This document shows, piece after piece, positions 1-64,000 of a stretch of DNA of 64,000 nt. Location of the stretch: NCBI RefSeq assembly GCF_003151255.1, contig NZ_CP029481.1, forward strand, positions 4,155,001 to 4,219,000. Direction: 5' to 3'. The DNA is from Microvirga sp. 17 mud 1-3 (lineage in GTDB: Bacteria; Pseudomonadota; Alphaproteobacteria; Rhizobiales; Beijerinckiaceae). Within the stretch, counting starts at the first letter, position 1. Every line of letters begins with the position of its first letter. Below the pieces are notes generated by a model, which made no database searches, was not told the origin of the DNA, and saw only the letters and a list, made by a program, of their open reading frames with translations. The position numbers and the translations under genes are program-made.

Positions 1-1437
1 GGCCGCCCGGACGAGGAATCTCTTCTCTTGGCCCTGGAGCGGCACGCGCTCTCGGGCGACAAGGCGGCGCTCTCGGCCCTCGACGCCCTGGGGGCCTGGC
101 GGGGCCTTGCCCGCCAGCAGGGACCTTTCGGGTTCTTCGCCACCCTGCTCGGCCCCATGGGCGGGCGGGCGAAGCTCGTCTCCCGACTCGGCAGCGAGGC
201 TGGGGACGCCATCGACGCCTTCCTGTGCTTCGCCCATCAATCCGAGCAGACCGAGACGCCTTCCCTCACGGTGTTCCTCAACCGGTTCGAATCCGCCGCC
301 CACACCATCAAGCGCGACCTCGATTCCACCAATGACGAGGTGCGCGTGATGACCGTGCACGGGGCCAAGGGCCTGGAAGCGCCCGTCGTCATCCTCATCG
401 ACGGCTGCGACGTGCTGGGCCGGGACCCGCCCCTGCTCCGGCTGGCAGGCGTGGACGGCACCTTCCCGGTCTGGGCGCCGGGCAAGTCGTCCGACTGCCG
501 CGCCATGAGCGAGGCCCGGGACGCGCTCCATGCCAAGGCCCTGGAGGAGCACAACCGGCTCCTCTACGTGGCCATGACCCGGGCCAAGGACCGGCTGGTG
601 ATCGCGCCCTACCTGACGGGCCATAAGGATTCGCCACAGGAGGCTTGGTGCGAGATGGTCCGCCGCGGCTGGCTCCATGCCAACCAGGGCCAGGAACTGC
701 CCGCCAAGCCCTTCGAGCCCTTGGTGCTTTGGGAGGATGCTCCCGCGGGCCTCGCGGGTCCGGCGGAAGAGGCGCCCCTCCTGCCGCCGGCCGAGATTCC
801 CGCTTGGCTCACCGAGATCGCCGTGCCGGAGCCCGAGCCTCTGCCGCCGATCAGGCCTTCCAGCGCGCTGGGGGCCGCCGACCGGCTGACCCGGCCTGGG
901 GACGGCCCCTATGCGCCGGAGGCGCGCCTGCGCGGCACCCTGATCCACGCCCTGCTGGAGCGCCTGCCGGGCCTGCCGCAGGAGCGGCGGGAGCCCATGG
1001 CCCGCGCCTACGTGAGGGCCCGCGCGCCCCGCCTGCCGGAGGAGTTGCGCGAGGCCGTGGTGGCCCATGCGCTGGGGGTGATCGATCACGAGGCCGTGAG
1101 CCCGCTCTTCGGGCCGGGCTCCCGCGCCGAGGCGCCGATTGCCGGGCGCATCGAGACCGCGGACAGCCCCATGATGGTCTCCGGCCAGATCGACCGCCTC
1201 GCCGTGGGCGACACGGAGGTTCTGGTGGCGGATTTCAAGACCACGGCCCGCCCGCCGCGGCCCGGCCAGCCACCGCCGCGGGCCTACGTGACCCAGCTCG
1301 CCCTCTACCGGCGGCTCCTCCAGGAGATCTATCCCCAGAAAACCGTGCGGGCCTTCCTGATCTGGACCGCCGGTCCGGTCATCCACGAATTGCAGGAGCC
1401 GGAGATGGATGCGGCGCTCACCTTCGTGGCCGCCTAG
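1..1437 (+). CDS. addA: AddA helicase-nuclease, C-terminal part (5' end outside window)
   Basis: This is the C-terminal part of the AddA subunit of the AddAB helicase-nuclease, which processes double-strand breaks for RecA recombination. The frame is open from base 1, so the TTG at 28 is not the real start. Helicase motif V is seen as VMTVHGAKGLEAPVVIL and motif VI as LLYVAMTRAKDRLVI. The last third carries the RecB-like PD-(D/E)XK nuclease domain: GTLIHALLERLP, then VADFKTT and QLALYRRLL, which hold the metal-binding Asp, the catalytic Lys and the QxxxY motif. AddB normally lies upstream of AddA in alphaproteobacteria and would be outside the window. A perfect stem-loop follows the stop. The family assignment is firm. 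Confidence 0.93.
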   Translation, partial: GRPDEESLLLALERHALSGDKAALSALDALGAWRGLARQQGPFGFFATLLGPMGGRAKLVSRLGSEAGDAIDAFLCFAHQSEQTETPSLTVFLNRFESAAHTIKRDLDSTNDEVRVMTVHGAKGLEAPVVILIDGCDVLGRDPPLLRLAGVDGTFPVWAPGKSSDCRAMSEARDALHAKALEEHNRLLYVAMTRAKDRLVIAPYLTGHKDSPQEAWCEMVRRGWLHANQGQELPAKPFEPLVLWEDAPAGLAGPAEEAPLLPPAEIPAWLTEIAVPEPEPLPPIRPSSALGAADRLTRPGDGPYAPEARLRGTLIHALLERLPGLPQERREPMARAYVRARAPRLPEELREAVVAHALGVIDHEAVSPLFGPGSRAEAPIAGRIETADSPMMVSGQIDRLAVGDTEVLVADFKTTARPPRPGQPPPRAYVTQLALYRRLLQEIYPQKTVRAFLIWTAGPVIHELQEPEMDAALTFVAA

Positions 1438-1486
1438 GGCATCGTGCGCAAAAGTGGGAACCGGTTTTGTGCGGAAAGATGCTCGC
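1438..1486. repeat. Short interspersed palindrome, family C, copy 1
   Basis: An imperfect palindrome just after the addA stop. GCATC at the left pairs with GATGC at the right, and GCGCAAAA pairs with TTTTGTGC around a CCGG-containing centre. A second copy lies at 13366-13414. The shared core reads GCATCGTGCG, AAAAGTGG, then CCGGTTTT. I recall similar short palindromes between genes in many Hyphomicrobiales genomes. Function is unknown. Confidence 0.6.
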
Positions 1487-1494
1487 AAACAAAG

Positions 1495-1540
1495 CTTGGA
1501 GCCTCGGCCGTGAGCGCGATGTCCCGGCCGAGGCTCCAAG
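1495..1540. terminator. Perfect 16-bp stem-loop downstream of addA
   Basis: CTTGGAGCCTCGGCCG at 1495-1510 is exactly complementary in reverse to CGGCCGAGGCTCCAAG at 1525-1540, with a 14-nt loop. No U-tract follows on the plus strand, so it is not a textbook intrinsic terminator. It may block or pause transcription between addA and trxA, or protect the addA mRNA 3' end. Confidence 0.5.
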
Positions 1541-1651
1541 AAGCCCGGCTCACAGGACCGTTGCTTGATTCCGCCCTGCCCGGTTCTTACGTTGAACCTA
1601 TCGTCGCGCGGCTCGGCTGTGAGTCGCACTCTCAAAGACAAAGGTGATGGT

Positions 1652-1972
1652 ATGGCGACCGTGAAGGTGACCGATGCGAGCTTCTCGCAGGATGTGCTGA
1701 ATTCCTCCGAGCCCGTCGTGGTCGATTTCTGGGCCGAGTGGTGCGGCCCCTGCCGTATGATCGGCCCGGCGCTGGAAGAGATTTCCAACGAGATGGCCGG
1801 CAAGGTGAAGATCGTGAAGCTCAACGTGGACGAGAACCCGCAGGTCTCCTCCCAGTTCGGCATCCGCTCGATCCCGGCGCTGATGATGTTCAAGGACGGC
1901 AAGGTCGTGGCCCAGAAGATCGGCGCCGCTCCCAAGGGCGACCTCGCCAAGTGGATCCAGGCCTCGGCCTGA
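1652..1972 (+). CDS. trxA: Thioredoxin 1
   Basis: Cytoplasmic thioredoxin of 106 residues, the usual length for the family. The redox-active WCGPC motif places the two cysteines at residues 31 and 34. The cis-proline is in SIPAL (Pro75). It reduces protein disulfides and is itself reduced by thioredoxin reductase. The start chosen is the ATG at 1652, because the family N-terminus begins near [11 protein letters not shown]; the upstream in-frame extension is not thioredoxin-like. It is convergent with folC, which ends 458 bp downstream, and an intrinsic terminator follows immediately. In related genomes trxA also sits between addA and folC. Confidence 0.97.
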
Positions 1973-1993
1973 CCTCCCACGCACCGGAATGCC

Positions 1994-2018
1994 AAAAGGG
2001 GCCGCAAGGCCCCTTTTT
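1994..2018 (+). terminator. Intrinsic terminator of trxA
   Basis: AAAAGGGGCC, a GCAA tetraloop, then GGCCCCTTTTT, beginning 21 bp after the trxA stop. A GC-rich stem followed by a run of five T is a classical rho-independent terminator. Confidence 0.9.
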
Positions 2019-2098
2019 CATGCCGTCCGTTCACCTTTCCGGAGAGGCCTTGCAACCCGGGATAGGGCGCAACGCGAGGAGCGTAAGCGCGACGCAAT

Positions 2099-2197
2099 CC
2101 CCTCCCCCTTGTGGGGAGGGCTAGGGTGGGGGTGTGAGCGCTTCGTTCTGAAAATTCAGAGCCAACGCCTCTACCTCCTCCCCACAAGGGGGAGGAG
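2099..2197 (+). repeat. Family A structured repeat, copy A1
   Basis: The element opens with a hairpin (CCCTCCCC, CTTGT, GGGGAGGG) and closes with another (CTCCTCCCC, ACAA, GGGGGAGGAG). Inside the first is a G-rich arm (GGGTGGGGGTGTGAGCGC). In the better-preserved copy A3 this arm pairs with a C-rich arm. Copy B1 of the second family starts 16 bp downstream. The region 1973-2430 between trxA and folC holds the terminator, A1, B1 and no gene. Confidence 0.75.
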
Positions 2198-2213
2198 AGC
2201 AGGTTGGCGCTTC

Positions 2214-2363
2214 CCGTCATTCCGGGACAGCTCGGAGAGCTGGGCCCGGAACCCATAACCACAAGCGTCTCAGAACAAGACAGTGCGAGAAACGCTGCGC
2301 TTTATCTTGCCTCGTCAGCGGTTATGGGTTCCGGGCTCCGCTGCGCGGCCCCGGAATGACGGG
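2214..2363 (+). repeat. Family B structured repeat, copy B1
   Basis: Terminal inverted repeats start with CCGTCATTCCGGG and end with CCCCGGAATGACGG. Each arm is interrupted by a small hairpin: CAGCTC-GGA-GAGCTG on the left and CCGC-TGC-GCGG on the right. The inner stem is CCCGGAACCCATAA paired with TTATGGGTTCCGGG, closing a loop of roughly 55 nt. It lies between the convergent genes trxA and folC. Confidence 0.85.
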
Positions 2364-2430
2364 GAGGCACGCACCGTCCCAGAATGACCGGAGGGTGGCA
2401 GTGCATAACCCCCGCAAAGGCAGCCCTTCC

Positions 2431-3759
2431 CTATTCCGGCAGCGTGCCGTTGGCGGCCAGGACTTCGCCGATGAGGTAGAGGGAGCCGCAGATGAGGATG
2501 CGGGGAGGACGGTCCCAGACATAGTCGTGCAGGGAAGCCAGAGCCGCCTCGACGCTGGGCTTGGTGGAGACTGTCAGCCCCACGCTTCCGGCGATGCCCG
2601 CCACCTCCTCGGCCGGGCGGGCGGCGATCTGGCCGGGGATCGGCACCGCGATCACCTCCCGGGCGAGGCCCTGGAAGTTCTTGAAGAAGGTCTCAGAATC
2701 CTTGGTGCCGAGCATTCCGGCAATCAGCACCAGGGGCGCGTCGCTGCTCTCGCTCCGGTCCGCCATGGCGGCGGCCAGCACCCGGCTGCCATCGGCATTG
2801 TGGCCGCCGTCGAGCCAGATCTCGCAGCCCTGCGGCGCGATCTCCGGCAGGCGGCCCTTGGCGAGCCGCTGCAGGCGGCCCGGCCACTCGGCCCGCACGA
2901 GCCCGGCCTCGAAGGCCGAGGTCTCGAAGCGCTCGAAGCCCGCAACTCTGAGAGCCGCCACGGCCGTGCCCGCATTGATGTATTGATGGCGCCCCACGAG
3001 CTTCGGCAGGGGCAGGTCGAGAAGGCCTCTCTCGTCCTGGTAGACGAGGCGCCCGCCCTCCTCGTGCACGGAGAAATCCTGCGCTCCGACGAGGATCGGC
3101 GCGGCTCCGACCCGCTCGGCCTCGTCCCGCAGGGTGTCGTCGGCCGCAACATAATCCTGCGCCGAGATGACGGCCGGGCAGCCGCGCTTGAAAATGCCGG
3201 CCTTCTCGCGGGCGATGCCCTCCAGCGTCGTGCCAAGATATTCCGCGTGGTCGTGGCCGATGGAGGTGACAACGGCCGCCGCGGGCGCGTCGATCACGTT
3301 GGTGGCGTCGTAGCGGCCGCCCAGGCCCACCTCCAGCAGCAGCACGTCGGCGGGTTCTTCGGAGAAGAGCAGGAGCGCCGCCGCCGTGGTCATCTCGAAG
3401 ACCGTGATCGGCGCGCCGTCGTTCACCTTCTCGCAGTGGCGCAGGGCTTCGACGAGCCGCTCCTCCCCCACATAGCGCCCGCCGCCGATGCGGCCGAGAC
3501 GGATGCGCTCATGGAAGCGCACCAGATGGGGCGAGGTATAGACATGGACCGCAAGCCCGGCGCTCTCCAGGATCGCCCGCATGAACGCGATGGTCGATCC
3601 CTTGCCGTTGGTGCCCGCCACGTGGATCGTCGGCGGCAGCCGGCGCTCCGGGTGCCCCAGCTGGGCCAGAAGCCGCTGAATGCGCCCGAGCGACAGATCG
3701 ATGGTCTTCGGGTGCAGGGCGAGAAAGCGCGCGATCAGCGCATCGGAGGAATCCATCAC
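2431..3759 (-). CDS. folC: Bifunctional folylpolyglutamate synthase / dihydrofolate synthase
   Basis: FolC joins glutamate to dihydropteroate and extends the gamma-glutamyl tail of folates, using ATP, in the cytosol. The 442-residue length fits the family. The Mur-ligase P-loop GTNGKGST lies at residues 49-56, followed by the folate-binding stretch YTSPHLVRFHERIR. VGLGGRYDATNVID and SIGHDHAEYLG are family motifs, and DGGHN lies in the C-terminal domain. It is the last gene of the trpFBA-accD-folC block and lies 15 bp after accD. An alternative start is the next codon, also ATG. Confidence 0.95.
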   Translation of the reverse strand: MMDSSDALIARFLALHPKTIDLSLGRIQRLLAQLGHPERRLPPTIHVAGTNGKGSTIAFMRAILESAGLAVHVYTSPHLVRFHERIRLGRIGGGRYVGEERLVEALRHCEKVNDGAPITVFEMTTAAALLLFSEEPADVLLLEVGLGGRYDATNVIDAPAAAVVTSIGHDHAEYLGTTLEGIAREKAGIFKRGCPAVISAQDYVAADDTLRDEAERVGAAPILVGAQDFSVHEEGGRLVYQDERGLLDLPLPKLVGRHQYINAGTAVAALRVAGFERFETSAFEAGLVRAEWPGRLQRLAKGRLPEIAPQGCEIWLDGGHNADGSRVLAAAMADRSESSDAPLVLIAGMLGTKDSETFFKNFQGLAREVIAVPIPGQIAARPAEEVAGIAGSVGLTVSTKPSVEAALASLHDYVWDRPPRILICGSLYLIGEVLAANGTLPE

Positions 3760-3774
3760 CCTGCCCTGTTCCGG

Positions 3775-4635
3775 TTACGCAGCCTTGGCGGCCGCCTTCG
3801 TGAGAAGGCGGGAGAGCCGGGCGATGGTGGGCTTCAGGTCGTGCCGGTGCACCACCATGTCGACCATGCCGTGGTCCTTCAAATATTCGGCGCGCTGGAA
3901 GCCGTCGGGCAGCTTCTCGCGGATGGTCTGCTCGATGACCCGCGGGCCCGCGAAGCCGATGAGCGCGCCGGGCTCAGCGAGCTGCACGTCGCCCAGCATG
4001 GCGTAGGAGGCCGTGACGCCGCCGGTGGTCGGGTTGGTGAGCACCACGATGTAGGGCAGGCGCGCATCGCGCAGGCGCCGCACGGCCACAGTCGTGCGGG
4101 GCATCTGCATGAGGGACAGGATGCCCTCCTGCATGCGGGCGCCGCCGGAGCCCGCGAAGAGCACGTAAGGGGTCTTCTTCTCGAGAGCCGTCTCGGCCCC
4201 CTTCACGAAGGCCTCGCCCGCCGCCATGCCGAGGGAGCCGCCCATGAAGCCGAAATCCTGCACGGCAACCGTCATGGGCACGTCCTCGACGCGGCCGAAG
4301 CCGACCTTGAAGGCGTCCTGCTGGCCGGTCTTGGCGCGGGCGTCCTTCAGGCGGTCCACGTAGCGCTTCTCGTCGCGGAACTTGAGCGGGTCCACGGCCA
4401 CTTCCGGCAGGGCCACGTCGAGCCAGGTGCCGCCGTCGAAGACCAGGCCTAGCCGCTGGGTGGCCGAGATGCGCATGTGGTGGTTGGAACCGGGGATCAC
4501 CCACTGGTTCGCCTCCACGTCCTTGTGGAAGACCACCTGGCCCGTATCCGGACACTTGATCCAGAGATTGTCCGGCGTCTCGCGCTTGAAGAGCGTTTTG
4601 ATCTTCGGCCGGACGACTTCGGAAATCCAGTTCAT
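3775..4635 (-). CDS. accD: Acetyl-CoA carboxylase carboxyltransferase subunit beta
   Basis: The beta subunit of the carboxyltransferase moves the carboxyl group from carboxybiotin-BCCP to acetyl-CoA, the first committed step of fatty acid synthesis; it works as an alpha2beta2 complex with AccA. The crotonase-fold core shows [32 protein letters not shown] and [18 protein letters not shown]. The protein is 286 residues long. The N-terminal zinc ribbon of the E. coli type (two CxxC pairs) is degenerate here: [13 protein letters not shown] keeps only the first cysteine. As far as I recall this is common in Hyphomicrobiales AccD. It lies 15 bp upstream of folC, probably in one transcript. Confidence 0.96.
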
Positions 4636-4649
4636 GACTTTACCCTTTC

Positions 4650-4726
4650 GTCATGCCCGGACTCATTCCGGGCATCCACGCCTGAGGCGTGGCAGGACGT
4701 GAATGACCGGGAGGCCCGGCCACGAC
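4650..4726. repeat. Family D palindromic repeat between accD and trpA
   Basis: Two hairpins in a row: GCCCGGA-CTCA-TTCCGGGC and CCACGCC-TGA-GGCGTGG, flanked by TCATG on one side and GAATGACCGGG on the other. It fills most of the 123-bp gap between trpA and accD and would be transcribed if these genes form an operon. Related CCGG-rich palindromes occur at 6099-6121 and 47772-47792. Confidence 0.6.
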
Positions 4727-4758
4727 GCCTGATGAATGTTACGCTGCCGCGAGAAGTC

Positions 4759-5598
4759 TTACGCTGCCGCGCGCTTGGCCACGGACCGCACGCCCTCGCT
4801 CAGCTCCTTCACCAATGTGGTGACGGCCTCGACGCTGCGCGAGGTGGCGCGGTCTTCCTCATCGAGGGTGCCTTTCAGGGCATCGATCAGCGCCGAGCCG
4901 ACCACGACCCCGTCGGCCCCTTCGGCGACCGCCGCCGCATGGGCGCCGCTCTTCACGCCGAAGCCGACCACCACAGGCAGGGGCGTATGGCGCTTGATGC
5001 GCTCCACCGCCGTGGCGACCTTGCCGAAATCCGGCGTCGCCGCCCCGGTGATGCCCGTGATGGAGACGTAATAGACGAACCCGGCCGTGTTGGCGAGAAC
5101 CGTCGGCAGGCGCCGGTCGTCCGTGGTCGGAGTGGCGAGACGGATGAAGGCGAGGCCCGCTTTCAGGGCCGGCAGGCAGAGCTCGTCATCCTCCTCGGGC
5201 GGCAGATCGACCACGATCAGCCCGTCGATCCCCGCCTCCTTGGCGTCGGCCAGGAAGCGCTCGACCCCGTAGACGTAGATCGGGTTGAAATAGCCCATGA
5301 GGATCACGGGCGTCTCGGCGTCCTCGGCCCGGAAGCGGCGCACCAGATCGAGGGTCTTAGCCGTCGTCTGGCCGACTTTGAGGGCACGCAGGCCCGCCGC
5401 CTGGATGGCCGGGCCGTCGGCCATCGGGTCCGTGAAGGGCAGGCCGAACTCGACGATATCGGCCCCGGCCTTCGGCAGGCTCTTCAGAATGGCGAGCGAG
5501 GTCTCCGGGTCCGGATCCCCCGCCATGACGTAGGTGACGAGAGCGGCGCGGCCTTCCCGGCGGCAGGTCTCGAAACGGGCTTCGATGCGCTGTGTCAT
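4759..5598 (-). CDS. trpA: Tryptophan synthase subunit alpha
   Basis: TrpA cleaves indole-3-glycerol phosphate to indole and glyceraldehyde-3-phosphate in the alpha2beta2 tryptophan synthase. It is a TIM barrel of 279 residues. The catalytic acids correspond to Glu50 (DIVEFGLPF) and Asp61 ([10 protein letters not shown]). Further motifs are [24 protein letters not shown] and the phosphate-binding VGFGVKSG and VVGSALID segments. The start is the ATG at 5598 ([10 protein letters not shown]), the normal N-terminus; the longer upstream frame is antisense and repeat sequence. It is separated from trpB by 564 bp containing a terminator-like hairpin and two repeats, an unusual gap for this gene pair. 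Confidence 0.96.
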
Positions 5599-5629
5599 GG
5601 GCGGGTCTTTAGCATGGTCCGGCGGGGAA

Positions 5630-5776
5630 GTGGACAGGGATATCGCATCTGCCCCGGCCCATGCGCAACAGGGGATAAAGGCGTGTGTGTGCCTGGAGGA
5701 GACCCAGCATTTCCGCCTGCTGCGGGAATTCTGCCTCGACCCGGAGCTGTTCATCGCCATGATGCTGAACGGCTGA
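5630..5776 (+). CDS. Possible small Cys-containing protein, divergent from trpA
   Basis: Not recognised. A GTG-started frame of 48 residues ends [18 protein letters not shown], then a short tail to [10 protein letters not shown]. In the last 30 codons nearly every third base is G or C, as in real genes of this window. The sequence also has a natural-looking amphipathic helix pattern rather than the Arg/Pro/Ala-rich composition of shadow frames. The start is uncertain: GTG codons closer to the CVCLEE segment are possible. It sits between the divergent trpA start and repeat A2. Treat it as a candidate only. Confidence 0.3.
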
Positions 5777-5801
5777 GGGGGCGGAGAGTCCCCGCCACTC
5801 T

Positions 5802-5909
5802 TCCCCCTCTCCCATTGGGAGAGGGGCAGGGGTGAGGGGAGAGCGTTGTCCGGAGAAGGCGCAACCCTCACCCGGACCTTCGGTCCGACCTCTCCCACAC
5901 GGGAGAGGT
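5802..5909 (+). repeat. Family A structured repeat, copy A2 (divergent subtype)
   Basis: Same architecture as A1 with different bases. A left hairpin CCCCCTCTCCC-ATT-GGGAGAGGGG is followed by a GGGTGAGGGG arm, then a CCCTCACCC arm, a small ACCTTCGGT hairpin, and a right hairpin ACCTCTCCC-ACAC-GGGAGAGGT. It precedes B2 by 20 bp, as A1 precedes B1. Confidence 0.7.
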
Positions 5910-5929
5910 GAAAGGGGAGCAGCGCCTCC

Positions 5930-6074
5930 CCGTCATTCCGGGGCGCCGTAGGCGAACCCGGAACCCATAAACACGAGCGGTTCAGAACAAGCTGCTGCGG
6001 CTTCCGTTGCGATCTATTCGACACCGTCAGCGTTTATGGATTCCGGGCTCCGCTGCGCGGCCCCGGAATGACGG
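5930..6074 (+). repeat. Family B structured repeat, copy B2
   Basis: Outer arms CCGTCATTCCGGGGC and GGCCCCGGAATGACGG. The left tip hairpin is CGCC-GTA-GGCG and the right tip is CCGC-TGC-GCGG. The inner arms are CCCGGAACCCATAAAC and GTTTATGGATTCCGGG, with one T-to-A change relative to other copies. It lies inside the trpB-trpA gap, on the strand opposite to those genes' transcription. Confidence 0.85.
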
Positions 6075-6089
6075 CAGAGTGCAACCCCA

Positions 6090-6122
6090 CAAAAAGAAAT
6101 CCCCGGCACAAGGCCGGGGATG
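6090..6122 (-). terminator. Terminator-like hairpin after trpB
   Basis: Read on the minus strand, 41 bp after the trpB stop: ATCCCCGGC, CTTG, then GCCGGGGAT followed by TTCTTTTT. The strong stem plus U-rich tail fits an intrinsic terminator. It would at least partly end transcription before trpA. The stem also resembles the family D palindromes, so it may be a repeat that doubles as a terminator. Confidence 0.7.
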
Positions 6123-6162
6123 ACAAGCGTCACCATATCATCTCGGACAAGGAGCGAAGCTC

Positions 6163-7380
<1,218 letters not shown>

Positions 7381-7454
7381 GCCTGTCCTGCCTTGCGCTG
7401 GTTGTTCACATTCGCCGGAACCGATACCGGATTTCGCACGCGAATGCGCGGTTT

Positions 7455-8117
7455 TTATCGCCCCTCGGTCCCATAGGCCGCACGGGCCGCACGGATGAAG
7501 GCCTCGACCCGGGCCGGGTCCTTGATCCCCAGGGCGCTCTCCACCCCGGTCGAGACGTCGACGGCCCTTGCGCCCGTCAGGCGGATGGCCTCGGCCACGT
7601 TGTCGGGCGTCAGCCCGCCGGAGAGCATGTAGGATATGGACGGATCGAGGGCGGCCAGGACCCGCCAGTCGAAGGCGAGCCCGTTACCGCCCGGCAACGC
7701 ATCGGCCCGGCGGGGGGGCTTGGCGTCGAGGAGAAGGCGGTCGGCGGCCTCGCCGTAAGGCGCCAGGGCCGCGAGATCGGCTTCCTCGGCGATTCCCACG
7801 GCCTTCATGACCGGGCGTCCGAAGCGGGCGCGGATCTCCCGCACCCGGTCCGGGCTCTCATGGCCGTGGAGCTGGAGAAGGTCGGGATCGAGGGCCTCGA
7901 CCGCCTCGGCGATCGCCTCGTCCTGCGGATCGACCAGGAGGACGACCCGCTGCGCCCGGCCCTTCGCCTGGCGCGACAGAGCCCGGCCCTGGTCGAGCTC
8001 CACATGGCGCGGGCTCCGGGAATAGCGCACGAAGCCCACGAGATCGGCGCCGGCATTCAAGGCGGCGTCCAGCGTCTCGGGGGTCGAGATCCCGCAAATC
8101 TTGATCAGGGTGTCCAT
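7455..8117 (-). CDS. trpF: Phosphoribosylanthranilate isomerase
   Basis: TrpF converts N-(5'-phosphoribosyl)anthranilate to the enol-CdRP, an Amadori rearrangement in tryptophan synthesis. It is a TIM barrel of 220 residues. The catalytic cysteine is in LIKICGIS (Cys8) and the general acid Asp in [17 protein letters not shown] and SGGLTPDNV are family signatures. The ornithine cyclodeaminase homologue ends 9 bp upstream, which suggests co-transcription. trpF-trpB-trpA order is standard for alphaproteobacteria. Confidence 0.96.
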
Positions 8118-8126
8118 GGCCGCATG

Positions 8127-9074
8127 TTACGACGTCTGGCCGATCCGACGCCAGACCAGCATCGCCGCAGCCAGATCCTCGAGGGCGGCGCCGACGGACT
8201 TGAACACCGTGATCGCCTCCCCGGCCCGCGCCGGCGGGCTGGCGCAGATGGAGAACAGGTCGCCCTTCAGGTGGCTCTCGGGGATGGCGCCGCTCTTCAG
8301 CGCCACGGCCACGTCGCCGCCCTCGCGCCTTGCGGCAGGCGTGTCCACATAGACCTCGCCCCGACGCAAGGCCTCGTCGTCGGCCTCGCGCATGGAGAGG
8401 TTGAAGGCGCCGACGAGGTCGAGATGCGCGCCCGCCTTCAGCCATTCGCCCTTGACGATGGGCGCGGTCGAGAGGGTCGCGCAGGAGACAAGGTCCGCCT
8501 GGCGGACCGCACCTTCGAGATCCGTCGTCACCGTCACGGGCAGGCCCTCGTCCCTAAGCTGGGCCGCGAGGCTCTCGGCCCGCTCAGGGCGGTGGTTCCA
8601 GAGCGCCACCCGGCGGATCGGGCGCTGGCTCATATGGGCGCGGATCAGGAAGGGCGCGAGGGCGCCTGACCCGACCATGACCATGCTCTCCGCATCCTTC
8701 CGGGCGAGGTGGCGCGCCGCCAGCGCCGAGGCGGCGGCCGTGCGCCACACGGTCAGCCGCGTGCCGTCGAGGGCCGCGAGCGGCTCGCCGGTCGCGCCGT
8801 CCATGAGCAGGTAGGTGCCCATGACGCTGGGAAGGCTGCGGGCGCCGTTATCGGGAAAGACCGAGACCACCTTCACGCCCACGAAGCCCTCCGCGGCCGT
8901 GGGGCCGGTCCAGGCGGGCATGAGCAGGAGCGTGGCGTCCTTCCCCGGCCGCTCGATCTCGTGATGGTGACGGACCGGCGCGACCATGTCGCCGCGAAAG
9001 GCATCGGCGAGGGCATCGACCAGGTCCGGACATGTGAGGACCCGGTCGATCTCGGCAGAAGTGATGACGCGCAT
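8127..9074 (-). CDS. Ornithine cyclodeaminase / mu-crystallin family reductase
   Basis: A Rossmann-fold protein of 315 residues in the OCD/mu-crystallin family, which includes ornithine cyclodeaminase, alanine dehydrogenase and delta-1-pyrroline-2-carboxylate reductases. VGVKVVSVFPDN and LPSVMGTYLLMDGATGEPLA form the substrate side, and MVGSGALAPFLIRAH is the dinucleotide-binding loop. AAASALAARHLAR and GSVGAALEDLAA-like stretches are also typical. The start MRVITSAEIDRVL (ATG 9074) was preferred over a longer frame running into upstream sequence. It sits between lapA (7 bp) and trpF (9 bp), so it is probably in the same operon. The substrate cannot be assigned from sequence; a cyclic imino acid reductase is a reasonable guess. 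Confidence 0.8.
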   Translation of the reverse strand: MRVITSAEIDRVLTCPDLVDALADAFRGDMVAPVRHHHEIERPGKDATLLLMPAWTGPTAAEGFVGVKVVSVFPDNGARSLPSVMGTYLLMDGATGEPLAALDGTRLTVWRTAAASALAARHLARKDAESMVMVGSGALAPFLIRAHMSQRPIRRVALWNHRPERAESLAAQLRDEGLPVTVTTDLEGAVRQADLVSCATLSTAPIVKGEWLKAGAHLDLVGAFNLSMREADDEALRRGEVYVDTPAARREGGDVAVALKSGAIPESHLKGDLFSICASPPARAGEAITVFKSVGAALEDLAAAMLVWRRIGQTS

Positions 9075-9081
9075 GAGACTC

Positions 9082-9432
9082 TTAGAAGGTGGGGGTCTGG
9101 GACGACGGGAGGGACGGCAGGGACGAGGAGGGCCGGCTCTGGGTCCGCAGGCGCTCGGTCTCGCTGCGCAGCTGGGTGACCTCCCGGCGGAACTGACGGC
9201 GGGCACGCCGGTGTTTGCCCTGGGCGAGCCAGGTGGCGGTGCCGCCGATCACCACGCCCACCATCACGGCCGCGAAGATGATCGCGAAGAGGGGCAGCTG
9301 CGCGGCGATTTCCGGCGCCTCGCGCGAGAACGGATCGAGCGACAGGGTGACGGGGTCGCGGTTCGCGACGGCCAGCAGCACGATGAGAATCGCCACCGGC
9401 AGGAGAACGAGCGCCTTGAGAAACCGAATCAC
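9082..9432 (-). CDS. LapA-domain (DUF1049) inner membrane protein
   Basis: A 116-residue membrane protein with two hydrophobic segments (about residues 6-24 and 47-70) joined by a short loop containing ANRDPVTLSLDPF, typical of the LapA/DUF1049 family. A basic, coiled-coil-like C-terminal tail (RRARRQFRREVTQLRSETERL) follows, ending in a Ser/Pro-rich stretch. The GTG start at 9432 is supported by GGAAAGGA just upstream. In gammaproteobacteria LapA works with LapB in LPS assembly quality control; that role is not shown here. It is encoded between ihfB and the OCD homologue, as is usual in this order. Confidence 0.8.
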   Translation of the reverse strand: MIRFLKALVLLPVAILIVLLAVANRDPVTLSLDPFSREAPEIAAQLPLFAIIFAAVMVGVVIGGTATWLAQGKHRRARRQFRREVTQLRSETERLRTQSRPSSSLPSLPSSQTPTF

Positions 9433-9457
9433 GAGCCCTTCCTTTCCGGGTCGATGC

Positions 9458-9769
9458 CTATTGCGCGACGGCGGTCTTGAGAGGTTTCGGGGCGGGATTG
9501 AGGCGCTGGCGCATCTCCTTGCCGGTCTTGAAGACGGGCACGACCTTCTCGGAGATCTCGACCGATTCGCCCGTGCGGGGATTGCGGCCGGTGCGCGCAT
9601 CCCGCCGCTTCACCGAGAAGGCCCCGAAGCCGCGCAGCTCGACCCGATCCCCCCGCGCCAGGGCATCGGCGATCGTGTCGAGGATCGCGTTCACGATGTT
9701 CTCGACGTCGCGCTGATACAGATGCGGGTTCTGCTCGGCGAGCTTGAGCACCAGTTCGGATTTGATCAT
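9458..9769 (-). CDS. ihfB: Integration host factor subunit beta
   Basis: A DNA-bending nucleoid protein that pairs with IhfA. The 103-residue chain has the HU/IHF fold signature [18 protein letters not shown], including the intercalating proline of the beta arm (RNPRTGE). The N-terminus is [29 protein letters not shown] acts in recombination, replication and regulation. It lies 25 bp downstream of sppA and 25 bp upstream of the lapA-like gene. The IhfB rather than HU assignment rests on the sequence type and on the sppA/lapA/trp neighbourhood. Confidence 0.94.
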
Positions 9770-9794
9770 TGGGCGTTATATCTTTGATGCGTCT

Positions 9795-10757
9795 TTACTT
9801 TTCGGAAGGGTGCCAGAGCGCCAGGAGACCGTCAAGCCGCGCAGCCGCCATTCCGTCCGCGCTCCGGCGCAGGGCGCCGGCCAGATTCTCTAGGCCAGCC
9901 AGATCGGCGCCGGCGGCTGCAAGTGCGAAGATCGACAGGTCCCGGTCGCCGCGCGGCTTCCAGTCGCGCACCGGGAGGTTCCGGCGCACGCCCTTCTCCC
10001 GCTCCAGCCACGCAATGGCGTCACGCTCCGTGCCGACCGCGTCCACGAGCTTGAGAGCGACCCCCTGATGACCGCTGAAGACCTGGCCGGTGGAGACCGT
10101 GGCCAGCTCCGCGTCGTTCATGTGCCGCCGCTCGCGGACCAGGCGCTTGAACCAGTCATAGGTGTCGTTGACCACTTGCATGATGGCGGCGCGAGCCTCC
10201 GGGCTCGTGGGCGTGAAGGGGTTCGGCTCCGCCTTGAGCGGGGCGGACTTGATGGCCTCGACCTTGACCCCGACATGGTCGAGGAGCCCAGACACGTCCG
10301 GATACTGGAAGAGGACGCCGATGGAGCCCACGAGGGCGGTCTCGCGGGCCACGATGTGGTCCGTCGCCATGGCCGTGATGTAGGCGCCGGAGGCGGCCGT
10401 CCCATCCACGAAGGCGACGACCGGCTTCTTTTCGGCGAGGCGGCGGATGTTGCGGAAGATTTCCTCTGACCCCGTCGTGGTGCCGCCGGGGCTATTGATG
10501 GAGACGACCACCCCGGAGACCGCTGCCGACTCGCCCACCCGCTCCATGAGGTCCGCCAGGCGCTGGTTGCCGGTGATGAGACCATTGACCGAAATGCGCG
10601 CGATCTGGGCCCCGGCGCCGAAACCGAAGCGGTCGGAGGCCGAATAGCCCATAGCCACGATGGCCGCGATGAGGGCGAGGACCCCGACGACGCGCCAGAA
10701 GGAGATCTTGCGGCGCAAACGGCGGCGGTCGGCGATGGCTTCGGCGTCGATCGGCAT
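9795..10757 (-). CDS. sppA: Signal peptide peptidase SppA, short form
   Basis: A membrane-anchored serine protease of the ClpP/crotonase fold that degrades cleaved signal peptides. The 320-residue length matches the short (36K) bacterial form, not the duplicated 67K E. coli type. One N-terminal membrane segment lies at about residues 20-38. The catalytic serine is in DGTAASGAYITAM (Ser123), and the general-base lysine is probably in VEAIKSAPLKAEPNPF (Lys170 or Lys175). VVVSINSPGG and ALVGSIGVLFQYPD are family motifs. The start is ATG 10757 (MPIDAEAIADRRRLRRK). It is the first gene of the minus-strand run leading to trp. The 210 bp upstream (10758-10967) hold no gene and should contain the promoter. 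Confidence 0.93.
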   Translation of the reverse strand: MPIDAEAIADRRRLRRKISFWRVVGVLALIAAIVAMGYSASDRFGFGAGAQIARISVNGLITGNQRLADLMERVGESAAVSGVVVSINSPGGTTTGSEEIFRNIRRLAEKKPVVAFVDGTAASGAYITAMATDHIVARETALVGSIGVLFQYPDVSGLLDHVGVKVEAIKSAPLKAEPNPFTPTSPEARAAIMQVVNDTYDWFKRLVRERRHMNDAELATVSTGQVFSGHQGVALKLVDAVGTERDAIAWLEREKGVRRNLPVRDWKPRGDRDLSIFALAAAGADLAGLENLAGALRRSADGMAAARLDGLLALWHPSEK

Positions 10758-10967
10758 CGGTTCGTCTCGTGATTCCGGCGAGCCCAGGGGACTTCGCCTC
10801 AAGCTCCTGTTCGGATTCACCAAATCCGAACGCGGCGCAAGGTTTCGTGGCACGGTCCCGGCGGACCGGATTCGGCCGGGAGGATGTGCTTAGGACGGAA
10901 CCAGATAGGGCGGCAAGTCGGCAATCCAATGAAAGTCCGCCCCTTTTCGGGAGCCTGGACCGTCCAC

Positions 10968-11504
10968 CTACCGCTCGACGACCACCCGGGTGCCCACCGT
11001 GACATGCTCGTAGAGGTCGATGATGTCCTCGTTGAACATGCGGATGCAGCCGTAGGACGCATAGGTGCCGATGGAGGCCCGGCGGTTGGTGCCGTGGATG
11101 GCATATTCGTCCCGGTCCAGGGTCAGCGCCCGGGCGCCCATGGGGTTGTTGGCAGCGCCGCCGGGAATGACGTCCGGCAGGCGTGGATTGTCCCGCTTCA
11201 CCTCGAGGGGCGGCGACCAGGCGGGCTTCACGTATTTCCCGTCGACGCGCGCCTCGCCGAACCATTGCTTGCCCGGCTTGCCGACCGCCACCGGATAGCG
11301 CAGGGCCGTGCCGTCGTGGCGCACATAGTAGAGCTTGCGCTCCCCGGTGCGGATCAGGATCGTCCCAGGAGAAACGGAGCCGTCGAAGGGTACCAGCTCG
11401 CGGGCCTCGGGCGCTGTCCCGAAGCCCATCGTGCCGGAGATCAAGGCCGCGAGGGCCAGCAAGCCCTTCAAACCCAAGCCCCTGCCCGTCCTCCGCCCGT
11501 CCAT
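10968..11504 (-). CDS. L,D-transpeptidase (YkuD family), secreted
   Basis: A periplasmic YkuD-domain enzyme that makes 3-3 cross-links in peptidoglycan or attaches outer-membrane proteins to it. It has 178 residues with an N-terminal signal sequence (GLKGLLALAALISGTMG). The catalytic motif is HGTNRRASIGTYASYGCIRM, with the nucleophile at Cys153. The start is ATG 11504, preceded by AGGAGG at good spacing; a TTG seven codons upstream is less likely. It is transcribed alone. Hyphomicrobiales encode many such paralogues, so the exact cross-linking role is unassigned. Confidence 0.9.
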   Translation of the reverse strand: MDGRRTGRGLGLKGLLALAALISGTMGFGTAPEARELVPFDGSVSPGTILIRTGERKLYYVRHDGTALRYPVAVGKPGKQWFGEARVDGKYVKPAWSPPLEVKRDNPRLPDVIPGGAANNPMGARALTLDRDEYAIHGTNRRASIGTYASYGCIRMFNEDIIDLYEHVTVGTRVVVER

Positions 11505-11587
11505 GGTCCGTCCCTCCTCCGGCAAGCTGCGCAGGAGTGAGACGCGAAACGAACCGCGACGGTTCCGGTTTGAGGCTCAGCCTCTGG

Positions 11588-11851
11588 TCAGATGACCGGG
11601 TCCCAGGCCAGCATGGGGTCGGCCGTGCTCTCCTGGACCGTACGGGGCGCGCGGTTCGTCATGCGGGCATAGAGCCGCTTCACGGTGGCGCTCGCGGTCG
11701 TCACGCACAGGAAGGGCAGGAAGGCGTGGACAAGGGCCGCAAGGCCGGCCGCCAGCAAGGGGCCGGCGAAGCTCAGCGCCACGCCCATATGCTCGAAATA
11801 GGTCTCGCCGACGGAATCGGGATGCGCGGTGAACAGCGTCTTCAAGGACAT
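11588..11851 (-). CDS. Small membrane protein, DUF6356-like
   Basis: An 87-residue protein beginning MSLKTLFTAHPDSVGETYFE, followed by one hydrophobic stretch that may span the membrane once or twice (about 24-50), and a polar tail. The FTAHPxSVGExYxEH opening matches, from memory, a family of small conserved alphaproteobacterial proteins (DUF6356). The start at 11851 has GGGAG upstream; the longer frame does not look conserved. It lies between the L,D-transpeptidase and an MFS gene, all on the minus strand, with gaps of 75-83 bp. Function is unknown. Confidence 0.65.
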   Translation of the reverse strand: MSLKTLFTAHPDSVGETYFEHMGVALSFAGPLLAAGLAALVHAFLPFLCVTTASATVKRLYARMTNRAPRTVQESTADPMLAWDPVI

Positions 11852-11926
11852 GGCGTTGCTCCCTTCAGGGGAGCGCCATGGTAGTGGCAGGGCCATCGCG
11901 GCTCAAGCGCCCCATTCGGGCAGGTT

Positions 11927-13354
11927 TCAGGCCCGCTTCACGCCGGCGATCAGGATGCCTCCGGCCCCAAAGAACAGGATCAGCACGGCGGGGCCGGCCG
12001 CCTGGGTCTGGAACAGCGCGGTGGCGACCGCGACCGTGAGCGGCGCCAGGAAGGACGTGACCTTGCCCGAGAGGGCGAGGAGCCCGAAATAGCGCCCCGC
12101 CTCATGGGCGGGCACGAGCCGGGCCAGGAGGCTGCGCGAGGACGCCTGGAGCGGCCCCGCGACGGCGCCGATCAGGAGGCCGAGGGCCAGGAAGAGCTTT
12201 TCCGGAGCGGTGCCGTAGAGGCCGTCGCCGGGCACGGCCGGGGCCGTCGGCACGACGAAGAGCACATGGTCCGCCCCCAGCGACAGGACGCCCAGGCAGA
12301 CGACGCACAGGGTCGCGATGGCCCCGAGAATCACGGGCTTCGCGCCGAAGCGGTCGTCCAGACGCCCGCCCACGAGGGCCCCGAGGGTCCCCGTGACCGT
12401 GAGCAGGATGCCGAAGACCCCGAGCTCCGTGGCCTGCCAGCCGAAAACCCCCGCGCCATAGATTCCGCCGAACGCGAACAGCGCCACGAGGGCATCCTGG
12501 TAGACCATGTTGGCGAGGAGGAAGCGGCCGACGCTCTCGTGCCGCCGCGCATCCGCGATGGTGCTCGCCACCTGCGCGAAACTCCTGCGGACGGCCGCGC
12601 GCAGGCTCAAGGACGAGCGGGCGATGTCGGGCGTGAGGAGGAAGAGCGGCAGGACGAAGAGCAGGAACCACACGGCCGAGAACGGGCCGGTGATCCGGTC
12701 CCCCTCCCGCAATCCCGCATCGAGGCCGAAGAGCGGCGCGACGCCGATCACGGTCCGGCCGGTCTCCGGGTTGGCGGCCAGGAAGCCGAGCACGATCACC
12801 AGGGAGACGAGGCCGCCGAGATAGCCGACCGCCCAACCCGTGCCCGAGAGCCGTCCGAACCGCTCCGGCGGCACGAGGTGCGGGATCATGGCATTGTTGA
12901 ACACCGCCGCGACCTCGACCGCGACGGTCCCGATCCCGAACCCGACGAGGGCCACCGGAATGGCGTAAGGCATGCCCGGCGCCGCGAACCAGAGGGCGAA
13001 CGAAGAGGCGAAGAGCACGAGGCCGCAGGCGGCGATCCACGGCTTCTTCGGGCCCGTGGCGTCCGCAATCGAGCCCAGGATGGGCGACAGGAACGCCAGA
13101 ACGAGACCCGCGCAGGCCGTCGCGTAGCCCCACAGGCTCTGCCCCGTCACCGGATCGGGCGCGAGCGCGGCCGCGAAGAAGGGCGCGAATACGAAGGTGG
13201 TCACGAGGGTGAAGAAGGGCTGGCAGGCCCAGTCGAACAGGAGCCACCCGAGGAGGGCCGGCCGGGAAGCCATGCCCTTCGGCCGCGCGGCCACGGCGGG
13301 CCGGGGCGGAAGAGCCGTGGGCGGGAGAGATTCCAGGACGTCGCGGTCGTTCAT
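11927..13354 (-). CDS. MFS transporter, UMF1 (Atg22-like) family
   Basis: A 475-residue protein with about 12 membrane segments. The early stretch LLGWLLFDWACQPFFTLVTT and SPILGSIADATGPKKPW (the MFS loop 2-3 motif) are characteristic of the UMF1/Atg22-like subfamily. Family members are proposed metabolite effluxers, and the substrate is unknown. The start at ATG 13354 (MNDRDVLESLPPT) is supported by GGAGATT directly upstream; the frame extends six codons further into repeat C2. It is transcribed in the same direction as the GDH gene but separated by a repeat and a terminator. Confidence 0.85.
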   Translation of the reverse strand: MNDRDVLESLPPTALPPRPAVAARPKGMASRPALLGWLLFDWACQPFFTLVTTFVFAPFFAAALAPDPVTGQSLWGYATACAGLVLAFLSPILGSIADATGPKKPWIAACGLVLFASSFALWFAAPGMPYAIPVALVGFGIGTVAVEVAAVFNNAMIPHLVPPERFGRLSGTGWAVGYLGGLVSLVIVLGFLAANPETGRTVIGVAPLFGLDAGLREGDRITGPFSAVWFLLFVLPLFLLTPDIARSSLSLRAAVRRSFAQVASTIADARRHESVGRFLLANMVYQDALVALFAFGGIYGAGVFGWQATELGVFGILLTVTGTLGALVGGRLDDRFGAKPVILGAIATLCVVCLGVLSLGADHVLFVVPTAPAVPGDGLYGTAPEKLFLALGLLIGAVAGPLQASSRSLLARLVPAHEAGRYFGLLALSGKVTSFLAPLTVAVATALFQTQAAGPAVLILFFGAGGILIAGVKRA

Positions 13355-13365
13355 GGAATCTCCAT

Positions 13366-13414
13366 AGAGCATCGTGCGGAAAAGTGGACCCGGTTTTCTT
13401 CCTCGACGATGTTC
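13366..13414. repeat. Short interspersed palindrome, family C, copy 2
   Basis: Shares with the copy at 1438-1486 the core GCATCGTGCG, AAAAGTGG and CCGGTTTT. The left end AGCATCGT pairs with ACGATGTT at the right. It lies between the GDH terminator and the ribosome binding site of the UMF1 transporter gene, so it would be in that gene's leader or promoter. Confidence 0.6.
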
Positions 13415-13425
13415 TCGCTATCCTG

Positions 13426-13473
13426 AAAACAGCGGGCCCGACAGTGGATTTGCACTGCCGGGCCCGCTGTTTT
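13426..13473 (-). terminator. Intrinsic terminator of the GDH gene
   Basis: AAAACAGCGGGCCCG, then CAGTG, a GATTTG loop, CACTG, and CGGGCCCGCTGTTTT: a long stem with one bulge pair, flanked by A and T runs. It starts 15 bp beyond the GDH stop on the minus strand and could work in both directions. Confidence 0.85.
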
Positions 13474-13488
13474 GATTGGCCAGGCGCG

Positions 13489-16400
13489 TCAGGTCCGCGC
13501 CAGATCTCCGAGGAGGCTTGCGGCCACCGTGACCTTCGAGAGGCTCAGGCCCGACCGGACGATGCTGTCGACCGCGTTGCGGATGCGGCTGACATCCGCT
13601 CCCCGCCTCTCGCTCCAGGCGTCCACGGCCTCCTGTCCGGAGGCCTCCTGCGCGGCCACTTCGGCCGTCAGGTTCCGGTGGGCGGACGCGATGCTGTCGA
13701 TGGCCCGGTCGAGGGCGAGACGGTCGAAGTAGTCGCTCACGTTGATCTCCCGCGCGGCGCCGATGAGGGAGCCGAGGCGGAAGGCGCCCTCCAGGGCGAA
13801 GTGGATGCGGGAGATGTCCTGCACCGGCTTGCCGGTCCGGTGCGCCGTGAGCACGATATCGGGCGCCGCGACGAGATCCGGCAGCGCCGCGAGCCGGCGC
13901 GCCAGCTCCTCAGGCACGCCCTGCTCGACGAGAGCTTTCACTCGCGCATCCCAGGCGTCCAGGGCCTCCTGGGCGAGGGTGTCGCGCAGGCCGCGCTCGA
14001 CTTCCGCAATGCCGGCCGCATAGGTGCCGATCACCTCGTCGAGGGTCGTGGCCGTGAAGTCGACATTGCGGATGAACCAGACGATCCGGTTCATGAGTAG
14101 ATCCTGGAGCTCCCCGTAGAGCTGGAGCTGCAGGGCGCCCGGCACCACGCCGTCGAGAGCGTCGATGGCGACGTTGAGTTCCGTGAGGCCGAAGGAATCC
14201 CGCGTCGCCGCGTAAGCCGCCGCGATGGTGGGCGCATCGGCGCCGGTCTGGTCGACGAGACGCGCCACGATGGTCGCGCCGCCGCGGTTGATGATCGCGT
14301 TGGCGAGCTGGGTCGCGATGATCTCGCGGCGCAGCCGGTGTCCCGCGATGGCATCGGGGAAGCGCTCGCGCATCTCCTCCGGGAAGTAGCGGTCGAGCTC
14401 CTTGCCGAGATAGGGATCGTCCGGCACCGGGCTTTCCAGAAGCTCGTCGTGCAGGGAGAGCTTGGCATAGGCGAGCAGCACAGCGATCTCGGGCCGCGTC
14501 AGCCCCTCGCCCCGCCGGGCGCGCTCCGCGAGAGCGGCGTCGTCCGGCAGGTATTCCACGGCACGGTTAAGGCGGCCCTCCGCCTCGAGCATATGCATGA
14601 GGCGGCGCGCGAAGCCCATATCGGCGAGGCTGCGCCGCTCGGTGAGCGAGAGCGCCAGGGTCTGCAGGTAGTTGTTGCGCAGCACCAGGCGGGCGACCTC
14701 GTCGGTCATGTCGACGAGGAGCTCGTTGCGCGCATCGAAGGACAGCTTCCCGTCCCGCTCCGGCACGGCCAGCGCGATCTTGATGTTCACCTCCACGTCG
14801 GAGGTGTTGACGCCGGCCGAGTTGTCGATGGCGTCGGTGTTGAGGCGTACGCCCGACCGCGCGGCCTCGATGCGCCCGCGCTGGGTCATGCCGAGATTGG
14901 CGCCCTCGCCGATCACCTGCGCCCGCACTTCCGTGCCGGCGATGCGGATCGCGTCGTTGGCGCGGTCGCCCACCTGCTCGTCCGTCTCGGTCGAGGCGCG
15001 GATATAGGTGCCGATGCCGCCGAACCAGAGCAGGCCGACCGGCGCCCTCAAGATCGCGCTCATCACCTCGCTCGGCGCGGCCTCGGCCTTGTCGAAGCCG
15101 AGCACGGCGCGCACCTCCTCGGAGAGCGGGATGGACTTGGCGCTGCGGGCGAACACACCGCCGCCCTTGGAGATCAGGCCCTTGTCGTAATCCTGCCAGC
15201 TGGAGCGCGGGAGGTTGAACAGGCGCTCGCGCTCCTTCCAGGCGGCCTCCGGATCCGGATTCGGATCGAGGAAGATGTCCCGGTGGTCGAAGGCCGCCAC
15301 CAGCTTGATGGACTGCGAGAGCAGCATGCCGTTGCCGAACACGTCGCCCGACATGTCGCCCACGCCCGCCACCGTCACCGGCTCGGACTGGATGTCCACG
15401 TCCATCTCGCGGAAATGGCGCTTCACGGCCTCCCAGGCGCCCCGGGCCGTAATGCCCATGCCCTTGTGGTCATAGCCGTGGCTGCCGCCGGACGCGAAGG
15501 CATCGCCCAGCCAATGATGCTTCTCGGCCGAGAGTGCGTTCGCGGTGTCCGAGAAGGTGGCCGTGCCCTTGTCGGCCGCCACCACGAGATAGGGATCGTC
15601 CCCGTCGTGCCGCACGGTCTCGGCGGGCGGCACGACGTGGTCGCCTTCGATATTGTCGGTCAGCTGCAGGAGCGTGCGCACGAAGATGCGGTAGCTCTCC
15701 GTGCCCTCGGCGAGCCAGGCCTGCCGGTCGCTCGCCGGCGGCAGCTGCTTGGGCACGAAGCCGCCCTTGGCGCCGACCGGCACAATGACGGCGTTCTTGA
15801 CCTGCTGCGCCTTGACGAGGCCGAGCACCTCGGTGCGGAAATCCTGCGGCCGGTCGGACCAGCGCAGGCCGCCGCGCGCCACCTTGCCGTAGCGCATGTG
15901 GACGCCTTCGACCCGCGGCGAATAGACGAAAATCTCGTAGAGCGGCTTCGGCAGGGGCAGGCCGTCAACCCGGGCGCATTCGAACTTGAACGCGATGGTC
16001 TGGCGCGGCAGGCCGTTCCCTTCGAGCTGGAAGAAATTGGTGCGCACCGCCGCCTCGATGAGGTTGATGAAGCGGCGCAGGATGCGGTCGTCGTCGAGGC
16101 TCGTGACCTGCTTGAGCATCTCCTCGATCTCGGCGCGCAGGGCAGCCTCGGCAGAGGCGCGCTCCCCGGCATCCTCGACCCGCGGATCGAAGCGGGCATA
16201 GAACAGCTCGACGATCTTCACCGCGATGGCGCTGTGGCGCGCCAGGGTGCCGGCGAGGTAGTCCTGCGCATAAGGAATGCGGATCTGGCGCAGGTAGCGG
16301 CCGAAGGCGCGCACCATGGCGACGTCGCGCCAGCCGAGGCCCGCCTCGAGGACGAGGCGGTTGAAGGCGTCCGATTCGGCGAGGCCGCGGAACAGGGCGA

Positions 16401-18324
16401 GCAGCGCCGCCTCGATCAGGTCCTGGATCTCATCGATCGCGATGGGCCCGCCGGAGGCGCGCTCCAGGGTCATGTCATGGAGCCAGACCCGGTCCATGCC
16501 GGTGACGCCAGAAGACAGGACCCGGTAGGTTCTCTCGTTGACGACGCGGAAGCCGAGATTCTCCAGGAGCGGCACGCGCTCCGAGAGCGGCAGCGCCGTG
16601 GCGCGCGAGAACACCTTGAGATGGACGCGGGTCTCGTCGTCGGCCTCGCGGCGGTAGAGATCCACCGCCCGCGGACGGGTCTCGGAGAGCTGTTCGAGAA
16701 TCGCGATGTCGGCGATCGCCTGCTCGGCCCCGAAGGCCTCGCGGTAGGCGGCGCTGAAGGCATGGGCGTAGCGAGCCGCGAGCGCCCGGGCGCGAGCGCC
16801 GCCCAGGGTGTCGTCGAGCTGGCCGCGCAGCGCGTCGCTCCAGGTGCGCACGATGCCGGCGATCCCGGCTTCCAGGGTCTCGCGGGGGATCTTCGGCGTC
16901 TCGCCCTCGTCGCGGCCGATGATGTAATGGGTGCGCGCCAGCGGGCCTTCCGGATAGGCGGGATAGGAGGCGGAAACGCGGCCCTCGTAGACGCTGGCCA
17001 GGAACTCGCCGATGCGCCGGCGCGCATCCGTGTCGTAGCGGTCCTTGGGCACATAGACGAGCACGGACACAAAGCGGTCGAACTGGTCCGCCCGGGCGAG
17101 CGCCCGGATCCGCGGCCGCTCCGACAGGCTCATGATGTCGAGGGCGAAGTGGTAGAGCGTGTCCTCGTCGATCTGGAAGAGCTCGTCGCGGGGATAGTTC
17201 TCGAGCACGTTCAGGAGCGAGCGGCCCGAATAGCTCGACGGATCGAACCCGGCGCGGGCCACGATCTTCGCCACCTTATGGCGCAGATAGGGGACCTCGC
17301 CGGTGGTGTTGGTGTAGGCGCTCGCCGTGAAGAGACCCACGATGCGCAGCTCGCCCTGGAGATGCCCGTCGCCGTCGAACAGCTTCACGCCGATGTAATC
17401 GAGATGGGCGCGGCGATGCACGCGGGACTTGACGTTCGCCTTGGCGATGATGAGCGCCTTCGGCTGCTCCAGGAAGGTGCGGATCTCGGGCGTCATGGCC
17501 ACGAGCTCGCGGCCGCGGCGCAGCACCTTCACGGACGGATCGCGCAGAAGGCCCAGCCCCGAGCCCTCCACCGGGTCGGCGGCCGTGTCGCCGAGGGGCA
17601 GGCGGTATTCGCGCAGGCCCAGGAAGGTGAAGTTGTCCTGGGCGATCCAGTCGAGGAACGCGACCGCCTCCTGCACCTCGTCCTTGGGCAGCGGCGGCGG
17701 ATGCAGCCGGTAGTTCTGGACGAGCTCGGTGACGCGGGCCCGCATGCCGGGCCAGTCGTGCACCGCGAGGGCCACGTCCTTGTAGACGCGCCGCATGGCC
17801 TCGGTGAGGCGCTCGCGCGCCTCCGTGTCGTCGATGCGGGGCAGATGGATATGGATGAAGCTCTCGCGCTTCACGCCGGTCTGAGTGTGGGCGGTCGCCT
17901 CGCCGAGGAGGCGCACGAGCGCTCCGCTCCGGTCACGTTCCACGGCCAGGATCGGGTGAGCGACGAGGAGCGGCTCGTAGCCCTCGTCCACCAGCTCGGC
18001 GAGGGTGGAATCGAGCAGGAAGGGCATGTTGTCGTTGACGACCTCGAGGATCGTCACGTCGCGCCGGCGACCCTCGCGCTCCACCTCGAGATCGATCAGG
18101 CGGATATCCGCGCCGGTCTCCGGGCGGGGCGCCTTGAGGTGCTCATAGGCTTCGGAGGCGAGCTCGGCGAGAGCCTGGGGCGAATAGGACGCAAGGTCCT
18201 CGGAAGGCACCCGGCCGAACAGCACATGCAGGAAAGTCGGGGGCACATCCGTGTGCCCGGTCTCGAGCACGGCGACGGCCTGGGCCGTCAGTTCGCCTCC
18301 GCTGGTGGAAGGGTCCAGCTTCAT
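13489..18324 (-). CDS. NAD-specific glutamate dehydrogenase, large (180 kDa class)
   Basis: A very large NAD-dependent glutamate dehydrogenase (Bac_GDH family) that deaminates glutamate to 2-oxoglutarate and ammonia. From the start MKLDPSTSGG (ATG 18324) it has 1611 residues, the normal size. The N-terminal half holds ACT-like regulatory regions (for example VNDNMPFLLDSTLAELVDEG). The catalytic core near residues 815-870 shows GGLRWSDRPQDFRTEVLGLV and VPVGAKGGFVPKQLP with the substrate lysines. The NAD-binding part includes GGIGTYIRASTETD and GEGANLGMTQRGRIEAA. It is monocistronic with its own terminator. A huge open frame on the opposite strand is a shadow. Confidence 0.95.
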   Translation of the reverse strand: MKLDPSTSGGELTAQAVAVLETGHTDVPPTFLHVLFGRVPSEDLASYSPQALAELASEAYEHLKAPRPETGADIRLIDLEVEREGRRRDVTILEVVNDNMPFLLDSTLAELVDEGYEPLLVAHPILAVERDRSGALVRLLGEATAHTQTGVKRESFIHIHLPRIDDTEARERLTEAMRRVYKDVALAVHDWPGMRARVTELVQNYRLHPPPLPKDEVQEAVAFLDWIAQDNFTFLGLREYRLPLGDTAADPVEGSGLGLLRDPSVKVLRRGRELVAMTPEIRTFLEQPKALIIAKANVKSRVHRRAHLDYIGVKLFDGDGHLQGELRIVGLFTASAYTNTTGEVPYLRHKVAKIVARAGFDPSSYSGRSLLNVLENYPRDELFQIDEDTLYHFALDIMSLSERPRIRALARADQFDRFVSVLVYVPKDRYDTDARRRIGEFLASVYEGRVSASYPAYPEGPLARTHYIIGRDEGETPKIPRETLEAGIAGIVRTWSDALRGQLDDTLGGARARALAARYAHAFSAAYREAFGAEQAIADIAILEQLSETRPRAVDLYRREADDETRVHLKVFSRATALPLSERVPLLENLGFRVVNERTYRVLSSGVTGMDRVWLHDMTLERASGGPIAIDEIQDLIEAALLALFRGLAESDAFNRLVLEAGLGWRDVAMVRAFGRYLRQIRIPYAQDYLAGTLARHSAIAVKIVELFYARFDPRVEDAGERASAEAALRAEIEEMLKQVTSLDDDRILRRFINLIEAAVRTNFFQLEGNGLPRQTIAFKFECARVDGLPLPKPLYEIFVYSPRVEGVHMRYGKVARGGLRWSDRPQDFRTEVLGLVKAQQVKNAVIVPVGAKGGFVPKQLPPASDRQAWLAEGTESYRIFVRTLLQLTDNIEGDHVVPPAETVRHDGDDPYLVVAADKGTATFSDTANALSAEKHHWLGDAFASGGSHGYDHKGMGITARGAWEAVKRHFREMDVDIQSEPVTVAGVGDMSGDVFGNGMLLSQSIKLVAAFDHRDIFLDPNPDPEAAWKERERLFNLPRSSWQDYDKGLISKGGGVFARSAKSIPLSEEVRAVLGFDKAEAAPSEVMSAILRAPVGLLWFGGIGTYIRASTETDEQVGDRANDAIRIAGTEVRAQVIGEGANLGMTQRGRIEAARSGVRLNTDAIDNSAGVNTSDVEVNIKIALAVPERDGKLSFDARNELLVDMTDEVARLVLRNNYLQTLALSLTERRSLADMGFARRLMHMLEAEGRLNRAVEYLPDDAALAERARRGEGLTRPEIAVLLAYAKLSLHDELLESPVPDDPYLGKELDRYFPEEMRERFPDAIAGHRLRREIIATQLANAIINRGGATIVARLVDQTGADAPTIAAAYAATRDSFGLTELNVAIDALDGVVPGALQLQLYGELQDLLMNRIVWFIRNVDFTATTLDEVIGTYAAGIAEVERGLRDTLAQEALDAWDARVKALVEQGVPEELARRLAALPDLVAAPDIVLTAHRTGKPVQDISRIHFALEGAFRLGSLIGAAREINVSDYFDRLALDRAIDSIASAHRNLTAEVAAQEASGQEAVDAWSERRGADVSRIRNAVDSIVRSGLSLSKVTVAASLLGDLART

Positions 18325-18439
18325 GCGCGCATCCTCGCTTATGATCGTTGCGGGAGCGTTGCCACAGACAGACCGCACAAGCAACCGAAGCCTGCGATTC
18401 TGCCCATGCGGCAGGCAATTTGATGAAATTCGCGACAGT

Positions 18440-18805
18440 TTAGGCTGCTTCGGCCCGTGAGGACGACAGATTCGGGTCCTTCAGATTCGCATCGCCCCAG
18501 GCCTTCATGGCGAGGAGCACGGGTTCCAGGCTGCGGCCGAGCGCCGAGAGGTCGTAATCCACCCGCGGCGGCACCTGGGCATAGACCGTGCGGGTCACGA
18601 GCCCGTCGGCCTCCAGCTCCCGGAGCTGGTTCGTCAGCATCCGCTGGGTGACGCCGGGCAGGAGGCGGCGGATCTCGTTGAAGCGCAGGGTGCCGCGCAG
18701 CAGCTTGTAGAGGATCACGATCTTCCACTTGCCGTCGATCAGGTTGAGGGTCGCCTCCACCGAGCAGGTCGTGGGAGCGGGCGGCTTGCGGGCAGGGCGG
18801 GCCAT
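18440..18805 (-). CDS. HxlR-family winged-helix transcriptional regulator
   Basis: A 121-residue HxlR/MarR-like DNA-binding protein. It has the family cysteine near the N-terminus (PTTCSVEATLNLIDGKWK) and the winged-helix stretch RFNEIRRLLPGVTQRMLTNQ, LRELEADGLVTRTVYAQVPP and DYDLSALGRSLEPVL. Such regulators often sense thiol stress, aldehydes or quinones through the N-terminal Cys. The start is ATG 18805 (MARPARKPPAP); the very long frame upstream lies antisense to the dehydrogenase and is not real. It is divergent from the zinc-type dehydrogenase at 18917, which is therefore its likely target. Confidence 0.9.
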   Translation of the reverse strand: MARPARKPPAPTTCSVEATLNLIDGKWKIVILYKLLRGTLRFNEIRRLLPGVTQRMLTNQLRELEADGLVTRTVYAQVPPRVDYDLSALGRSLEPVLLAMKAWGDANLKDPNLSSSRAEAA

Positions 18806-18916
18806 CAACGGTATCCTTTTCGACACTATGTGCGCGAAATGTGCGTTCTTGCGCCAAGGATGCGTATGACCCAACCTGATCGCAAGGGAAAACGACCCCA
18901 GATCAGGAGATCGTCC
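18806..18916. promoter_or_regulatory. Divergent promoter region between HxlR and dehydrogenase
   Basis: A 111-bp gap between divergent starts, relatively A/T-rich for this genome. GTATCC near 18811 and GGATGCGTAT near 18858 form a partial inverted pair that could be an operator. The gap also holds AGGAGA, the ribosome binding site of the plus-strand gene. Operator identity is inference from the HxlR arrangement. Confidence 0.4.
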
Positions 18917-19942
18917 GTGACATCCACCATGCGCGCCGTTGCCTATCGTGAGCCCCTTCCGGTCGAGGCCGAGGCCTCCCTGATCGACATCGATGTGCCG
19001 GTGCCACGGCCCGAGGGGCGCGACCTCCTGGTCGAAGTGAGAGCCGTCTCGGTCAATCCGGTAGACGTGAAGGTCCGCTCCAAAGTGGCGCCGGAGCCGG
19101 GAGCGGCGCGGATTCTCGGCTTCGACGCTGCCGGCATCGTCCGCGAGGCGGGTTCCGGCGCGAGCCTGTTCCGGCCGGGCGACGAGGTCTTCTATGCGGG
19201 CTCCCTCGTCCGCCCCGGCACGAATGCCGAGTTCCACCTCGTGGACGAGCGCCTCGTGGGGCGAAAGCCCAAAACCCTCGATTTCGCCCAGGCGGCCGCC
19301 CTGCCCCTGACCTCCCTGACCGCCTGGGAGACCCTGTTCGACCGTATCGACATCCGGAAGCCCGTTCCGGGCGCAGCGCCCGCGCTCCTGATCGTCGGCG
19401 CGGCCGGCGGTGTCGGGTCCATGGCGATCCAGCTCGCCCGCCGGCTTACCGACCTCACGGTGATCGCCACCGCATCCCGGCCCGAGACGCAGGCCTGGAC
19501 CCGGGAGCTCGGCGCCCACCACGTGATCGACCACCGCAGGCCCCTCGGCGAGCAGGTTCAGGCGCTCGGCCTCGGGGCCCCGGCCTTCGTGTTTTCCATC
19601 ACTCACACGGACACGCATTTCCCGGCCATCGCAGACCTTGTCGCGCCGCAGGGAAGGATCGGCGTGATCGACGATCCGGTCGGGATCGACGTGACCCTGC
19701 TCAAGCGCAAGAGCGTGTCCCTGCATTGGGAATCCATGTTCACCCGCTCGACCTTCCAGACCGCCGACATGGACCGTCAGCATGCCATCCTGGACGAGGT
19801 CGCCCGGCTGGTGGATGCGGGAGAAATCCGGACCACGCTCGCCGAGACCTTCGGCCCCGTCAGCGCGGCCAATCTCCGGCGGGCGCACGGCTTCATCGAG
19901 AGCGGCAAGGCCCGGGGCAAGATCGTGCTGGAAGGATTTTGA
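18917..19942 (+). CDS. Zinc-binding-type alcohol dehydrogenase family NADPH reductase (quinone oxidoreductase-like)
   Basis: A medium-chain dehydrogenase/reductase of 341 residues, of the zinc-type alcohol dehydrogenase-like family that usually lacks structural zinc. A GroES-like domain opens the protein (RAVAYREPLPVEAEASLIDI, ILGFDAAGIVREAGSG), followed by the cofactor loop LLIVGAAGGVGSMAIQLARR. No zinc-binding Cys cluster is seen. The GTG start at 18917 is 6 bp after AGGAGA; the internal ATG at 18929 is an alternative. It is divergent from the HxlR regulator, which fits induction by electrophiles such as quinones or enals. An intrinsic terminator follows. Confidence 0.88.
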   Translation: MTSTMRAVAYREPLPVEAEASLIDIDVPVPRPEGRDLLVEVRAVSVNPVDVKVRSKVAPEPGAARILGFDAAGIVREAGSGASLFRPGDEVFYAGSLVRPGTNAEFHLVDERLVGRKPKTLDFAQAAALPLTSLTAWETLFDRIDIRKPVPGAAPALLIVGAAGGVGSMAIQLARRLTDLTVIATASRPETQAWTRELGAHHVIDHRRPLGEQVQALGLGAPAFVFSITHTDTHFPAIADLVAPQGRIGVIDDPVGIDVTLLKRKSVSLHWESMFTRSTFQTADMDRQHAILDEVARLVDAGEIRTTLAETFGPVSAANLRRAHGFIESGKARGKIVLEGF

Positions 19943-19981
19943 GCAGAGGCCGGACACCGACGGTGGGGTCCAGGCCAAAAG

Positions 19982-20007
19982 AAAGCCGCCCTGAGCAGGC
20001 GGCTTTT
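19982..20007 (+). terminator. Intrinsic terminator after the dehydrogenase
   Basis: AAAGCCGCC, CTGAGCA, GGCGGCTTTT about 40 bp after the stop. The rest of the 19943-20265 gap contains no gene that I can support, only the promoter side of the DUF2794 gene. Confidence 0.85.
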
Positions 20008-20265
20008 GCACTCGACGTGGACGAGGCCCGGTCCATCGAAACACCCCGGGGGCTGGGGGGCTGACGTGTCCAGGGCGGCCGACAGACCGGGCCGTCGAGG
20101 CAACGCTAGGCTTATCGGCTCCCACTGGGGCTGCGGCGCGGCATGATTGCGGCGAAAATAAGATTTGGCTGACAAACCCGCGAGAACGGCCGCATCCGCG
20201 GGGGTTGCGCCCGCCGCCGGGGAGACCCATCATCTGGCTAACGATGTTCGTTCCCCGGAGGAAAA

Positions 20266-20649
20266 ATGAGCGAAGGTGATTTCGCGGAGCCGCTTCGCGG
20301 TGGCCTGGCCTCCCATTCGGGCCATGTGCTTCCGTTTCCGGCCACCGCATCCAGAACCGTCTCGTTCGACCGACAGGAACTCCAGACCATCCTCAATCTC
20401 TACGGACGCAAGGTCGCTGAAGGCGAATGGCGCGACTACGCCATGGATTTCCTGCCCGAAAAGGCCGTCTTCTCCATCTTCCGCCGCACCTCCGAAATGC
20501 CGCTCTACCGGATCGAGAAAGTGCCCAAGCTCGCCCGCCGCCAGGGCGCCTATGCGGTGGTCGCCTCGTCCGGCCTCATCCTCAAACGCGGGCACGAGCT
20601 TCCCCTGGTGCTGCGCGCCCTCGACAAGCCTCTGAAGGTGGTCTCCTGA
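20266..20649 (+). CDS. DUF2794 domain-containing protein
   Basis: A 127-residue cytoplasmic protein of the DUF2794 family, conserved in alphaproteobacteria and of unknown function. The conserved block runs from about residue 30 to the end: VSFDRQELQTILNLYGRKVA, GEWRDYAMDFLPEKAVFSIF and LYRIEKVPKLARRQGAYAVV. A strong ribosome binding site (GGAGGAAAA) directly precedes ATG 20266. It is convergent with the MFS gene, whose stop lies 15 bp away. Confidence 0.88.
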   Translation: MSEGDFAEPLRGGLASHSGHVLPFPATASRTVSFDRQELQTILNLYGRKVAEGEWRDYAMDFLPEKAVFSIFRRTSEMPLYRIEKVPKLARRQGAYAVVASSGLILKRGHELPLVLRALDKPLKVVS

Positions 20650-20664
20650 GAAAGCCTCCGGGGC

Positions 20665-21903
20665 TCACGGCTTTTCGTCCGGCAGCGCCAGAAGCCACAC
20701 GCTTGAAGCCAGGATGCCGGCAATCGCGATCCACAGAACAGGCCTGATGCCGATCATATCGGCGGCGGTGCCCGCCACCAGGGCTGCCACGAGACCGAGG
20801 CCGCCCGTGAGAAGGTGGAAGGTTCCGCCCTCGCGTCCCCGAAGAGCCTCCGGCGTCACGTTCTGGCGAAGGGTGGTGGCGTTGGTGAAGAAGATCACCC
20901 AGATCCCGTCGCCAAGGAGCTGGGACACGCACAAGAGGATTGCCGCCGTCCAGAAGGCCCCTCCGGCAAGCGGAATGAACGCGAGGACGAGGCCATAGGC
21001 CAGGATGAGCCCCATCAGAAGGCGGCGCATCCGGATGCGCCGTCCTGCAGCCTCCGCATAGCGCGCGCCGACGATGGCGCTGATTCCGCCAAGCGCAATG
21101 ATGAGGCCGAGCGGGCCGGGCGCGATTCCGAGCTCGCGCACCGCATAGAGCACATAGAGGGGCGCGAAGAACGACAGGAAGAAGGTGAGCGTCGCCAGGC
21201 ACAGGGTCAGCGGGCGCAGCACCGGATGCGAGAAGACGAAACCGAGTCCCTCCTTCGTCTCGCGCCAGAGGTCGGGAGCATGATCCTCCGCCTGGCAGAC
21301 CGGCTCGACCCGGCGGATCGAGGCAAGCAGCACCGCCGACCAGAGATAGGACAGGGCATCGAACAGGAGCGCGACCGGAGCCGTCAAAAGCTGGATCGCG
21401 ACGCCCGCGAGCGCCGGCCCGGCGACCTCGGCCACCGCATCGGTGGTGGCGAGTTTCGCATTGCCCTCGAGGAGCTGCTCCTTCTCCACCACGGTCGGCA
21501 GATAGGCGTTGTCCGCCGTCTGGAAGACCATGGAGAACAGGGCCACCACGGCCGCCACGCCCATGACCTGCCCTATGGTGATCGTACCGAGCCAGGCCAT
21601 GACCGGCAGCGTGACCAGGGCGGCGGCACGGACGAGGTCTGCCAGGATCAGGACACGTCGGCGACGGGTCCGGTCGATCCATGCCCCGGCGAAGGGGCTG
21701 AGGAGGACGCCCGGCAGGGCGCTGAGCGCCACCAGGAGCCCGAGATCGGTGGCGGACGCGTCGAGCAGCAGGGCCGCGATGATCGGCAGCCCCTCACGGG
21801 TGAAGCGCGCCCCGACGGCCGAAAGGCTTTGGGCTGCCCAGAGCCTCATGAAGTCGGGATTGCGCCAGAGCCCGCCTCTGGCGGCCAGGAAGGACCGGAA
21901 CAT
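20665..21903 (-). CDS. MFS transporter, EntS-like (MFS_3) family
   Basis: A 412-residue major facilitator protein with about 12 membrane segments. The opening FMRLWAAQSLSAVGARFTRE and SPFAGAWIDRTRRRRVLILAD (the loop 2-3 motif) put it in the MFS_3 group that includes the enterobactin exporter EntS. No siderophore genes are nearby, so the substrate is open; drug or small-molecule efflux is the default guess. It appears monocistronic. A terminator and the BI-1 gene lie upstream on the same strand. Confidence 0.87.
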   Translation of the reverse strand: MFRSFLAARGGLWRNPDFMRLWAAQSLSAVGARFTREGLPIIAALLLDASATDLGLLVALSALPGVLLSPFAGAWIDRTRRRRVLILADLVRAAALVTLPVMAWLGTITIGQVMGVAAVVALFSMVFQTADNAYLPTVVEKEQLLEGNAKLATTDAVAEVAGPALAGVAIQLLTAPVALLFDALSYLWSAVLLASIRRVEPVCQAEDHAPDLWRETKEGLGFVFSHPVLRPLTLCLATLTFFLSFFAPLYVLYAVRELGIAPGPLGLIIALGGISAIVGARYAEAAGRRIRMRRLLMGLILAYGLVLAFIPLAGGAFWTAAILLCVSQLLGDGIWVIFFTNATTLRQNVTPEALRGREGGTFHLLTGGLGLVAALVAGTAADMIGIRPVLWIAIAGILASSVWLLALPDEKP

Positions 21904-22049
21904 GGAATGAGCCTCGGGACAGCGGCCGGCATCGCGGCCTGCGATCCGCCGGGAGAATGGCGGCCTCTCCTAAGGCACTCGGCAGGAGGAAAGAAATCCC
22001 CTGGGCCGCATTTTCCCCATTTCTTGCCTGGCTCTTTCGGCTTTTCACG

Positions 22050-22075
22050 AAAAAGCCCCGGCTTTTGGCCGGGGC
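22050..22075 (-). terminator. Intrinsic terminator of the BI-1 gene
   Basis: On the minus strand: GCCCCGGC, CAAAA, GCCGGGGC followed by TTTTT, about 27 bp after the BI-1 stop. It separates BI-1 from the MFS gene. Confidence 0.88.
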
Positions 22076-22102
22076 TTCGAAGAATGCTCTTGAGGCTTAC
22101 GC

Positions 22103-22885
22103 TCAGTTGTTGCGGTTGCCCACGAGCGCCAGCAGGAACTGGAACATGTTGATGAAGTCCAGGTAGAGCTGCAGGGCGCCGAAGACCGAGACCTTCGCGG
22201 CCGCTTCGCTGTCGTAGTTCCCGTAGAGATACATCTCCTTCAGCTTCTGCGTATCGTAGGCCGTGAGGCCCGCGAAGATCAGAACGCCGAGAACCGAGAT
22301 GCCGAACTGCAGGGCGCTCGACGCGAGGAAGATGTTCACGATCGACGCGATGATCAGGCCGACCACGCCCATGATCAGGAACGAGCCGACGCCCGACAGG
22401 CTGCGGTTCGTGGTGTAGCCCCACAGGGACAGCGCGCCGAAGGCGGCCGCCGTGATGAAGAACACCTGCACGACGCTCGCGCCCGTGAACATGATGAGCA
22501 GGGTCGAGAGCGACGCGCCCATCACGGCCGCAAAGGCGAAGAAGGTGCCGCGCGCCGCAGAGGCCGACATGCGGTCCATGCGGAACGAGAACAGGAAGAT
22601 GAAAGCCAGAGGCGCCAGCGCCACCACCCACTTGAGCGGGGAGCCGTACAGCGCAACGCCGAACGACGTCAGGCCGATGCTGCCCATGCGGGCGGCGGCC
22701 ATGGACGGATCGCTCGTCGTGGCGAGCATGTTGATGCCAAGCGCGACAAGGGCCGAGATGGCAAGGCCCAGAATCATGTTGTTGTAGACGCCGAGCATGA
22801 AGGCGCGCAGGCCTTGGTCGACCTGTGCGGCCGTCCGGGCAAAGCCGGTGCCAGAGGCGTATTGGTTTTGCTCATACGGTTGCAT
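22103..22885 (-). CDS. Bax inhibitor-1 / YccA family membrane protein
   Basis: A 260-residue inner-membrane protein with seven predicted hydrophobic segments of the BI-1 (TMBIM) family. The N-terminus is polar (MQPYEQNQYASGTGFARTAA). Family features are VYNNMILGLAISALVALGIN, SLWGYTTNRSLSGVGSFL and the C-terminal FAGLTAYDTQKLKEMY, which holds the conserved Asp. Bacterial members are thought to be pH-sensitive calcium leak channels or FtsH-interacting proteins. It is monocistronic, with its promoter presumably in the 22886-23110 gap. Confidence 0.92.
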   Translation of the reverse strand: MQPYEQNQYASGTGFARTAAQVDQGLRAFMLGVYNNMILGLAISALVALGINMLATTSDPSMAAARMGSIGLTSFGVALYGSPLKWVVALAPLAFIFLFSFRMDRMSASAARGTFFAFAAVMGASLSTLLIMFTGASVVQVFFITAAAFGALSLWGYTTNRSLSGVGSFLIMGVVGLIIASIVNIFLASSALQFGISVLGVLIFAGLTAYDTQKLKEMYLYGNYDSEAAAKVSVFGALQLYLDFINMFQFLLALVGNRNN

Positions 22886-23110
22886 CGGAGCCCTTTCTCA
22901 CGGTGTCCCGTCGATGTTCCCTCGAAAGGCTGGGAAGTCAGCCCTCGGCCGCCGCGTTTCTCCGGCGACATCCAGAATATGAGAGGTCGCCCTTCCTTGC
23001 GCAAGAGGCAAGGTCAAGCTTCAACGCTTCGTGATAAAGAACAGTCAAGTTTTAAGCCGCAGGCTACTCCGGGGCCTCCCTCGGACGTTCTGTCATACCG
23101 GCACAGGCGG

Positions 23111-25693
23111 TCAAAGATCTCTTAAGTATAGTGCCGGCTTTTGACTCAGGATCCGCCATGTGCCGGCGAGCCCTAGACACACGCTCACCAGCACCGCGAG
23201 GACGGATGCGAGGAGCGCGCCAGAAAGATCCGCAACAAAGCTTAAGTTCATCACGTGAACGACGATCATGTAGGCGGCGAGCGTCCCGGCCAGCAGCCCG
23301 AACATCGCTGTCGCACCCCCCAAAAACCCATATTCCAGCGCATAGGCGAGGACGAGGCGGGCGCGGGTCGCGCCTAAGGTCTTCAGGACGACCGCGTCGT
23401 AGAGCCGGGCCCGGTGGCCGGCCGCGAGGGCGCCGGCGAGCACCAGCAGGCTCGCCACCAGCGCGACAGAGCTCGCGCCGCGGATCGCCATGACGAGCTG
23501 GGAGACCACGTCGTCCACGGCCTGGAGGGCATCCTTCACCCGTACGCTCGTGACGGAGGGATAAGCCTGCGCGGTGCTGCGCAGGAGCCTCGCATCGGTC
23601 GCGGCGTCGGACCCGTTCGGGAACGTGACGGTGGCCAGATGTGTGTGCGGCGCGCCCGCGAAGGCATTCGGCGAGAACACCATCACGAAGTTGATGCCCA
23701 GCGAGCGCCATTCCACCTGACGCAGATTGGCGATGGTGGCCGTGACGTTGCGCCCCAGCACGTTCACGGTGATCTCGTCCCCGAGCTTGAGGCCGAGCCC
23801 TTCGGCCACCTTGGCCTCGAAGGACACGAGGGGCTTGCCCCGGTAATCCTCCGGCCACCAGGACCCCGCCACCAGGCGGGAGCCCTCGGGCGGCGTCTTC
23901 GCGTAGGTGATGCCCCGGTCTCCGTCGAGCACCCAGGCAGCATCCTCACTGGCCTTGATCTCCGAGACCGGCAGGCCCCGCAGGGTCACGAGACGCCCGC
24001 GCATCATCGGCACGCGCTCAACGGTCGCGTCCGGCGCCTGCTGGCGGATGAAGCCCTCGAACGCGTCCGCCTGGGCGCTCGGAATGTCGAGGAAGAAGAA
24101 GCTCGGCGCGTGCTCCGGCAGGGTCTGCCTGAGCTGGCGCGTGAGGTTGGAATCGATGAGCGCGAGGGTCACCAGGAGCGTGATGCCGAGGCCCAACGAC
24201 AGCACAAGAGAAGGCGTGAGCGCCCCAGGCCGGTGGATGTTGGCGAGCGCGAGACGCGGCGCCGTGCGGCGCGGGCGCGGCAGGCGGCGGGCAAGCGCCA
24301 TGATGCCGAGAGCCACGACCCGCAGGAGCACGAAGGACAAAGCGGCGGCGGCCACGAACATCAGCGCGATGCGCCGGTCGTAAGCGGCGCCGACCGACAG
24401 GCCGACCAGGGCCGCGAGCGCCAGGGCGAAAATCACGAGATAGCGGCGGCGCGGCCAGCGCCTTTCCGGCTCGACCTGATCGCGGAACAGTCCCGAGACC
24501 GGAATGTCGTGCGCCCGCCCGAGGGGAAGGAGCGCGAAGACCAGGGCCGCGAGGATGCCATAGAGCAGCGCCGTGCCGAGCTCCGTCCAGGCGAGCGTCG
24601 GCTGGATCGGGATCGGCAGCAGGTGGCCGAACAGGCCCGTGACCGCGAAAGGCAGAGCCCCGCCGACCGCGAGCCCGATCGCGATCCCTAGGGCTGCGAT
24701 CAGCAGTACCTGCACGAGATAGAGCGCCACCACCTGTCCGCCGGGTGCTCCGAGGCTCTTGAGGGTCGCGATGGAGGCCCGCCTGCGGTCGACGAAGCCG
24801 CGCACCGCATTGGCGACGCCGACGCCGCCGACCAGGAGGGCCGTGAGGCCCACCAGGGTGAGGAACTGGGTGAAGCGCTCGATGTTGCGGGCAAAGCGCG
24901 GATCCGCGTTCACGCGGCTGCGGACGTTCCAGCCCGCCTCCGGCAGGGCCCGGTTCGCGTCCGCCTCGATGGCCGCCAGGCCCTCATCCGTCGATTGGGC
25001 AGGCGGCACGATGACCCGGTAGGTCCAGCGCACGAGGCTGCCGGGCTGGACGAGCCCGGTCGCCCGCAGGGCCTCCTGCGAGACGAGGAGCCGCGGCCCG
25101 AAGCCGATGCCGTTGGCGATCTTGTCCGGCTCCGAGACCAGGCTTGCGCGCAGGTCGATCATGGCCTCGCCCACCTTGACCCGGTCGCCGACCTTCAGGT
25201 CGAGCCGGGCAAGCAGGGCCGGATCCGCCGCCGCGCCAAAGGCGCCGTCCCGGTTCGCGAACAGGTCCGCGGGCACTATCGGCGGGTCCGTCTCCAGGGT
25301 CCCGACCGTCGGATAGGCCGCGTCCACGGCCTTCAGCTCGACAAGCGCCGCGCCCTTGTCGCCCGCATTCGCCATGGCGCGCATGGCCGCGATGACGGCG
25401 ACCGAGCCTTTGGAGGCCAGGAAGGCGCGCTCCTGCGCATTCGCCTCCCGCTGGAGGAGCGAGAACGCCATGTCGCCGCCGAGAATCCGGCGACCCTCCC
25501 GGGACAGGCCCTCGGTGAGGGACCGGGACAGGGACGAGACGCCCGCAATCGCCGCGACGCCGAGCGCGATGCAGGCGAGGAAGATGCCGAAGCCGCGCAG
25601 GCCCGCGCGCAACTCGCGAAAGGCGAGGCGCAGGATCAGGGGTGGGAACGCCGGTGCGGGATTCTTCGGAGAGGCCGGGAGGGTGCCGTGCAT
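23111..25693 (-). CDS. ybbP: ABC transporter permease, FtsX/MacB-like (YbbP type)
   Basis: An 860-residue permease with two FtsX domains and about ten membrane segments. The layout is TM1 (FGIFLACIALGVAAIAGVSS), a large periplasmic part, three TM helices near LVGLTALLVGGVGVANAVRG, a central TM pair, a second periplasmic part, and three C-terminal TM helices (VALVASLLVLAGALAAGHRA onward). The start is ATG 25693 (MHGTLPASPKN), 8 bp after the ATPase stop. YbbA-YbbP complexes probably extract lipids or lipoproteins from the inner membrane. The divergent TesA-like gene next door reproduces the E. coli tesA/ybbAP layout. Confidence 0.9.
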   Translation of the reverse strand: MHGTLPASPKNPAPAFPPLILRLAFRELRAGLRGFGIFLACIALGVAAIAGVSSLSRSLTEGLSREGRRILGGDMAFSLLQREANAQERAFLASKGSVAVIAAMRAMANAGDKGAALVELKAVDAAYPTVGTLETDPPIVPADLFANRDGAFGAAADPALLARLDLKVGDRVKVGEAMIDLRASLVSEPDKIANGIGFGPRLLVSQEALRATGLVQPGSLVRWTYRVIVPPAQSTDEGLAAIEADANRALPEAGWNVRSRVNADPRFARNIERFTQFLTLVGLTALLVGGVGVANAVRGFVDRRRASIATLKSLGAPGGQVVALYLVQVLLIAALGIAIGLAVGGALPFAVTGLFGHLLPIPIQPTLAWTELGTALLYGILAALVFALLPLGRAHDIPVSGLFRDQVEPERRWPRRRYLVIFALALAALVGLSVGAAYDRRIALMFVAAAALSFVLLRVVALGIMALARRLPRPRRTAPRLALANIHRPGALTPSLVLSLGLGITLLVTLALIDSNLTRQLRQTLPEHAPSFFFLDIPSAQADAFEGFIRQQAPDATVERVPMMRGRLVTLRGLPVSEIKASEDAAWVLDGDRGITYAKTPPEGSRLVAGSWWPEDYRGKPLVSFEAKVAEGLGLKLGDEITVNVLGRNVTATIANLRQVEWRSLGINFVMVFSPNAFAGAPHTHLATVTFPNGSDAATDARLLRSTAQAYPSVTSVRVKDALQAVDDVVSQLVMAIRGASSVALVASLLVLAGALAAGHRARLYDAVVLKTLGATRARLVLAYALEYGFLGGATAMFGLLAGTLAAYMIVVHVMNLSFVADLSGALLASVLAVLVSVCLGLAGTWRILSQKPALYLRDL

Positions 25694-25701
25694 GGGTTGC
25701 C

Positions 25702-26397
25702 TCAGGCGAGCGCCGCCGCATCGGCGTCGACCCGGCCCGAGCGCAGGCGCACGGTGCGGTCGCACAGGCGGGCGAGGTTCAGGTCGTGGGTCACGAGGAC
25801 CAGGGTCGCGCCCCGGTCACGCCGGAGCGCGAAGAGGAGGTCGACGATGGAGCCGCCGGTGCTCTCGTCGAGATTGCCGGTCGGCTCGTCCGCCACGAGG
25901 ATCGCCGGGTTCGGCACGATGGCGCGGGCGATGGCCACCCGCTGCTGCTCGCCGCCCGAGAGCTGGGCCGGATAATGGTGGAGGCGGTGCCCCAGGCCGA
26001 CCGCCTGCAGCTCCGCCTCGGCCCGCTCGAAAGCGTCGCCCTCCCCGGCCAGCTCCAGGGGCAGGGCCACGTTCTCGAGGGCCGTCATGGTGGGGATGAG
26101 GTGGAAGGACTGGAACACGATGCCGATGCGCCGGCCGCGAAAGCGGGCGAGCGCGTCCTCGTCGAGGACGGACAGGTCTGTCCCGTCCACCAGGACCTTG
26201 CCGGAATCGGGCCGCTCCAGGCCCGCCATGGTCATGAGGAGGGTGGATTTTCCGGAGCCCGACGGGCCGACGAGGCCCACGGCCTCCCCGCGCCCGATCG
26301 CAAGGGAAACACCCTTCAGGATATGGACCCGCGCGGCGCCCCGCCCGAGGCTCAGGTCCACGTCCTGCAGCGCAATGGCCTTGTCCTGCATGCCCAT
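25702..26397 (-). CDS. ybbA: ABC transporter ATP-binding protein (YbbA/LolD type)
   Basis: A 231-residue ATPase with Walker A GPSGSGKST (residues 44-52), Q-loop IGIVFQSFHLIPTMTALENV, signature LSGGEQQRVAIARA, Walker B AILVADEPTGNLD and switch VTHD. The Q-loop and the NLD after Walker B are typical of the LolD/MacB/YbbA group that energises FtsX-type permeases. It overlaps functionally with the permease just downstream, with an 8-bp gap. The alternative start MQDKAIAL is two codons in. Confidence 0.93.
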   Translation of the reverse strand: MGMQDKAIALQDVDLSLGRGAARVHILKGVSLAIGRGEAVGLVGPSGSGKSTLLMTMAGLERPDSGKVLVDGTDLSVLDEDALARFRGRRIGIVFQSFHLIPTMTALENVALPLELAGEGDAFERAEAELQAVGLGHRLHHYPAQLSGGEQQRVAIARAIVPNPAILVADEPTGNLDESTGGSIVDLLFALRRDRGATLVLVTHDLNLARLCDRTVRLRSGRVDADAAALA

Positions 26398-26496
26398 CCA
26401 CCCGATCTTTTGAGAAAATCCCGCCGACGCGCCCGGCCTGAGAACGGCCGGGCGTCAACCCGATTCAGTCCAGACCATATGGGAAGCCTTTCGACG

Positions 26497-27174
26497 ATGC
26501 GCCAATCCGGCCCGCTCATGGCGATCATTTTTGCGTGTACCGCCGTTCTCACCTTCCTGGCCCCGGTCCCGGCTCCGGCCCAGGACACTCCTCGTCCCCC
26601 GTCCGAAGGCGAGCCGATCCGCCTCGTCGCCCTCGGCGACAGCCTCACGGCGGGCTACGGCCTGCCCCAGGAGGCAGCCTTTCCGGCCGCGCTGGAGCGG
26701 GCCCTCAAGGCGAAAGGCTACAATGTGCAGATCGCCAATGCGGGCGTCTCGGGCGATACCGCCTCGGGCGGCCTCGACAGGCTCGACTGGTCCGTCCCCG
26801 ATGGGACCGACGGGGTCATCCTCGAACTCGGCGCCAACGACATGCTGCGCGGGCTCGACCCCGCCATTCCCCGCAAGGCCATCGAGACCATCGTCGAGCG
26901 GCTGAAGGACCGCAACATTCCGGTGATGCTCGCCGGCATGGCGGCCTCGCGCAATCTCGGGGCCGATTACGCCGAGAAATTCGATTCCCTCTACCCGGAC
27001 GTTGCGCAGAAGCACGGCCTTGTGCTCTATCCCTTCTTCCTGGACGGAGTCGCCGGCGACGCCAGCCTCAATCTCCAAGACGGCCTGCATCCTACGGCCA
27101 AGGGGATCGAGATCATCGTCGGACGCATCCTGCCCACCGTCGAGAAGTTTCTCGCCACCCTCCCCCGGCGCTGA
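26497..27174 (+). CDS. tesA: Arylesterase / TesA-like periplasmic GDSL hydrolase
   Basis: A secreted SGNH/GDSL esterase of about 225 residues, similar to E. coli TesA (thioesterase I / lysophospholipase L1). An N-terminal signal peptide (MAIIFACTAVLTFLAPVPAPAQ) is present. The SGNH blocks are LVALGDSLTAGYG (Ser), ANAGVSGDTASGG (Gly), ELGANDMLRG (Asn) and DGLHPTAKG (Asp, His). The start is one of three ATGs (26479, 26497, 26518); 26497 has GGAAG upstream. It is divergent from ybbA, the conserved tesA/ybbA-ybbP neighbourhood. Confidence 0.9.
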   Translation: MRQSGPLMAIIFACTAVLTFLAPVPAPAQDTPRPPSEGEPIRLVALGDSLTAGYGLPQEAAFPAALERALKAKGYNVQIANAGVSGDTASGGLDRLDWSVPDGTDGVILELGANDMLRGLDPAIPRKAIETIVERLKDRNIPVMLAGMAASRNLGADYAEKFDSLYPDVAQKHGLVLYPFFLDGVAGDASLNLQDGLHPTAKGIEIIVGRILPTVEKFLATLPRR

Positions 27175-27235
27175 CGCCCGTCGGCGCCCCGTTCCTGCCT
27201 GAACGCGGCGGCTCCCGCCGCGAGGAGCCTTGCCT

Positions 27236-28282
27236 ATGCAATATCGCCGCCTCGGCCGCACGGACCTCGATGTCAGCCTCATCTGCCTCGGCACCATGAC
27301 CTGGGGCCAGCAGAACACCGAGGCCGAGGGCCATGCCCAGATGGATTATGCCCTCGACCAGGGCATCAACTTCTTCGACACCGCGGAGCTCTATTCCATT
27401 CCGCCGCGGCCGGAGACTCAAGGGTCGACGGAGCGCATCATCGGCTCCTGGTTCAAGGCGCGCGGCAAGCGCGACAAGGTCATCCTGGCCTCGAAGGTGG
27501 TGGGCCGCTCCGGCAATACCTGGTTCCGGGACGACGGCTCCCCGACCGAGCTCTCCCGGGCCCAGATCGAGGAGGCCGTGAACAAGAGCCTGAAGCGGCT
27601 CGGCACCGATTACATCGATCTCTACCAGATCCATTTCCCGGACCGCCCGATGTCGTGGGGCTCGAACCCGACCATCTACCGGCACCAGGAAGGCGACTCG
27701 CACCCCATCGCCGAGACGGTCGAGATCATGGGCGACCTGGTGAAGGCCGGGAAGATCCGCCATTTCGGCCTCTCGAACGAGAGCGCCTGGGGCACCATGA
27801 CGTTCCTCAAGGCCGCCGAGGCGAAGGCCGGCCTGCCGCGGGTGCAGTCGGTCCAGAACGCCTATAACCTCCTCAACCGCACCTACGAGGTGGCGCTCGC
27901 CGAGGTGAGCCTGCGCGAGGAGGTGAGCCTGCTCGCCTATTCGCCCCTCGCCCAGGGCTACCTGACCGGCAAGTATCTGGACGGGGCCCGCCCGGCGGGC
28001 ACGCGCACGACCCTCTTCAACCGGGGCCAGCGCTACGAGACCCCGGGGGCCGAGCCGGCGATCCGCAAGTACCTGGCGCTCGCCCGGGAATTCGGCCTCG
28101 ACCCGGCCCAGCTGGCCATCGCGTATGTGAATTCCCGCCCCTTCGTGACGTCCAACATCATCGGCGCGACCTCGATGGAGCAGCTGAAGACGGACATCGC
28201 GTCCATCGACGTGACCATCACGGAAGAGCTCGAAAAGCGCATCGACGCCATCCACCTGGAGCACTGCAACCCCTGCCCGTAA
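27236..28282 (+). CDS. NADP(H)-dependent aldo-keto reductase (Tas-like)
   Basis: A TIM-barrel oxidoreductase of 348 residues. The catalytic tetrad is visible as FFDTAELYSIPP (Asp and Tyr), ASKVVG (Lys) and YQIHFPDRP (His). LGTMTWGQQNTEAEGHAQMD at the N-terminus is typical of the Tas subgroup. The C-terminal NIIGATSMEQLKTDI forms the cofactor phosphate site. ATG 27236 is preferred over an upstream start because GAGGAG precedes it. The natural substrate is unknown. The gene is followed by the A3/B3 repeats. Confidence 0.92.
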   Translation: MQYRRLGRTDLDVSLICLGTMTWGQQNTEAEGHAQMDYALDQGINFFDTAELYSIPPRPETQGSTERIIGSWFKARGKRDKVILASKVVGRSGNTWFRDDGSPTELSRAQIEEAVNKSLKRLGTDYIDLYQIHFPDRPMSWGSNPTIYRHQEGDSHPIAETVEIMGDLVKAGKIRHFGLSNESAWGTMTFLKAAEAKAGLPRVQSVQNAYNLLNRTYEVALAEVSLREEVSLLAYSPLAQGYLTGKYLDGARPAGTRTTLFNRGQRYETPGAEPAIRKYLALAREFGLDPAQLAIAYVNSRPFVTSNIIGATSMEQLKTDIASIDVTITEELEKRIDAIHLEHCNPCP

Positions 28283-28339
28283 GGGGGAATCCGCACCCCT
28301 TCGGGCGAATCCCAGGAATACTCGGGAAGCGTTACCGTG

Positions 28340-28446
28340 CCCTCTCCCCCCTTGTGGGGGAGAGTTGGAGGTGGGGGTGTGAGCGCCAGCCTGGATTCAG
28401 CACAGCGCCTGCACCCCACCCTAGCCCTCCCCACAAGGGGGAGGGG
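28340..28446 (+). repeat. Family A structured repeat, copy A3
   Basis: The best-preserved A copy. The left hairpin is CTCTCCCCC-TTGT-GGGGGAGAG. The inner arm GGTGGGGGTGTGAGCGC faces GCGCCTGCACCCCACC. The right hairpin is CCCTCCCC-ACAA-GGGGGAGGGG. B3 begins 18 bp later. The whole 28283-28724 gap between the aldo-keto reductase and thpR consists of A3, B3 and a short leader, with no gene. Confidence 0.78.
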
Positions 28447-28463
28447 AACAGGTCGTGCACTCA

Positions 28464-28610
28464 CCGTCATTCCGGGACGGCCGTTGGCCGGGCCCGGAAC
28501 CCATAAACACCACCGTGTCAGAAGAAAGAGCTGCGTTAACCGCTGCTCTTTATCCTGCTTCGTCAGCGGTTATGGGTTCCGGGCTCCGCTATGCGGCCCC
28601 GGAATGACGG
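28464..28610 (+). repeat. Family B structured repeat, copy B3
   Basis: Outer arms CCGTCATTCCGGG and CCCCGGAATGACGG. The left tip is CGGCC-GTT-GGCCG and the right tip CCGC-TAT-GCGG. The inner arms are CCCGGAACCCATAA and TTATGGGTTCCGGG. The central loop has the family sequence ending CTTTATCCTGCTTCGTCAGC. It lies between two plus-strand genes. Confidence 0.85.
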
Positions 28611-28724
28611 AAGGCGTCCTCTCGGAACCAAGCGGGCCGCCGATCGTCTGATTCTGCACCCTGCCGGGGCGGCGCGCCTGTCCCCGCCATCCGCACCAAG
28701 ACCCGCGACGGTCGGGAGGTTCTC

Positions 28725-29261
28725 ATGCCCCGCCTGTTCACCGGCCTCGAGATCCCGGCCGAGATCGGCCTGATGCTGTCCGCCTACCGAGGCGGCCTGC
28801 CGGGGGCGCGCTGGGTCGATCCCGAGAATTACCACATCACCCTTCGGTTCATCGGGGACATCGACGAGCGGACCGCGCAGGATGTCCTGTCGGTCCTCGG
28901 CGAGGGCCGGCGGCGGGCGCCGATCACCGTCACGCTCGAAGGTCTCGACAGTTTCGGCGGCGACCGGCCACGGGTGATCTTCGCCCGCGCCTCCGCCTCG
29001 CCGGACATGAGCGATCTGCAATCGGAGCACGAGCGCCTGGTGCGCCGGGTCGGGCTGCCGCCGGAAAAGCGCCGGTTCACGCCGCATGTGACCCTGGCGC
29101 GTCTGCGCGATGCCTCGCCCCTCGCCGTGGCGGATTACTTCGCGGCCCGCAGCCCGTTTCAGAAGCTCACCTTCACGGCACCGCGCTTCGTGCTGTTCTC
29201 CTCGCGGAACACGGTCGGCGGCGGACCCTATGTGGTCGAGGCCGCCTATCCGCTGGGATAG
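28725..29261 (+). CDS. thpR: RNA 2',3'-cyclic phosphodiesterase (2H family)
   Basis: A 178-residue 2H phosphoesterase that opens 2',3'-cyclic phosphates on RNA and was first described as a 2'-5' RNA ligase. The paired HxT motifs are YHITLRFIGD (from residue 36) and FTPHVTLARL (near residue 120). The opening MPRLFTGLEIPAEI is typical. A strong GGGAGG lies 5 bp before ATG 28725. It is followed after about 90 bp by a histidine phosphatase gene on the same strand. Confidence 0.93.
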   Translation: MPRLFTGLEIPAEIGLMLSAYRGGLPGARWVDPENYHITLRFIGDIDERTAQDVLSVLGEGRRRAPITVTLEGLDSFGGDRPRVIFARASASPDMSDLQSEHERLVRRVGLPPEKRRFTPHVTLARLRDASPLAVADYFAARSPFQKLTFTAPRFVLFSSRNTVGGGPYVVEAAYPLG

Positions 29262-29350
29262 GATCCCTCGCCCGAAGCCCCGTCGACGGGGCAGGCCGGA
29301 TCGGCTATGCGTCGCCTAACCCGTCACCCGTGTCCTTGCCCGTGCCGCCC

Positions 29351-29938
29351 ATGTCCTCCCTCATCTTCGTTACCCATCCCGAAGTGGTCATCGACCCGCA
29401 CCAGCCGGTGCCCGAATGGCCGCTCTCAGCCGTTGGGCGCGCCCGCATGGAGCGTTTCGCCGAAACCATCGCGGAATCCGGCGTCACGGCCGTCTATGCG
29501 AGCGCCGAGCGCAAGGCCCGGGACGGGGCCGAGATCGTGGCCGAGCGGCTCGGCCTTCCGGTCGCGGTCGATCCGGAACTCGGCGAGAACGACCGCTCCG
29601 CCACGGGCTACATCGCGCCGCCGGAATTCTGGGAGGTGGTAGCGGAGTTCTTCGGGCGCCCCGACGAGAGCATCCGCGGGTGGGAACGGGCCGTCGACGC
29701 GCAGGCGCGCATCCTGAGAGCGATCCAGCGCGCTGCCGCGGACGAAACCTCCGGCGACATCGTCGTCGTGTCCCACGGGGGCGTCGGCAGCCTGCTCACC
29801 GACCATCTCCAGAACGTACCCATCGGAAAGGGCACGCGCCCGCCCCATGCGGGCGGCGGCTGTTCTCTGGTGATCGGGCGCAATCCCCTCGCCCTGCTCC
29901 GGGACTGGCGCACGGTCGAGGATCACGGCCGGGACTAG
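29351..29938 (+). CDS. Histidine phosphatase family protein, atypical active site
   Basis: A 195-residue protein of the phosphoglycerate mutase-like branch. The usual RHG motif is replaced by FVTHPEVVIDP: the histidine is kept but the first arginine is Thr and the glycine is Pro. The rest fits the family: WPLSAVGRARMERFAETIAE, VYASAERKARDGAEIVAERL, ELGENDRSATGYI and the second catalytic His in VVVSHGGVGSLL. This THP variant is, as I recall, common in Hyphomicrobiales homologues. The start is ATG 29351; a GTG at 29330 is possible. Its stop overlaps that of the convergent LysR gene by 4 bases. Confidence 0.82.
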   Translation: MSSLIFVTHPEVVIDPHQPVPEWPLSAVGRARMERFAETIAESGVTAVYASAERKARDGAEIVAERLGLPVAVDPELGENDRSATGYIAPPEFWEVVAEFFGRPDESIRGWERAVDAQARILRAIQRAAADETSGDIVVVSHGGVGSLLTDHLQNVPIGKGTRPPHAGGGCSLVIGRNPLALLRDWRTVEDHGRD

Positions 29939-30834
29939 ATTTTTGTCTGTTGACCATCGAGCAGCCGGTCGAACGCGACCGTCGCCGGGCTCGGCTGGCG
30001 GTTGGGCAGGACGAGGCGCGTGAGAAGGCGCCGGATGGTGATCCCTGCAACGGGTAGAGTCCTCAGCCGCCCGAGGGCCTCCTGATCGGCTACCGCCACG
30101 GCGGACAGGATGCCGATGCCGAGGCCCGCGGCCACGACGCGGATGATGACCTCGTTGCCGCCGATCTCGAGAATGCGGCGGGGCGTGAAGCCCGCCTGCG
30201 CGAGGGCGTTCCAGGCGGTATCGCGAGTGCCCGAGCCCGGCTCACGCAGCACGATGGTCTCGTCCGCCAAGGCCTTGAGCGGCAGGGGGCCGGGCCGGGA
30301 CGCGAGCGGGTGGTTCGCGGCCGCGATGAAGACCAGCTCGTCCTCGCGCCAGGGCTGGACGAGGATCTCGCCCGGATCGAGGGGCCCTTCCACCAGGGCC
30401 ACATCGAGCTCCCGCCGCATCAGAAGGTCCGCGACCGTGACCGTGTTGGCGCTCGTGAGGCGAAGATCCACGTCCGGATAGGCCCGGTGAAAGGCGCCGA
30501 GCAGGGGCGGCAGAAAATAAGTCGCGATGGTGGTCGAGGCCCCGATGCGCAGGGTCCCGCCGCGCAGGCCCCGCAGGGCCCCGAGCGCATCCTCAGCGGC
30601 CTGCTCGGCCGAGAACACCGTTCGGGCATGGACGAGGAGAATCCGGCCGGCCTCGGTGGGGCGCACGCCGCCGGGGCCGCGTTCCAGAAGTGGGGTGCCG
30701 AGTTGCGCTTCGAGCTCCCGCACCCCTTTCGAGACGGCCGGCTGGCTCACATGCAGCGCCTCGGCGGCCCGGGAGAAGCTTTGGTGCCGCGCCACGGATT
30801 CAAAGAGCCGGAGGAGATGCAGGTTCAGAGACAT
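29935..30834 (-). CDS. LysR-family transcriptional regulator
   Basis: A 299-residue LysR protein. The N-terminal helix-turn-helix reads RHQSFSRAAEALHVSQPAVS, followed by KGVRELEAQLGTPLLERGPG. The periplasmic-binding-like effector domain begins near LRIGASTTIATYFLPPLL. It is divergent from a YeiH-type transporter, with 94 bp between the start codons. That is the same pairing as yeiE/yeiH of enterobacteria, where YeiE controls the transporter in response to sulfite. Role by analogy: activator of the transporter gene. A long inverted repeat overlaps its own start codon, which suggests autoregulation. Confidence 0.92.
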   Translation of the reverse strand: MSLNLHLLRLFESVARHQSFSRAAEALHVSQPAVSKGVRELEAQLGTPLLERGPGGVRPTEAGRILLVHARTVFSAEQAAEDALGALRGLRGGTLRIGASTTIATYFLPPLLGAFHRAYPDVDLRLTSANTVTVADLLMRRELDVALVEGPLDPGEILVQPWREDELVFIAAANHPLASRPGPLPLKALADETIVLREPGSGTRDTAWNALAQAGFTPRRILEIGGNEVIIRVVAAGLGIGILSAVAVADQEALGRLRTLPVAGITIRRLLTRLVLPNRQPSPATVAFDRLLDGQQTKI

Positions 30835-30877
30835 AACTAAAATGCATGTTTCAATGACAAATATGTATTTGAGTTAT
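30833..30877. promoter_or_regulatory. Inverted-repeat operator between LysR and YeiH genes
   Basis: ATAACTAAAATGCATGT at 30833-30849 and ATATGTATTTGAGTTAT at 30861-30877 are reverse complements at 14 of 17 positions, around an 11-bp spacer. The tract is very A/T-rich against its surroundings. It overlaps the lysR start codon and lies about 50 bp ahead of the transporter start. It is the probable LysR binding site. Confidence 0.7.
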
Positions 30878-30928
30878 GACACGAGGAGGCCCACGACAAC
30901 CGGAGATCTTACGAAAAGGATGTTTTCC

Positions 30929-31939
30929 ATGGCGGCAACGGGTTGGACACGGAATGCCCCGGGCGTGCTTCTGTGCATGGCGATCTCCGTCGTTGCCTTC
31001 GGTCTCCAGCTGGTTGAGGAGCATTGGACCGGGCGGCCCTGGATCGAGGCCCTCGTCATCGCGATTCTTCTTGGCACCGCCATCCGGACCGCCTGGACCC
31101 CGGGCATGCGCTATCTCCCGGGCATCGTCTTCAGCGGCAAGACCCTGCTGGAGATCGCCGTGGTGCTACTCGGCGCTTCGATCAGCTTCCAGGCTGTGGC
31201 CGAGGCCGGCACCGGCCTCATCCTGGGCATCGCGGTCGTGGTCTTTGCGGCCATCGGGGCGAGCTTCACCCTGTGCCGGCTGCTCGGCCTGCCCTGGCGC
31301 ATGGGGGTGCTGGTCGCCTGCGGCAACTCCATCTGCGGCAACTCGGCCATCGCGGCGGTCGCGCCGGTCATCGACGCCAAGAGCGAGGACGTGGCCTCCT
31401 CCATCGCGTTCACGGCGATCCTCGGGGTCGTCGTGGTGCTGTCCCTGCCGCTTCTCGTGCCGCTGCTGAGCATGACCGAGACCCAGTACGGCATCCTGGC
31501 CGGGCTGACCGTCTATGCGGTGCCGCAGGTCCTGGCCGCCACCATGCCGGTGGGCGTGGTGAGCACCCAGCTCGGCACCCTGGTGAAGCTGGTCCGCGTC
31601 CTGATGCTCGGCCCCGTGGTGATCCTGCTCTCGGTCCTGGCCGGCCGCGGCTCCGGAACCGCCACCCTGTCGTTCAAGCGCCTCGTGCCGTGGTTCATCC
31701 TCGGCTTCCTGGCCCTCGCGGCCCTGCGCTCCCTGGGCGCCATTCCGGACATGGTGCTGCGCGGCGTGATGCCCACCGCGACGGCGCTCACCATTGTGTC
31801 CATGGCGGCCCTCGGCCTCGGGGTGGACCTGCGGGTGCTCGGCCGCGTCGGCGGGCGCGTGACGCTCGCGGTCAGCCTGTCGCTCCTCGTGCTCCTCTCC
31901 ATCAGCCTCGTGCTGATCCGCCTGCTCGGCGTCGCTTAA
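30929..31939 (+). CDS. YeiH-type putative sulfate/sulfite exporter (UPF0324)
   Basis: A 336-residue inner-membrane protein with about ten hydrophobic helices. Family signatures are LPGIVFSGKTLLEIAVVLLG, VACGNSICGNSAIAAVAPVI and the C-terminal ALGLGVDLRVLGRVGGRV. The family is called putative sulfate exporter; the enterobacterial YeiH is linked to sulfite detoxification. The start ATG 30929 (MAATGWTRN) has AAGGA at good spacing; ATG 30920 is an alternative. It is divergent from the LysR gene and convergent with a hypothetical membrane gene. Confidence 0.9.
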   Translation: MAATGWTRNAPGVLLCMAISVVAFGLQLVEEHWTGRPWIEALVIAILLGTAIRTAWTPGMRYLPGIVFSGKTLLEIAVVLLGASISFQAVAEAGTGLILGIAVVVFAAIGASFTLCRLLGLPWRMGVLVACGNSICGNSAIAAVAPVIDAKSEDVASSIAFTAILGVVVVLSLPLLVPLLSMTETQYGILAGLTVYAVPQVLAATMPVGVVSTQLGTLVKLVRVLMLGPVVILLSVLAGRGSGTATLSFKRLVPWFILGFLALAALRSLGAIPDMVLRGVMPTATALTIVSMAALGLGVDLRVLGRVGGRVTLAVSLSLLVLLSISLVLIRLLGVA

Positions 31940-31964
31940 GACCTCCCGGGCGCGGAGGACGGGA

Positions 31965-32471
31965 TCAGGGTGCCGTCCCGCCCGAGAGTGGCGGGTGCGG
32001 GGCGGGCCTCGCGCCGCCCGCGTCGCGACCGGCGATCGCCCAATAGACGAGGCCGGCCACGGCGCCGGTCAGGCCGAGAACGGCGCTCACATGCAGCTCT
32101 GCCGGGGTCGCGACGCGGGCGCTGCCGCGCAAAACCCAGGGAATCGCAGCCGTCAGGGCGGCCGTAGCGCCCATATGCCAGACGAGGCTGCGGGCCCGGA
32201 TCACCTCGCTCACCACGGCCACAAGGATGGGCGGGAAGGCCAGGAGCAGGAAGGCCACGCGGGCGACCGCGAAGGCCGCCTCGGCGATCATCGGCCCCGG
32301 ATCCTCCGACGAGAACACCTCGTCCACGAAGACCCAGAACCCGACCAGCAGCGTGTCGCCGGTCAGGCTCCCCATGAGCGGGTCGACCAGGGACGCGACG
32401 AAGAGGAACAGGGTGCCGGCGCCGATGGCGATGAGCAGCGCGAGGGGGATGAGGAGAAGCCAGCGGATCAT
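31965..32471 (-). CDS. Hypothetical four-helix membrane protein
   Basis: Not recognised. 168 residues from ATG 32471 (MIRWLLLIPLALLIAIGAGT) with four hydrophobic segments at about 3-30, 58-75 (weak), 80-108 and 115-155, and a short proline-rich tail. A stretch VDEVFSSEDPGP between helices is acidic and may face the periplasm. The start was chosen at the first membrane helix; the longer frame adds a polar extension. It is convergent with the YeiH-type gene, 25 bp from its stop. No role can be assigned. Confidence 0.6.
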   Translation of the reverse strand: MIRWLLLIPLALLIAIGAGTLFLFVASLVDPLMGSLTGDTLLVGFWVFVDEVFSSEDPGPMIAEAAFAVARVAFLLLAFPPILVAVVSEVIRARSLVWHMGATAALTAAIPWVLRGSARVATPAELHVSAVLGLTGAVAGLVYWAIAGRDAGGARPAPHPPLSGGTAP

Positions 32472-32628
32472 ATCGCCGCCTATAGCACGGGTCGCCGGGG
32501 ACGTCTGCCGGACCGCCATGGCCCGCGTGATGTGCGCTGCGGATAAACCGGACGTGCACTGGTCGGGACATTGCTCGGCTTCCAGTCAGGACACTAGGAT
32601 GCCGCGCCGCAAAGAGTGGAGCCTTTCC

Positions 32629-33792
32629 GTGCGCGTGCTTTTCACCTTCGCCGGTGGCGCAGGTCACTTCATTCCCTTGCTGCCGATTGCCCGTGCCATG
32701 GCGGCAGTGGGGCATGAGGTCGCCTTCGGGGCACAGGCAGCCCTCCTGCCCACCGTAAGACGCCATGGATTCCAGGCACACGAGACCGGTGGGAACACTT
32801 TTGGGGACGAAGCCGAGCGCCAGCCTCTGCGCCGGCTCGACATGGAGCGGGAAATCCGTGCCGTCCGCGATGGCTATGCCGGCCGCATCGCCCGGCAGCG
32901 CGCCTCAGGCATCCTTGCCTTGGCGGCCGGTTGGAAGCCGGATCTGCTGGTGTGCGACGAGATGGATTTCGGCAGCATGGTCGCAGCCGAGCGCCTGTCG
33001 GTCCCGCACGCGACGATTCTCGTCATCGCATCCGGGATCTTGGCGCGCCACCACCTTCTCGCGGAGCCTTTGAACGCGCTCAGAACCGAGCATGGCCTGC
33101 CTCCTGACCCCGACCTCGCCATGCTGAGCCGCCACCTCGTCCTCTCGCCTTTTCCGCCAAGCCTGCGTGATCCCCACAGCCCTCTTCCGAGCACGGCGCT
33201 TTCATTCCATCCCGATCAGGCCGGTGAGGATCCGCCGCCGGCCTGGATTGCGGAGCTGTCCGACCGGCCGAGCGTCTACGTGACCCTTGGAACCGTCTTC
33301 AATGTGGAATCGGGTGATCTCTTCGCCCGTCTGCTCGAAGGATTGCGGGCACTCCCCGTCAATGTGATCGTAACGGTCGGCCCACAGATCGATCCTCGGG
33401 AGCTTGGACCTCAGCCTGAGAATGTCAGGGTCGAAAGATATGTCAGCCAGGAGGCGCTGCTTCCGCACTGCGCGCTGGTCGTGTCTCATGCAGGCTCGGG
33501 AACGGTGTTCGGGGCCCTCTCGCATGGGATCCCGATGCTGCTGCTCCCCATGGGGGCGGACCAACCGTTCAATGCGCAGCGCTGCGAAGAGCTGGGCGTG
33601 GCAGGTGTCCTGGACCCCATGGATTGCACGCCCGAGATGGTCCGGCGGGAGGCCGCCAGGCTTCTTGCAAGCTCCGCTCACCGGCTAGCCGCCGAGCGGA
33701 TCAGGGATGAGATCGCAGCCCTTCCGACGCAGGAGACCGCCATGGCTCTCCTGTACAGGCTCGCCGAGATAGACAGGACATCTCGTGCCTGA
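32629..33792 (+). CDS. UGT/MGT-type glycosyltransferase (GT1 family)
   Basis: A GT-B fold glycosyltransferase of 387 residues. The acceptor domain opens with RVLFTFAGGAGHFIPLLPIA, where His13 is the likely catalytic base. The donor site is the UGT signature region near the C-terminus: VSHAGSGTVFGALSHGIPML, then PMGADQPFNAQRCEELG. Such enzymes glycosylate lipids, antibiotics or other small molecules; the acceptor is unknown. The GTG start at 32629 has GGAG upstream; an in-frame ATG at 32599 is possible. Codons such as GCA, GGA, GTA, AGA and ACT are more frequent than in its neighbours, which suggests recent acquisition. It stands alone and is convergent with rlmN. Confidence 0.85.
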   Translation: MRVLFTFAGGAGHFIPLLPIARAMAAVGHEVAFGAQAALLPTVRRHGFQAHETGGNTFGDEAERQPLRRLDMEREIRAVRDGYAGRIARQRASGILALAAGWKPDLLVCDEMDFGSMVAAERLSVPHATILVIASGILARHHLLAEPLNALRTEHGLPPDPDLAMLSRHLVLSPFPPSLRDPHSPLPSTALSFHPDQAGEDPPPAWIAELSDRPSVYVTLGTVFNVESGDLFARLLEGLRALPVNVIVTVGPQIDPRELGPQPENVRVERYVSQEALLPHCALVVSHAGSGTVFGALSHGIPMLLLPMGADQPFNAQRCEELGVAGVLDPMDCTPEMVRREAARLLASSAHRLAAERIRDEIAALPTQETAMALLYRLAEIDRTSRA

Positions 33793-33814
33793 TGCCCGAG
33801 ACAGAATCCTGTTC

Positions 33815-35146
33815 CTACCCCCCGTTCCCCACCGCGTAGACGCCCTCAGCCCCGATGCCCTGTTCGGCCATCATGCGGGCGCGGGCGCGCAGCTTCTCGG
33901 TCTCGCTCTTGAGCTGGCCGCAGGCGGCCAGGATGTCGCGGCCGCGGGGAGTGCGCACGGGCGAGGCGTAGCCGGCCCGGAACACGATCTCCGAGAAGCG
34001 CTCGATCCGCTCCCAGTCGGAGCACTCGTATTTGGAGCCCGGCCAGGGGTTGAACGGGATCAGGTTGATCTTCGCCGGAATGCCCTTGAGCAGGCGCACG
34101 AGCTCGCGCGCATCCGCGTCCGAATCGTTTACGCCCTTGAGCATCACGTATTCGAACGTGATGCGCCGGGCGTTCGACAGGCCCGGATAGGCCCGGCAGG
34201 CGTCGAGGAGCTGCGCGATGTCGTATTTGCGGTTGATCGGCACCAGCACGTCGCGCAGGTCGTCGCGCACCGCGTGGAGCGAGATGGCGAGCATGGTGTT
34301 CGCCTCGGCGCCGAGGCGCTCCATCTGCGGCACGACGCCGGAGGTCGAGACCGTGATGCGCCGGCGCGAGAGGCCGAGGCCCTCGTTGTCCGACAAAACG
34401 CCGATGGCCGCGACCACGTTGTCGGTGTTGTAGAGGGGCTCGCCCATGCCCATGAACACGATGTTGGACACGAAGCGTCCGCCATCCGACGGCACGAAGG
34501 CGCCCTCAGGCGGCGTCGCGTCCGGCCAGTCGCCGATGCAGTCGCGGGCCACGATCAGCTGGGCCACGATCTCGGCGGAGGTCAGGTTGCGCACCAGGCG
34601 CTGGGTGCCCGTGTGGCAGAACGAGCAGGTCAGCGTGCAGCCCACCTGGCTCGACACGCATAAGGTGCCGCGGTCGGTCTCGGGGATGTAGACGCACTCG
34701 ATCTCGGCGCCCTTGTCGAGGGGGCCGGTGGAGGCCATGCGGATGAGCCACTTGCGGGTGCCGTCCTTCGACACCTGCTCGGAGACGACCTGCGGCCGCG
34801 CCAGGGTGTAGGCGTCCTTCAGGGCTGCCCGCAGGGGCTTGCCCACATTGGTCATCTCGTCGAAGTCTCTGGCGCCCCGGAAATAGATCCAGTGCCAGAG
34901 CTGGGCGACGCGCATCTTCTGCTCGCGCTCGGGCACGCCGATGGCCGCCAGCTTGTCCTTCAGTTCGTCGCGGGTCAGGCCCACCAGGGAGGACTGGCCG
35001 GCGGCCGCGACCGTGAACTCGGCCTTCTTCTCAATGGACAGGGCATCCCGGGACAGGGCGTCCCGGCCGGGCGCGCGCGCGGAATCGCTCACGGACACGG
35101 GGGCCGCATTGGTGTTGTGCTTGGCGATGTCGAGCGCCGTCGCCAT
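33815..35146 (-). CDS. rlmN: 23S rRNA/tRNA adenine-C2 methyltransferase RlmN
   Basis: A radical-SAM enzyme that methylates C2 of A2503 in 23S rRNA and of A37 in tRNAs. The [4Fe-4S] motif is CTLTCSFC, preceded by [10 protein letters not shown]. The methyl-carrying and resolving cysteines lie in SSQVGC-type and ILAACGQL regions. [18 protein letters not shown] and [17 protein letters not shown] are family blocks. At 443 residues it is longer than E. coli RlmN because of a low-complexity N-terminal extension of about 50 residues, common in this order. It is monocistronic and convergent with the glycosyltransferase gene. Confidence 0.95.
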
Positions 35147-35277
35147 GGGAAATCACGCCTTCGCTATATGGGATCGAGGGCGGCTTATAACACGATTGCG
35201 TCGGAAACGTGAGAGGGCCCGACGATTTCGTGTCCGGCCGCCGGAAAGCCCGGACAATCTCAGCCAGACGGTCCCGG

Positions 35278-35982
35278 CTAGTTCGAGCATTCCTTGCGGG
35301 CGCGGTCGAGGGCCTGGCCGAAGCCGGTCAGGGAATAGCGGTCGGTGAGCTGGTTGCCGCGGGCCGACTGGGCCTTCACGATCACGCTTCCGGCCTTGCC
35401 CATGGTGGCGATGGCCTGGCTCTCCTCGGCCGGGTTCTTCAGCCAGGCATTGGCATCCTTGGTCAGGAGCGCGAAGGTCGCCTTGCCGATCGCGGCCTCG
35501 GCCGGGCCGTTATCCTTGGCCGTAAAGCCGAGCACCACCGCCACCTCGTTCTTCACGTTCTCGGCCGGGCGGAACGAGACGAAGAGATAAGCCGGGTCGC
35601 GGTTGAGATTCTTCGGCTGCCGATCCTTGGGCTGGCTCAGGGCGTAGCAGATCTCGGAGCGGCCCGTCTTGGCCGTGTAGACACCCCAGTCGCCATAGGA
35701 CGCCAGAAGGGTGGCGCCGCCCGGGCCCGTGGAGGCCTGGGTGCCCTTGGCGGCCGCGGCTGCACCGGCCGCGCCTGCGGCCGCAGCAGCCGGCTTTGCG
35801 GCCGAACCTTTGGCCGGCGCCTTTTCGGGCGCCTTGGCGGAGGGCTTGGCAGCCGGTTTGGCCGGCGCGCTCGGCGCCGGCTTCTTGGCAGGCTGGGCCA
35901 GGGCACCAGGCCCCGTCCCGAGGGCGAAAGCGGCGGTGATGACACCCGCGGCCAAGCCGCGCTGAAGGGATGCGAGAATCAT
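35278..35982 (-). CDS. Invasion-associated locus B (IalB) family protein
   Basis: A 234-residue exported protein. The signal peptide covers about residues 1-29 (AFALGTGPGALAQ). A long Ala/Pro/Lys-rich linker follows to about residue 85. The IalB domain then runs from ATLLASYGDWGVYTAKTGRS through ICYALSQPKDRQP, FVSFRPAENVKNEV and IVKAQSARGNQLTDRYSLTG, with a final Cys (KECSN) that may pair with ICYAL. The family is named from Bartonella, but free-living Hyphomicrobiales carry many copies, so no virulence role is implied. The 131-bp gap to rlmN holds no other gene. Confidence 0.85.
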   Translation of the reverse strand: MILASLQRGLAAGVITAAFALGTGPGALAQPAKKPAPSAPAKPAAKPSAKAPEKAPAKGSAAKPAAAAAGAAGAAAAAKGTQASTGPGGATLLASYGDWGVYTAKTGRSEICYALSQPKDRQPKNLNRDPAYLFVSFRPAENVKNEVAVVLGFTAKDNGPAEAAIGKATFALLTKDANAWLKNPAEESQAIATMGKAGSVIVKAQSARGNQLTDRYSLTGFGQALDRARKECSN

Positions 35983-36078
35983 GGAGCGAACTTTAGGGCG
36001 AGATGGTTAAGAACTTTTCACCATCCCGGTTAAGCCCGCACCTGCCCGTTGGCGATGCGTCGAAACGCGGCGGCAGCC

Positions 36079-36453
36079 TCACTCCGACCCGTCGAGAGTC
36101 TTCTTGGCCCGGGCCCGGTGCTCGTCCGTGATCGAGCCGGCCACCTGCGCGATGGCGGTGGCGAGCACCGCCGCATCGTCCGCAAAGCCGATCAGCGGCA
36201 GGAAGTCCGACACCGCATCGGTCGGCAGGATGAAATACGCGATGGCGCCCATGAGGATGACCTTGACGCGCTTCGGCGTCGTCGGATCGACGGCACAATA
36301 GAAGGCGGCCACCAGATCCTCGGCAAACGGGATCTTGCCGCCCACGCGCCTCAGCTTGTCCCAGAACTTCCGGGCGACGCCGTTCTCTGCGCCGGCCTCC
36401 CGGCGGATGGCGTCCATCTCGGCCTTGGTGAACGGCCGTGTGAACTCGCTCAT
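36079..36453 (-). CDS. YkvA family (DUF1232) protein
   Basis: A 124-residue protein of the DUF1232 family. The conserved block is VKVILMGAIAYFILPTDAVS followed by DFLPLIGFADDAAVLATAIA, a membrane-associated helical hairpin. The N-terminal 45 residues are polar, and the tail (DEHRARAKKTL) is charged. Function is unknown; family members are often small membrane proteins. It is transcribed alone and divergent from the SDR gene at 36537. Confidence 0.88.
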   Translation of the reverse strand: MSEFTRPFTKAEMDAIRREAGAENGVARKFWDKLRRVGGKIPFAEDLVAAFYCAVDPTTPKRVKVILMGAIAYFILPTDAVSDFLPLIGFADDAAVLATAIAQVAGSITDEHRARAKKTLDGSE

Positions 36454-36536
36454 TCCTTCGTGCTCCTTCGGTGCCTTTCATTCCAACCCGGCGGATCATG
36501 CCCTATGACATCGACACCTCATACGGGAGAAAACGC

Positions 36537-37322
36537 ATGAAGCTCGACGAAAAGATGGCAGCCATCGTGACCGGGGGCGCCTCGGGCCTGGGCGGCGCCA
36601 CGGCGCGGATGCTCGCCGCCGAAGGCGTCAAGGTGGCGATCCTCGACCGGGATGTCGAGCGGGGCGAGGAGCATGCGCGCGCCATCGGCGGCCTGTTCTG
36701 CGAGGCAGACGTGACCGACGAGGCCTCCATCGATGCGGCGCTCGCCAAGGCGCGGGCTGCCCACGGGGTCGAGCGCATCCTGGTCAATTGCGCCGGCATC
36801 GCGCCGGGCAAGCGCACCGTCACCAAGAAGCGCGAGACCGGCGAGCTCGTGGCTCACGATATCGCGAGCTTCCGCCGCGCCATCGAGATCAACCTCATCG
36901 GCACCTATGCGATGATCGCCAAATGCGCGGCCGCCATGGCGGGGCTCGACCCGGTCACGGAGGATGGCGGGCGGGGCGTCATCGTCAGCACCGCCTCGGT
37001 GGCGGCCCAGGACGGGCAGATCGGCCAGGCGGCCTATGCGGCCTCGAAGGGCGGCGTGCTCGGCCTCACCCTGCCGGTGGCGCGGGACCTCTCGGGCTTC
37101 GGCATCCGCGTGATGACGATCATGCCGGGCCTGTTCCAGACGCCTCTCTTCGAGGGCATCGCGGAGGATTACCGCAAGGCGCTGGAGGCCAACGTGCCGT
37201 TCCCGTCCCGCCTCGGCCGGCCGGAGGAATACGCCACGCTCGTGCGCAGCATCCTCGAGAACGACATGCTCAACGGGGAGGCGATCCGCCTCGACGGGGC
37301 CCTGCGCATGCAGCCCAAATAG
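36537..37322 (+). CDS. SDR family oxidoreductase (3-hydroxyacyl-CoA dehydrogenase type 2-like)
   Basis: A classical short-chain dehydrogenase of 261 residues. The NAD motif is VTGGASGLGGATARMLA. The DV pair is in EADVTD and the NAG-type motif is ILVNCAGIAPG. The catalytic Ser, Tyr and Lys are in STASVAAQDG and AAYAASKGG. The NCAGIAPGKR and TPLFEGIAED segments resemble 17-beta-HSD10-like 3-hydroxyacyl-CoA dehydrogenases of fatty acid and isoleucine breakdown. The start ATG 36537 follows GGGAGAAAA; the frame extends further upstream without family similarity. It is convergent with the Ldh2-type gene (9-bp gap). Confidence 0.9.
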   Translation: MKLDEKMAAIVTGGASGLGGATARMLAAEGVKVAILDRDVERGEEHARAIGGLFCEADVTDEASIDAALAKARAAHGVERILVNCAGIAPGKRTVTKKRETGELVAHDIASFRRAIEINLIGTYAMIAKCAAAMAGLDPVTEDGGRGVIVSTASVAAQDGQIGQAAYAASKGGVLGLTLPVARDLSGFGIRVMTIMPGLFQTPLFEGIAEDYRKALEANVPFPSRLGRPEEYATLVRSILENDMLNGEAIRLDGALRMQPK

Positions 37323-37331
37323 GGGCCGGCC

Positions 37332-38384
37332 TCAGGCGAGGCCGAGAGACCGGGCGGTGTCGGGATCGACCGGGATCCCGTCCCGCTCGCGCTCCTCCAT
37401 GACCTTCCATTCCCGGTCGCCGGGCGCGAGGGTCGAGGCGCCGTTCTTTCCGGGCGTTGCCCGCAATCCCGCCAGATACTGGGCCATCAGGGCATCGTAG
37501 GCCTGCCGGCCGACGAAGCGCTCCGGATCGATCGCGAGGCAGAAATGGCCGATGTCGTAAGGCTCGAGATTTCCCTCGTCCGGATTCATGGCCGGAACGA
37601 AGGGATCGGGCGTCGCACCGGAAAGGACTGCCGACAGGATCGTCACCAGGCCTGCGAGGCCCGCGCCCTTGAACCCGAAATTCTGGCCGCCCAGGGGCGT
37701 CAGCATCTTGGCGAGATGGGGATCGCGGGTCGGCTCGCCGTCGAGATCGGCGGCGACGTCGGCGGGCAATTCCCGCTGCAGGGAACGGAAGAGCAGGATC
37801 CGGTTATACGGGACCGAGGAAGTCGCCATGTCGAGAAGCCACGGATTCGCGCCCGTGACGGGGGCCGCGGCCGCGATCGGGTTGGTGCCGTGGAACGGCA
37901 TCGTGCTGCCGTGCAGGGAGACGAGCGAATCGGCATTCGTGGTCGAGATCGCGATGAAGCCGCGTTCCGCTCCCGCGAACGCATAGGCGCCCGCCGCCCC
38001 GTAATGGGTCGAGCGGGCGATGCCGACCGCCCCGATGCCGCTTTCCTTGGCGATCCGGCAGGCCTCTTCCATGCCCGCATAGGCCGCCACGTGGCCGAGC
38101 CCCTGGTCGGCGTCCAGCATCGCGGTCGCGGCCGCCGTGCGCTGCACCTTGAGATTCGGACGGCCGTTGACGCGGCCGCCCCGCAGCTCCTCGGCATAGA
38201 AGGGCGCGAGCCGCACCCCGTGGCTGTCGACGCCGAGACGGGAGGCATGCATCATCGCCCGCGTGGCCGCCGTAACGGACGGCTCGTCGGCGCCGGCATC
38301 GCGCAAGGCCGCGCGCACCCGCTCTTCCAGGATCCCGGCGGGAAACCGTAGATCTTCGCTCGAACGGGCCATCGTTTCGGACAT
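37332..38384 (-). CDS. Ldh2 family (malate/L-lactate dehydrogenase-like) oxidoreductase
   Basis: A 350-residue NAD(P)-dependent oxidoreductase of the Ldh2/MDH2 family, which includes malate, L-sulfolactate, ureidoglycolate and delta-1-piperideine-2-carboxylate dehydrogenases. Signatures are ASRLGVDSHGVRLAPFYAEE, RSTHYGAAGAYAFAGAERG, STTNADSLVSLHG and MPFHGTNPIAAAAPV. The start ATG 38384 has AGGAG upstream. The substrate is not assignable; a role in amino acid or cyclic imine metabolism is as likely as malate oxidation. Confidence 0.88.
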   Translation of the reverse strand: MSETMARSSEDLRFPAGILEERVRAALRDAGADEPSVTAATRAMMHASRLGVDSHGVRLAPFYAEELRGGRVNGRPNLKVQRTAAATAMLDADQGLGHVAAYAGMEEACRIAKESGIGAVGIARSTHYGAAGAYAFAGAERGFIAISTTNADSLVSLHGSTMPFHGTNPIAAAAPVTGANPWLLDMATSSVPYNRILLFRSLQRELPADVAADLDGEPTRDPHLAKMLTPLGGQNFGFKGAGLAGLVTILSAVLSGATPDPFVPAMNPDEGNLEPYDIGHFCLAIDPERFVGRQAYDALMAQYLAGLRATPGKNGASTLAPGDREWKVMEERERDGIPVDPDTARSLGLA

Positions 38385-38482
38385 CGCGCATCTCCTGTGA
38401 CTGCGCGAACCGTTTTTCCGGTCCGGTGCCCTAAAGGCAAGTCCCGGGAGTTTCTTCAGGCGAAAGCTTCGGGTCCGAGGCG

Positions 38483-38785
38483 TCAGCGCTCGGTCCGGCC
38501 GCTTGCGAAAAGGTCCATCTTCTGCGCCAGCTCGATATCGCGGCGGGTGAGGCCCTTGGCATCGTGGGTCGAGAGGGTGACGTCGACCCGGTTGTAGACG
38601 TTGAACCATTCCGGATGGTGATTCGCCTTCTCGGCCGCGAGTGCGACCCGGCTCATCCACGCGAAGGCAGCGCCGAAGTCATCGAAGACGAACTGCTTGC
38701 GGATGGCGTCCCGCCCCTCGACGAGGCTCCAGCCTTCGAGGGCCGGCAGGAGTTCGGCGCGCTCCGTATCGGTCAGGGGTCTCAT
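38483..38785 (-). CDS. phhB: 4a-hydroxytetrahydrobiopterin dehydratase
   Basis: Pterin-4a-carbinolamine dehydratase of 100 residues, which recycles the pterin cofactor of aromatic amino acid hydroxylases. The active-site histidines are in [20 protein letters not shown] and [16 protein letters not shown]. No phenylalanine hydroxylase is in the window, so in this organism it may serve another role such as molybdopterin metabolism. An ATG three codons upstream (38794) is an alternative start. It lies 38 bp downstream of the LysE gene and could be co-transcribed with it. Confidence 0.93.
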
Positions 38786-38823
38786 GGCCTGCATCGCTCC
38801 TGTGGCGGATGATCGGGGCGGCC

Positions 38824-39465
38824 CTACCGGGCCGAGGTCGCCAGGATCCTGAGCGCGAAGGCCGAGAACAGGCCCGCGAAGGAATAGTCGATCCCGCGCA
38901 TGAGCTTCGGACGGCCGCGCAGGAGCGCCAGGACCCGGTCGGCGCCCATGATCATTGCGGCGCCCATCGGGGCCGTGAGGGCGACGAAATAAAGGCCCAG
39001 GAACAGGAGCTTCTCGGAAGCGTGCGGGTCGCTCGCCTGGACGAATTGCGGCAGGAAGGTCACGAAGAACAGCACGACCTTCGGGTTCGTCAGGTTGATG
39101 CCGACCCCGACCATGAAGGTCTTCCAGAACGACACCTCGATCCGGCCCTCCTCCCTTACGTGGAGGGCCGAGCCATGGCGGACCGCGTCGAAGGCGAGCC
39201 AGAGCAGATAGAGCGCGCCGACGATCTTCAGGACCGTGAAGGCCGTGACGGAGGCTGCCAGCAGGGCCGAGAGGCCGAGCGCCGCCAGCAGGGTATGAAC
39301 GCAGCATCCCACCATGGCGCCGAGCATGGCCGCCATGCCGGCCTTGCGGCCGCCCGCCATGGTCTTCGCCAGGAAGAGGCTCATGTCCGGCCCGGGCGTA
39401 ATGAACAGGACCGTGCAGGCGAGCGAATAGGTGAGAAGCGTGCTCAGATCCGGCAGAAAGGTCAT
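38824..39465 (-). CDS. LysE family translocator
   Basis: A 213-residue exporter of the LysE/RhtB family with about six membrane helices. The family opening [20 protein letters not shown] and the middle [20 protein letters not shown], with the NPK motif, are clear. Such proteins export amino acids such as lysine, threonine or homoserine lactones. It is divergent from lemA; the 133-bp gap (39466-39598) should contain both promoters. Confidence 0.92.
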
Positions 39466-39598
39466 GGGAAAAGCTCTTTACGGGAAATTGCGGGGGATTA
39501 TGCCCCACCACGGCCCCTCCCGCCATAGGGAAGACGCTTGGCGAACGGCCGACCTTGCCCCATTTGTGAAGCCGACCAAAGGGTGACCGATTCGCGAG

Positions 39599-40213
39599 AT
39601 GACACACATGACGGGTTTGCTGTTGCCGGCGCGGTTTCGCGTCGCCCTGGCCGTGGTGGCCATGGCCTTCGGGCTCTCCGCCTGCGGCATCAACAACGTG
39701 CCGACCCTCGAGGAGCGGGCGAAATCCGCCTGGAGCGAGGTGCAGAACCAGTACCAGCGCCGGGCCGACCTGATTCCCAACCTGGTCGAAACCGTGAAGG
39801 GCTTCGCCAACCAGGAGCGGGAGGTGCTGACCCAGGTGACCGAGGCCCGCGCCAGGGCCTCGCAGGTCAAGGTCGATGCCTCGACGGTGACCGATCCTGA
39901 AAAATTCCGCCAGTTCCAGGATGCCCAGAACCAGCTCTCCGGCGCCCTCGGGCGCCTGCTCGTAACGGTCGAGCGCTATCCGGAGCTGAAGTCGAACGCC
40001 AATTTCCTGGCCCTGCAATCCCAGCTCGAAGGCACCGAGAACCGCATCGCGGTGGCCCGGCGCGACTACATCGAGGCCGTTCGGGCCTACAATACGGAGC
40101 TGCGGACGATCCCGGGCCGCTGGATCGCGGCAGTGCTCTATCCGGACGCCAAGCCGATGGAGACCTTCACGGCCACGCCCAATTCCGACCGCCCGCCGGC
40201 CGTGAAGTTCTAG
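39599..40213 (+). CDS. LemA family lipoprotein
   Basis: A 204-residue LemA protein with one N-terminal hydrophobic segment ending in a lipobox (LSACGINN, Cys29), so it is probably a lipoprotein. The LemA core is [35 protein letters not shown] and [20 protein letters not shown], a mostly helical bundle. The function is unclear. lemA is commonly followed by TPM-domain genes, as here, and the product is thought to work with them at the membrane. ATG 39599 or 39608 could be the start. The next gene starts 4 bp after the stop. Confidence 0.92.
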
Positions 40214-40217
40214 GCTG

Positions 40218-41105
40218 ATGACAGGCGCGCACCCTTTCCCCTCCCCCTTGCGGGGAGGGTCGGGGTGGGGGTGCCGGCGCTATGCTGGTTTCAGTCCAGC
40301 GCCAACACCCCCCTCTCCAGTTCTCCCCCGCAAGGGGGGAGAGGGCAGGCGTGCGTTCAGCCTCCTCATTCTTTGGATCGCTTTTCTCTTCCCCCTCCTC
40401 GCCCTCGCCCAGTCCTTCCCGGCCCTGACCGGCCGGGTGGTCGATGCCGCGAACCTCCTGAAACCCGAGGAGCGGACGGCGCTGGAGGCCAAGCTGAAGG
40501 CCCACGAGGACAAGACCTCGGATCAGGTGGTGGTCGCGACCGTGCCGTCCCTCGAAGGCTACGAGGTGGAGGATTACGCGAACCGGCTCTTCCGCCACTG
40601 GCAGCTCGGGCAGAAGGACAAGAACAACGGTGTCCTGCTCCTCGTCGCCCCCAAGGAGCGCAAGGTCCGCATCGAGGTGGGCTACGGGCTGGAAGGCGCC
40701 CTTACGGATGCGCTCTCCAAGGTCATCATCACGACGGCCGTCGCGCCCCAGTTCCAGAAGGGCGATTTCGCGGGCGGCATCGACGCGGGCGTCGACGCCA
40801 TCCTGTCGATCCTCACGGGCGATGCCGAGGAATGGCAGCGGCGCGCCCAGGTGCGGGCGGACGAGAGCGATTCCATCGATCCGTGGGTCGCAATCGTCGT
40901 CATGGTGTTTCTCTTTATCGTGATCTCGAACATCGTCCGCGACGCCCGCGGCCGCCCCCTGCGGCGCGGCCGCGGCGGCGGGCCCTGGATCATTCCCACG
41001 GGGGGCGGCTGGTCCGGCGGCTCCGGCGGAGGCTGGTCGGGCGGCGGCGGATTTTCCGGAGGGGGCGGCTCCTCCGGCGGCGGCGGCGCATCGGGGAGCT
41101 GGTAG
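40218..41105 (+). CDS. TPM domain (YgcG-like) membrane protein with repeat-derived N-terminus
   Basis: A 295-residue TPM-domain protein. The TPM fold runs from about [20 protein letters not shown] to [10 protein letters not shown]. One membrane helix follows near [17 protein letters not shown], and the tail is Gly/Ser-rich ([14 protein letters not shown] repeats), as usual for YgcG. It is predicted to be exported, with a hydrophobic core at residues 47-64 and a likely cut after LALA. Unusually, residues about 7-43 ahead of that core are encoded by repeat A4. No ATG, GTG or TTG exists in frame between the repeat and the signal core, so the repeat must be translated. It is coupled to lemA (4-bp gap). 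Confidence 0.88.
40238..40345 (+). repeat. Family A structured repeat, copy A4, inside a coding sequence
   Basis: The left part is CCCCTCCCCCTTGCGGGGAG, then GGTCGGGGTGGGGGTGCCGG. The right part is GCGCCAACACCCCCCTCTCC, then a hairpin CTCCCCC-GCAA-GGGGGGAG. The layout is the same as A1-A3. It starts 20 bp after the ATG of the TPM gene and ends just before its signal peptide. No clear B copy follows, although CCTCCTCATTCTTTGG downstream faintly resembles a B left end. Confidence 0.78.
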
Positions 41106-41714
41106 ATGATCTCGTCCGAAGACCATGCCCGCCTGAGCCAGGCGATCCGCGAGGCGGAGGACCTCACGACCGGCGAGATTGTCGTCGTCGTGTCCGAGCA
41201 GGCGAGCAGCTATCGCTCGTTTCCCGTGCTCTGGGCGCTGCTTGCGGCCCTTGTGGTGCCCTGGCCGCTGATCGCGATCACCACGCTCGGCCCGGCCCGC
41301 ATCTTCCTGATCCAGCTCCTCGTCGCGCTGTTCCTGAGCATCTTCCTGTCGTTTCCATCCCGGCGGCACGCGCTGGTGCCGCGCTTCATCAAGAGGGCGC
41401 GGGCCCGCGAGACGGCCCGGCGGGAATTCCTCGGCCGCGGCCTCACCCGCACCCGGGAGCGCACGGGCGTGCTGATCTATGTCGCCCTGGCCGAGCACCA
41501 TGCGGAGATCATGGCCGATACGGGGATCGCCGACCGGGTCGGGCCGGAAGTGTGGCGCGGCATTGTCGACGAGCTGACGGACAGGATCCGGGAGGGCCGC
41601 CTGACAGACGGGCTCGTCGCGGCCGTGAGGCGCACGGGCGCCATCCTCGCCGAGCATGCTCCGCCCCGCTTCGATGACGTCGACGAATTGCCGAACAAGG
41701 TCTTCGTGCTCTGA
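41106..41714 (+). CDS. TPM domain membrane protein, second copy
   Basis: A 202-residue protein. The N-terminal LSQAIREAEDLTTGEIVVVV is the start of a TPM domain that is interrupted by two membrane helices (about residues 40-85). It then resumes with RTRERTGVLIYVALAEHHAE, TGIADRVGPEVWRGIVDEL and LTDGLVAAVRRTGAILAEH. The start codon lies directly on the stop of the first TPM gene (TAGATG), so translation is probably coupled. The lemA-TPM-TPM trio is a known conserved arrangement of unclear function, probably envelope-associated. Confidence 0.87.
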   Translation: MISSEDHARLSQAIREAEDLTTGEIVVVVSEQASSYRSFPVLWALLAALVVPWPLIAITTLGPARIFLIQLLVALFLSIFLSFPSRRHALVPRFIKRARARETARREFLGRGLTRTRERTGVLIYVALAEHHAEIMADTGIADRVGPEVWRGIVDELTDRIREGRLTDGLVAAVRRTGAILAEHAPPRFDDVDELPNKVFVL

Positions 41715-41726
41715 GGCGACCGCCTC

Positions 41727-42503
41727 TCAGAGATTGCCGCCCTTCGCGGCACCCAGGATCGGACCCGGCTTCGTGCCGTCGCCGGACTGGATGAGCACCA
41801 CATAGCCGTCCGCCTCGCCCCGAGCTTCGGTCAGGGACACCTGGAAGCGGGCCGAGCCGCCCTGCCATTCCCCCACGCGCCTCATGCCGCGCACCACGTT
41901 GGCGTAGGTGACGGTCTTGCCCCGGTTCTCGCCCCGGCCGATGGCCACCTTCTGCTCGCGCATGACCGGCAGGACCCAGACCTCGCCGCGGGACTTGCGG
42001 CCCTCCAGGGCCCGAGGCGGCTCCGCGACCGAGATGGTGACGGTTCCGGCCTCCTCCTTGAGGCTCACGTCCACCGGCAGGGTTCCGCGCCCCTCGGTGG
42101 TGCTCTGGATGGAGGTCTCGACCTTGGACCAGTCGGAGCCGATGCAGGGCTTCATCCCGTTCACGATGACCTGGGGCGTATAGACCTGCCGGTCGCTGCG
42201 GGTGGCCGCATAGGCCTTCTGCCGCGCCGTGAAGAGGGGCTGGGCCAGGGTGTCTTTCCAGCCGAGATAGTCCCAGTAATCCACCGGGAACGAGAGCGCC
42301 ACGATGTCGGACCGGCGCGCCATGCCGGCCAGGAGCGCATCGGCGGGCGGGCAGGACGAGCAGCCCTGGCTGGTGAAGAGTTCCACGACGGCTCGCGGCG
42401 GCTCGGCCGAAGCGGGCTGCACGAAGGCGGACTGCGCGACGGCAGCAAGCCCCAGGAGCGTCAGGGCCGCCTGCGGGCGGGACATGTTCGAACGTGACAC
42501 CAT
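41727..42503 (-). CDS. DUF1223 secreted thioredoxin-like protein
   Basis: A 258-residue exported protein of the DUF1223 family. The signal sequence is PQAALTLLGLAAVAQSAFVQ. The thioredoxin-like core has a CSSCPP motif (VELFTSQGCSSCPPADALLA), followed by FPVDYWDYLGWKDTLA and YTPQVIVNG. Redox activity is plausible from the CxxC but has not been shown for the family as far as I know. The start ATG 42503 (MVSRSNMSRP) has GGGGAT upstream; ATG 42515 is also possible. It lies directly downstream of the lipid A acyltransferase gene (29-bp gap), probably in the same transcript. Confidence 0.85.
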   Translation of the reverse strand: MVSRSNMSRPQAALTLLGLAAVAQSAFVQPASAEPPRAVVELFTSQGCSSCPPADALLAGMARRSDIVALSFPVDYWDYLGWKDTLAQPLFTARQKAYAATRSDRQVYTPQVIVNGMKPCIGSDWSKVETSIQSTTEGRGTLPVDVSLKEEAGTVTISVAEPPRALEGRKSRGEVWVLPVMREQKVAIGRGENRGKTVTYANVVRGMRRVGEWQGGSARFQVSLTEARGEADGYVVLIQSGDGTKPGPILGAAKGGNL

Positions 42504-42532
42504 GGTGATCCCCATGGAACACGAATCCGGCC

Positions 42533-43483
42533 TCAAGGGGAACTCACGTTAGCTTGAGTTCCGGCCGGCACCCGCCAGCGCCTGTGCATCCATAGCCATT
42601 GCTCGGGGTGTTCCCGCACCCACTCCTCGACCACGGAGGTCATGGCCTGCATGGCGCCCTGCACGTCGATGAGTCCTTCAGCGTCCCGGGGCAGGTCGAG
42701 GGGCGGAGTGAGCTGGAGCCGGAAGCGGTAGCCGGGCAGGCGGATCACCCGCACCCCGTGGACCGGGCAGTCGAACCGGCGGGCGAACTTGCCGAGGATG
42801 GGATTCACCAGGGCCGGCCGGCCAAGGAAGTTCACGATCACGCCGCGGGTGAAATGCTGGTCGATGAGCATGCCGAGATGGCCGCCCTTCTCGAGCGCCC
42901 CCTGCATGGCGAAGGCCGCTCCCTGGCGGGCCGCCTCCAGACCGCCCATGGTCTCGGAGCGGATCTCGTGCAGCACCCGCGCGATGGCCGGATCGTTGGG
43001 CGCGCGGAACACCGCCGTCGCGTCGAGCCCGAACCGGGCGGCGCAGATCGCCGGCAATTCCCAGTTGGCGAGATGGGCCGAGAAGATGATGCCGGGCTTC
43101 TCGTCGTCCCGCAGGCTAAGGAAGTGCTCGATCCCGTCCACCTCCGTCCGGCCGGGCTCGGGCCGGTCCGGGTCGTAGTCGAACAGGGCCCCGAGATGCG
43201 GGTATTCACCGCCGACCCGGCCGAGATTGTCCCAGGCGGCCCGCGCGAGCGCCCTCACCTCGGCCTCCGGCTTGCCCGGATAGGCGGCCCGGATATTGGC
43301 AAGGGCCGTCTTGTGGGCCGGAAGGAAGGGGCCGATGGCGCGGGCCAGCGCCGCGCCGACGGCGCCGGACCGCTCGGGGCCGAGGGCCCGCGACAGGGCG
43401 AAGACGCTCCGCACCAGGCCGACCATGACCGTCTCGGTCAGGCGCGAGGCCAGGCTGCGAGGGCGTTGGGAACGATGAACCAC
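42533..43483 (-). CDS. lpxXL: Lipid A acyltransferase LpxXL (LpxL/HtrB family)
   Basis: A 316-residue LpxL-type acyltransferase. The catalytic HX4E motif is in FSAHLANWELPA. Other signatures are GLEAARQGAAFAMQGALEKG, LGMLIDQHF and MHRRWRVP at the end. One N-terminal membrane helix is expected. In rhizobia, LpxXL moves the 27-hydroxyoctacosanoyl-type VLCFA from AcpXL to lipid A. The assignment rests on family membership plus the acpXL-fabZ-fabF2-fabF1-fabG-adhXL genes nearby. Here it is cut off from adhXL by two glycosyltransferase genes and a GIY-YIG gene, and followed by a DUF1223 gene. Confidence 0.88.
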   Translation of the reverse strand: MVHRSQRPRSLASRLTETVMVGLVRSVFALSRALGPERSGAVGAALARAIGPFLPAHKTALANIRAAYPGKPEAEVRALARAAWDNLGRVGGEYPHLGALFDYDPDRPEPGRTEVDGIEHFLSLRDDEKPGIIFSAHLANWELPAICAARFGLDATAVFRAPNDPAIARVLHEIRSETMGGLEAARQGAAFAMQGALEKGGHLGMLIDQHFTRGVIVNFLGRPALVNPILGKFARRFDCPVHGVRVIRLPGYRFRLQLTPPLDLPRDAEGLIDVQGAMQAMTSVVEEWVREHPEQWLWMHRRWRVPAGTQANVSSP

Positions 43484-43544
43484 GGATTCTCCTGAAACGG
43501 GATCGCGAAAAGAGACCGCGTCTTTCCGCGCCTGCCCGGCTTCG

Positions 43545-44714
43545 TCAAGTGCCGGACGTGCGCGATAATTGGTCGTAGAGGCCCGTCAGGACCTCCCGCT
43601 CCCGGTCCCAGCTCAAGGCAGCGGCAGCCGCGAGGGCCTGCCTTTTCATGCGGTCGAGGGCGGGACGGTCGAGGCTGTTGATAGTCTCCGTAATGGCATC
43701 CGCATCGTCGGCCGCGAGGCGCCCGCATTCGAAGCGGGTCACGATCTCGGCCATGTCGGGCAGGGGCGAGGTGACGACCGCGAGGCCTGCCGCCAGGTAT
43801 TCGAACAGCTTGTTCGGCAGGGCGAAGCGGTTGTGGCGGCTCGAATCCGGCAGGATGCACAGCCCCACATCCGCCTCGGCGGCCCGGGAGACCACCTCCT
43901 GGGGAGCAACCGCCGGCTCGAAGCGAACCCGGTCCGCCACGCCCCGCGCCTCGGCACGGGCCTTCAGGGCCGCGAGATAGGCAGGCGCCGCCTGCCCGCG
44001 CAGGGTCAGGCGGAACTCGCTGCGCCAGCGCGGCAGGGAATCGAGGATCGCCTCCAGGCCCCTATTGTCGCGCAGAAGGCCGTGGAACAGGACCTCGATC
44101 CGCTCACCCACGGGCCGGAACGGCGCCAGGGCCGCGGCCGGAACGTTACGGATGATGGCAGGCTTCGGCAGGCCCGGATAGGCCTCGGCCAGGGCCTCGG
44201 CGATGCCGGGGCTCACGGTGATGACCGCATCGGCAGCCCGGATGCCGCGTCCCTCGATGGCCCGCACATGGGCAAGCGCCGCGATCCGCCATTTCAGGCT
44301 GTGCTCATACTCGGCGATCGCCATCTCGTGGCTGTCATAGACGATGCGCGCCCCGAAGCGGGCCTTGGCGTCGAGGGCGAGCGGCAGGGTCGTCCAATCG
44401 TTGGCGTGGACCGCCTCGGGCCGGAAGTCGCGCAGGATCCGCCGCGCCGCCCGCCGCCCCTCGTGGAGCCAGTAGAAGAGATGCGAGGAGGCCGGCAGCA
44501 GGTTGGCCGGGGCCTGCCGCAGCAGGATTCCGGCCCGGATGACGAAGGGCGAGGGCAGCCGGGGCAGGAGCGCGACCCGATAGGGCACGCCCTCTGGCGC
44601 CGGCCCGTAGCCGACGAGCAGGACCTCGTGCCCGGCCCCGTGCAGGGCCTCGGCCGTCCGCAGCACGCGCGAATCGTTGGCCAGGGAATGGAAATCGACG
44701 ACGGCGATGCGCAT
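43545..44714 (-). CDS. Glycosyltransferase (GT4-type, GT-B fold)
   Basis: A 389-residue GT-B glycosyltransferase. It opens RIAVVDFHSLANDSRVLRTA, followed by GHEVLLVGYG and a central VHANDWTTLPLALDAKARFG and VYDSHEMAIAEYE. The donor part includes VLFHGLLRDNRGLEAILDSL and the GT4-like C-terminal RFALPNKLFEYLAAGLAVVT. The start is ATG 44714. It lies between lpxXL (61 bp) and a divergent second glycosyltransferase, so a role in lipopolysaccharide or another surface glycan is likely from context only. Confidence 0.87.
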   Translation of the reverse strand: MRIAVVDFHSLANDSRVLRTAEALHGAGHEVLLVGYGPAPEGVPYRVALLPRLPSPFVIRAGILLRQAPANLLPASSHLFYWLHEGRRAARRILRDFRPEAVHANDWTTLPLALDAKARFGARIVYDSHEMAIAEYEHSLKWRIAALAHVRAIEGRGIRAADAVITVSPGIAEALAEAYPGLPKPAIIRNVPAAALAPFRPVGERIEVLFHGLLRDNRGLEAILDSLPRWRSEFRLTLRGQAAPAYLAALKARAEARGVADRVRFEPAVAPQEVVSRAAEADVGLCILPDSSRHNRFALPNKLFEYLAAGLAVVTSPLPDMAEIVTRFECGRLAADDADAITETINSLDRPALDRMKRQALAAAAALSWDREREVLTGLYDQLSRTSGT

Positions 44715-44962
44715 GAGCGGCGAAAATCCTCTCGAGCATCGGATCGATCCCAGACGAGTCCGAGGCTTCAACCGCGCCGATAGACCGCACGGGCGAGGTT
44801 GTCCAGTAACACGGGCGAAACACTCGACGGAGCCGCAGCGGCTTTGTACAAGGCCGCTCGTTTCCCGAACCCGCGAGCCCTCCCCTGCCCTCCGCCCCGA
44901 AATCCCGCATCCTCTATGTCTGCTGTGAGCGCATCGTCCCGGGCAGCGCCGCCGCGACCCAT

Positions 44963-45985
44963 GTGCTGGAGATCTGCGAGGGCCTGGAGCGGCGCGGCTA
45001 TCCGGTGGCCCTGCGGGCGGAGCGCGGGGCCTCCCGCAGCGGCCTCTTCGGCCAGCTCGGGCGCTATGCCCGCATCACCGTCGCGGGCCTGGCGGGCCTA
45101 CCACGGGCCGACATCGTCTATTTCCGCTCCCATTTCGCGGCCTTTCCCATTGCGCTCGCCGCGAGGATCCTAGGCAAGCCGACGATCCAGGAGATCAACG
45201 GGGTCTATGCGGAGGCCTTCGTGACCCATCCGCGCTTCCGGCGCCTGAAGAGGATCCTCTCGGCCCTCCAGCGGCTGCAATACCGCTGGGCGAGCGCGCT
45301 CATCGCCGTCACGCCCCAGCTCGTCACGTGGGGCTCGGCGGAGGCCGGCCATGTCCGCGCCTTCCACGTGGGCAACGGGGCGAACACCAGACTCTTCACG
45401 CCCGAAGGCCCGCAGACCCGCAGGACACGGCCCTATGTCCTGTTCTTCGGCGGCATGACGCGCTGGCATGGGGTCGAGGTGATGCTCCAGGCCGCCCGCT
45501 CCCCGGGCTGGCCTGACGGGACCGACCTGCTGCTCGCCGGCCCGATCGTCGACGAGAGCCTGCGGGCCGCCCTCGAGGGAGCGCAGGCCCCCGTGACGTG
45601 GCTCGACCGGGTCGCGCAGAAGGATCTGCCGGCCCTGATCCGCGGCGCTGTGGCGGCGCTCGTGCCGAGCGTGGATCCCAGCGGCATCACGGCCCACGGC
45701 ATCACGCCCTTAAAACTCTTCGAGATGCTGGCCTGCGGTCGGCCGGTGGTGGTCAGCGACTTCAAGGGCATGGCGGATATCGTCCGGGGCAGCGGCTGCG
45801 GCCTCGTCGTCCCGTCGGGCGATCCGGAGGCGCTCGCCCGCGCCGTCGCGGACCTCTCGGCCGACCCGTCTAAAGCCAAGACCATGGGCGAGGCCGGGGC
45901 CCGGCTGATCGCCGCCGAACATTCCTGGGACGTCAGGGCCGCCGAGACGGCCGCAGTGATCGAGGACGTTCTCGCAAGGGGATAG
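44963..45985 (+). CDS. Glycosyltransferase (GT4-type), start codon unclear
   Basis: A GT-B glycosyltransferase. The donor domain shows VLFFGGMTRWHGVEVMLQAA, WLDRVAQKDLPALIRGAVAA and KLFEMLACGRPVVVSDFKGM. The given start is the first in-frame ATG/GTG/TTG (GTG 44963). The protein fold clearly begins earlier: codons 44906-44962 encode RILYVCCERIVPGSAAATH, the expected first beta strand and loop of the acceptor domain. The frame is open back to a stop at 44807 with no canonical start; CTG 44885 or ATC 44909 are the only candidates. Either a rare start codon is used or a nearby indel has displaced the original start. It is divergent from the other glycosyltransferase and followed by repeat B4. Confidence 0.82.
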   Translation: MLEICEGLERRGYPVALRAERGASRSGLFGQLGRYARITVAGLAGLPRADIVYFRSHFAAFPIALAARILGKPTIQEINGVYAEAFVTHPRFRRLKRILSALQRLQYRWASALIAVTPQLVTWGSAEAGHVRAFHVGNGANTRLFTPEGPQTRRTRPYVLFFGGMTRWHGVEVMLQAARSPGWPDGTDLLLAGPIVDESLRAALEGAQAPVTWLDRVAQKDLPALIRGAVAALVPSVDPSGITAHGITPLKLFEMLACGRPVVVSDFKGMADIVRGSGCGLVVPSGDPEALARAVADLSADPSKAKTMGEAGARLIAAEHSWDVRAAETAAVIEDVLARG

Positions 45986-46004
45986 GGGCTCGCCTATAAG
46001 CACA

Positions 46005-46154
46005 CCGTCATTCCGGGGCGCCGCAGGCGAGCCCGGAACCCATAAACACCAACGTTTTACAATGGGAAGCTGCGAAATCCGCCGCTCTTTATCCTGCACC
46101 GTTAGCGGGTATGGGTTCCGGGCTCGCACCTAAAGGTGCGCCCCGGAATGACAG
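46005..46154 (+). repeat. Family B structured repeat, copy B4 (left flank of GIY-YIG gene)
   Basis: Outer arms CCGTCATTCCGGGGC and GCCCCGGAATGAC. The left tip is CGCC-GCA-GGCG. The right tip is a new hairpin, GCACC-TAAA-GGTGC, in place of the CCGC/GCGG tip of B1-B3. The inner arms are CCCGGAACCCATAA and TATGGGTTCCGGG. It ends 62 bp before the GIY-YIG start, and that spacer is A/T-rich. Confidence 0.85.
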
Positions 46155-46216
46155 AGGAGGAGCTTGTCAGCTTATTGTAATTAAGTACCATTTGCTGCCA
46201 GATCAGTCGAGGCAGC

Positions 46217-46504
46217 ATGGCTTACTACGTCTATCTCTTGGCCAGTCGCCGGCATGGAACGCTTTATCTTGGCGTCACCAACGATCTGTCCCGCCGCGTC
46301 CATGAGCACAAATCCAAAGCGATTCCCGGCTTTTCCGCAAAATACGATGTCCAGCGCCTTGTCTGGTACGAAACTTACGAGCGCATCGATGAGGCGATTG
46401 CGCGAGAGAAGAGCCTCAAGAAATGGCGGCGGGATTGGAAGATCAGATTGATCGAAGACATGAACCCCGACTGGTCGGATCTCTATCTCATCCTCAACCA
46501 GTAA
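46217..46504 (+). CDS. GIY-YIG nuclease family protein, bracketed by B repeats
   Basis: A 95-residue stand-alone GIY-YIG domain of the UPF0213/YhbQ-like class. The opening MAYYVYLLASRRHGTLYLGV holds the GIY and YIG equivalents (YVY and YLG), followed by TNDLSRRVHEHK with the catalytic Arg. YDVQRLVWYE comes next, and AIAREKSLKKWRRDWK contains the catalytic Glu, followed by LIEDMNPDWSDLY. All active-site residues appear present, so it is probably an active DNA nuclease. B4 lies 62 bp upstream, and a partial B left end at 46507 plus full B5 lie directly downstream. Together they sit as one block between the glycosyltransferase and adhXL. Its link to the repeats is inference. Confidence 0.9.
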   Translation: MAYYVYLLASRRHGTLYLGVTNDLSRRVHEHKSKAIPGFSAKYDVQRLVWYETYERIDEAIAREKSLKKWRRDWKIRLIEDMNPDWSDLYLILNQ

Positions 46505-46534
46505 CATCGTCATTCTGGGACAGCGCGTGCCTCC

Positions 46535-46683
46535 CCGTCATTCCGGGGCCGCGGAGCGGAGCCCGGAACCCATAAACGCAACCATCTCAGAATAGAGAGC
46601 CGCGAAAGCCGCTGCGTCTTATTCATAAAGCTCAGCGTTTATGGGTTCCGGGCCCGGCCCCTTGGGCCGTCCCGGAATGACGG
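46535..46683 (+). repeat. Family B structured repeat, copy B5 (right flank of GIY-YIG gene)
   Basis: Outer arms CCGTCATTCCGGGGC and CCCGGAATGACGG. The left tip is CCGC-GGA-GCGG, the type seen on the right side of B1-B3. The right tip is GGCCC-CTT-GGGCC. The inner arms are CCCGGAACCCATAAAC and GTTTATGGGTTCCGGG. A partial copy of the left end (CGTCATTCTGGGAC) lies at 46508-46521. B5 ends 10 bp before the adhXL stop codon. Confidence 0.85.
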
Positions 46684-46692
46684 TGCACGACC

Positions 46693-47715
46693 TCAGAACG
46701 TCACGACCACCTTGCCGAACACCTTGCGGCTTTCCAGCCGCTCCAGCCCCTTCTGGAAATCGTCGAGGGGGAAGATCGAATCGATCACCGGCGTCATGCC
46801 GCCGGCCATCTTCTCCAGGGATTGCGCAATGTTCTCGATGCGGCAGCCAAAGGAGCCGAAGATCCGGTATTGCTGCTGGAAGAGCTGCATGAGGTTCATG
46901 GTGGTCGAGACCCCGCTCGTGGAGCCGCAGGTCACAAGGCGTCCGCCCCGCTTGAGGCAGAGCAGCGAGCCGTTCCAGGTATCGGCGCCCACATGCTCGA
47001 ACACCACGTCCACACCCTTCCGCTTGGTCAGGCGACGCACCTCGCCCTCAAAGCGCTCCGTGCGGTAGTTGACGACGTAGTCGGCGCCCAGGGCCTTCGC
47101 CTTCTCGCCCTTCTCGTCGTCGCCAACGGTCGTATAGACCGTGCAGCCGATGGCCTTGGCCATCTTGATGGCCGCCGTGCCGATGCCCGATCCGCCCGCA
47201 TGGACGAGGATCGATTCGCCGGGTTCCAGCTTCGCGTTATCGAAGAGCATGTGCTGGACCGTGCCGAAGCCGATGGGCGCGCAGGCCGCATCCGTGAAGG
47301 ATACGCCCTGGGGCACCGGGATGACGAGCCGCTCCGGCCGGTTGATCAGCTCACGGGCGAAGCCGTCGATGTGGAAGCCCATGATGCCGGCAACGTTCTC
47401 GCAGAGATTGTCGCGGCCCTCCCGGCAGGCCTTGCAATGGCCGCAGGTCTCGGCGCCGTACATGGTGACCGGATCGCCGGCCTTGAACCGGGTCACGCCC
47501 TCGCCCACCGCCGCGATCTCGCCGGAAGCCTCGACGCCGACCGCCTGCGGCATCTTGCGCTTGGCGAAGGCCATGCCGCGAAAACCCCAGACGTCGAGAT
47601 AGTTCAGGGCGAGCGCCTTCACGCGCACCTGCACCTCGCCCGGGCCGGGCGGCGGCGGAGCGTCCATCTCGGTCAGGCGAAGGTCGCGGTCGCCGAAAAG
47701 CTGAAGGGCACGCAT
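46693..47715 (-). CDS. adhXL: Zinc-binding dehydrogenase of the lipid A VLCFA cluster
   Basis: A medium-chain dehydrogenase/quinone reductase-like protein of 340 residues. The structural-zinc cluster ETCGHCKACREGRDNLCENV has four cysteines. The GroES-like part has VGVEASGEIAAVGEGVTRFK and the cofactor loop is SILVHAGGSGIGTAAIKMAK. The orthologous gene (adh2XL) in rhizobia sits between fabF1XL and lpxXL and takes part in making or modifying the lipid A very-long-chain fatty acid, probably as an enoyl or hydroxyl oxidoreductase. Here 140 bp separate it from the Nudix gene upstream. That gap holds a CCGG-rich palindrome. Confidence 0.85.
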   Translation of the reverse strand: MRALQLFGDRDLRLTEMDAPPPPGPGEVQVRVKALALNYLDVWGFRGMAFAKRKMPQAVGVEASGEIAAVGEGVTRFKAGDPVTMYGAETCGHCKACREGRDNLCENVAGIMGFHIDGFARELINRPERLVIPVPQGVSFTDAACAPIGFGTVQHMLFDNAKLEPGESILVHAGGSGIGTAAIKMAKAIGCTVYTTVGDDEKGEKAKALGADYVVNYRTERFEGEVRRLTKRKGVDVVFEHVGADTWNGSLLCLKRGGRLVTCGSTSGVSTTMNLMQLFQQQYRIFGSFGCRIENIAQSLEKMAGGMTPVIDSIFPLDDFQKGLERLESRKVFGKVVVTF

Positions 47716-47771
47716 GGGTTCGATCCTTGACGTATCTCGCCGTTCCGCCGGAAGAGCCCTGCGAAACGCGG

Positions 47772-47792
47772 TCCCCGGGACGGGCCCGGGGA
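47772..47792. repeat. CCGG-rich palindrome between the Nudix gene and adhXL
   Basis: TCCCCGGGACGGGCCCGGGG folds into a short stem of the family D type, followed by ATGACATGG. No T-run follows on the minus strand, so it is not an obvious intrinsic terminator. Confidence 0.45.
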
Positions 47793-47855
47793 TGACATGG
47801 AATATTCCTGAAGGCGATTAAAGCCCGGTCCTGCCGATGACAAGCTCCGGCCTCT

Positions 47856-48389
47856 TTACCGGGCCGCGAGATGACGCTCCGCAAGCAGGAGGGCGACGCA
47901 GGTCGGCCCGTGGACGATGCGGGCCGCCACGACCTCCGCAACGGCATCCGACAGGGACATCTCGACCGGCTCGATGACTTCGCCCGGATCGGGGTTGGTC
48001 GCCGTCGGCGACAGTCCCTCGGCCAGGAAGAGATGGCTCGGCGAGGACACCCCGGCCGTAAACGGATGGACCAGACCGAGCGGGGTCATGGTCTCGGCCT
48101 TGAAGCCGATCTCTTCGACGAGTTCCCGGTGGGCCGCATCGACCGGCTCCTCGCCCGGCTCGATGGCTCCGCTCACCGCCTCGAGGCTGTATGCGCCCAG
48201 GGCATAGCGGAACTCTCGCGTCAGGATGACGCTTCCGGTGGACGTCACGGCGATGACGCTGACGCCCGGCGGCTTGATCACCACCGAATAGGTCCCCTGG
48301 TGCCCATTGTCCCAACGGACCTCGTCCCGGACGACGCGGGTCCATGGGTCCTCGTAAATCGTCTCCGACGACAGGGTCTTGCAGCGCAT
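47856..48389 (-). CDS. Nudix hydrolase
   Basis: A 177-residue Nudix hydrolase. The Nudix box (G-x5-E-x7-REx2EExGx) is visible as GAIEPGEEPVDAAHRELVEE followed by IGF. The upstream VSVIAVTSTGSVILTREFRY and the AYSLEAVSGAIEPGEE layout resemble ADP-ribose/NDP-sugar pyrophosphatases. It lies 7 bp downstream of the fabG-like gene and belongs to the VLCFA transcript. A Nudix enzyme is not an established VLCFA component; it may act on a nucleotide sugar used in LPS synthesis or simply be carried along. Confidence 0.88.
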   Translation of the reverse strand: MRCKTLSSETIYEDPWTRVVRDEVRWDNGHQGTYSVVIKPPGVSVIAVTSTGSVILTREFRYALGAYSLEAVSGAIEPGEEPVDAAHRELVEEIGFKAETMTPLGLVHPFTAGVSSPSHLFLAEGLSPTATNPDPGEVIEPVEMSLSDAVAEVVAARIVHGPTCVALLLAERHLAAR

Positions 48390-48396
48390 CGAGCGT

Positions 48397-49143
48397 CTAC
48401 CGGTGAATGCCGATCATGGAGGTCAGACCGCCGTCGATGGGCAGGACCGCGCCGGTCATATAGGCGGCGGGCTCGCTTATGAGGAAGGCCGCGAGGCCCG
48501 CGATCTCCTCGGGCTTCGCGAAGCGCCCGGCCGGGATCTGCTTCTCCATGCTTTCCCGGAAGGCCGCGTAGGGCGCCATCATGTCTGTGTCGATGAAGCC
48601 CGGCGCGATCACGTTAACGGTCAGCCCGCGCTTCGCGGTCTCGATGGCGAGGGTGCGGCAATAGGAGATGAGCGCCCCCTTGGAGGCCGCATAGGCGGCA
48701 TTGCCGGGATTGCCCTGGAGGGCCGCGACGGAGCCGATGGCCACGATGCGACCGGCGCGGGCGCGGATCATGCCGCGCATGAGGGACTTGGCGATCCGCG
48801 TGAAGGACCAGAAGTTCACCTGCATGGCGCCTTCGGCCTTGTCCTGCTGCATCATGGCAGCCAGCGCGTCATAGGGCTGGCCGGCATTGTGCACGAAGCC
48901 GAAGAACGCCTCGGATTCGAGGCTCGCGCAGAAATCGTCGAGGGCTTCCTTATGGGACAGGTCGAGGGCATGGGTCTTGACCGTGCGGCCCGGATGGGCG
49001 GCCATCAGATCCTCGGCCAGCGCCACCGCGGCGCCCGTGGAGGAGCGGTAGGTGAAGTCCACGTCGTGGCCGGCCGCGACCAGCGCCCGCACGATGGCGG
49101 CGCCGACGCCCTTGCCGCCGCCCGTCACGAAGATCCGGCCCAT
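48397..49143 (-). CDS. FabG-like 3-oxoacyl-ACP reductase of the VLCFA cluster
   Basis: A 248-residue SDR. The cofactor loop is MGRIFVTGGGKGVGAAIVRA. The Asn motif is FVHNAG, the catalytic Ser is in IVAIGSVAALQGNPG, and Tyr/Lys are in AAYAASKGALISY. PGFIDTDMM is the FabG-type C-terminal segment. In context it should reduce 3-oxoacyl-AcpXL during VLCFA elongation. It starts 2 bp after fabF1 ends, so translation is tightly linked. Confidence 0.88.
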   Translation of the reverse strand: MGRIFVTGGGKGVGAAIVRALVAAGHDVDFTYRSSTGAAVALAEDLMAAHPGRTVKTHALDLSHKEALDDFCASLESEAFFGFVHNAGQPYDALAAMMQQDKAEGAMQVNFWSFTRIAKSLMRGMIRARAGRIVAIGSVAALQGNPGNAAYAASKGALISYCRTLAIETAKRGLTVNVIAPGFIDTDMMAPYAAFRESMEKQIPAGRFAKPEEIAGLAAFLISEPAAYMTGAVLPIDGGLTSMIGIHR

Positions 49144-49145
49144 GC

Positions 49146-50426
49146 TCAAGCCCCTTTCGGCTCCGCCCCGAAGACGAGGCAGGTGTTCTGGCCGCCGAAC
49201 CCGAAGGAATTCGACATGACGAAGCGGACATCCGCGTCCCGCGCCTCGTTCGGGACTACGTCGAGCGGAATCGTGGGGTCCGGGACCTTGTAGTTGATGG
49301 TCGGCGGAATGCGCCCGGTCGCGAGGGTGAGCAGCGACATCACGGCCTCCACGGCGCCGGCGGCCGTGAGCGTGTGGCCGATCATCGACTTGTTCGACGA
49401 GATCGGCAGCTGCGCCATGCGCTCGCCGAACACGGCCGTGCAGCTCATGGCCTCCATCTTGTCGTTCTCGGGCGTCGATGTGCCGTGGGCGTTGATGTAG
49501 CCGATATCGTCGGGCGCAAGGCCCGCATCGGCCAGCGCCTCGCGGATCGCCGTGATGGCCGGCATCCCGTCCGGCGAGGAGCGGGTGCGGTGGAAGCCGT
49601 CGCCCTTCTCGCCGCAGCCGAGCACGTAGCCGAGAATCGTCGCGCCACGGGCCTTCGCGGCCTCGGCATCCTCGAGCACGAGGGCGGCTCCGCCCTCGCC
49701 CATCACGAACCCATCCCGGTTCTTCGAGAAGGGCTTGGAGGCCGCCTCCGGCACCTCGTTCTGGGTCGAGAGCGCGGAGAGCAGCGAGAAGCGAACGAGG
49801 GATTCGGGGTTCACGGAGCCGTCCGTGCCGATGCAGAGCGCCGCCTGGGTCTCGCCGCGCCGGATCGCCTCGACCCCGAGCTGGATCGCCGTGGCGCCGG
49901 ACGAGCAGGCGGTGGAGAGCGAGATCGGCGAGCCCTTTGTGCCGAACCGATCGGCGACCCGGTCGGCGACCGTGCCGAAGATGAACAGGTCGTGCCAAGC
50001 CTTGAATTTGCCTGTGGCGGCCGCCTTCAGGAGATCCTTGTAGGTGATGTCCCCGGTCTGGCCGGAGGCCTCCGCCAGGGCCTCCCGCTGGGGCCATTCC
50101 ATCTCGACCGGCGGCACGGCGATGAACAGGGCGCCCGGAAAGTCGCTCCGGCTCAGGCCCGACTGGCCCACCGCCTCGTCGGCGGCCCGCAGGGCGAGCT
50201 GCTCGGACAGCATGGGTGCGCAGAAGGGCTCGACTGCGATGGAATCGATGGTGCCCGCGATGGTGGTGCGCAGGCCCTCGACGGGGAAGCGCGAGATGCG
50301 GCGGATGCCGGACTGCCCTGCCGTGAGGGCCGCCCAGGTGTCGTCCTTGCCTTGGCCCAGGGACGTGACTACGCCCATGCCCGTGACGGCGACGAGCGGA
50401 CGGCCCTGGTTGTCGCGAAGCGCCAT
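49146..50426 (-). CDS. fabF1XL: Beta-ketoacyl-ACP synthase FabF1XL
   Basis: A 426-residue KAS II-type ketosynthase with a complete Cys-His-His triad: the nucleophile in SLSTACSSGATAIQ, the first His in NAHGTSTPENDKME, and the second in NKSMIGHTLTAAGAVEAV. It extends acyl chains on AcpXL toward C28. It is the catalytically complete partner of the two ketosynthases here and lies 10 bp after fabF2. Phylogenetic placement as FabF1XL follows from the acpXL-fabZ-fabF2-fabF1 order. Confidence 0.9.
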   Translation of the reverse strand: MALRDNQGRPLVAVTGMGVVTSLGQGKDDTWAALTAGQSGIRRISRFPVEGLRTTIAGTIDSIAVEPFCAPMLSEQLALRAADEAVGQSGLSRSDFPGALFIAVPPVEMEWPQREALAEASGQTGDITYKDLLKAAATGKFKAWHDLFIFGTVADRVADRFGTKGSPISLSTACSSGATAIQLGVEAIRRGETQAALCIGTDGSVNPESLVRFSLLSALSTQNEVPEAASKPFSKNRDGFVMGEGGAALVLEDAEAAKARGATILGYVLGCGEKGDGFHRTRSSPDGMPAITAIREALADAGLAPDDIGYINAHGTSTPENDKMEAMSCTAVFGERMAQLPISSNKSMIGHTLTAAGAVEAVMSLLTLATGRIPPTINYKVPDPTIPLDVVPNEARDADVRFVMSNSFGFGGQNTCLVFGAEPKGA

Positions 50427-50436
50427 GCCGGTCTCC

Positions 50437-51561
50437 TCACTCTGCCTTGGTCAGCCGCACGGCACCCTCGCCGCGCCAATGGCCGACGGAGGTGACGAGC
50501 GCCTCGTTGGATTGCCCCCGGGCGATCAGGGCGGCCGCCAGGGCGACGCCCGACGGCACCTGGCCCTCCATCATGTGGCCGGTCACGTTGCCGGTGGCGT
50601 GGAGCGCGGCCTCCGGGAAGGTCTCGCGCAAGGCGGCCTGCTCCTCCTCGGTGACGTCCTTGATGCCCGTGGCGCCCGACACGATGGCGTCGGGCCGGGC
50701 GTTCAGGGCCGCGATCTGTGTCCGCAGGGCCTGCCCGACGCTGCCGGGCGTGCGCCGGCTGCGGTCGGACACGATGCCCGCGACGGTCGCAAGCGACGTC
50801 GCGCCCCGCGCTGCCGCATGTTCGCGGGATTCCATCACCAGGAAGCAGGCGCCGGATCCCAGGATCATGCCGCCGCCCTCGGCGGGACGCTCCCAGACGG
50901 GGCGATAGGCCTGCTTCCAGAGGAAACCGCCCATTTCGTAGATCAGCAGCACGTCGGGCCGCTCGGCATTGTAGGCGCCGCCGACCAGGAAAATGTCGTT
51001 CTGCCCCGAGGCGATGCGCGCATGGGCGACGCGAAGTGCGTCGACGCCGCTCGATTCCTCGCCCATGAAGGTGCGCGACGCCCCCGTGACTCCATGAACG
51101 ATGGAGATGTTGCCCGCCAGCAGGTTGGAGAGCTGGGCCAGGAACAGGGTCGGCCGCAGGTCGCCCATCAGGCGCTCGTTGAGGAACACGCCCGGATTCT
51201 CGGCTGCGCGCAGGCCCGTGAGGATCTGCCCGTCGACCGCGTAATCGCGCTCGCCGCCGCCGGCCGCCACGATCAGGTGCATGCGACTTTTCAGCTCCGC
51301 ATCCTCCTTGGCGCCGGCCGCATCGAGGGCAAGGCCCGCCGCATAGCAGCCCAGCTTCTGCCAAGCCTCCATCTGCCGCTGGTCGGATTTCTTGGCGATC
51401 TGCCGGTCGTAATCCGGCGTTGCCACCGGATGGACCGGATAGGGCGCGAAGCTCTCGGTGTCGATGCGGGGCGCGCCTGCGGAGAGCGCCTCCAGGTGGG
51501 CGTCGATTCCCTCCCCGGCGGCCGAGACGATTCCGATTCCCGTGATGACAACGTCGCGCAT
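50437..51561 (-). CDS. fabF2XL: FabF2XL, ketosynthase-like protein lacking catalytic residues
   Basis: A 374-residue thiolase-fold protein related to KAS II. The nucleophile region reads VHGVTGASRTFMGEESSGVD, so the expected Cys is absent. The first catalytic His region is IVSGATGIKD, also without His. The second, GNVTGHMMEGQVPSG, keeps its His. This resembles the chain-length-factor partners of type II polyketide synthases. It probably forms a heterodimer with FabF1XL and sets chain length; that is inference. Its start overlaps the fabZ stop by one base (TGATG). Confidence 0.86.
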   Translation of the reverse strand: MRDVVITGIGIVSAAGEGIDAHLEALSAGAPRIDTESFAPYPVHPVATPDYDRQIAKKSDQRQMEAWQKLGCYAAGLALDAAGAKEDAELKSRMHLIVAAGGGERDYAVDGQILTGLRAAENPGVFLNERLMGDLRPTLFLAQLSNLLAGNISIVHGVTGASRTFMGEESSGVDALRVAHARIASGQNDIFLVGGAYNAERPDVLLIYEMGGFLWKQAYRPVWERPAEGGGMILGSGACFLVMESREHAAARGATSLATVAGIVSDRSRRTPGSVGQALRTQIAALNARPDAIVSGATGIKDVTEEEQAALRETFPEAALHATGNVTGHMMEGQVPSGVALAAALIARGQSNEALVTSVGHWRGEGAVRLTKAE

Positions 51562-52022
51562 CAGGCCGCCTCCGCCAAGAGCCCGATGCGGCGCGCCTGG
51601 GCCCGCATCAGCTCGTCCATGCCGGCCGGGAAGGGCATGATGCGGAAGCGCAGCTCCGCATCGCAGATGGGCTTGCCCTCGGCCATGATCTTCGCCTTCG
51701 TGACCGCATAGCCCGAGCCCTCGTGCTCGAGCTGCGCCGTGACGGTGAGCACCGTATCGGGTCCGACGAAGGTGCGAAAGCGCGCCTTGTCGACCGCCAT
51801 GAGGAACGGCATGTGGGTGAAGTTCATGAGCCCCAGCACGAGATAGCCGGAGGCCTGGGCCATGGTCTCGGTGAGCAGCACGCCGGGCACCAGGGGATGA
51901 CCCGGGAAATGCCCTTCGAAGACCGGGCTTTCCGTCGGCACCGTGGACGTGGCCTCGATCCGGCGGCCCTCGCGGTCGAGGCGCGTCACCCGATCGATCA
52001 TTTCAAAATATTCGAGACGCAT
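51561..52022 (-). CDS. fabZXL: 3-hydroxyacyl-ACP dehydratase FabZXL
   Basis: A hot-dog-fold dehydratase of 153 residues. The active-site His is in EGHFPGHPLVPG and the catalytic Glu in VLLTETMAQASGYLVL. It starts MRLEYFEMIDRVTRLDREGR at ATG 52022. It dehydrates 3-hydroxyacyl-AcpXL in VLCFA elongation. acpXL lies 182 bp upstream, a larger gap than elsewhere in this operon. The downstream fabF2 start overlaps its stop. Confidence 0.9.
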   Translation of the reverse strand: MRLEYFEMIDRVTRLDREGRRIEATSTVPTESPVFEGHFPGHPLVPGVLLTETMAQASGYLVLGLMNFTHMPFLMAVDKARFRTFVGPDTVLTVTAQLEHEGSGYAVTKAKIMAEGKPICDAELRFRIMPFPAGMDELMRAQARRIGLLAEAA

Positions 52023-52204
52023 CCGGGATCCGAACCATTCTCTTGTCGTCCCGGGCGGGCCGGGCGGGAGGGGCTCAAGGAAAGCCTGGGGCAGAGCCTC
52101 GGAGCGGGGCTCCTGTCCGACCGCCGTGTCGAGCCGGGATTGCGGGCGCCCTTCGCGGTCCGGGCGCTCTGAGGGGAGCACAGGCCCCTGGCGGGGCCTG
52201 CCGC

Positions 52205-52489
52205 TTACGAAGCCGCCTTGGCGGCGATCAGGGCGTCGATATGCGCCACGAGATTCTTCAGGACGAAGTACTCCTCGGCCGGAGCCTTGCCCTCGTTGAC
52301 CTCCTGCGTCCACTGCTCGAGAGGCAGCTTGATACCGAAGGCTTTGTCGATCGCGAAGGCGATGTCGAGGAAGGCCAGCGAATCGATGCCGAGATCGTCG
52401 ATGGCATGGCTTTCCGGCGTGATCTGGTCGCGCGGGATGTCGGCGGTCTCGGAAATGATGCCGGCGACGGTCTCGAAGGTGGACGACAT
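52205..52489 (-). CDS. acpXL: Acyl carrier protein AcpXL
   Basis: A specialised acyl carrier protein of 94 residues, longer than AcpP and typical for AcpXL. The phosphopantetheine serine is in [18 protein letters not shown] (Ser37). The C-terminal part ([20 protein letters not shown]) is characteristic of AcpXL. It carries the 27-hydroxy very-long-chain acyl group used by LpxXL to acylate lipid A. It is the first gene of the VLCFA operon; its promoter should lie in the 672-bp gene-free region upstream. Confidence 0.95.
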
Positions 52490-52920
52490 GACGCCGCTCT
52501 CCTGCAGTGATTGGTCTCGACGATGGACTTCCCCTCGGGCACCCGTGGCCCGGTCCGGCAGCCGTTTTCGTCAAGGAGGGTTGTATCGAAACGCACCCCT
52601 TACACGACAGGGGGCGGGGCGGCAACAGATAGGATAAGCTTCAAACTCCCGGCAGGCCTGATGGAAGCCCGCACGAGCCTGGGATTTCGGGCCTGGCGCA
52701 AGCTCGAACCACGCCATCCTCACGTCCAGGCAGAGCTTTACGAAGGCTCAAGGATTTGGGAGCGATCGTCTACGGACGGCTTTGAGGGCAAAAGCAGCAG
52801 TGCCGGGCCAGCGGCACGATCCGGGAAGATGGGCTTCCTCGGACTGTGGCAACAGCCTTGCCCTCGAATCGGAGGTGAAAGCCGATGTGGTTCCTACCCC
52901 TTGGCTTCGCCCTGGATATG

Positions 52921-53007
52921 AAAAGGACCCGGAGATCCTGGCAGATCACGATCCGGGTCCAATTCTGGATCTAGGAAAAGGATGGCGGGCGAAAGCCCGT
53001 CATCCAC
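52921..53007 (-). other. Two tandem terminator-like hairpins in the gene-free region upstream of acpXL
   Basis: On the minus strand, GGATG-A-CGGGC, TTTC, GCCCG-C-CATCC is followed by TTTTCC. Then GGACCCGGA and TCCGGGTCC pair around an 18-nt loop and are followed by TTTTC. No open frame in 52490-53161 is convincing, so these stems terminate no known gene. They could end a small RNA transcribed leftward, or form a structured leader or insulator ahead of acpXL. I see nothing else definable in 52490-52920. Confidence 0.45.
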
Positions 53008-53161
53008 TCCGATCCCAATATAGCGCGCTCTTCGGGCCGATCCAAGCCGCCCATCTGCAGACGCCCGCCCCCTGCGATTGATTAATACGGGTCAATGCCC
53101 GATAAGGCGGCCCTGACGCCGAAGGCCCCGGCTCGGGCCGCAACCGCTACAATGGATTGCC

Positions 53162-53884
53162 GTGATCAACAGGTTTCTCAAGCCTGAAACCCGCTATGCC
53201 CGCCGCATGGCCCGCATCGCCCGCTGGGACAAGCCCGTCGGGGGGGCCCTCGGGCGCGTGCGCGCCTGGGCCAACATGCTGCTGGTCGATCACGGGGTCT
53301 TTCGCCTGCTCTACCTGAACAAGCACCGGGTCTCGGAGCGGCTCTGGCGCTCGGCCCAGCCGGCTCCGCACCAGATCTCGCGGCTCAAGGACGAGGGGGT
53401 GCGCACCATCGTCAACCTGCGCGGCGGGCGCGAGCACGGCTCCTGGCAGCTTCAGAAGGATATCTGCGAGCGGCTCGGGATCAACCTCGTGGAATTCGTG
53501 GTGCGCTCCCGCGGCGCGCCGGACCGGGAAACCCTTCTGTCCGCCAAGGCCTTCTTCGAGACCGTCGAATACCCGGCCGTGCTCCATTGCAAGTCAGGTG
53601 CCGACCGGGCGGGCTTCGTGGCGGCCCTCTACCTCATCGTCCATGAGGGCCGCAGCGTGGACGAGGCCCTGCGCCAGCTCTCCGCCCGCTACGGCCATTT
53701 CCGCTTTTCCAAGACCGGCATCCTCGACGCCTTCTTCGAGCGCTACCGCCAGGAGGGCGAGGCCAGGGGGATTCCCTTCCTCACCTGGGTCGAGACCGTC
53801 TACGACCCGGAGGCCCTGGAGAGGGACTTCCGACCCGGCTTCTGGTCGAACGTTCTGGTCGACCGCATCATGCGGCGGGAGTGA
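53162..53884 (+). CDS. Tyrosine/dual-specificity phosphatase family protein
   Basis: A 240-residue cysteine phosphatase. The CX5R active site is AVLHCKSGADRAGFVAALYL. The likely general-acid loop is VVRSRGAPDRETLL. Upstream, LWRSAQPAPHQISRLKDEGV and RTIVNLRGGREHGSW match the Cdc14/DSP-like family of bacterial PTPs. No signal peptide is seen. The start is uncertain: GTG 53162 gives the length quoted, and an ATG at 53207 would drop 15 residues. It is transcribed alone, divergent from the acpXL region. Confidence 0.85.
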   Translation: MINRFLKPETRYARRMARIARWDKPVGGALGRVRAWANMLLVDHGVFRLLYLNKHRVSERLWRSAQPAPHQISRLKDEGVRTIVNLRGGREHGSWQLQKDICERLGINLVEFVVRSRGAPDRETLLSAKAFFETVEYPAVLHCKSGADRAGFVAALYLIVHEGRSVDEALRQLSARYGHFRFSKTGILDAFFERYRQEGEARGIPFLTWVETVYDPEALERDFRPGFWSNVLVDRIMRRE

Positions 53885-53945
53885 GGCCCGAAGCGCTCTG
53901 CCGGCGGGGCAAGCCCGCCGGGTCGCGCCGTCAGTCGAGGACTTG

Positions 53946-54461
53946 TCAGTCGAGGACCTGGCAGTGCTTGGGCACGCCGGGGACCGGATCGCCGAAGGTG
54001 CCGTTGTTGCAGCCGACTCCGCCCCGATAGAAACCCTCCGCATAGCGGCCATGGGCACCGTAGCGGACCCGTTTGCCACCCCGGAAGCCGCAGAAGCCGT
54101 TTTCGTCGGCACAGGTCCGCCAAGCCGGCCCGCCATATTCCGTCTCGCGCCAGCGGACGGGCCGGTGCGGGAATGGCGGCTCGAAGTCTTCCCGGGCGGA
54201 CCGGGCGATATAGGCGCAGCGCTTCGGGATTCCGGGCGCCGGATCACCGAAGGCCCGGTTGGAGCACGGAATGCCGCCTCCCGGGACGTCGCGCGCCACC
54301 TGGTGGCCCGGGATGCCGTAGACGACCCGGGTCGGATAGGGAACGCGGCAGAAACCGTGCTCCGGCGCGCAGGGCACGAGGCCCTGGGCGACAGCGGCGG
54401 TGGATCCGGCGAGCGCAGCGCCGAGGATCAGCACCGCGGTTGCAATGATGGAGCGAAGCAT
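53946..54461 (-). CDS. Secreted Cys-rich protein with two tandem ~50-residue modules
   Basis: Function not recognised. A 171-residue exported protein with a signal peptide (ATAVLILGAALAGSTAAVAQ). Two homologous modules follow, each with four cysteines in the same spacing. The first runs from PCAPEHGFCRVPYPTRVVYG to GIPCSNRAFGDPAPGIPKRC, and the second from TCADENGFCGFRGGKRVRYG to GVGCNNGTFGDPVPGVPKHC. The repeated FGDPxPGxPKxC end and GFC start define the module; the cysteines probably form two disulfides per module. From memory, similar FGDP..G..K.C modules occur in secreted carbohydrate-active proteins, which would suggest glycan binding; this is not proven. Confidence 0.75.
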   Translation of the reverse strand: MLRSIIATAVLILGAALAGSTAAVAQGLVPCAPEHGFCRVPYPTRVVYGIPGHQVARDVPGGGIPCSNRAFGDPAPGIPKRCAYIARSAREDFEPPFPHRPVRWRETEYGGPAWRTCADENGFCGFRGGKRVRYGAHGRYAEGFYRGGVGCNNGTFGDPVPGVPKHCQVLD

Positions 54462-54561
54462 GGATGTCCTCCCTGAGTGGGTTCACCACCCTTAAGAGGA
54501 TCGTCTTAACATTGTTATAATATATCTATACTGCGTCTGACCGGCCTGTCCCTGCCCGTTC

Positions 54562-56346
54562 TCAGGCCACCGGACTCGCAGGCTCGGCCTCGCCCGAGAG
54601 CTGGAGGCGGTGAAGGCGCGCATAGGTCCCGCCCGAGGCCACGAGCGCCTCGTGGGAGCCCATCTCGGCGACGCGGCCCGCCTCCATCACGACGATCTTG
54701 TCCGCGTCCCGCACGGTCGAGAGCCGGTGGGCAATCACGAGGGTGGTGCGGCCCTTCATGAGCCGGCGGATCGCCTCCTGGACGAGCTGTTCGGATTCCG
54801 AATCGAGCGCGCTCGTCGCCTCATCCAGCAGCAGGATCGGCGCATCCTTGAGGAAGGCGCGGGCAAGCGACACCCGCTGGCGCTCGCCTCCCGACAGCCG
54901 CCCGCCGCCGGGCCCGACGACCGTGTCGTAGCCCTGGGGCATCCGCATGATGAAATCGTGCGCGGCCGCGGCCCTGGCGGCCGCGACGATCTCCTCGTCG
55001 CTCGCGCCGGGCCGGCCGAACGCGATATTGGCCCGCACCGTGTCGTCGAAGAGCACCACGTCCTGGCTGACCACCGCGATGGCGCTGCGTAAGGACCGGA
55101 GCGTGACGTCGCGCACGTCCTGCCCGTCCACCAGCACGGCGCCGGACGTGACGTCGTAGAGCCGGGGCACCAGGGAGAGCACGGTCGACTTGCCGGAGCC
55201 GGAGCGGCCGACGAGGGCCGTGGTGCGGCCCGCCTCGGCGGTGAAATCCACATGATGAAGCGCGGTCTGCTCCGCATTGTAGGAAAAGCCCAGATCCTTG
55301 AACCTGATCTCGCCGCCCGTCACCGCGAGCGCCTTCGCGCCCGGCCGGTCGGTGATCTGCGGCTTCTCGTCCATGACCGCGAAGGTGCGCTGGAGGGCGG
55401 CCGCCGCCTCCTGAACGATGGCGTTGAGATTGCCGAGCGCCCGGATCGGCTGGGCGGCCAGGATGAGCGCGCTGACGAAGCCCGTGAAGTCGCCCACCGT
55501 GCTGCCGCCGGCGATGATCCGCTGGCCGATCAGCACCAGCACGGCCGCCACCGCGAAGCCGCCGCCCGCCTCGAGGAGCGGATCGAGGCGCCCGCGCGCA
55601 TTGGCGGCCTTCATCTTGAGCTTGCGCACCTCGTCGAAGGTCTGGGCCGCCTTGGACTTGAGATAGCCCTCGAGCGCGTAGGTCTTGGCCACGCGGGTGC
55701 CCGCGAGGCTTTCGGTGATCAGGCTCGCCATCTGGCCGGTCTGCTCCTGGGTCGAGATCGCGACCCGGCGCAGCTTCTTGCCGATCTTGCCGATAGGATG
55801 AGCGATGAACGGCACCGTGACGCCGGCCACCAGGGTGAGCACCGGGTCGATCCACAGCATGGCGGCGACGAGCGCGATGATGGTCGTCACTTCCCGCAGG
55901 AACACGGTCGAGATGCGGGTCAGCGCCTCCTTGATGAACAGGAAATCCGTCGTGAAGCGCTGGGTGAGCGCCGCCGGGCTTTCCCGCCCGATCTGGGCGA
56001 TGTCCGCATCGATCATGTGGCCATAGAGGGCCGTCTGCATGTCGGCCTCGATCTTGGTCACCACCCGGTTGGTCAGCACCGTGAGCGCCAGGAGCGAGAA
56101 GCCCTTCACGGACGTGACCGCGATGACGAAGAGGGGCGCGAGCAGGATCGCGGTCGCGTCCCGGGCCGCGAAGGCATCGAAGGCCGCCTTGATGAGCACC
56201 GGATAGAGGCCCGTCGCGCCGGAGACCAGGGCCACGAGAACGAGGACGAGCGCCAGGGTCTTGGCATGCGGACGCATCCAGTCCCGCCAGAGGCGCCGGA
56301 TCAGGGGAAGCGTATCGCCGCGCAGAAGCGGATTCTTGCCAGCCAT
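54562..56346 (-). CDS. ABC exporter with fused membrane and ATPase domains (MsbA-like)
   Basis: A 594-residue half-transporter: six membrane helices over about residues 25-300, then an ATPase domain with Walker A LVGRSGSGKSTVLSLV, signature RLSGGERQRVSLARAFL, Walker B PILLLDEATSALD and switch IAHRLST. Layout and length match MsbA-type lipid A-core flippases and related multidrug exporters. The VLCFA/LPS genes lie a few kb away but on a separate transcript, so lipid export is plausible, not shown. The start is ATG 56346; a TTG seven codons upstream is less likely. It is divergent from vapBC. Confidence 0.88.
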   Translation of the reverse strand: MAGKNPLLRGDTLPLIRRLWRDWMRPHAKTLALVLVLVALVSGATGLYPVLIKAAFDAFAARDATAILLAPLFVIAVTSVKGFSLLALTVLTNRVVTKIEADMQTALYGHMIDADIAQIGRESPAALTQRFTTDFLFIKEALTRISTVFLREVTTIIALVAAMLWIDPVLTLVAGVTVPFIAHPIGKIGKKLRRVAISTQEQTGQMASLITESLAGTRVAKTYALEGYLKSKAAQTFDEVRKLKMKAANARGRLDPLLEAGGGFAVAAVLVLIGQRIIAGGSTVGDFTGFVSALILAAQPIRALGNLNAIVQEAAAALQRTFAVMDEKPQITDRPGAKALAVTGGEIRFKDLGFSYNAEQTALHHVDFTAEAGRTTALVGRSGSGKSTVLSLVPRLYDVTSGAVLVDGQDVRDVTLRSLRSAIAVVSQDVVLFDDTVRANIAFGRPGASDEEIVAAARAAAAHDFIMRMPQGYDTVVGPGGGRLSGGERQRVSLARAFLKDAPILLLDEATSALDSESEQLVQEAIRRLMKGRTTLVIAHRLSTVRDADKIVVMEAGRVAEMGSHEALVASGGTYARLHRLQLSGEAEPASPVA

Positions 56347-56458
56347 CGTCTCACGTATCGTGTGCAACCGCGTGTGGCGTTAGCACGCCCCTACCCATGG
56401 CCGCAAACATCGCCGCGTCCCCTGTCGCCGCAGGGACGGGAAATCCGGAACCGGATGA

Positions 56459-56485
56459 GGTACCTTTTTCCTTTCTCAAGGTACC
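56459..56485. promoter_or_regulatory. Paired GGTACC operator upstream of vapBC
   Basis: Two identical palindromic hexamers GGTACC at 56459-56464 and 56480-56485, exactly 21 bp apart (two helical turns), lie just ahead of a likely promoter and 38-64 bp before the vapB start. This fits a VapB-VapC autoregulatory operator. Confidence 0.55.
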
Positions 56486-56522
56486 GAATTCTGTTACGAT
56501 CAATCTCGAACAGGAGGATCTC

Positions 56523-56768
56523 ATGGCCCTGAACATCAAGGACCCCGCCCTGCTCCGTCAGATCGAGCACCTCAGCCGTGTGCGGCGCATGAGCAAGGCC
56601 GATGTGCTGCGGGCAGCCCTCGACCGCGAAATGGCCGAGGAAGCAAGCGCGATGCCCGTGAAGGAGCGTCTTGCGCCGCTTCTCGCCAAGGTGGCCAGTA
56701 CCGTGACGGTCGAGCGGACCTCCTGGGAGGAAGAAAAGCGCTACTTCGACGAGCTCTGGGGCCAATAG
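56523..56768 (+). CDS. vapB: Type II antitoxin VapB
   Basis: An 81-residue antitoxin. The N-terminal MALNIKDPALLRQIEHLSRV and RRMSKADVLRAALDREMAE form a ribbon-helix-helix-like DNA-binding part of the PSK/VapB family. The acidic/aromatic C-terminus (TSWEEEKRYFDELWGQ) should insert into the toxin. A perfect AGGAGG precedes ATG 56523. The VapC start lies 2 bp after the stop, so the pair is translationally coupled, with antitoxin first. The longer upstream frame covers the operator and is not coding. Confidence 0.92.
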   Translation: MALNIKDPALLRQIEHLSRVRRMSKADVLRAALDREMAEEASAMPVKERLAPLLAKVASTVTVERTSWEEEKRYFDELWGQ

Positions 56769-56770
56769 GC

Positions 56771-57166
56771 ATGTTCCTCGATGCTTCCGCGGTCCTCGCC
56801 ATCCTTCTCCAGGAGGACGGTCACGAGGCGCTGATTGAGCGGATCGAGACGGCCCGCACCCCGCTGACCACGTCACCGATCGCGATGGTGGAATGCGTCG
56901 CGAACTTGGCGAGCAAGGGAGGGTTATCGGTGGAGGCGGCCCATGGGTTCGTGGCCGAGTTCATGCAGCGGCTGGATGTCCATGAAATGCCGGTCACGCC
57001 CCAGATCGGCACCGAGGCCATCCGGGCCTTCGCCCGCTACGGGAAGGGCCAGAACAGTCCGGCCCGCCTGAACATGGGCGACTGTTTCGCCTATGCGTGC
57101 GCCAAGAGCACCGGCCTCCCCCTGCTCTACAAGGGCAACGATTTCATCCATACGGACCTGGGCTGA
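56771..57166 (+). CDS. vapC: Type II toxin VapC, PIN-domain ribonuclease
   Basis: A 131-residue PIN-domain RNase. The acidic residues of the metal site are visible: MFLDASAVLAILLQE (Asp4), SPIAMVECVANLA (Glu), LNMGDCFAYACAK (Asp) and LYKGNDFIHTDLG (Asp). VapC toxins cleave tRNA or the sarcin-ricin loop of 23S rRNA when freed from VapB. All catalytic residues are present, so it should be active. It is convergent with the Rsm22-type gene, 7 bp away. Confidence 0.94.
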   Translation: MFLDASAVLAILLQEDGHEALIERIETARTPLTTSPIAMVECVANLASKGGLSVEAAHGFVAEFMQRLDVHEMPVTPQIGTEAIRAFARYGKGQNSPARLNMGDCFAYACAKSTGLPLLYKGNDFIHTDLG

Positions 57167-57173
57167 GACACCG

Positions 57174-58133
57174 CTACAGCCCATCGCCCCAGTCGGCCCG
57201 GCGGGCGTGCTTGAAGTCGGCGCCCTCGCGCTTGGTGAAGAGGCGCTCCTGCGCCCGGCCGTCGGCCTGGCACAGTTTCAGCCGCGCCTGCCCGCTGGCG
57301 AGGCGGGGCGGCGCGATGACGCGGGCGGCGAGAAGCTGCCCGGGGAAGCGGGAGGCCGCCAGATAGATGAACTTCTCGTCCTCCCATGGCACCTCCGCGC
57401 CCTTGGCCTGCCGGTGCAGGCGCGAGCGGGCGACCCGGCGGGCAAAGTGGCACCAGTCGGGCGCCGCGAGCGGGCAGGCAGCCGCATGGGGACAGGGAGC
57501 GAGCAGGAAGGCGCCGGCAGTGATCAGCCGGTCCCGGGCCGCGAGAATTCGCTCCCACCCGGCCGGCGTGCCGGGCTCGACGACCAGGAGGGTGTCGCGG
57601 GTGAGATGCCAGAGCCGATCGATGAGGGGGCCGCGCTCGGCCTCCGCCAGCTCGTCGAGCACATAGGCGAGGGTCACGAGGTCGTGGGGCGCGACACCCT
57701 CCAGGGGCTTCGCGACGTTGCCGGCCTGCCATGCGGCCGGAACGGGGGCTTCCCGGGCCAGCCGCTCGCCCCAGGCCCGGATGGCGGGGCTGCCTTCGAC
57801 CAGGAGGGCGCGGCCGAGATCCGGCCAGCAATCCATGGCGGCCCAGAAGACGGTGCCCGGTCCCGCGCCCAGATCGAGAAGGTCGGCGGGAGAAAAATCC
57901 GGCCGCGCCTCGGCGAGCGCCCCCATGGCGGCGCGGACGGCCGCGAAGGTCGCAGGCAGGCGCGTGGCCAGATAGGCGCGGGCCGCAAGGTCGTCTGAGA
58001 GGTGGAAGCGCCCGTCCCGAACCTCCGCCCGGTAGCGCGCCGAAAGCATGCCGGCGGCCCGGCTCAGGTCCGACAGGCCGGTTCCGGCCAGCGCAGCGTC
58101 CACGCCCTGTCGCAGGAGCGGCGGCAGTTCCAT
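57174..58133 (-). CDS. Rsm22-type small ribosomal subunit methyltransferase-like protein
   Basis: A 319-residue SAM-dependent methyltransferase of the Rsm22 family, whose eukaryotic members act in mitochondrial ribosome assembly. The SAM loop is LLDLGAGPGTVFWAAMDC. LVTLAYVLDELAEAER and LLVVEPGTPAGWERILAARD are family blocks. A cysteine cluster CPHAAACPLAAPDWCHFARR follows, with a further Cys in LKLCQADG; in the family these may bind metal or an Fe-S cluster. The start is ATG 58133 (MELPPLLRQGVDAAL). It is divergent from pirin and convergent with vapC. Confidence 0.87.
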   Translation of the reverse strand: MELPPLLRQGVDAALAGTGLSDLSRAAGMLSARYRAEVRDGRFHLSDDLAARAYLATRLPATFAAVRAAMGALAEARPDFSPADLLDLGAGPGTVFWAAMDCWPDLGRALLVEGSPAIRAWGERLAREAPVPAAWQAGNVAKPLEGVAPHDLVTLAYVLDELAEAERGPLIDRLWHLTRDTLLVVEPGTPAGWERILAARDRLITAGAFLLAPCPHAAACPLAAPDWCHFARRVARSRLHRQAKGAEVPWEDEKFIYLAASRFPGQLLAARVIAPPRLASGQARLKLCQADGRAQERLFTKREGADFKHARRADWGDGL

Positions 58134-58355
58134 GAATTCTCGACATCCGTGAAAGGCCGGCCCCGCGCCGGCAGACATGTGCTCTTTATCACAGGATTCC
58201 GCCTTGCCCAGGAGGAAGCCTGCGCCGGAAAGGCACAGGCTTTGCCGCGTCAAGCCTCGGCCGTGCAAGGACACCTTTTCGGGATTGCGCTTGGCTTGGG
58301 CGCCGGAGCGCCTATCCTGCGGGTCAGGCGCAGGGGTGACTTAAGGAGAGGTGCC

Positions 58356-59270
58356 ATGAGCTGGCTGCCGAGCGAAGATCCGATCCTGGGCGATCCCCGA
58401 TCCTGCGATGCGCTGGAGCTCGTTGTGGTTCCCCGCGTCCGCGACCTGGGTGACGGCTTTTCGGTCCGTCGCGCCCTGCCGCACGGCAAGCGGCAGATGG
58501 TCGGCCCCTTCATCTTCTTCGATCATTTCGGCCCCGTGCAGCTCATCGCCGGACAGGGCATGGATGTCAGGCCCCATCCGCATATCGGGCTCGCCACCGT
58601 CACGTATCTCTTCGACGGCCGCATCACCCACCGGGACAGCAACGGCAATATCCAGGACATCGCGCCCGGCGCCATGAACCTGATGACGGCCGGACGCGGC
58701 ATCGCCCATTCGGAGCGCTCTCCGGAGGCCGAGCGCCACGGCGGGCGGATGCTCGGCCTGCAGAGCTGGATCGCCTTGCCGGCGGACCGGGAGGAAATCG
58801 ACCCCTCGTTCCAGCATTTCGACGCCGCGACGCTGCCGGTCGTGGAGGATACGGGGCTCTTCGCGCGGGTGATCGCGGGCTCCGCCTTCGGGACCACCGC
58901 GCCGGTGACCCAGGTCTCCGACTGGTTCTACGTGGAGGTCTCCGTCGAGGCGGGCAGGAGCGTGCCCCTCGACGCCAACCACGAGGAGCGAGCGATCTAT
59001 GTGGTCGAGGGCGAGATCGAGATCGCGGGCGACCGGTTCGAGGGGCCCCGCCTCCTGGTGTTCCGGCCGGGCGACCGCATCACGGTGCACGCCGTGCGCC
59101 CGACCCGCATGATGTTCCTGGGCGGCGCGGCGCTCGAGGGACCGCGTCATATCTGGTGGAACTTCGTGTCCTCGCGCCGGGAGCGGATCGAGCAGGCGAA
59201 GGAAGACTGGAAGATGGGCCGTTTCGCCCATGTGCCCGACGAGAGCGAGTTCATCCCCCTGCCCGAATGA
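58356..59270 (+). CDS. Pirin family protein
   Basis: A bicupin of 304 residues. The metal-binding His residues are in VRPHPHIGLATVTYL and RGIAHSERSP. The pirin opening GFSVRRALPHGKRQMVGPFI and FDHFGPVQL are clear. Some pirins are quercetin 2,3-dioxygenases and others regulate pyruvate metabolism; neither can be assigned here. The start ATG 58356 is preceded by AAGGAGAG. The OsmC gene starts 17 bp downstream, so both are probably one transcript ended by the terminator at 59710. This pairing suggests a redox or stress role. Confidence 0.93.
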   Translation: MSWLPSEDPILGDPRSCDALELVVVPRVRDLGDGFSVRRALPHGKRQMVGPFIFFDHFGPVQLIAGQGMDVRPHPHIGLATVTYLFDGRITHRDSNGNIQDIAPGAMNLMTAGRGIAHSERSPEAERHGGRMLGLQSWIALPADREEIDPSFQHFDAATLPVVEDTGLFARVIAGSAFGTTAPVTQVSDWFYVEVSVEAGRSVPLDANHEERAIYVVEGEIEIAGDRFEGPRLLVFRPGDRITVHAVRPTRMMFLGGAALEGPRHIWWNFVSSRRERIEQAKEDWKMGRFAHVPDESEFIPLPE

Positions 59271-59287
59271 CCATTCCAAGGAGCCCC

Positions 59288-59683
59288 ATGGCGACCGTCC
59301 ATCTCACGAGCGAAACCGGCTACCGGCAGGAAGTCCGCGCCCGTACGCACAGATTCGCGGCCGACGAGCCGGAAAGCCTCGGCGGAACGGATAGCGGCCC
59401 GTCGCCTTACGAGCTGCTGCTGGCGTCGCTCGCCGCCTGCACGTCCCTCACCTTGCGCATGTATGCGGACCGCAAGGGCTGGGAGCTGGGGCGCATCGAC
59501 GTGGATGCACGCTTCGCCAGGGGCGAGGACGGGACCGAGTCGATCACCCGCGAGGTCCGCCTCAGCGCGCCGCTCGACCCGGAGCGGCAGGCGCGGCTTG
59601 CGGAGATCTGCGAGAAGACGCCCGTCACGAAGACGCTCAAGCGCGGCACGCCCATCGAGACCACCTTGAGGGCGGCGTCCTAG
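59288..59683 (+). CDS. OsmC family protein (organic hydroperoxide reductase-like)
   Basis: A 131-residue OsmC/Ohr-fold protein. The first redox Cys is in SPYELLLASLAACTSLTLRM and the second in LAEICEKTPVTKTLKRG, the positions of the peroxidatic and resolving cysteines. The start ATG 59288 (MATVHLTSETGYRQEV) follows AAGGAG. It probably reduces organic hydroperoxides or acts on small thiol-reactive compounds. It is co-transcribed with pirin. Confidence 0.92.
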   Translation: MATVHLTSETGYRQEVRARTHRFAADEPESLGGTDSGPSPYELLLASLAACTSLTLRMYADRKGWELGRIDVDARFARGEDGTESITREVRLSAPLDPERQARLAEICEKTPVTKTLKRGTPIETTLRAAS

Positions 59684-59709
59684 AGCGTCGGATCTAGAGT
59701 TAGCGCATG

Positions 59710-59737
59710 AAAAAGCCCGGCCGGAGCCGGGCTTTTT
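59710..59737. terminator. Bidirectional intrinsic terminator between OsmC and chemoreceptor genes
   Basis: AAAAAGCCCGGC, CGGA, GCCGGGCTTTTT: a perfect stem with A- and T-runs on both sides, placed between convergent genes, 27 bp after the OsmC stop and 25 bp before the chemoreceptor stop. Confidence 0.92.
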
Positions 59738-59761
59738 GCTTTCCTGGCATAGCGCCTGCCG

Positions 59762-61459
59762 TCAGGCGGCCTTCACGCCCGTGAGGAAGTGACCGACCTC
59801 CTGCCCCAGGCTGTCGGAGTGGCGCGCCAGCTCCTGGGCGGCGCTGAGCACCTGCGAGGCGGCGGCGCCGGTCTCGCCTGCGCCGCGCTTCACGTCGCCG
59901 ATATTCGCCGTCACCATCTCGGTGCCGCGCGCGGCTTCCTGCACATTGCGGGCGATCTCCGAGGTTGCGGCGCCCTGCTCTTCCATGGCGGCCGCAATCG
60001 AGACGGAGATCTGGGACATCCGCGCAATGGTGCGGCCGATCCCATCGATGGCGCCGACCGCTTCTCGGGTCGCCTGCTGCACGGAACCGATCTGCGACGA
60101 GATCTCGTCCGTGGCCCGGGCGGTCTGGTTCGCAAGCTCCTTCACCTCGGAGGCAACGACCGCGAAGCCCTTGCCGGCCTCGCCCGCGCGCGCCGCCTCG
60201 ATGGTGGCGTTGAGCGCAAGCAGGTTGGTCTGGCTGGCGATGCTGTTGATGAGCTGGACCACGTTGCCGATCTTCTCGGCCGTCTCGGCGAGGGCCTGGA
60301 CGGTCGCGTTGGTGCGCTGGGCATCCGAGACCGCCTGTTCGGCGATCTGGGACGATTGCGTGACCTGGGAGGCGATTTCGCGGATCGAGATGGACAGCTC
60401 CTCGGTGGCGGCCGCGACGGTCTGCACGTTGGCGGAAGCCTGCTCGGCTGCCGAGGCGACGTTCACCGACTGGCCGTTGGTCTGGTCCGCAATGGCCGTC
60501 ATGGACTGGGCGGTCGCCTCCATTTCGGTGGCGGCCGAGGCCAGCCCCTGAGTCATGGCCGACACATTGTGCTCGAACTCGCTCGCCAGCCGGTCCAGGG
60601 CCTGGGCCCGGCGCATCTTCGCTTCGTTCTCATGCTCCTGCTCGGCCGCCAGGCGGCGAGCCTCGACGGCATTATCTTTGAACACCTGGAGCGCGCGAGC
60701 AAGCTGCCCGACTTCGTCTTTACGCTCGACGCCCATTACATTGACGGTCAGGTCACCCTGCGCCAGCCGGGACATAGCTGCTGTCATGTTACCGAGAGGG
60801 CGTGTGATCCCGTAGATCGTGATTGCGCCAACCAGGCCCAGTGCTGCCAGAAGGCCGATGGCTCCTGAAGCAAACAGGTTTCGGGTGGTATTGGAAGCAA
60901 GGCTCTCTGCGTCGGCTTTTGCCTTTCCGAGGGCCGCCTTGCTTGCGTCGACCCGCTCGCTCAAAAGCTCGCGTAGCTTGATGCGGGCATCGCGCCCCAC
61001 ACCATCTGAAATCGCAAGGGCGGCCTCATCATCATTCTTCGTTCCAAGAGCGACACTTTTGTCCGTGAGCTCGAAATAGCCAACGATGGCGGACTTGAGA
61101 CCGCTGAACGCAGACTGCCGCTCCGGTGTATCGGCCAGTGCAAGCAATTCATCAACTCTCTTCAGAGTCCTTTGCTTGTACTGATTGTAAGTTGCCTCGA
61201 TCCGCTCGATCCGCTCAGGATTGCTTACCGCGAGCAGGTTTTTTTCTTGCGTGGTGACCTCGTTCACGTCGGCATTGATCTGAAGGGTAACGGCAAGCCG
61301 TGTCGCCTCGAAGTCAACGAGATCCTGCGTTTCCTGAGCCATTTCCTTGAGGCCCAGCATTGCGAGGAGGATCAATCCTACGGTGACGGCGGCGAAGATT
61401 GAGACCGGGATCGCTAACTTGGCCAGCAGTTTGGAATTGTTGAGAAAACGCATTGTCAT
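59762..61459 (-). CDS. Methyl-accepting chemotaxis protein
   Basis: A 565-residue chemoreceptor. TM1 lies at about residues 12-37. A helical periplasmic sensor (four-helix-bundle type) follows to about 190, then TM2 ([20 protein letters not shown]), HAMP ([20 protein letters not shown]) and the signalling domain. The kinase-control tip is [20 protein letters not shown] followed by [19 protein letters not shown]. It has no C-terminal CheR-binding pentapeptide. The ligand is unknown. Codon use in the first third is less GC-rich than in the conserved signalling part, normal for a fast-evolving sensor. The 61460-61772 gap holds its promoter and no gene. Confidence 0.94.
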
Positions 61460-61772
61460 TCATTGGCCTGCCCGCAACGCCGCGGGAAGCGCGCGCCCCC
61501 CTGGCGCACAAATCACAGGCAGAGCAGAAAAGGCACCCGCGCATGAAGAACTTCTTAAGGTGAAACTCGTGGGGCCACCTTTGCGGTCATCTTTCGTCAA
61601 CTTTGTTCTTCCTGTTGCCGAAAAGCAAAAACGCCTCTGATTTCATGAGGAATATTTCCATATAAGATCAGGATATATCGGTTCGACGACGCTCGGACCT
61701 TTGCAGTCGGGCGGCGGCCTGCTTCAATGGTTTGTGGCGGTCCAGCGCGGGCCGGAAGAATGGGGGAACGGC

Positions 61773-62492
61773 ATGACATGGTCGATCGTGGCCAGAGACA
61801 TCAGGACAGGGCAGATCGGGATCGCGGTCACGACCTGCGCCTTCGCGGTGGGCGCGCGGGTGCCTTTCGTGGCGACGGGCGTGGGCGCCATCGCGACTCA
61901 GGCTTTCGTCAATCCCTTCTACGGATATCGCGGCCTTGAGCTGTTGCAGGCCGGTGCCCCCGCCGAGGACGTGGTGCGCATCCTGGCCGCGGCTGACGAG
62001 GGCCAGGGCCAGCGGCAGGTTCATGTCATGGACCGGCAAGGGCGTTTCGCCGCCCATACGGGCGCGGATTGCGTGCCCTGGTGCGGCCACCTGATCCGCG
62101 ACACCTTCTCGGTTGCGGGCAACATGCTGGCGGGCGAAAGCGTCATCGTCGAAACGGCGCGGGCCTTCGAGGCCGCGTCAGACCTCCCCCTGGCCCGCCG
62201 CTTCCTCACGGCCTTGAAAGCCGGCGAGGCGGCCGGAGGCGACAAGCGCGGCCGCCAATCGGCCGCGATCCTGATCCATGACGAGGAGGAATATCCCTAT
62301 CTCGACATCCGGGTCGACGACCACGCGGACCCGCTGGGCGAGCTCGCGCGGCTCGAGGAGGTAAGCCGCGGGCGCTATCTCCATTATCGGAAGGTCATGC
62401 CGTCCAGGGCCAATCCGGCGGGCGTCACCGACCGTGCCGAGATCGAGCGGCGCATCGCCGAATCCATGGCGGCCGAAGAAGCCGGCGCCTGA
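61773..62492 (+). CDS. DUF1028 domain-containing protein (Ntn-hydrolase-like)
   Basis: A 239-residue protein of the DUF1028 family. MTWSIVARDIRTGQIGIAVT is the conserved opening, followed by VPFVATGVGAIATQAFVNPF, GADCVPWCGHLIRDTFSVAG and NMLAGESVIVETARAFE. The fold is thought to be of Ntn-hydrolase type and the enzymatic function is uncertain. ATG 61773 follows GGGGGAA and matches the family N-terminus; an in-frame extension of 24 codons upstream does not. Next to a peptide/solute-binding protein, as here, it may act on an imported peptide or amide, but the two genes are convergent. Confidence 0.87.
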   Translation: MTWSIVARDIRTGQIGIAVTTCAFAVGARVPFVATGVGAIATQAFVNPFYGYRGLELLQAGAPAEDVVRILAAADEGQGQRQVHVMDRQGRFAAHTGADCVPWCGHLIRDTFSVAGNMLAGESVIVETARAFEAASDLPLARRFLTALKAGEAAGGDKRGRQSAAILIHDEEEYPYLDIRVDDHADPLGELARLEEVSRGRYLHYRKVMPSRANPAGVTDRAEIERRIAESMAAEEAGA

Positions 62493-62500
62493 CGGCAGCA

Positions 62501-62529
62501 CCGCGGGAGAGCGCTTTGCCCTCCCGCGG
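62501..62529. terminator. Stem-loop between DUF1028 and solute-binding protein genes
   Basis: CCGCGGGAG at 62501-62509 pairs perfectly with CTCCCGCGG at 62521-62529 around an 11-nt loop, between two convergent stops. There is no U-tract, so any terminator function is weak or shared. Confidence 0.5.
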
Positions 62530-62541
62530 CATTCGCGGCAC

Positions 62542-64000
62542 TTACTTCTTCTGCGCCCAATAGAACAGCACCTGGTTATCGGCGCGCTGGACGAGGTCGA
62601 GGTTCTTCGACACGCCCCAGGCGAGGGATTGCTGGTGCAGGGGGATATGGCTCCAGTCCTTGGCGCCGAGCTCGAAGGCCTGCTTGATCATGAGATCGCG
62701 CTTTTCCTTGTCGGTCTCGACCAGGATCTTGTCGGCCAGGGCATCGAGCTCCTTGTTGCAATAGCCCCCGTAATTGGTCTCGCCGCGGCTCGATCCGGCA
62801 ACGTCGCGGCAACCCATGATGTCGTGCAGCACGTTGTGGGAATCGAAGGTGCCGGGCGTCCAGCCGAGCAGATAGAAGGTGGCGCCGTAGCCGCCGGACT
62901 TGCCGGACTTGGCGAAGTAGAGCGCCTTGGGCTGCGCCATGAGGTTCACCTTGATCCCCGCGCGGGCGAGCATGGACGTGACCGCTTGGCAGATCGCCTC
63001 GTCATTCACGTAGCGGTCGTTCGGGCAGTCCATGCCGACCTCGAAGCCGTTCGGATAGCCTGCCTCGGCTAGGAGCTTCTTGGCGCGATCGAGATCGAAG
63101 GCCGGGCGGGTGAAATCCTTCGAATGGACGAAGAGCTCGGGCGCGATCAGCAGGGCCGAGGGCGTCGACAGGCCGCGCATGACGCGGTCGCGGATCAGGT
63201 TGATGTCGATGGCCCGGTAGAAGGCCTCGCGCACGCGCACGTCCTTGAACGGGTTCTTGCCCTTCACGCTCGAGGACAGGAGCTCGTCGCGGACCGTGTC
63301 GAAGCCCAGGAAGATGGTGCGCAGCTCCGGCCCGGTCATGACGCGAGCATTCGGGCTGCCGTTGACGCGCTGGATATCCTGCAGCGGCACCGGCTCGATC
63401 ACGTCGACCTCGCCCGTCAGGAGCGCCGCCACCCGCGTGGCGTCGTTGCTGATCGGCGTGAACACGATCTCGTCGATGTTGTGCTGGGGCTTGTCCCACC
63501 AGCTCGGGTTCTTCTTGAAGACTGTCTTCACGCCCGGCTGGTGGCTTTCAATCTTAAACGGCCCGGTGCCATTGGCGTTGAGGGACGCGAAGCTCGGCGA
63601 CGTGGCCGCCGCGGGCGTCGGAGCGGTGGCGTTGTTGGCCTCGCTCCACTCCTTGTCCATGATGTACCACGTATCCCATTGGGAGTTCAGGATCGGGTTC
63701 GGCGAGGACAGGACCACATCGACCGTGTAGTCGTCCACCTTCACGAATTTCGCATCCGTCGGGACCCGGGTCACGAAGTTCGAGCCGTTGGCACGCACCC
63801 GGTCCGCCGAGAAGACCACGTCGTCGGCATTGAAATCGTTTCCGTTATGGAACTTCACGCCCTTGCGCAGGAAGAAGCGCCAGCGCAGGCCGTCCTCGCT
63901 GGTCTCCCAGCGCTCAGCAAGAGCAGGCTCGACCTTCAGGTCCTTGCCGCGCCGGGTCAGCCCCTCATAGACATGGCCCAGATGGGCGTTGGTCGTCGTC
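62542..64000 (-). CDS. Peptide/nickel-type ABC transporter substrate-binding protein (family 5), N-terminus outside window
   Basis: The C-terminal 486 residues of a family-5 solute-binding protein of the DppA/OppA/NikA group. The frame is open to the window edge, so the signal peptide and start lie beyond 64000; the ATG at 63858 is internal. Signatures are LGHVYEGLTRRGKDLKVEPA, WRFFLRKGVKFHNGNDFNAD, DVVFSADRV and the hinge region FKIESHQPGVKTVFKKNPSW. It binds oligopeptides or similar solutes in the periplasm for a permease/ATPase complex that should be encoded nearby outside the window. Confidence 0.93.
   Translation of the reverse strand, partial: TTTNAHLGHVYEGLTRRGKDLKVEPALAERWETSEDGLRWRFFLRKGVKFHNGNDFNADDVVFSADRVRANGSNFVTRVPTDAKFVKVDDYTVDVVLSSPNPILNSQWDTWYIMDKEWSEANNATAPTPAAATSPSFASLNANGTGPFKIESHQPGVKTVFKKNPSWWDKPQHNIDEIVFTPISNDATRVAALLTGEVDVIEPVPLQDIQRVNGSPNARVMTGPELRTIFLGFDTVRDELLSSSVKGKNPFKDVRVREAFYRAIDINLIRDRVMRGLSTPSALLIAPELFVHSKDFTRPAFDLDRAKKLLAEAGYPNGFEVGMDCPNDRYVNDEAICQAVTSMLARAGIKVNLMAQPKALYFAKSGKSGGYGATFYLLGWTPGTFDSHNVLHDIMGCRDVAGSSRGETNYGGYCNKELDALADKILVETDKEKRDLMIKQAFELGAKDWSHIPLHQQSLAWGVSKNLDLVQRADNQVLFYWAQKK

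Follow-up and report, generated by a model that had tools for sequence, protein, structure and literature searches.

A GIY-YIG nuclease gene bracketed by inverted CGTC-tagged REPs in Microvirga and distant bacteria: a candidate dedicated enzyme of these repeats

CGTC-tagged REPs were surveyed in 2013 (Di Nocera, PMC3733652) and are found mostly in Alphaproteobacteria, with the repeats of Bradyrhizobium, the dRS3 elements of Neisseria and the RPE repeats of Rickettsia among those listed. As far as the main text of that survey goes they are apparently without a dedicated transposase, and GIY-YIG is not mentioned there. REPINs have been described in PMC3116915. The main texts of PMC8266576 and PMC6006769 contain no word beginning with GIY, a table of PMC9465073 has one entry for RayT and another for a GIY-YIG gene, and no link between GIY-YIG and REPs appears in the accessible text of PMC10928387. 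A literature search (preprints and most subscription journals lay outside its scope) found no paper tying GIY-YIG to REPs in the text it could reach.

The window analysed here is a stretch of 64,000 nucleotides on the 4.40-Mb chromosome of Microvirga sp. 17 mud 1-3 (G000, below the own genome). A preliminary description of the window had proposed that a GIY-YIG gene and a partial repeat end lie between two copies of a repeat, B4 and B5, in the same orientation, the whole cluster being placed between a glycosyltransferase gene and a zinc alcohol dehydrogenase gene (adhXL). All of these were found at the coordinates it had named. B4 (46005-46154, plus strand; GTC...GAC core at 46007-46152) is by sequence and folding a complete inverted-REP dimer, REPIN-like, with a CGTC-tagged left hairpin at 46007-46045 (plus) and an inverted right hairpin at 46110-46152 (minus). 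The gene (46217-46504, plus, ATG to TAA) is intact, encodes 95 residues and matches PF01541 with 55.7 bits against a cut-off of 22.6. Directly 3' of its stop codon lies the partial REP end CGTCATTCTGGGAC (46508-46521, plus), and then B5 (46535-46683, plus; core 46537-46681), which by sequence, folding and a site comparison with the related genome G023 is also a complete inverted-REP dimer, with hairpins at 46537-46575 (plus) and, inverted, at 46639-46681 (minus). Three other B copies in the window (2216-2360, 5932-6072 and, termed B3, 28466-28608; strands not assigned) had been said to be without a nuclease, and so they are, since the only two GIY-YIG matches of the own genome are the window gene and one inside a 722-residue open frame, which we take to be UvrC. 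The names B, B4 and B5 refer to dimers of the window; the letters A-F used below for nuclease subfamilies and their REP words are separate labels.

A second repeat family, a C-rich hairpin (for example CCCCTCCCCCTTGTGGGGAGGG), was seen at 2098-2142, 5803-5847, 28343-28387 and 40237-40281. Three of its copies begin about 120-130 bp to the left of a B copy, the fourth has no adjoining B, and B may therefore be one part of a larger mosaic repeat.

The repeat unit itself could be refined to an inverted pair of REP hairpins (GTCATTCCGGGGC-stem-loop-GAGCCCGGAACCCATAA), both CGTC-tagged and separated by a spacer of about 65 bases, giving a dimer of about 145 bp. In the own genome, B4 gave 73 blastn matches, counted on both strands because B4 is palindromic, with 40 of 96 candidates scored. 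We examined 41 dimers, that is B4, B5 and 39 other places, and the total may exceed 41 because of the share of candidates scored; the window copy at 2216 lies outside the 40 fetched places. All of these 40 (B5 and the 39 others), picked by whole-dimer similarity, are complete inverted dimers of 140-150 bp, and the word GTCATTCCGGGGC occurs 79 times in the genome. When folded as single-stranded DNA, B4 and B5 gave z values of -8.30 and -8.31, and none of 200 shuffles was as stable. The left REP stem is maintained through compensatory change: changes on both sides affect 38 cells where shuffles give 14.9, and 97.8% of cells are paired. Most copies have GTCA as their REP end, and the base before the end is C or T on both sides of the dimer in 40/40 fetched places. 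The B REPs thus carry the CGTC or TGTC end and the short stem starting with A-T that define the CGTC-tagged superfamily in the main text of PMC3733652, and the inverted (HH) dimers that must predominate there make up 40/40 places in this sample selected by whole-dimer match.

The window nuclease carries Y6, Y17, G19, R27, H31, E64 and N83. In a set of 232 proteins, in which some genomes are counted twice and copies with stops are left out, Y17, R27, H31, E64 and N83 are each present in 230-232 members; the GIY-YIG core with its catalytic arginine (R27, 231/232) and glutamate (E64, 232/232) is thus conserved. The gene is under purifying selection, with a median dN/dS of 0.09 in 73 of 91 pairs (the other 18 were incomputable, and synonymous change is near saturation). 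Its nearest solved structures are the UPF0213 proteins PDB 1zg2 (E 7e-10) and 1ywl (E 6e-6), no NCBIfam model matched it, and protein names are generic among the 120 listed of 3698 homologues. Group I intron homing was set aside, as the nuclease is a free open reading frame between two genes and Rfam gave no match at gathering score, and so no intron, in window positions 40000-52000.

The gene is linked to REPs across distant bacteria. A set of 80 loci was fetched by protein alone (the best 80 of 217 titled records), 78 of them with usable flanks, and the end motif was sought within 250 bp with one mismatch allowed; equal-sized placements in the same loci served as controls. The motif was found on both sides of the gene at 65/78 loci, against 1/2824 control placements, and on at least one side at 76/78 against 157/2824. 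The A motif is missing from 14/80 loci, on one side in 12 (one of them short of flank) and on both in L051 and L093; L051 has another REP type. Within Microvirga, complete dimers mostly flank the gene, on one side or on both. The proposed arrangement of a gene between two complete B copies did not carry over to most of the fetched relatives outside this genus, where, as in most loci of Bradyrhizobium, Rhodopseudomonas, Enterovirga and others, the gene lies inside a single inverted REP pair. About 45 bases typically separate the inward end of its upstream motif from the start codon, and the other motif starts about 60 bases past the match.

The same linkage was found in a sample of 397 genomes of Pseudomonadota with a profile built from 21 members, which detected the family in 145/397 genomes at E 1e-10, with up to 7 matches per genome. 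We examined 89 loci (29 from the search output and 60 picked, mostly one per genome, with matches down to E 6.9e-35), 85 of them with full flanks. An inverted repeat of any type bracketing the gene scored at least 15 in 55/85 loci (controls 2/557) and at least 18 in 51/85 (0/557), and a strict CGTC hairpin was present on both sides in 32/85 (2/551) and on either side in 51/85 (37/551). The remaining 30/85 loci score below 15; the flanks of 22 of these 30 were inspected, and by eye many show single or same-direction tagged hairpins. In a plasmid collection, tagged hairpins were seen by eye, without a control, on at least one side in 14 fetched loci of 34 records, from Neisseria, Sinorhizobium, Rhizobium, Shinella, Sphingobium, Novosphingobium, Azospirillum, Aeromonas, Photobacterium, Planktothrix and Spirosoma. 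By the same inspection the tag is GTCA beside the Neisseria, S. meliloti, Sphingobium, Azospirillum, Planktothrix and Spirosoma copies, and CCTC, on one side only, in L157 and L158. The expectation that the nuclease is flanked by B-like palindromes far beyond chance is thus borne out, and the outcome named as refuting, homologues mostly without flanking repeats, was not found. The REP/RAYT-like layout with a GIY-YIG enzyme suspected from the window also stands: the enzyme gene is bracketed by inverted REPs and gene-less inverted dimers are dispersed in the genome.

On a Planktothrix plasmid (L154, 1992-2276) the GIY-YIG gene was observed between the genes for an MmeI-type restriction enzyme and DISARM drmA, with GTCATTCTGAG repeats around it.

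Within Microvirga, where 38/48 genomes have a relative at E 0.001, each nuclease subfamily has its own REP type. The 70 fetched genes were sorted into subfamilies A-F and one outlier (L193). Some flanks were known before the subfamilies were named, and the clustering by protein was checked afterwards: the subfamilies are separate protein clusters, with mean identities of 0.79-0.87 within them and of 0.48-0.58 between A-E. Cognate REPs were counted by exact diagnostic words within 300 bp, as words with one mismatch mixed types A, B and C. The own word was carried by 16/20 A, 9/10 B, 9/9 C, 9/10 D and 10/10 E genes, in total 53/59. The only crossings observed were a word common to subfamilies D and E and an additional C word at one E locus. 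Several Microvirga genomes hold two to four subfamilies, so the pairing does not merely mirror genome-wide repeat content. The tested REP words were found at 0/10 genes of the distant subfamily F (L195-L204), which are 33-43% identical to the nearest query and may be ordinary housekeeping relatives, and none of them at L193.

We therefore consider, with moderate confidence, that the nuclease is the dedicated enzyme of CGTC-tagged REPs in a REPtron-like repeat-plus-enzyme system, where it would spread or maintain the dimers through putative cleavage and mobilisation. The nuclease would recognise its own REP through the GTCA tag and the folded hairpin, and would nick or cut it when extruded or single-stranded. 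New sites, some of them at or next to a REP already present, could then receive a copy of the REP dimer or of the REP-gene-REP unit through host repair. In such a mechanism the nuclease would spread or maintain dimers in trans and itself in cis, and gene-less dimers could also form by internal deletion of the unit. L051 and L093, the 30/85 sub-threshold loci, the REP-rich genomes without the gene and the largely vertical inheritance of the gene in Bradyrhizobium are counted against this explanation.

The main rival, which we regard as rather unlikely, is that the nuclease is a homing-type passenger: it would recognise REP palindromes as places to insert, putting a copy of its gene within or next to them, while the REP dimers spread otherwise. 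Copy number, proposed earlier as a check on the gene, bears on both readings. With phylogeny ignored in all p values, A motifs have a median of 29 in Microvirga genomes with an A gene and 5 in those without (p=3e-4; 48 genomes), and for A genes no association with B, C or E motifs was seen (p 0.42, 0.39 and 0.21). The presence of E genes is tied to E motifs (69 against 11.5, p=0.002) and to C motifs as well (p=0.009), and the association of C genes with C motifs is not significant (p=0.1). B genes go with B motifs (p=3e-5), yet the 48 genomes contain just 26 such motifs at up to one mismatch, 7 of which adjoin a B gene or its remnant, and hence the B genes have not spread them. In the phylum sample, scored for one REP type, the gene is present at E 1e-20 in 20/27 genomes with at least 10 copies against 91/370 with fewer (p=3e-7), and at E 1e-10 in 20/27 against 125/370 (p=5e-5), with agreement at thresholds of 1, 5 and 20 copies. 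That REP copy number goes with the matching gene for A, for E and across the phylum speaks against a passenger.

Single genomes behave differently, and it is here that the passenger finds support, as REP-rich genomes without a matching gene fit REPs that are independent of the nuclease. At least 20 A motifs occur in 12/19 genomes with an A gene and in 7/29 without one (G001, G005, G027, G029, G031, G034 and G040), and at least 40 E motifs in 8/10 genomes with an E gene and in 11/38 without (maximum 219, G041). No match of any subfamily was found in G001, G017, G034 and G041 and a distant match only in G005, some of these being fragmented drafts; at E 1e-10, 7/27 REP-rich genomes of the phylum sample have no nuclease match. 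Tracking of the gene by copy number thus holds statistically and fails for many REP-rich genomes, and the repeats are equally abundant without the gene in single genomes, not in groups.

Dimers and gene units are present or absent at orthologous sites. At the GT-ADH site of the window, both the repeat and the gene are missing from G044 and G024, a solo B aligning with B5 is present in G023, and G000 has B4, the gene, the partial end and B5; the A genes of G023, G044 and G024 are located elsewhere in those genomes. The B3 site lacks a B in G023 and G024 and has a degenerate one in G044. In Azospirillum lipoferum a unit lies between sufB and sufC, and it is absent there in the three fetched relatives A. 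oryzae, A. ramasamyi and B510; the same gap of the suf operon holds a separate unit with another REP type in Shinella PSBB067. In Sphingobium, TYG46 and TYG73 have REP-gene-REP where TYG64 has one REP palindrome, TYG74 a degenerate one, and TYG72 and TYG65 other sequence. Empty and filled sites thus exist among related genomes. Target-site duplications were sought in Microvirga, Azospirillum, Sphingobium and Sinorhizobium and no clean one was found, and no exact insertion junction could be read, the flanks having diverged.

Some of these sites fit a passenger. The window gene adjoins B5, which occurs alone in G023, and the gene therefore seems to have arrived beside an existing repeat. Single REP palindromes also stand where relatives have units in Sphingobium TYG64 and in Sinorhizobium K101. 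I-TevI is a GIY-YIG homing endonuclease, and PDB 1mk0 is a distant structure match of the window protein (E 0.21). On the other hand, in most loci of the 80-locus set outside Microvirga the gene is enclosed by one inverted REP pair across short spacers, resembling a unit that carries its own ends, and the single palindromes could also be left by deletion between short direct repeats in the two REPs. An internally deleted unit is seen at S. meliloti L153, where two units adjoin: one is intact, and the other, a REP-gene remnant-REP of 160 bp (1669-1828), is a dimer in which the 3' end of the nuclease gene serves as spacer. In K101 the intact unit is missing and one palindrome replaces the 160-bp unit. 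Taken as a row, the intact unit, the dimer with a gene remnant and the single palindrome point to internal deletion of the unit as a possible origin of dimers; the reverse direction, insertion into a palindrome, is also possible. Single REPs have likewise been described as arising through deletion inside a REPIN, as far as the text of PMC3116915 goes.

Window positions of about 32.0-38.8 kb were seen to be inverted relative to G023, G024 and G044, with inverted REP dimers at both breakpoints in G023 and at the right breakpoint in G024.

It is improbable, though a step less remote than chance, that the enzyme is a structure-resolving or housekeeping nuclease that trims REP cruciforms and protects the chromosome, with flanking REPs that act as RNA hairpins regulating or terminating its own message, and with no mobility. 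The purifying selection noted above fits a maintained host gene, UvrC (E 0.0055) and SLX1 (E 0.07) are among the distant matches to solved structures, and sites are shared in Bradyrhizobium: among the loosely linked flank groups, two large ones, mostly Bradyrhizobium, are largely one chromosomal site with the unit in opposite orientations, and the gene is therefore largely inherited vertically there. Against such a role, the 80 loci fall into 30 flank groups, the neighbour genes of the window occur at no other fetched nuclease locus of L012-L120, a genome may hold up to 7 matches, one unit sits inside the suf operon, and some copies have stop codons. Such stops were seen within the matched stretch of L025, L028, L029, L033, L054, L071 and L113. 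The two orientation sets of Bradyrhizobium and its kin (L061, L080 and others against L083, L100 and others) comprise 18 and 17 loci, with a mean protein identity of 0.80 within and 0.74 between sets.

That the gene merely lies, through hitch-hiking or chance, among dense intergenic REPs moved by RAYT or other transposases is very improbable in view of the control placements (1/2824 and 2/557), of the 0/10 for subfamily F in the same genus, of Y1_Tnp (PF01797), which has no match in the own genome and is present in 6/48 Microvirga genomes (42/48 without), and of the statements in the text of PMC3733652 that CGTC repeats do not flank the tyrosine transposase genes checked and that associations with transposases of other classes are few and fortuitous. 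Chance clustering was set aside on the same controls and on subfamily F, and mobilisation by RAYT on the absence of a Y1_Tnp match from the own genome.

Returning to the dedicated-enzyme reading, a wider proposition, for and against which we see the case as evenly balanced, is that GIY-YIG nucleases are the mobility enzymes of the whole CGTC-REP superfamily, including the Neisseria dRS3-type and rhizobial repeats. They would have replaced the Y1 RAYT or arisen independently of it, each lineage co-evolving with its own hairpin, and would form a previously unrecognised class of mobile DNA. The nuclease may be the missing machinery that spreads or maintains CGTC REPs, as RAYTs are thought to do for GTAG REPs; the 2013 survey, as far as its main text goes (PMC3733652), left the mover of these repeats open, and the pairing names one enzyme family. 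The pairing also predicts a matching DNA for each family member, making the question testable in vitro with a 95-residue protein, and the dedicated-enzyme and passenger readings would differ in where the DNA is cut and in what deleting the gene does. If the former is true, the unrelated nuclease folds Y1 and GIY-YIG have converged on the same repeat-keeping arrangement.

Among known systems, the window gene shares with GIY-YIG homing endonucleases such as I-TevI the catalytic domain and, putatively, a gene that spreads beside its target, and differs in being free-standing, with no intron found (Rfam, 40000-52000). It resembles the single-domain UPF0213 proteins (1zg2, 1ywl) in size and as its nearest solved structures, whereas those were deposited as hypothetical proteins and the REP link found here concerns the window family only. 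The consensus of Br-REP2 of Bradyrhizobium contains the same CCCCGGAATGA end; Br-REP1 and Br-REP2, in contrast, are described as repeat elements, and GIY-YIG and a nuclease are absent from the main text of that report (PMC5082802). With the CGTC-tagged REPs the B REPs have in common the CGTC or TGTC tag, the A-T-started stem and the inverted dimers, and what is added to the picture in the main text of PMC3733652 is a candidate dedicated nuclease. The REPtron (RAYT, or TnpA-REP, a Y1/HUH enzyme, with GTAG REPs and REPINs; PMC3116915 and PMC8266576, in their accessible text) differs in its enzyme, which here is GIY-YIG (PF01541), in its tag, here GTCA/CGTC, and in that several copies per genome occur here of a nuclease known from sequence alone. 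Like the REPtron, the present system has a small enzyme gene between inverted REPs, many gene-less inverted dimers throughout the genome, and its own REP type for each enzyme.
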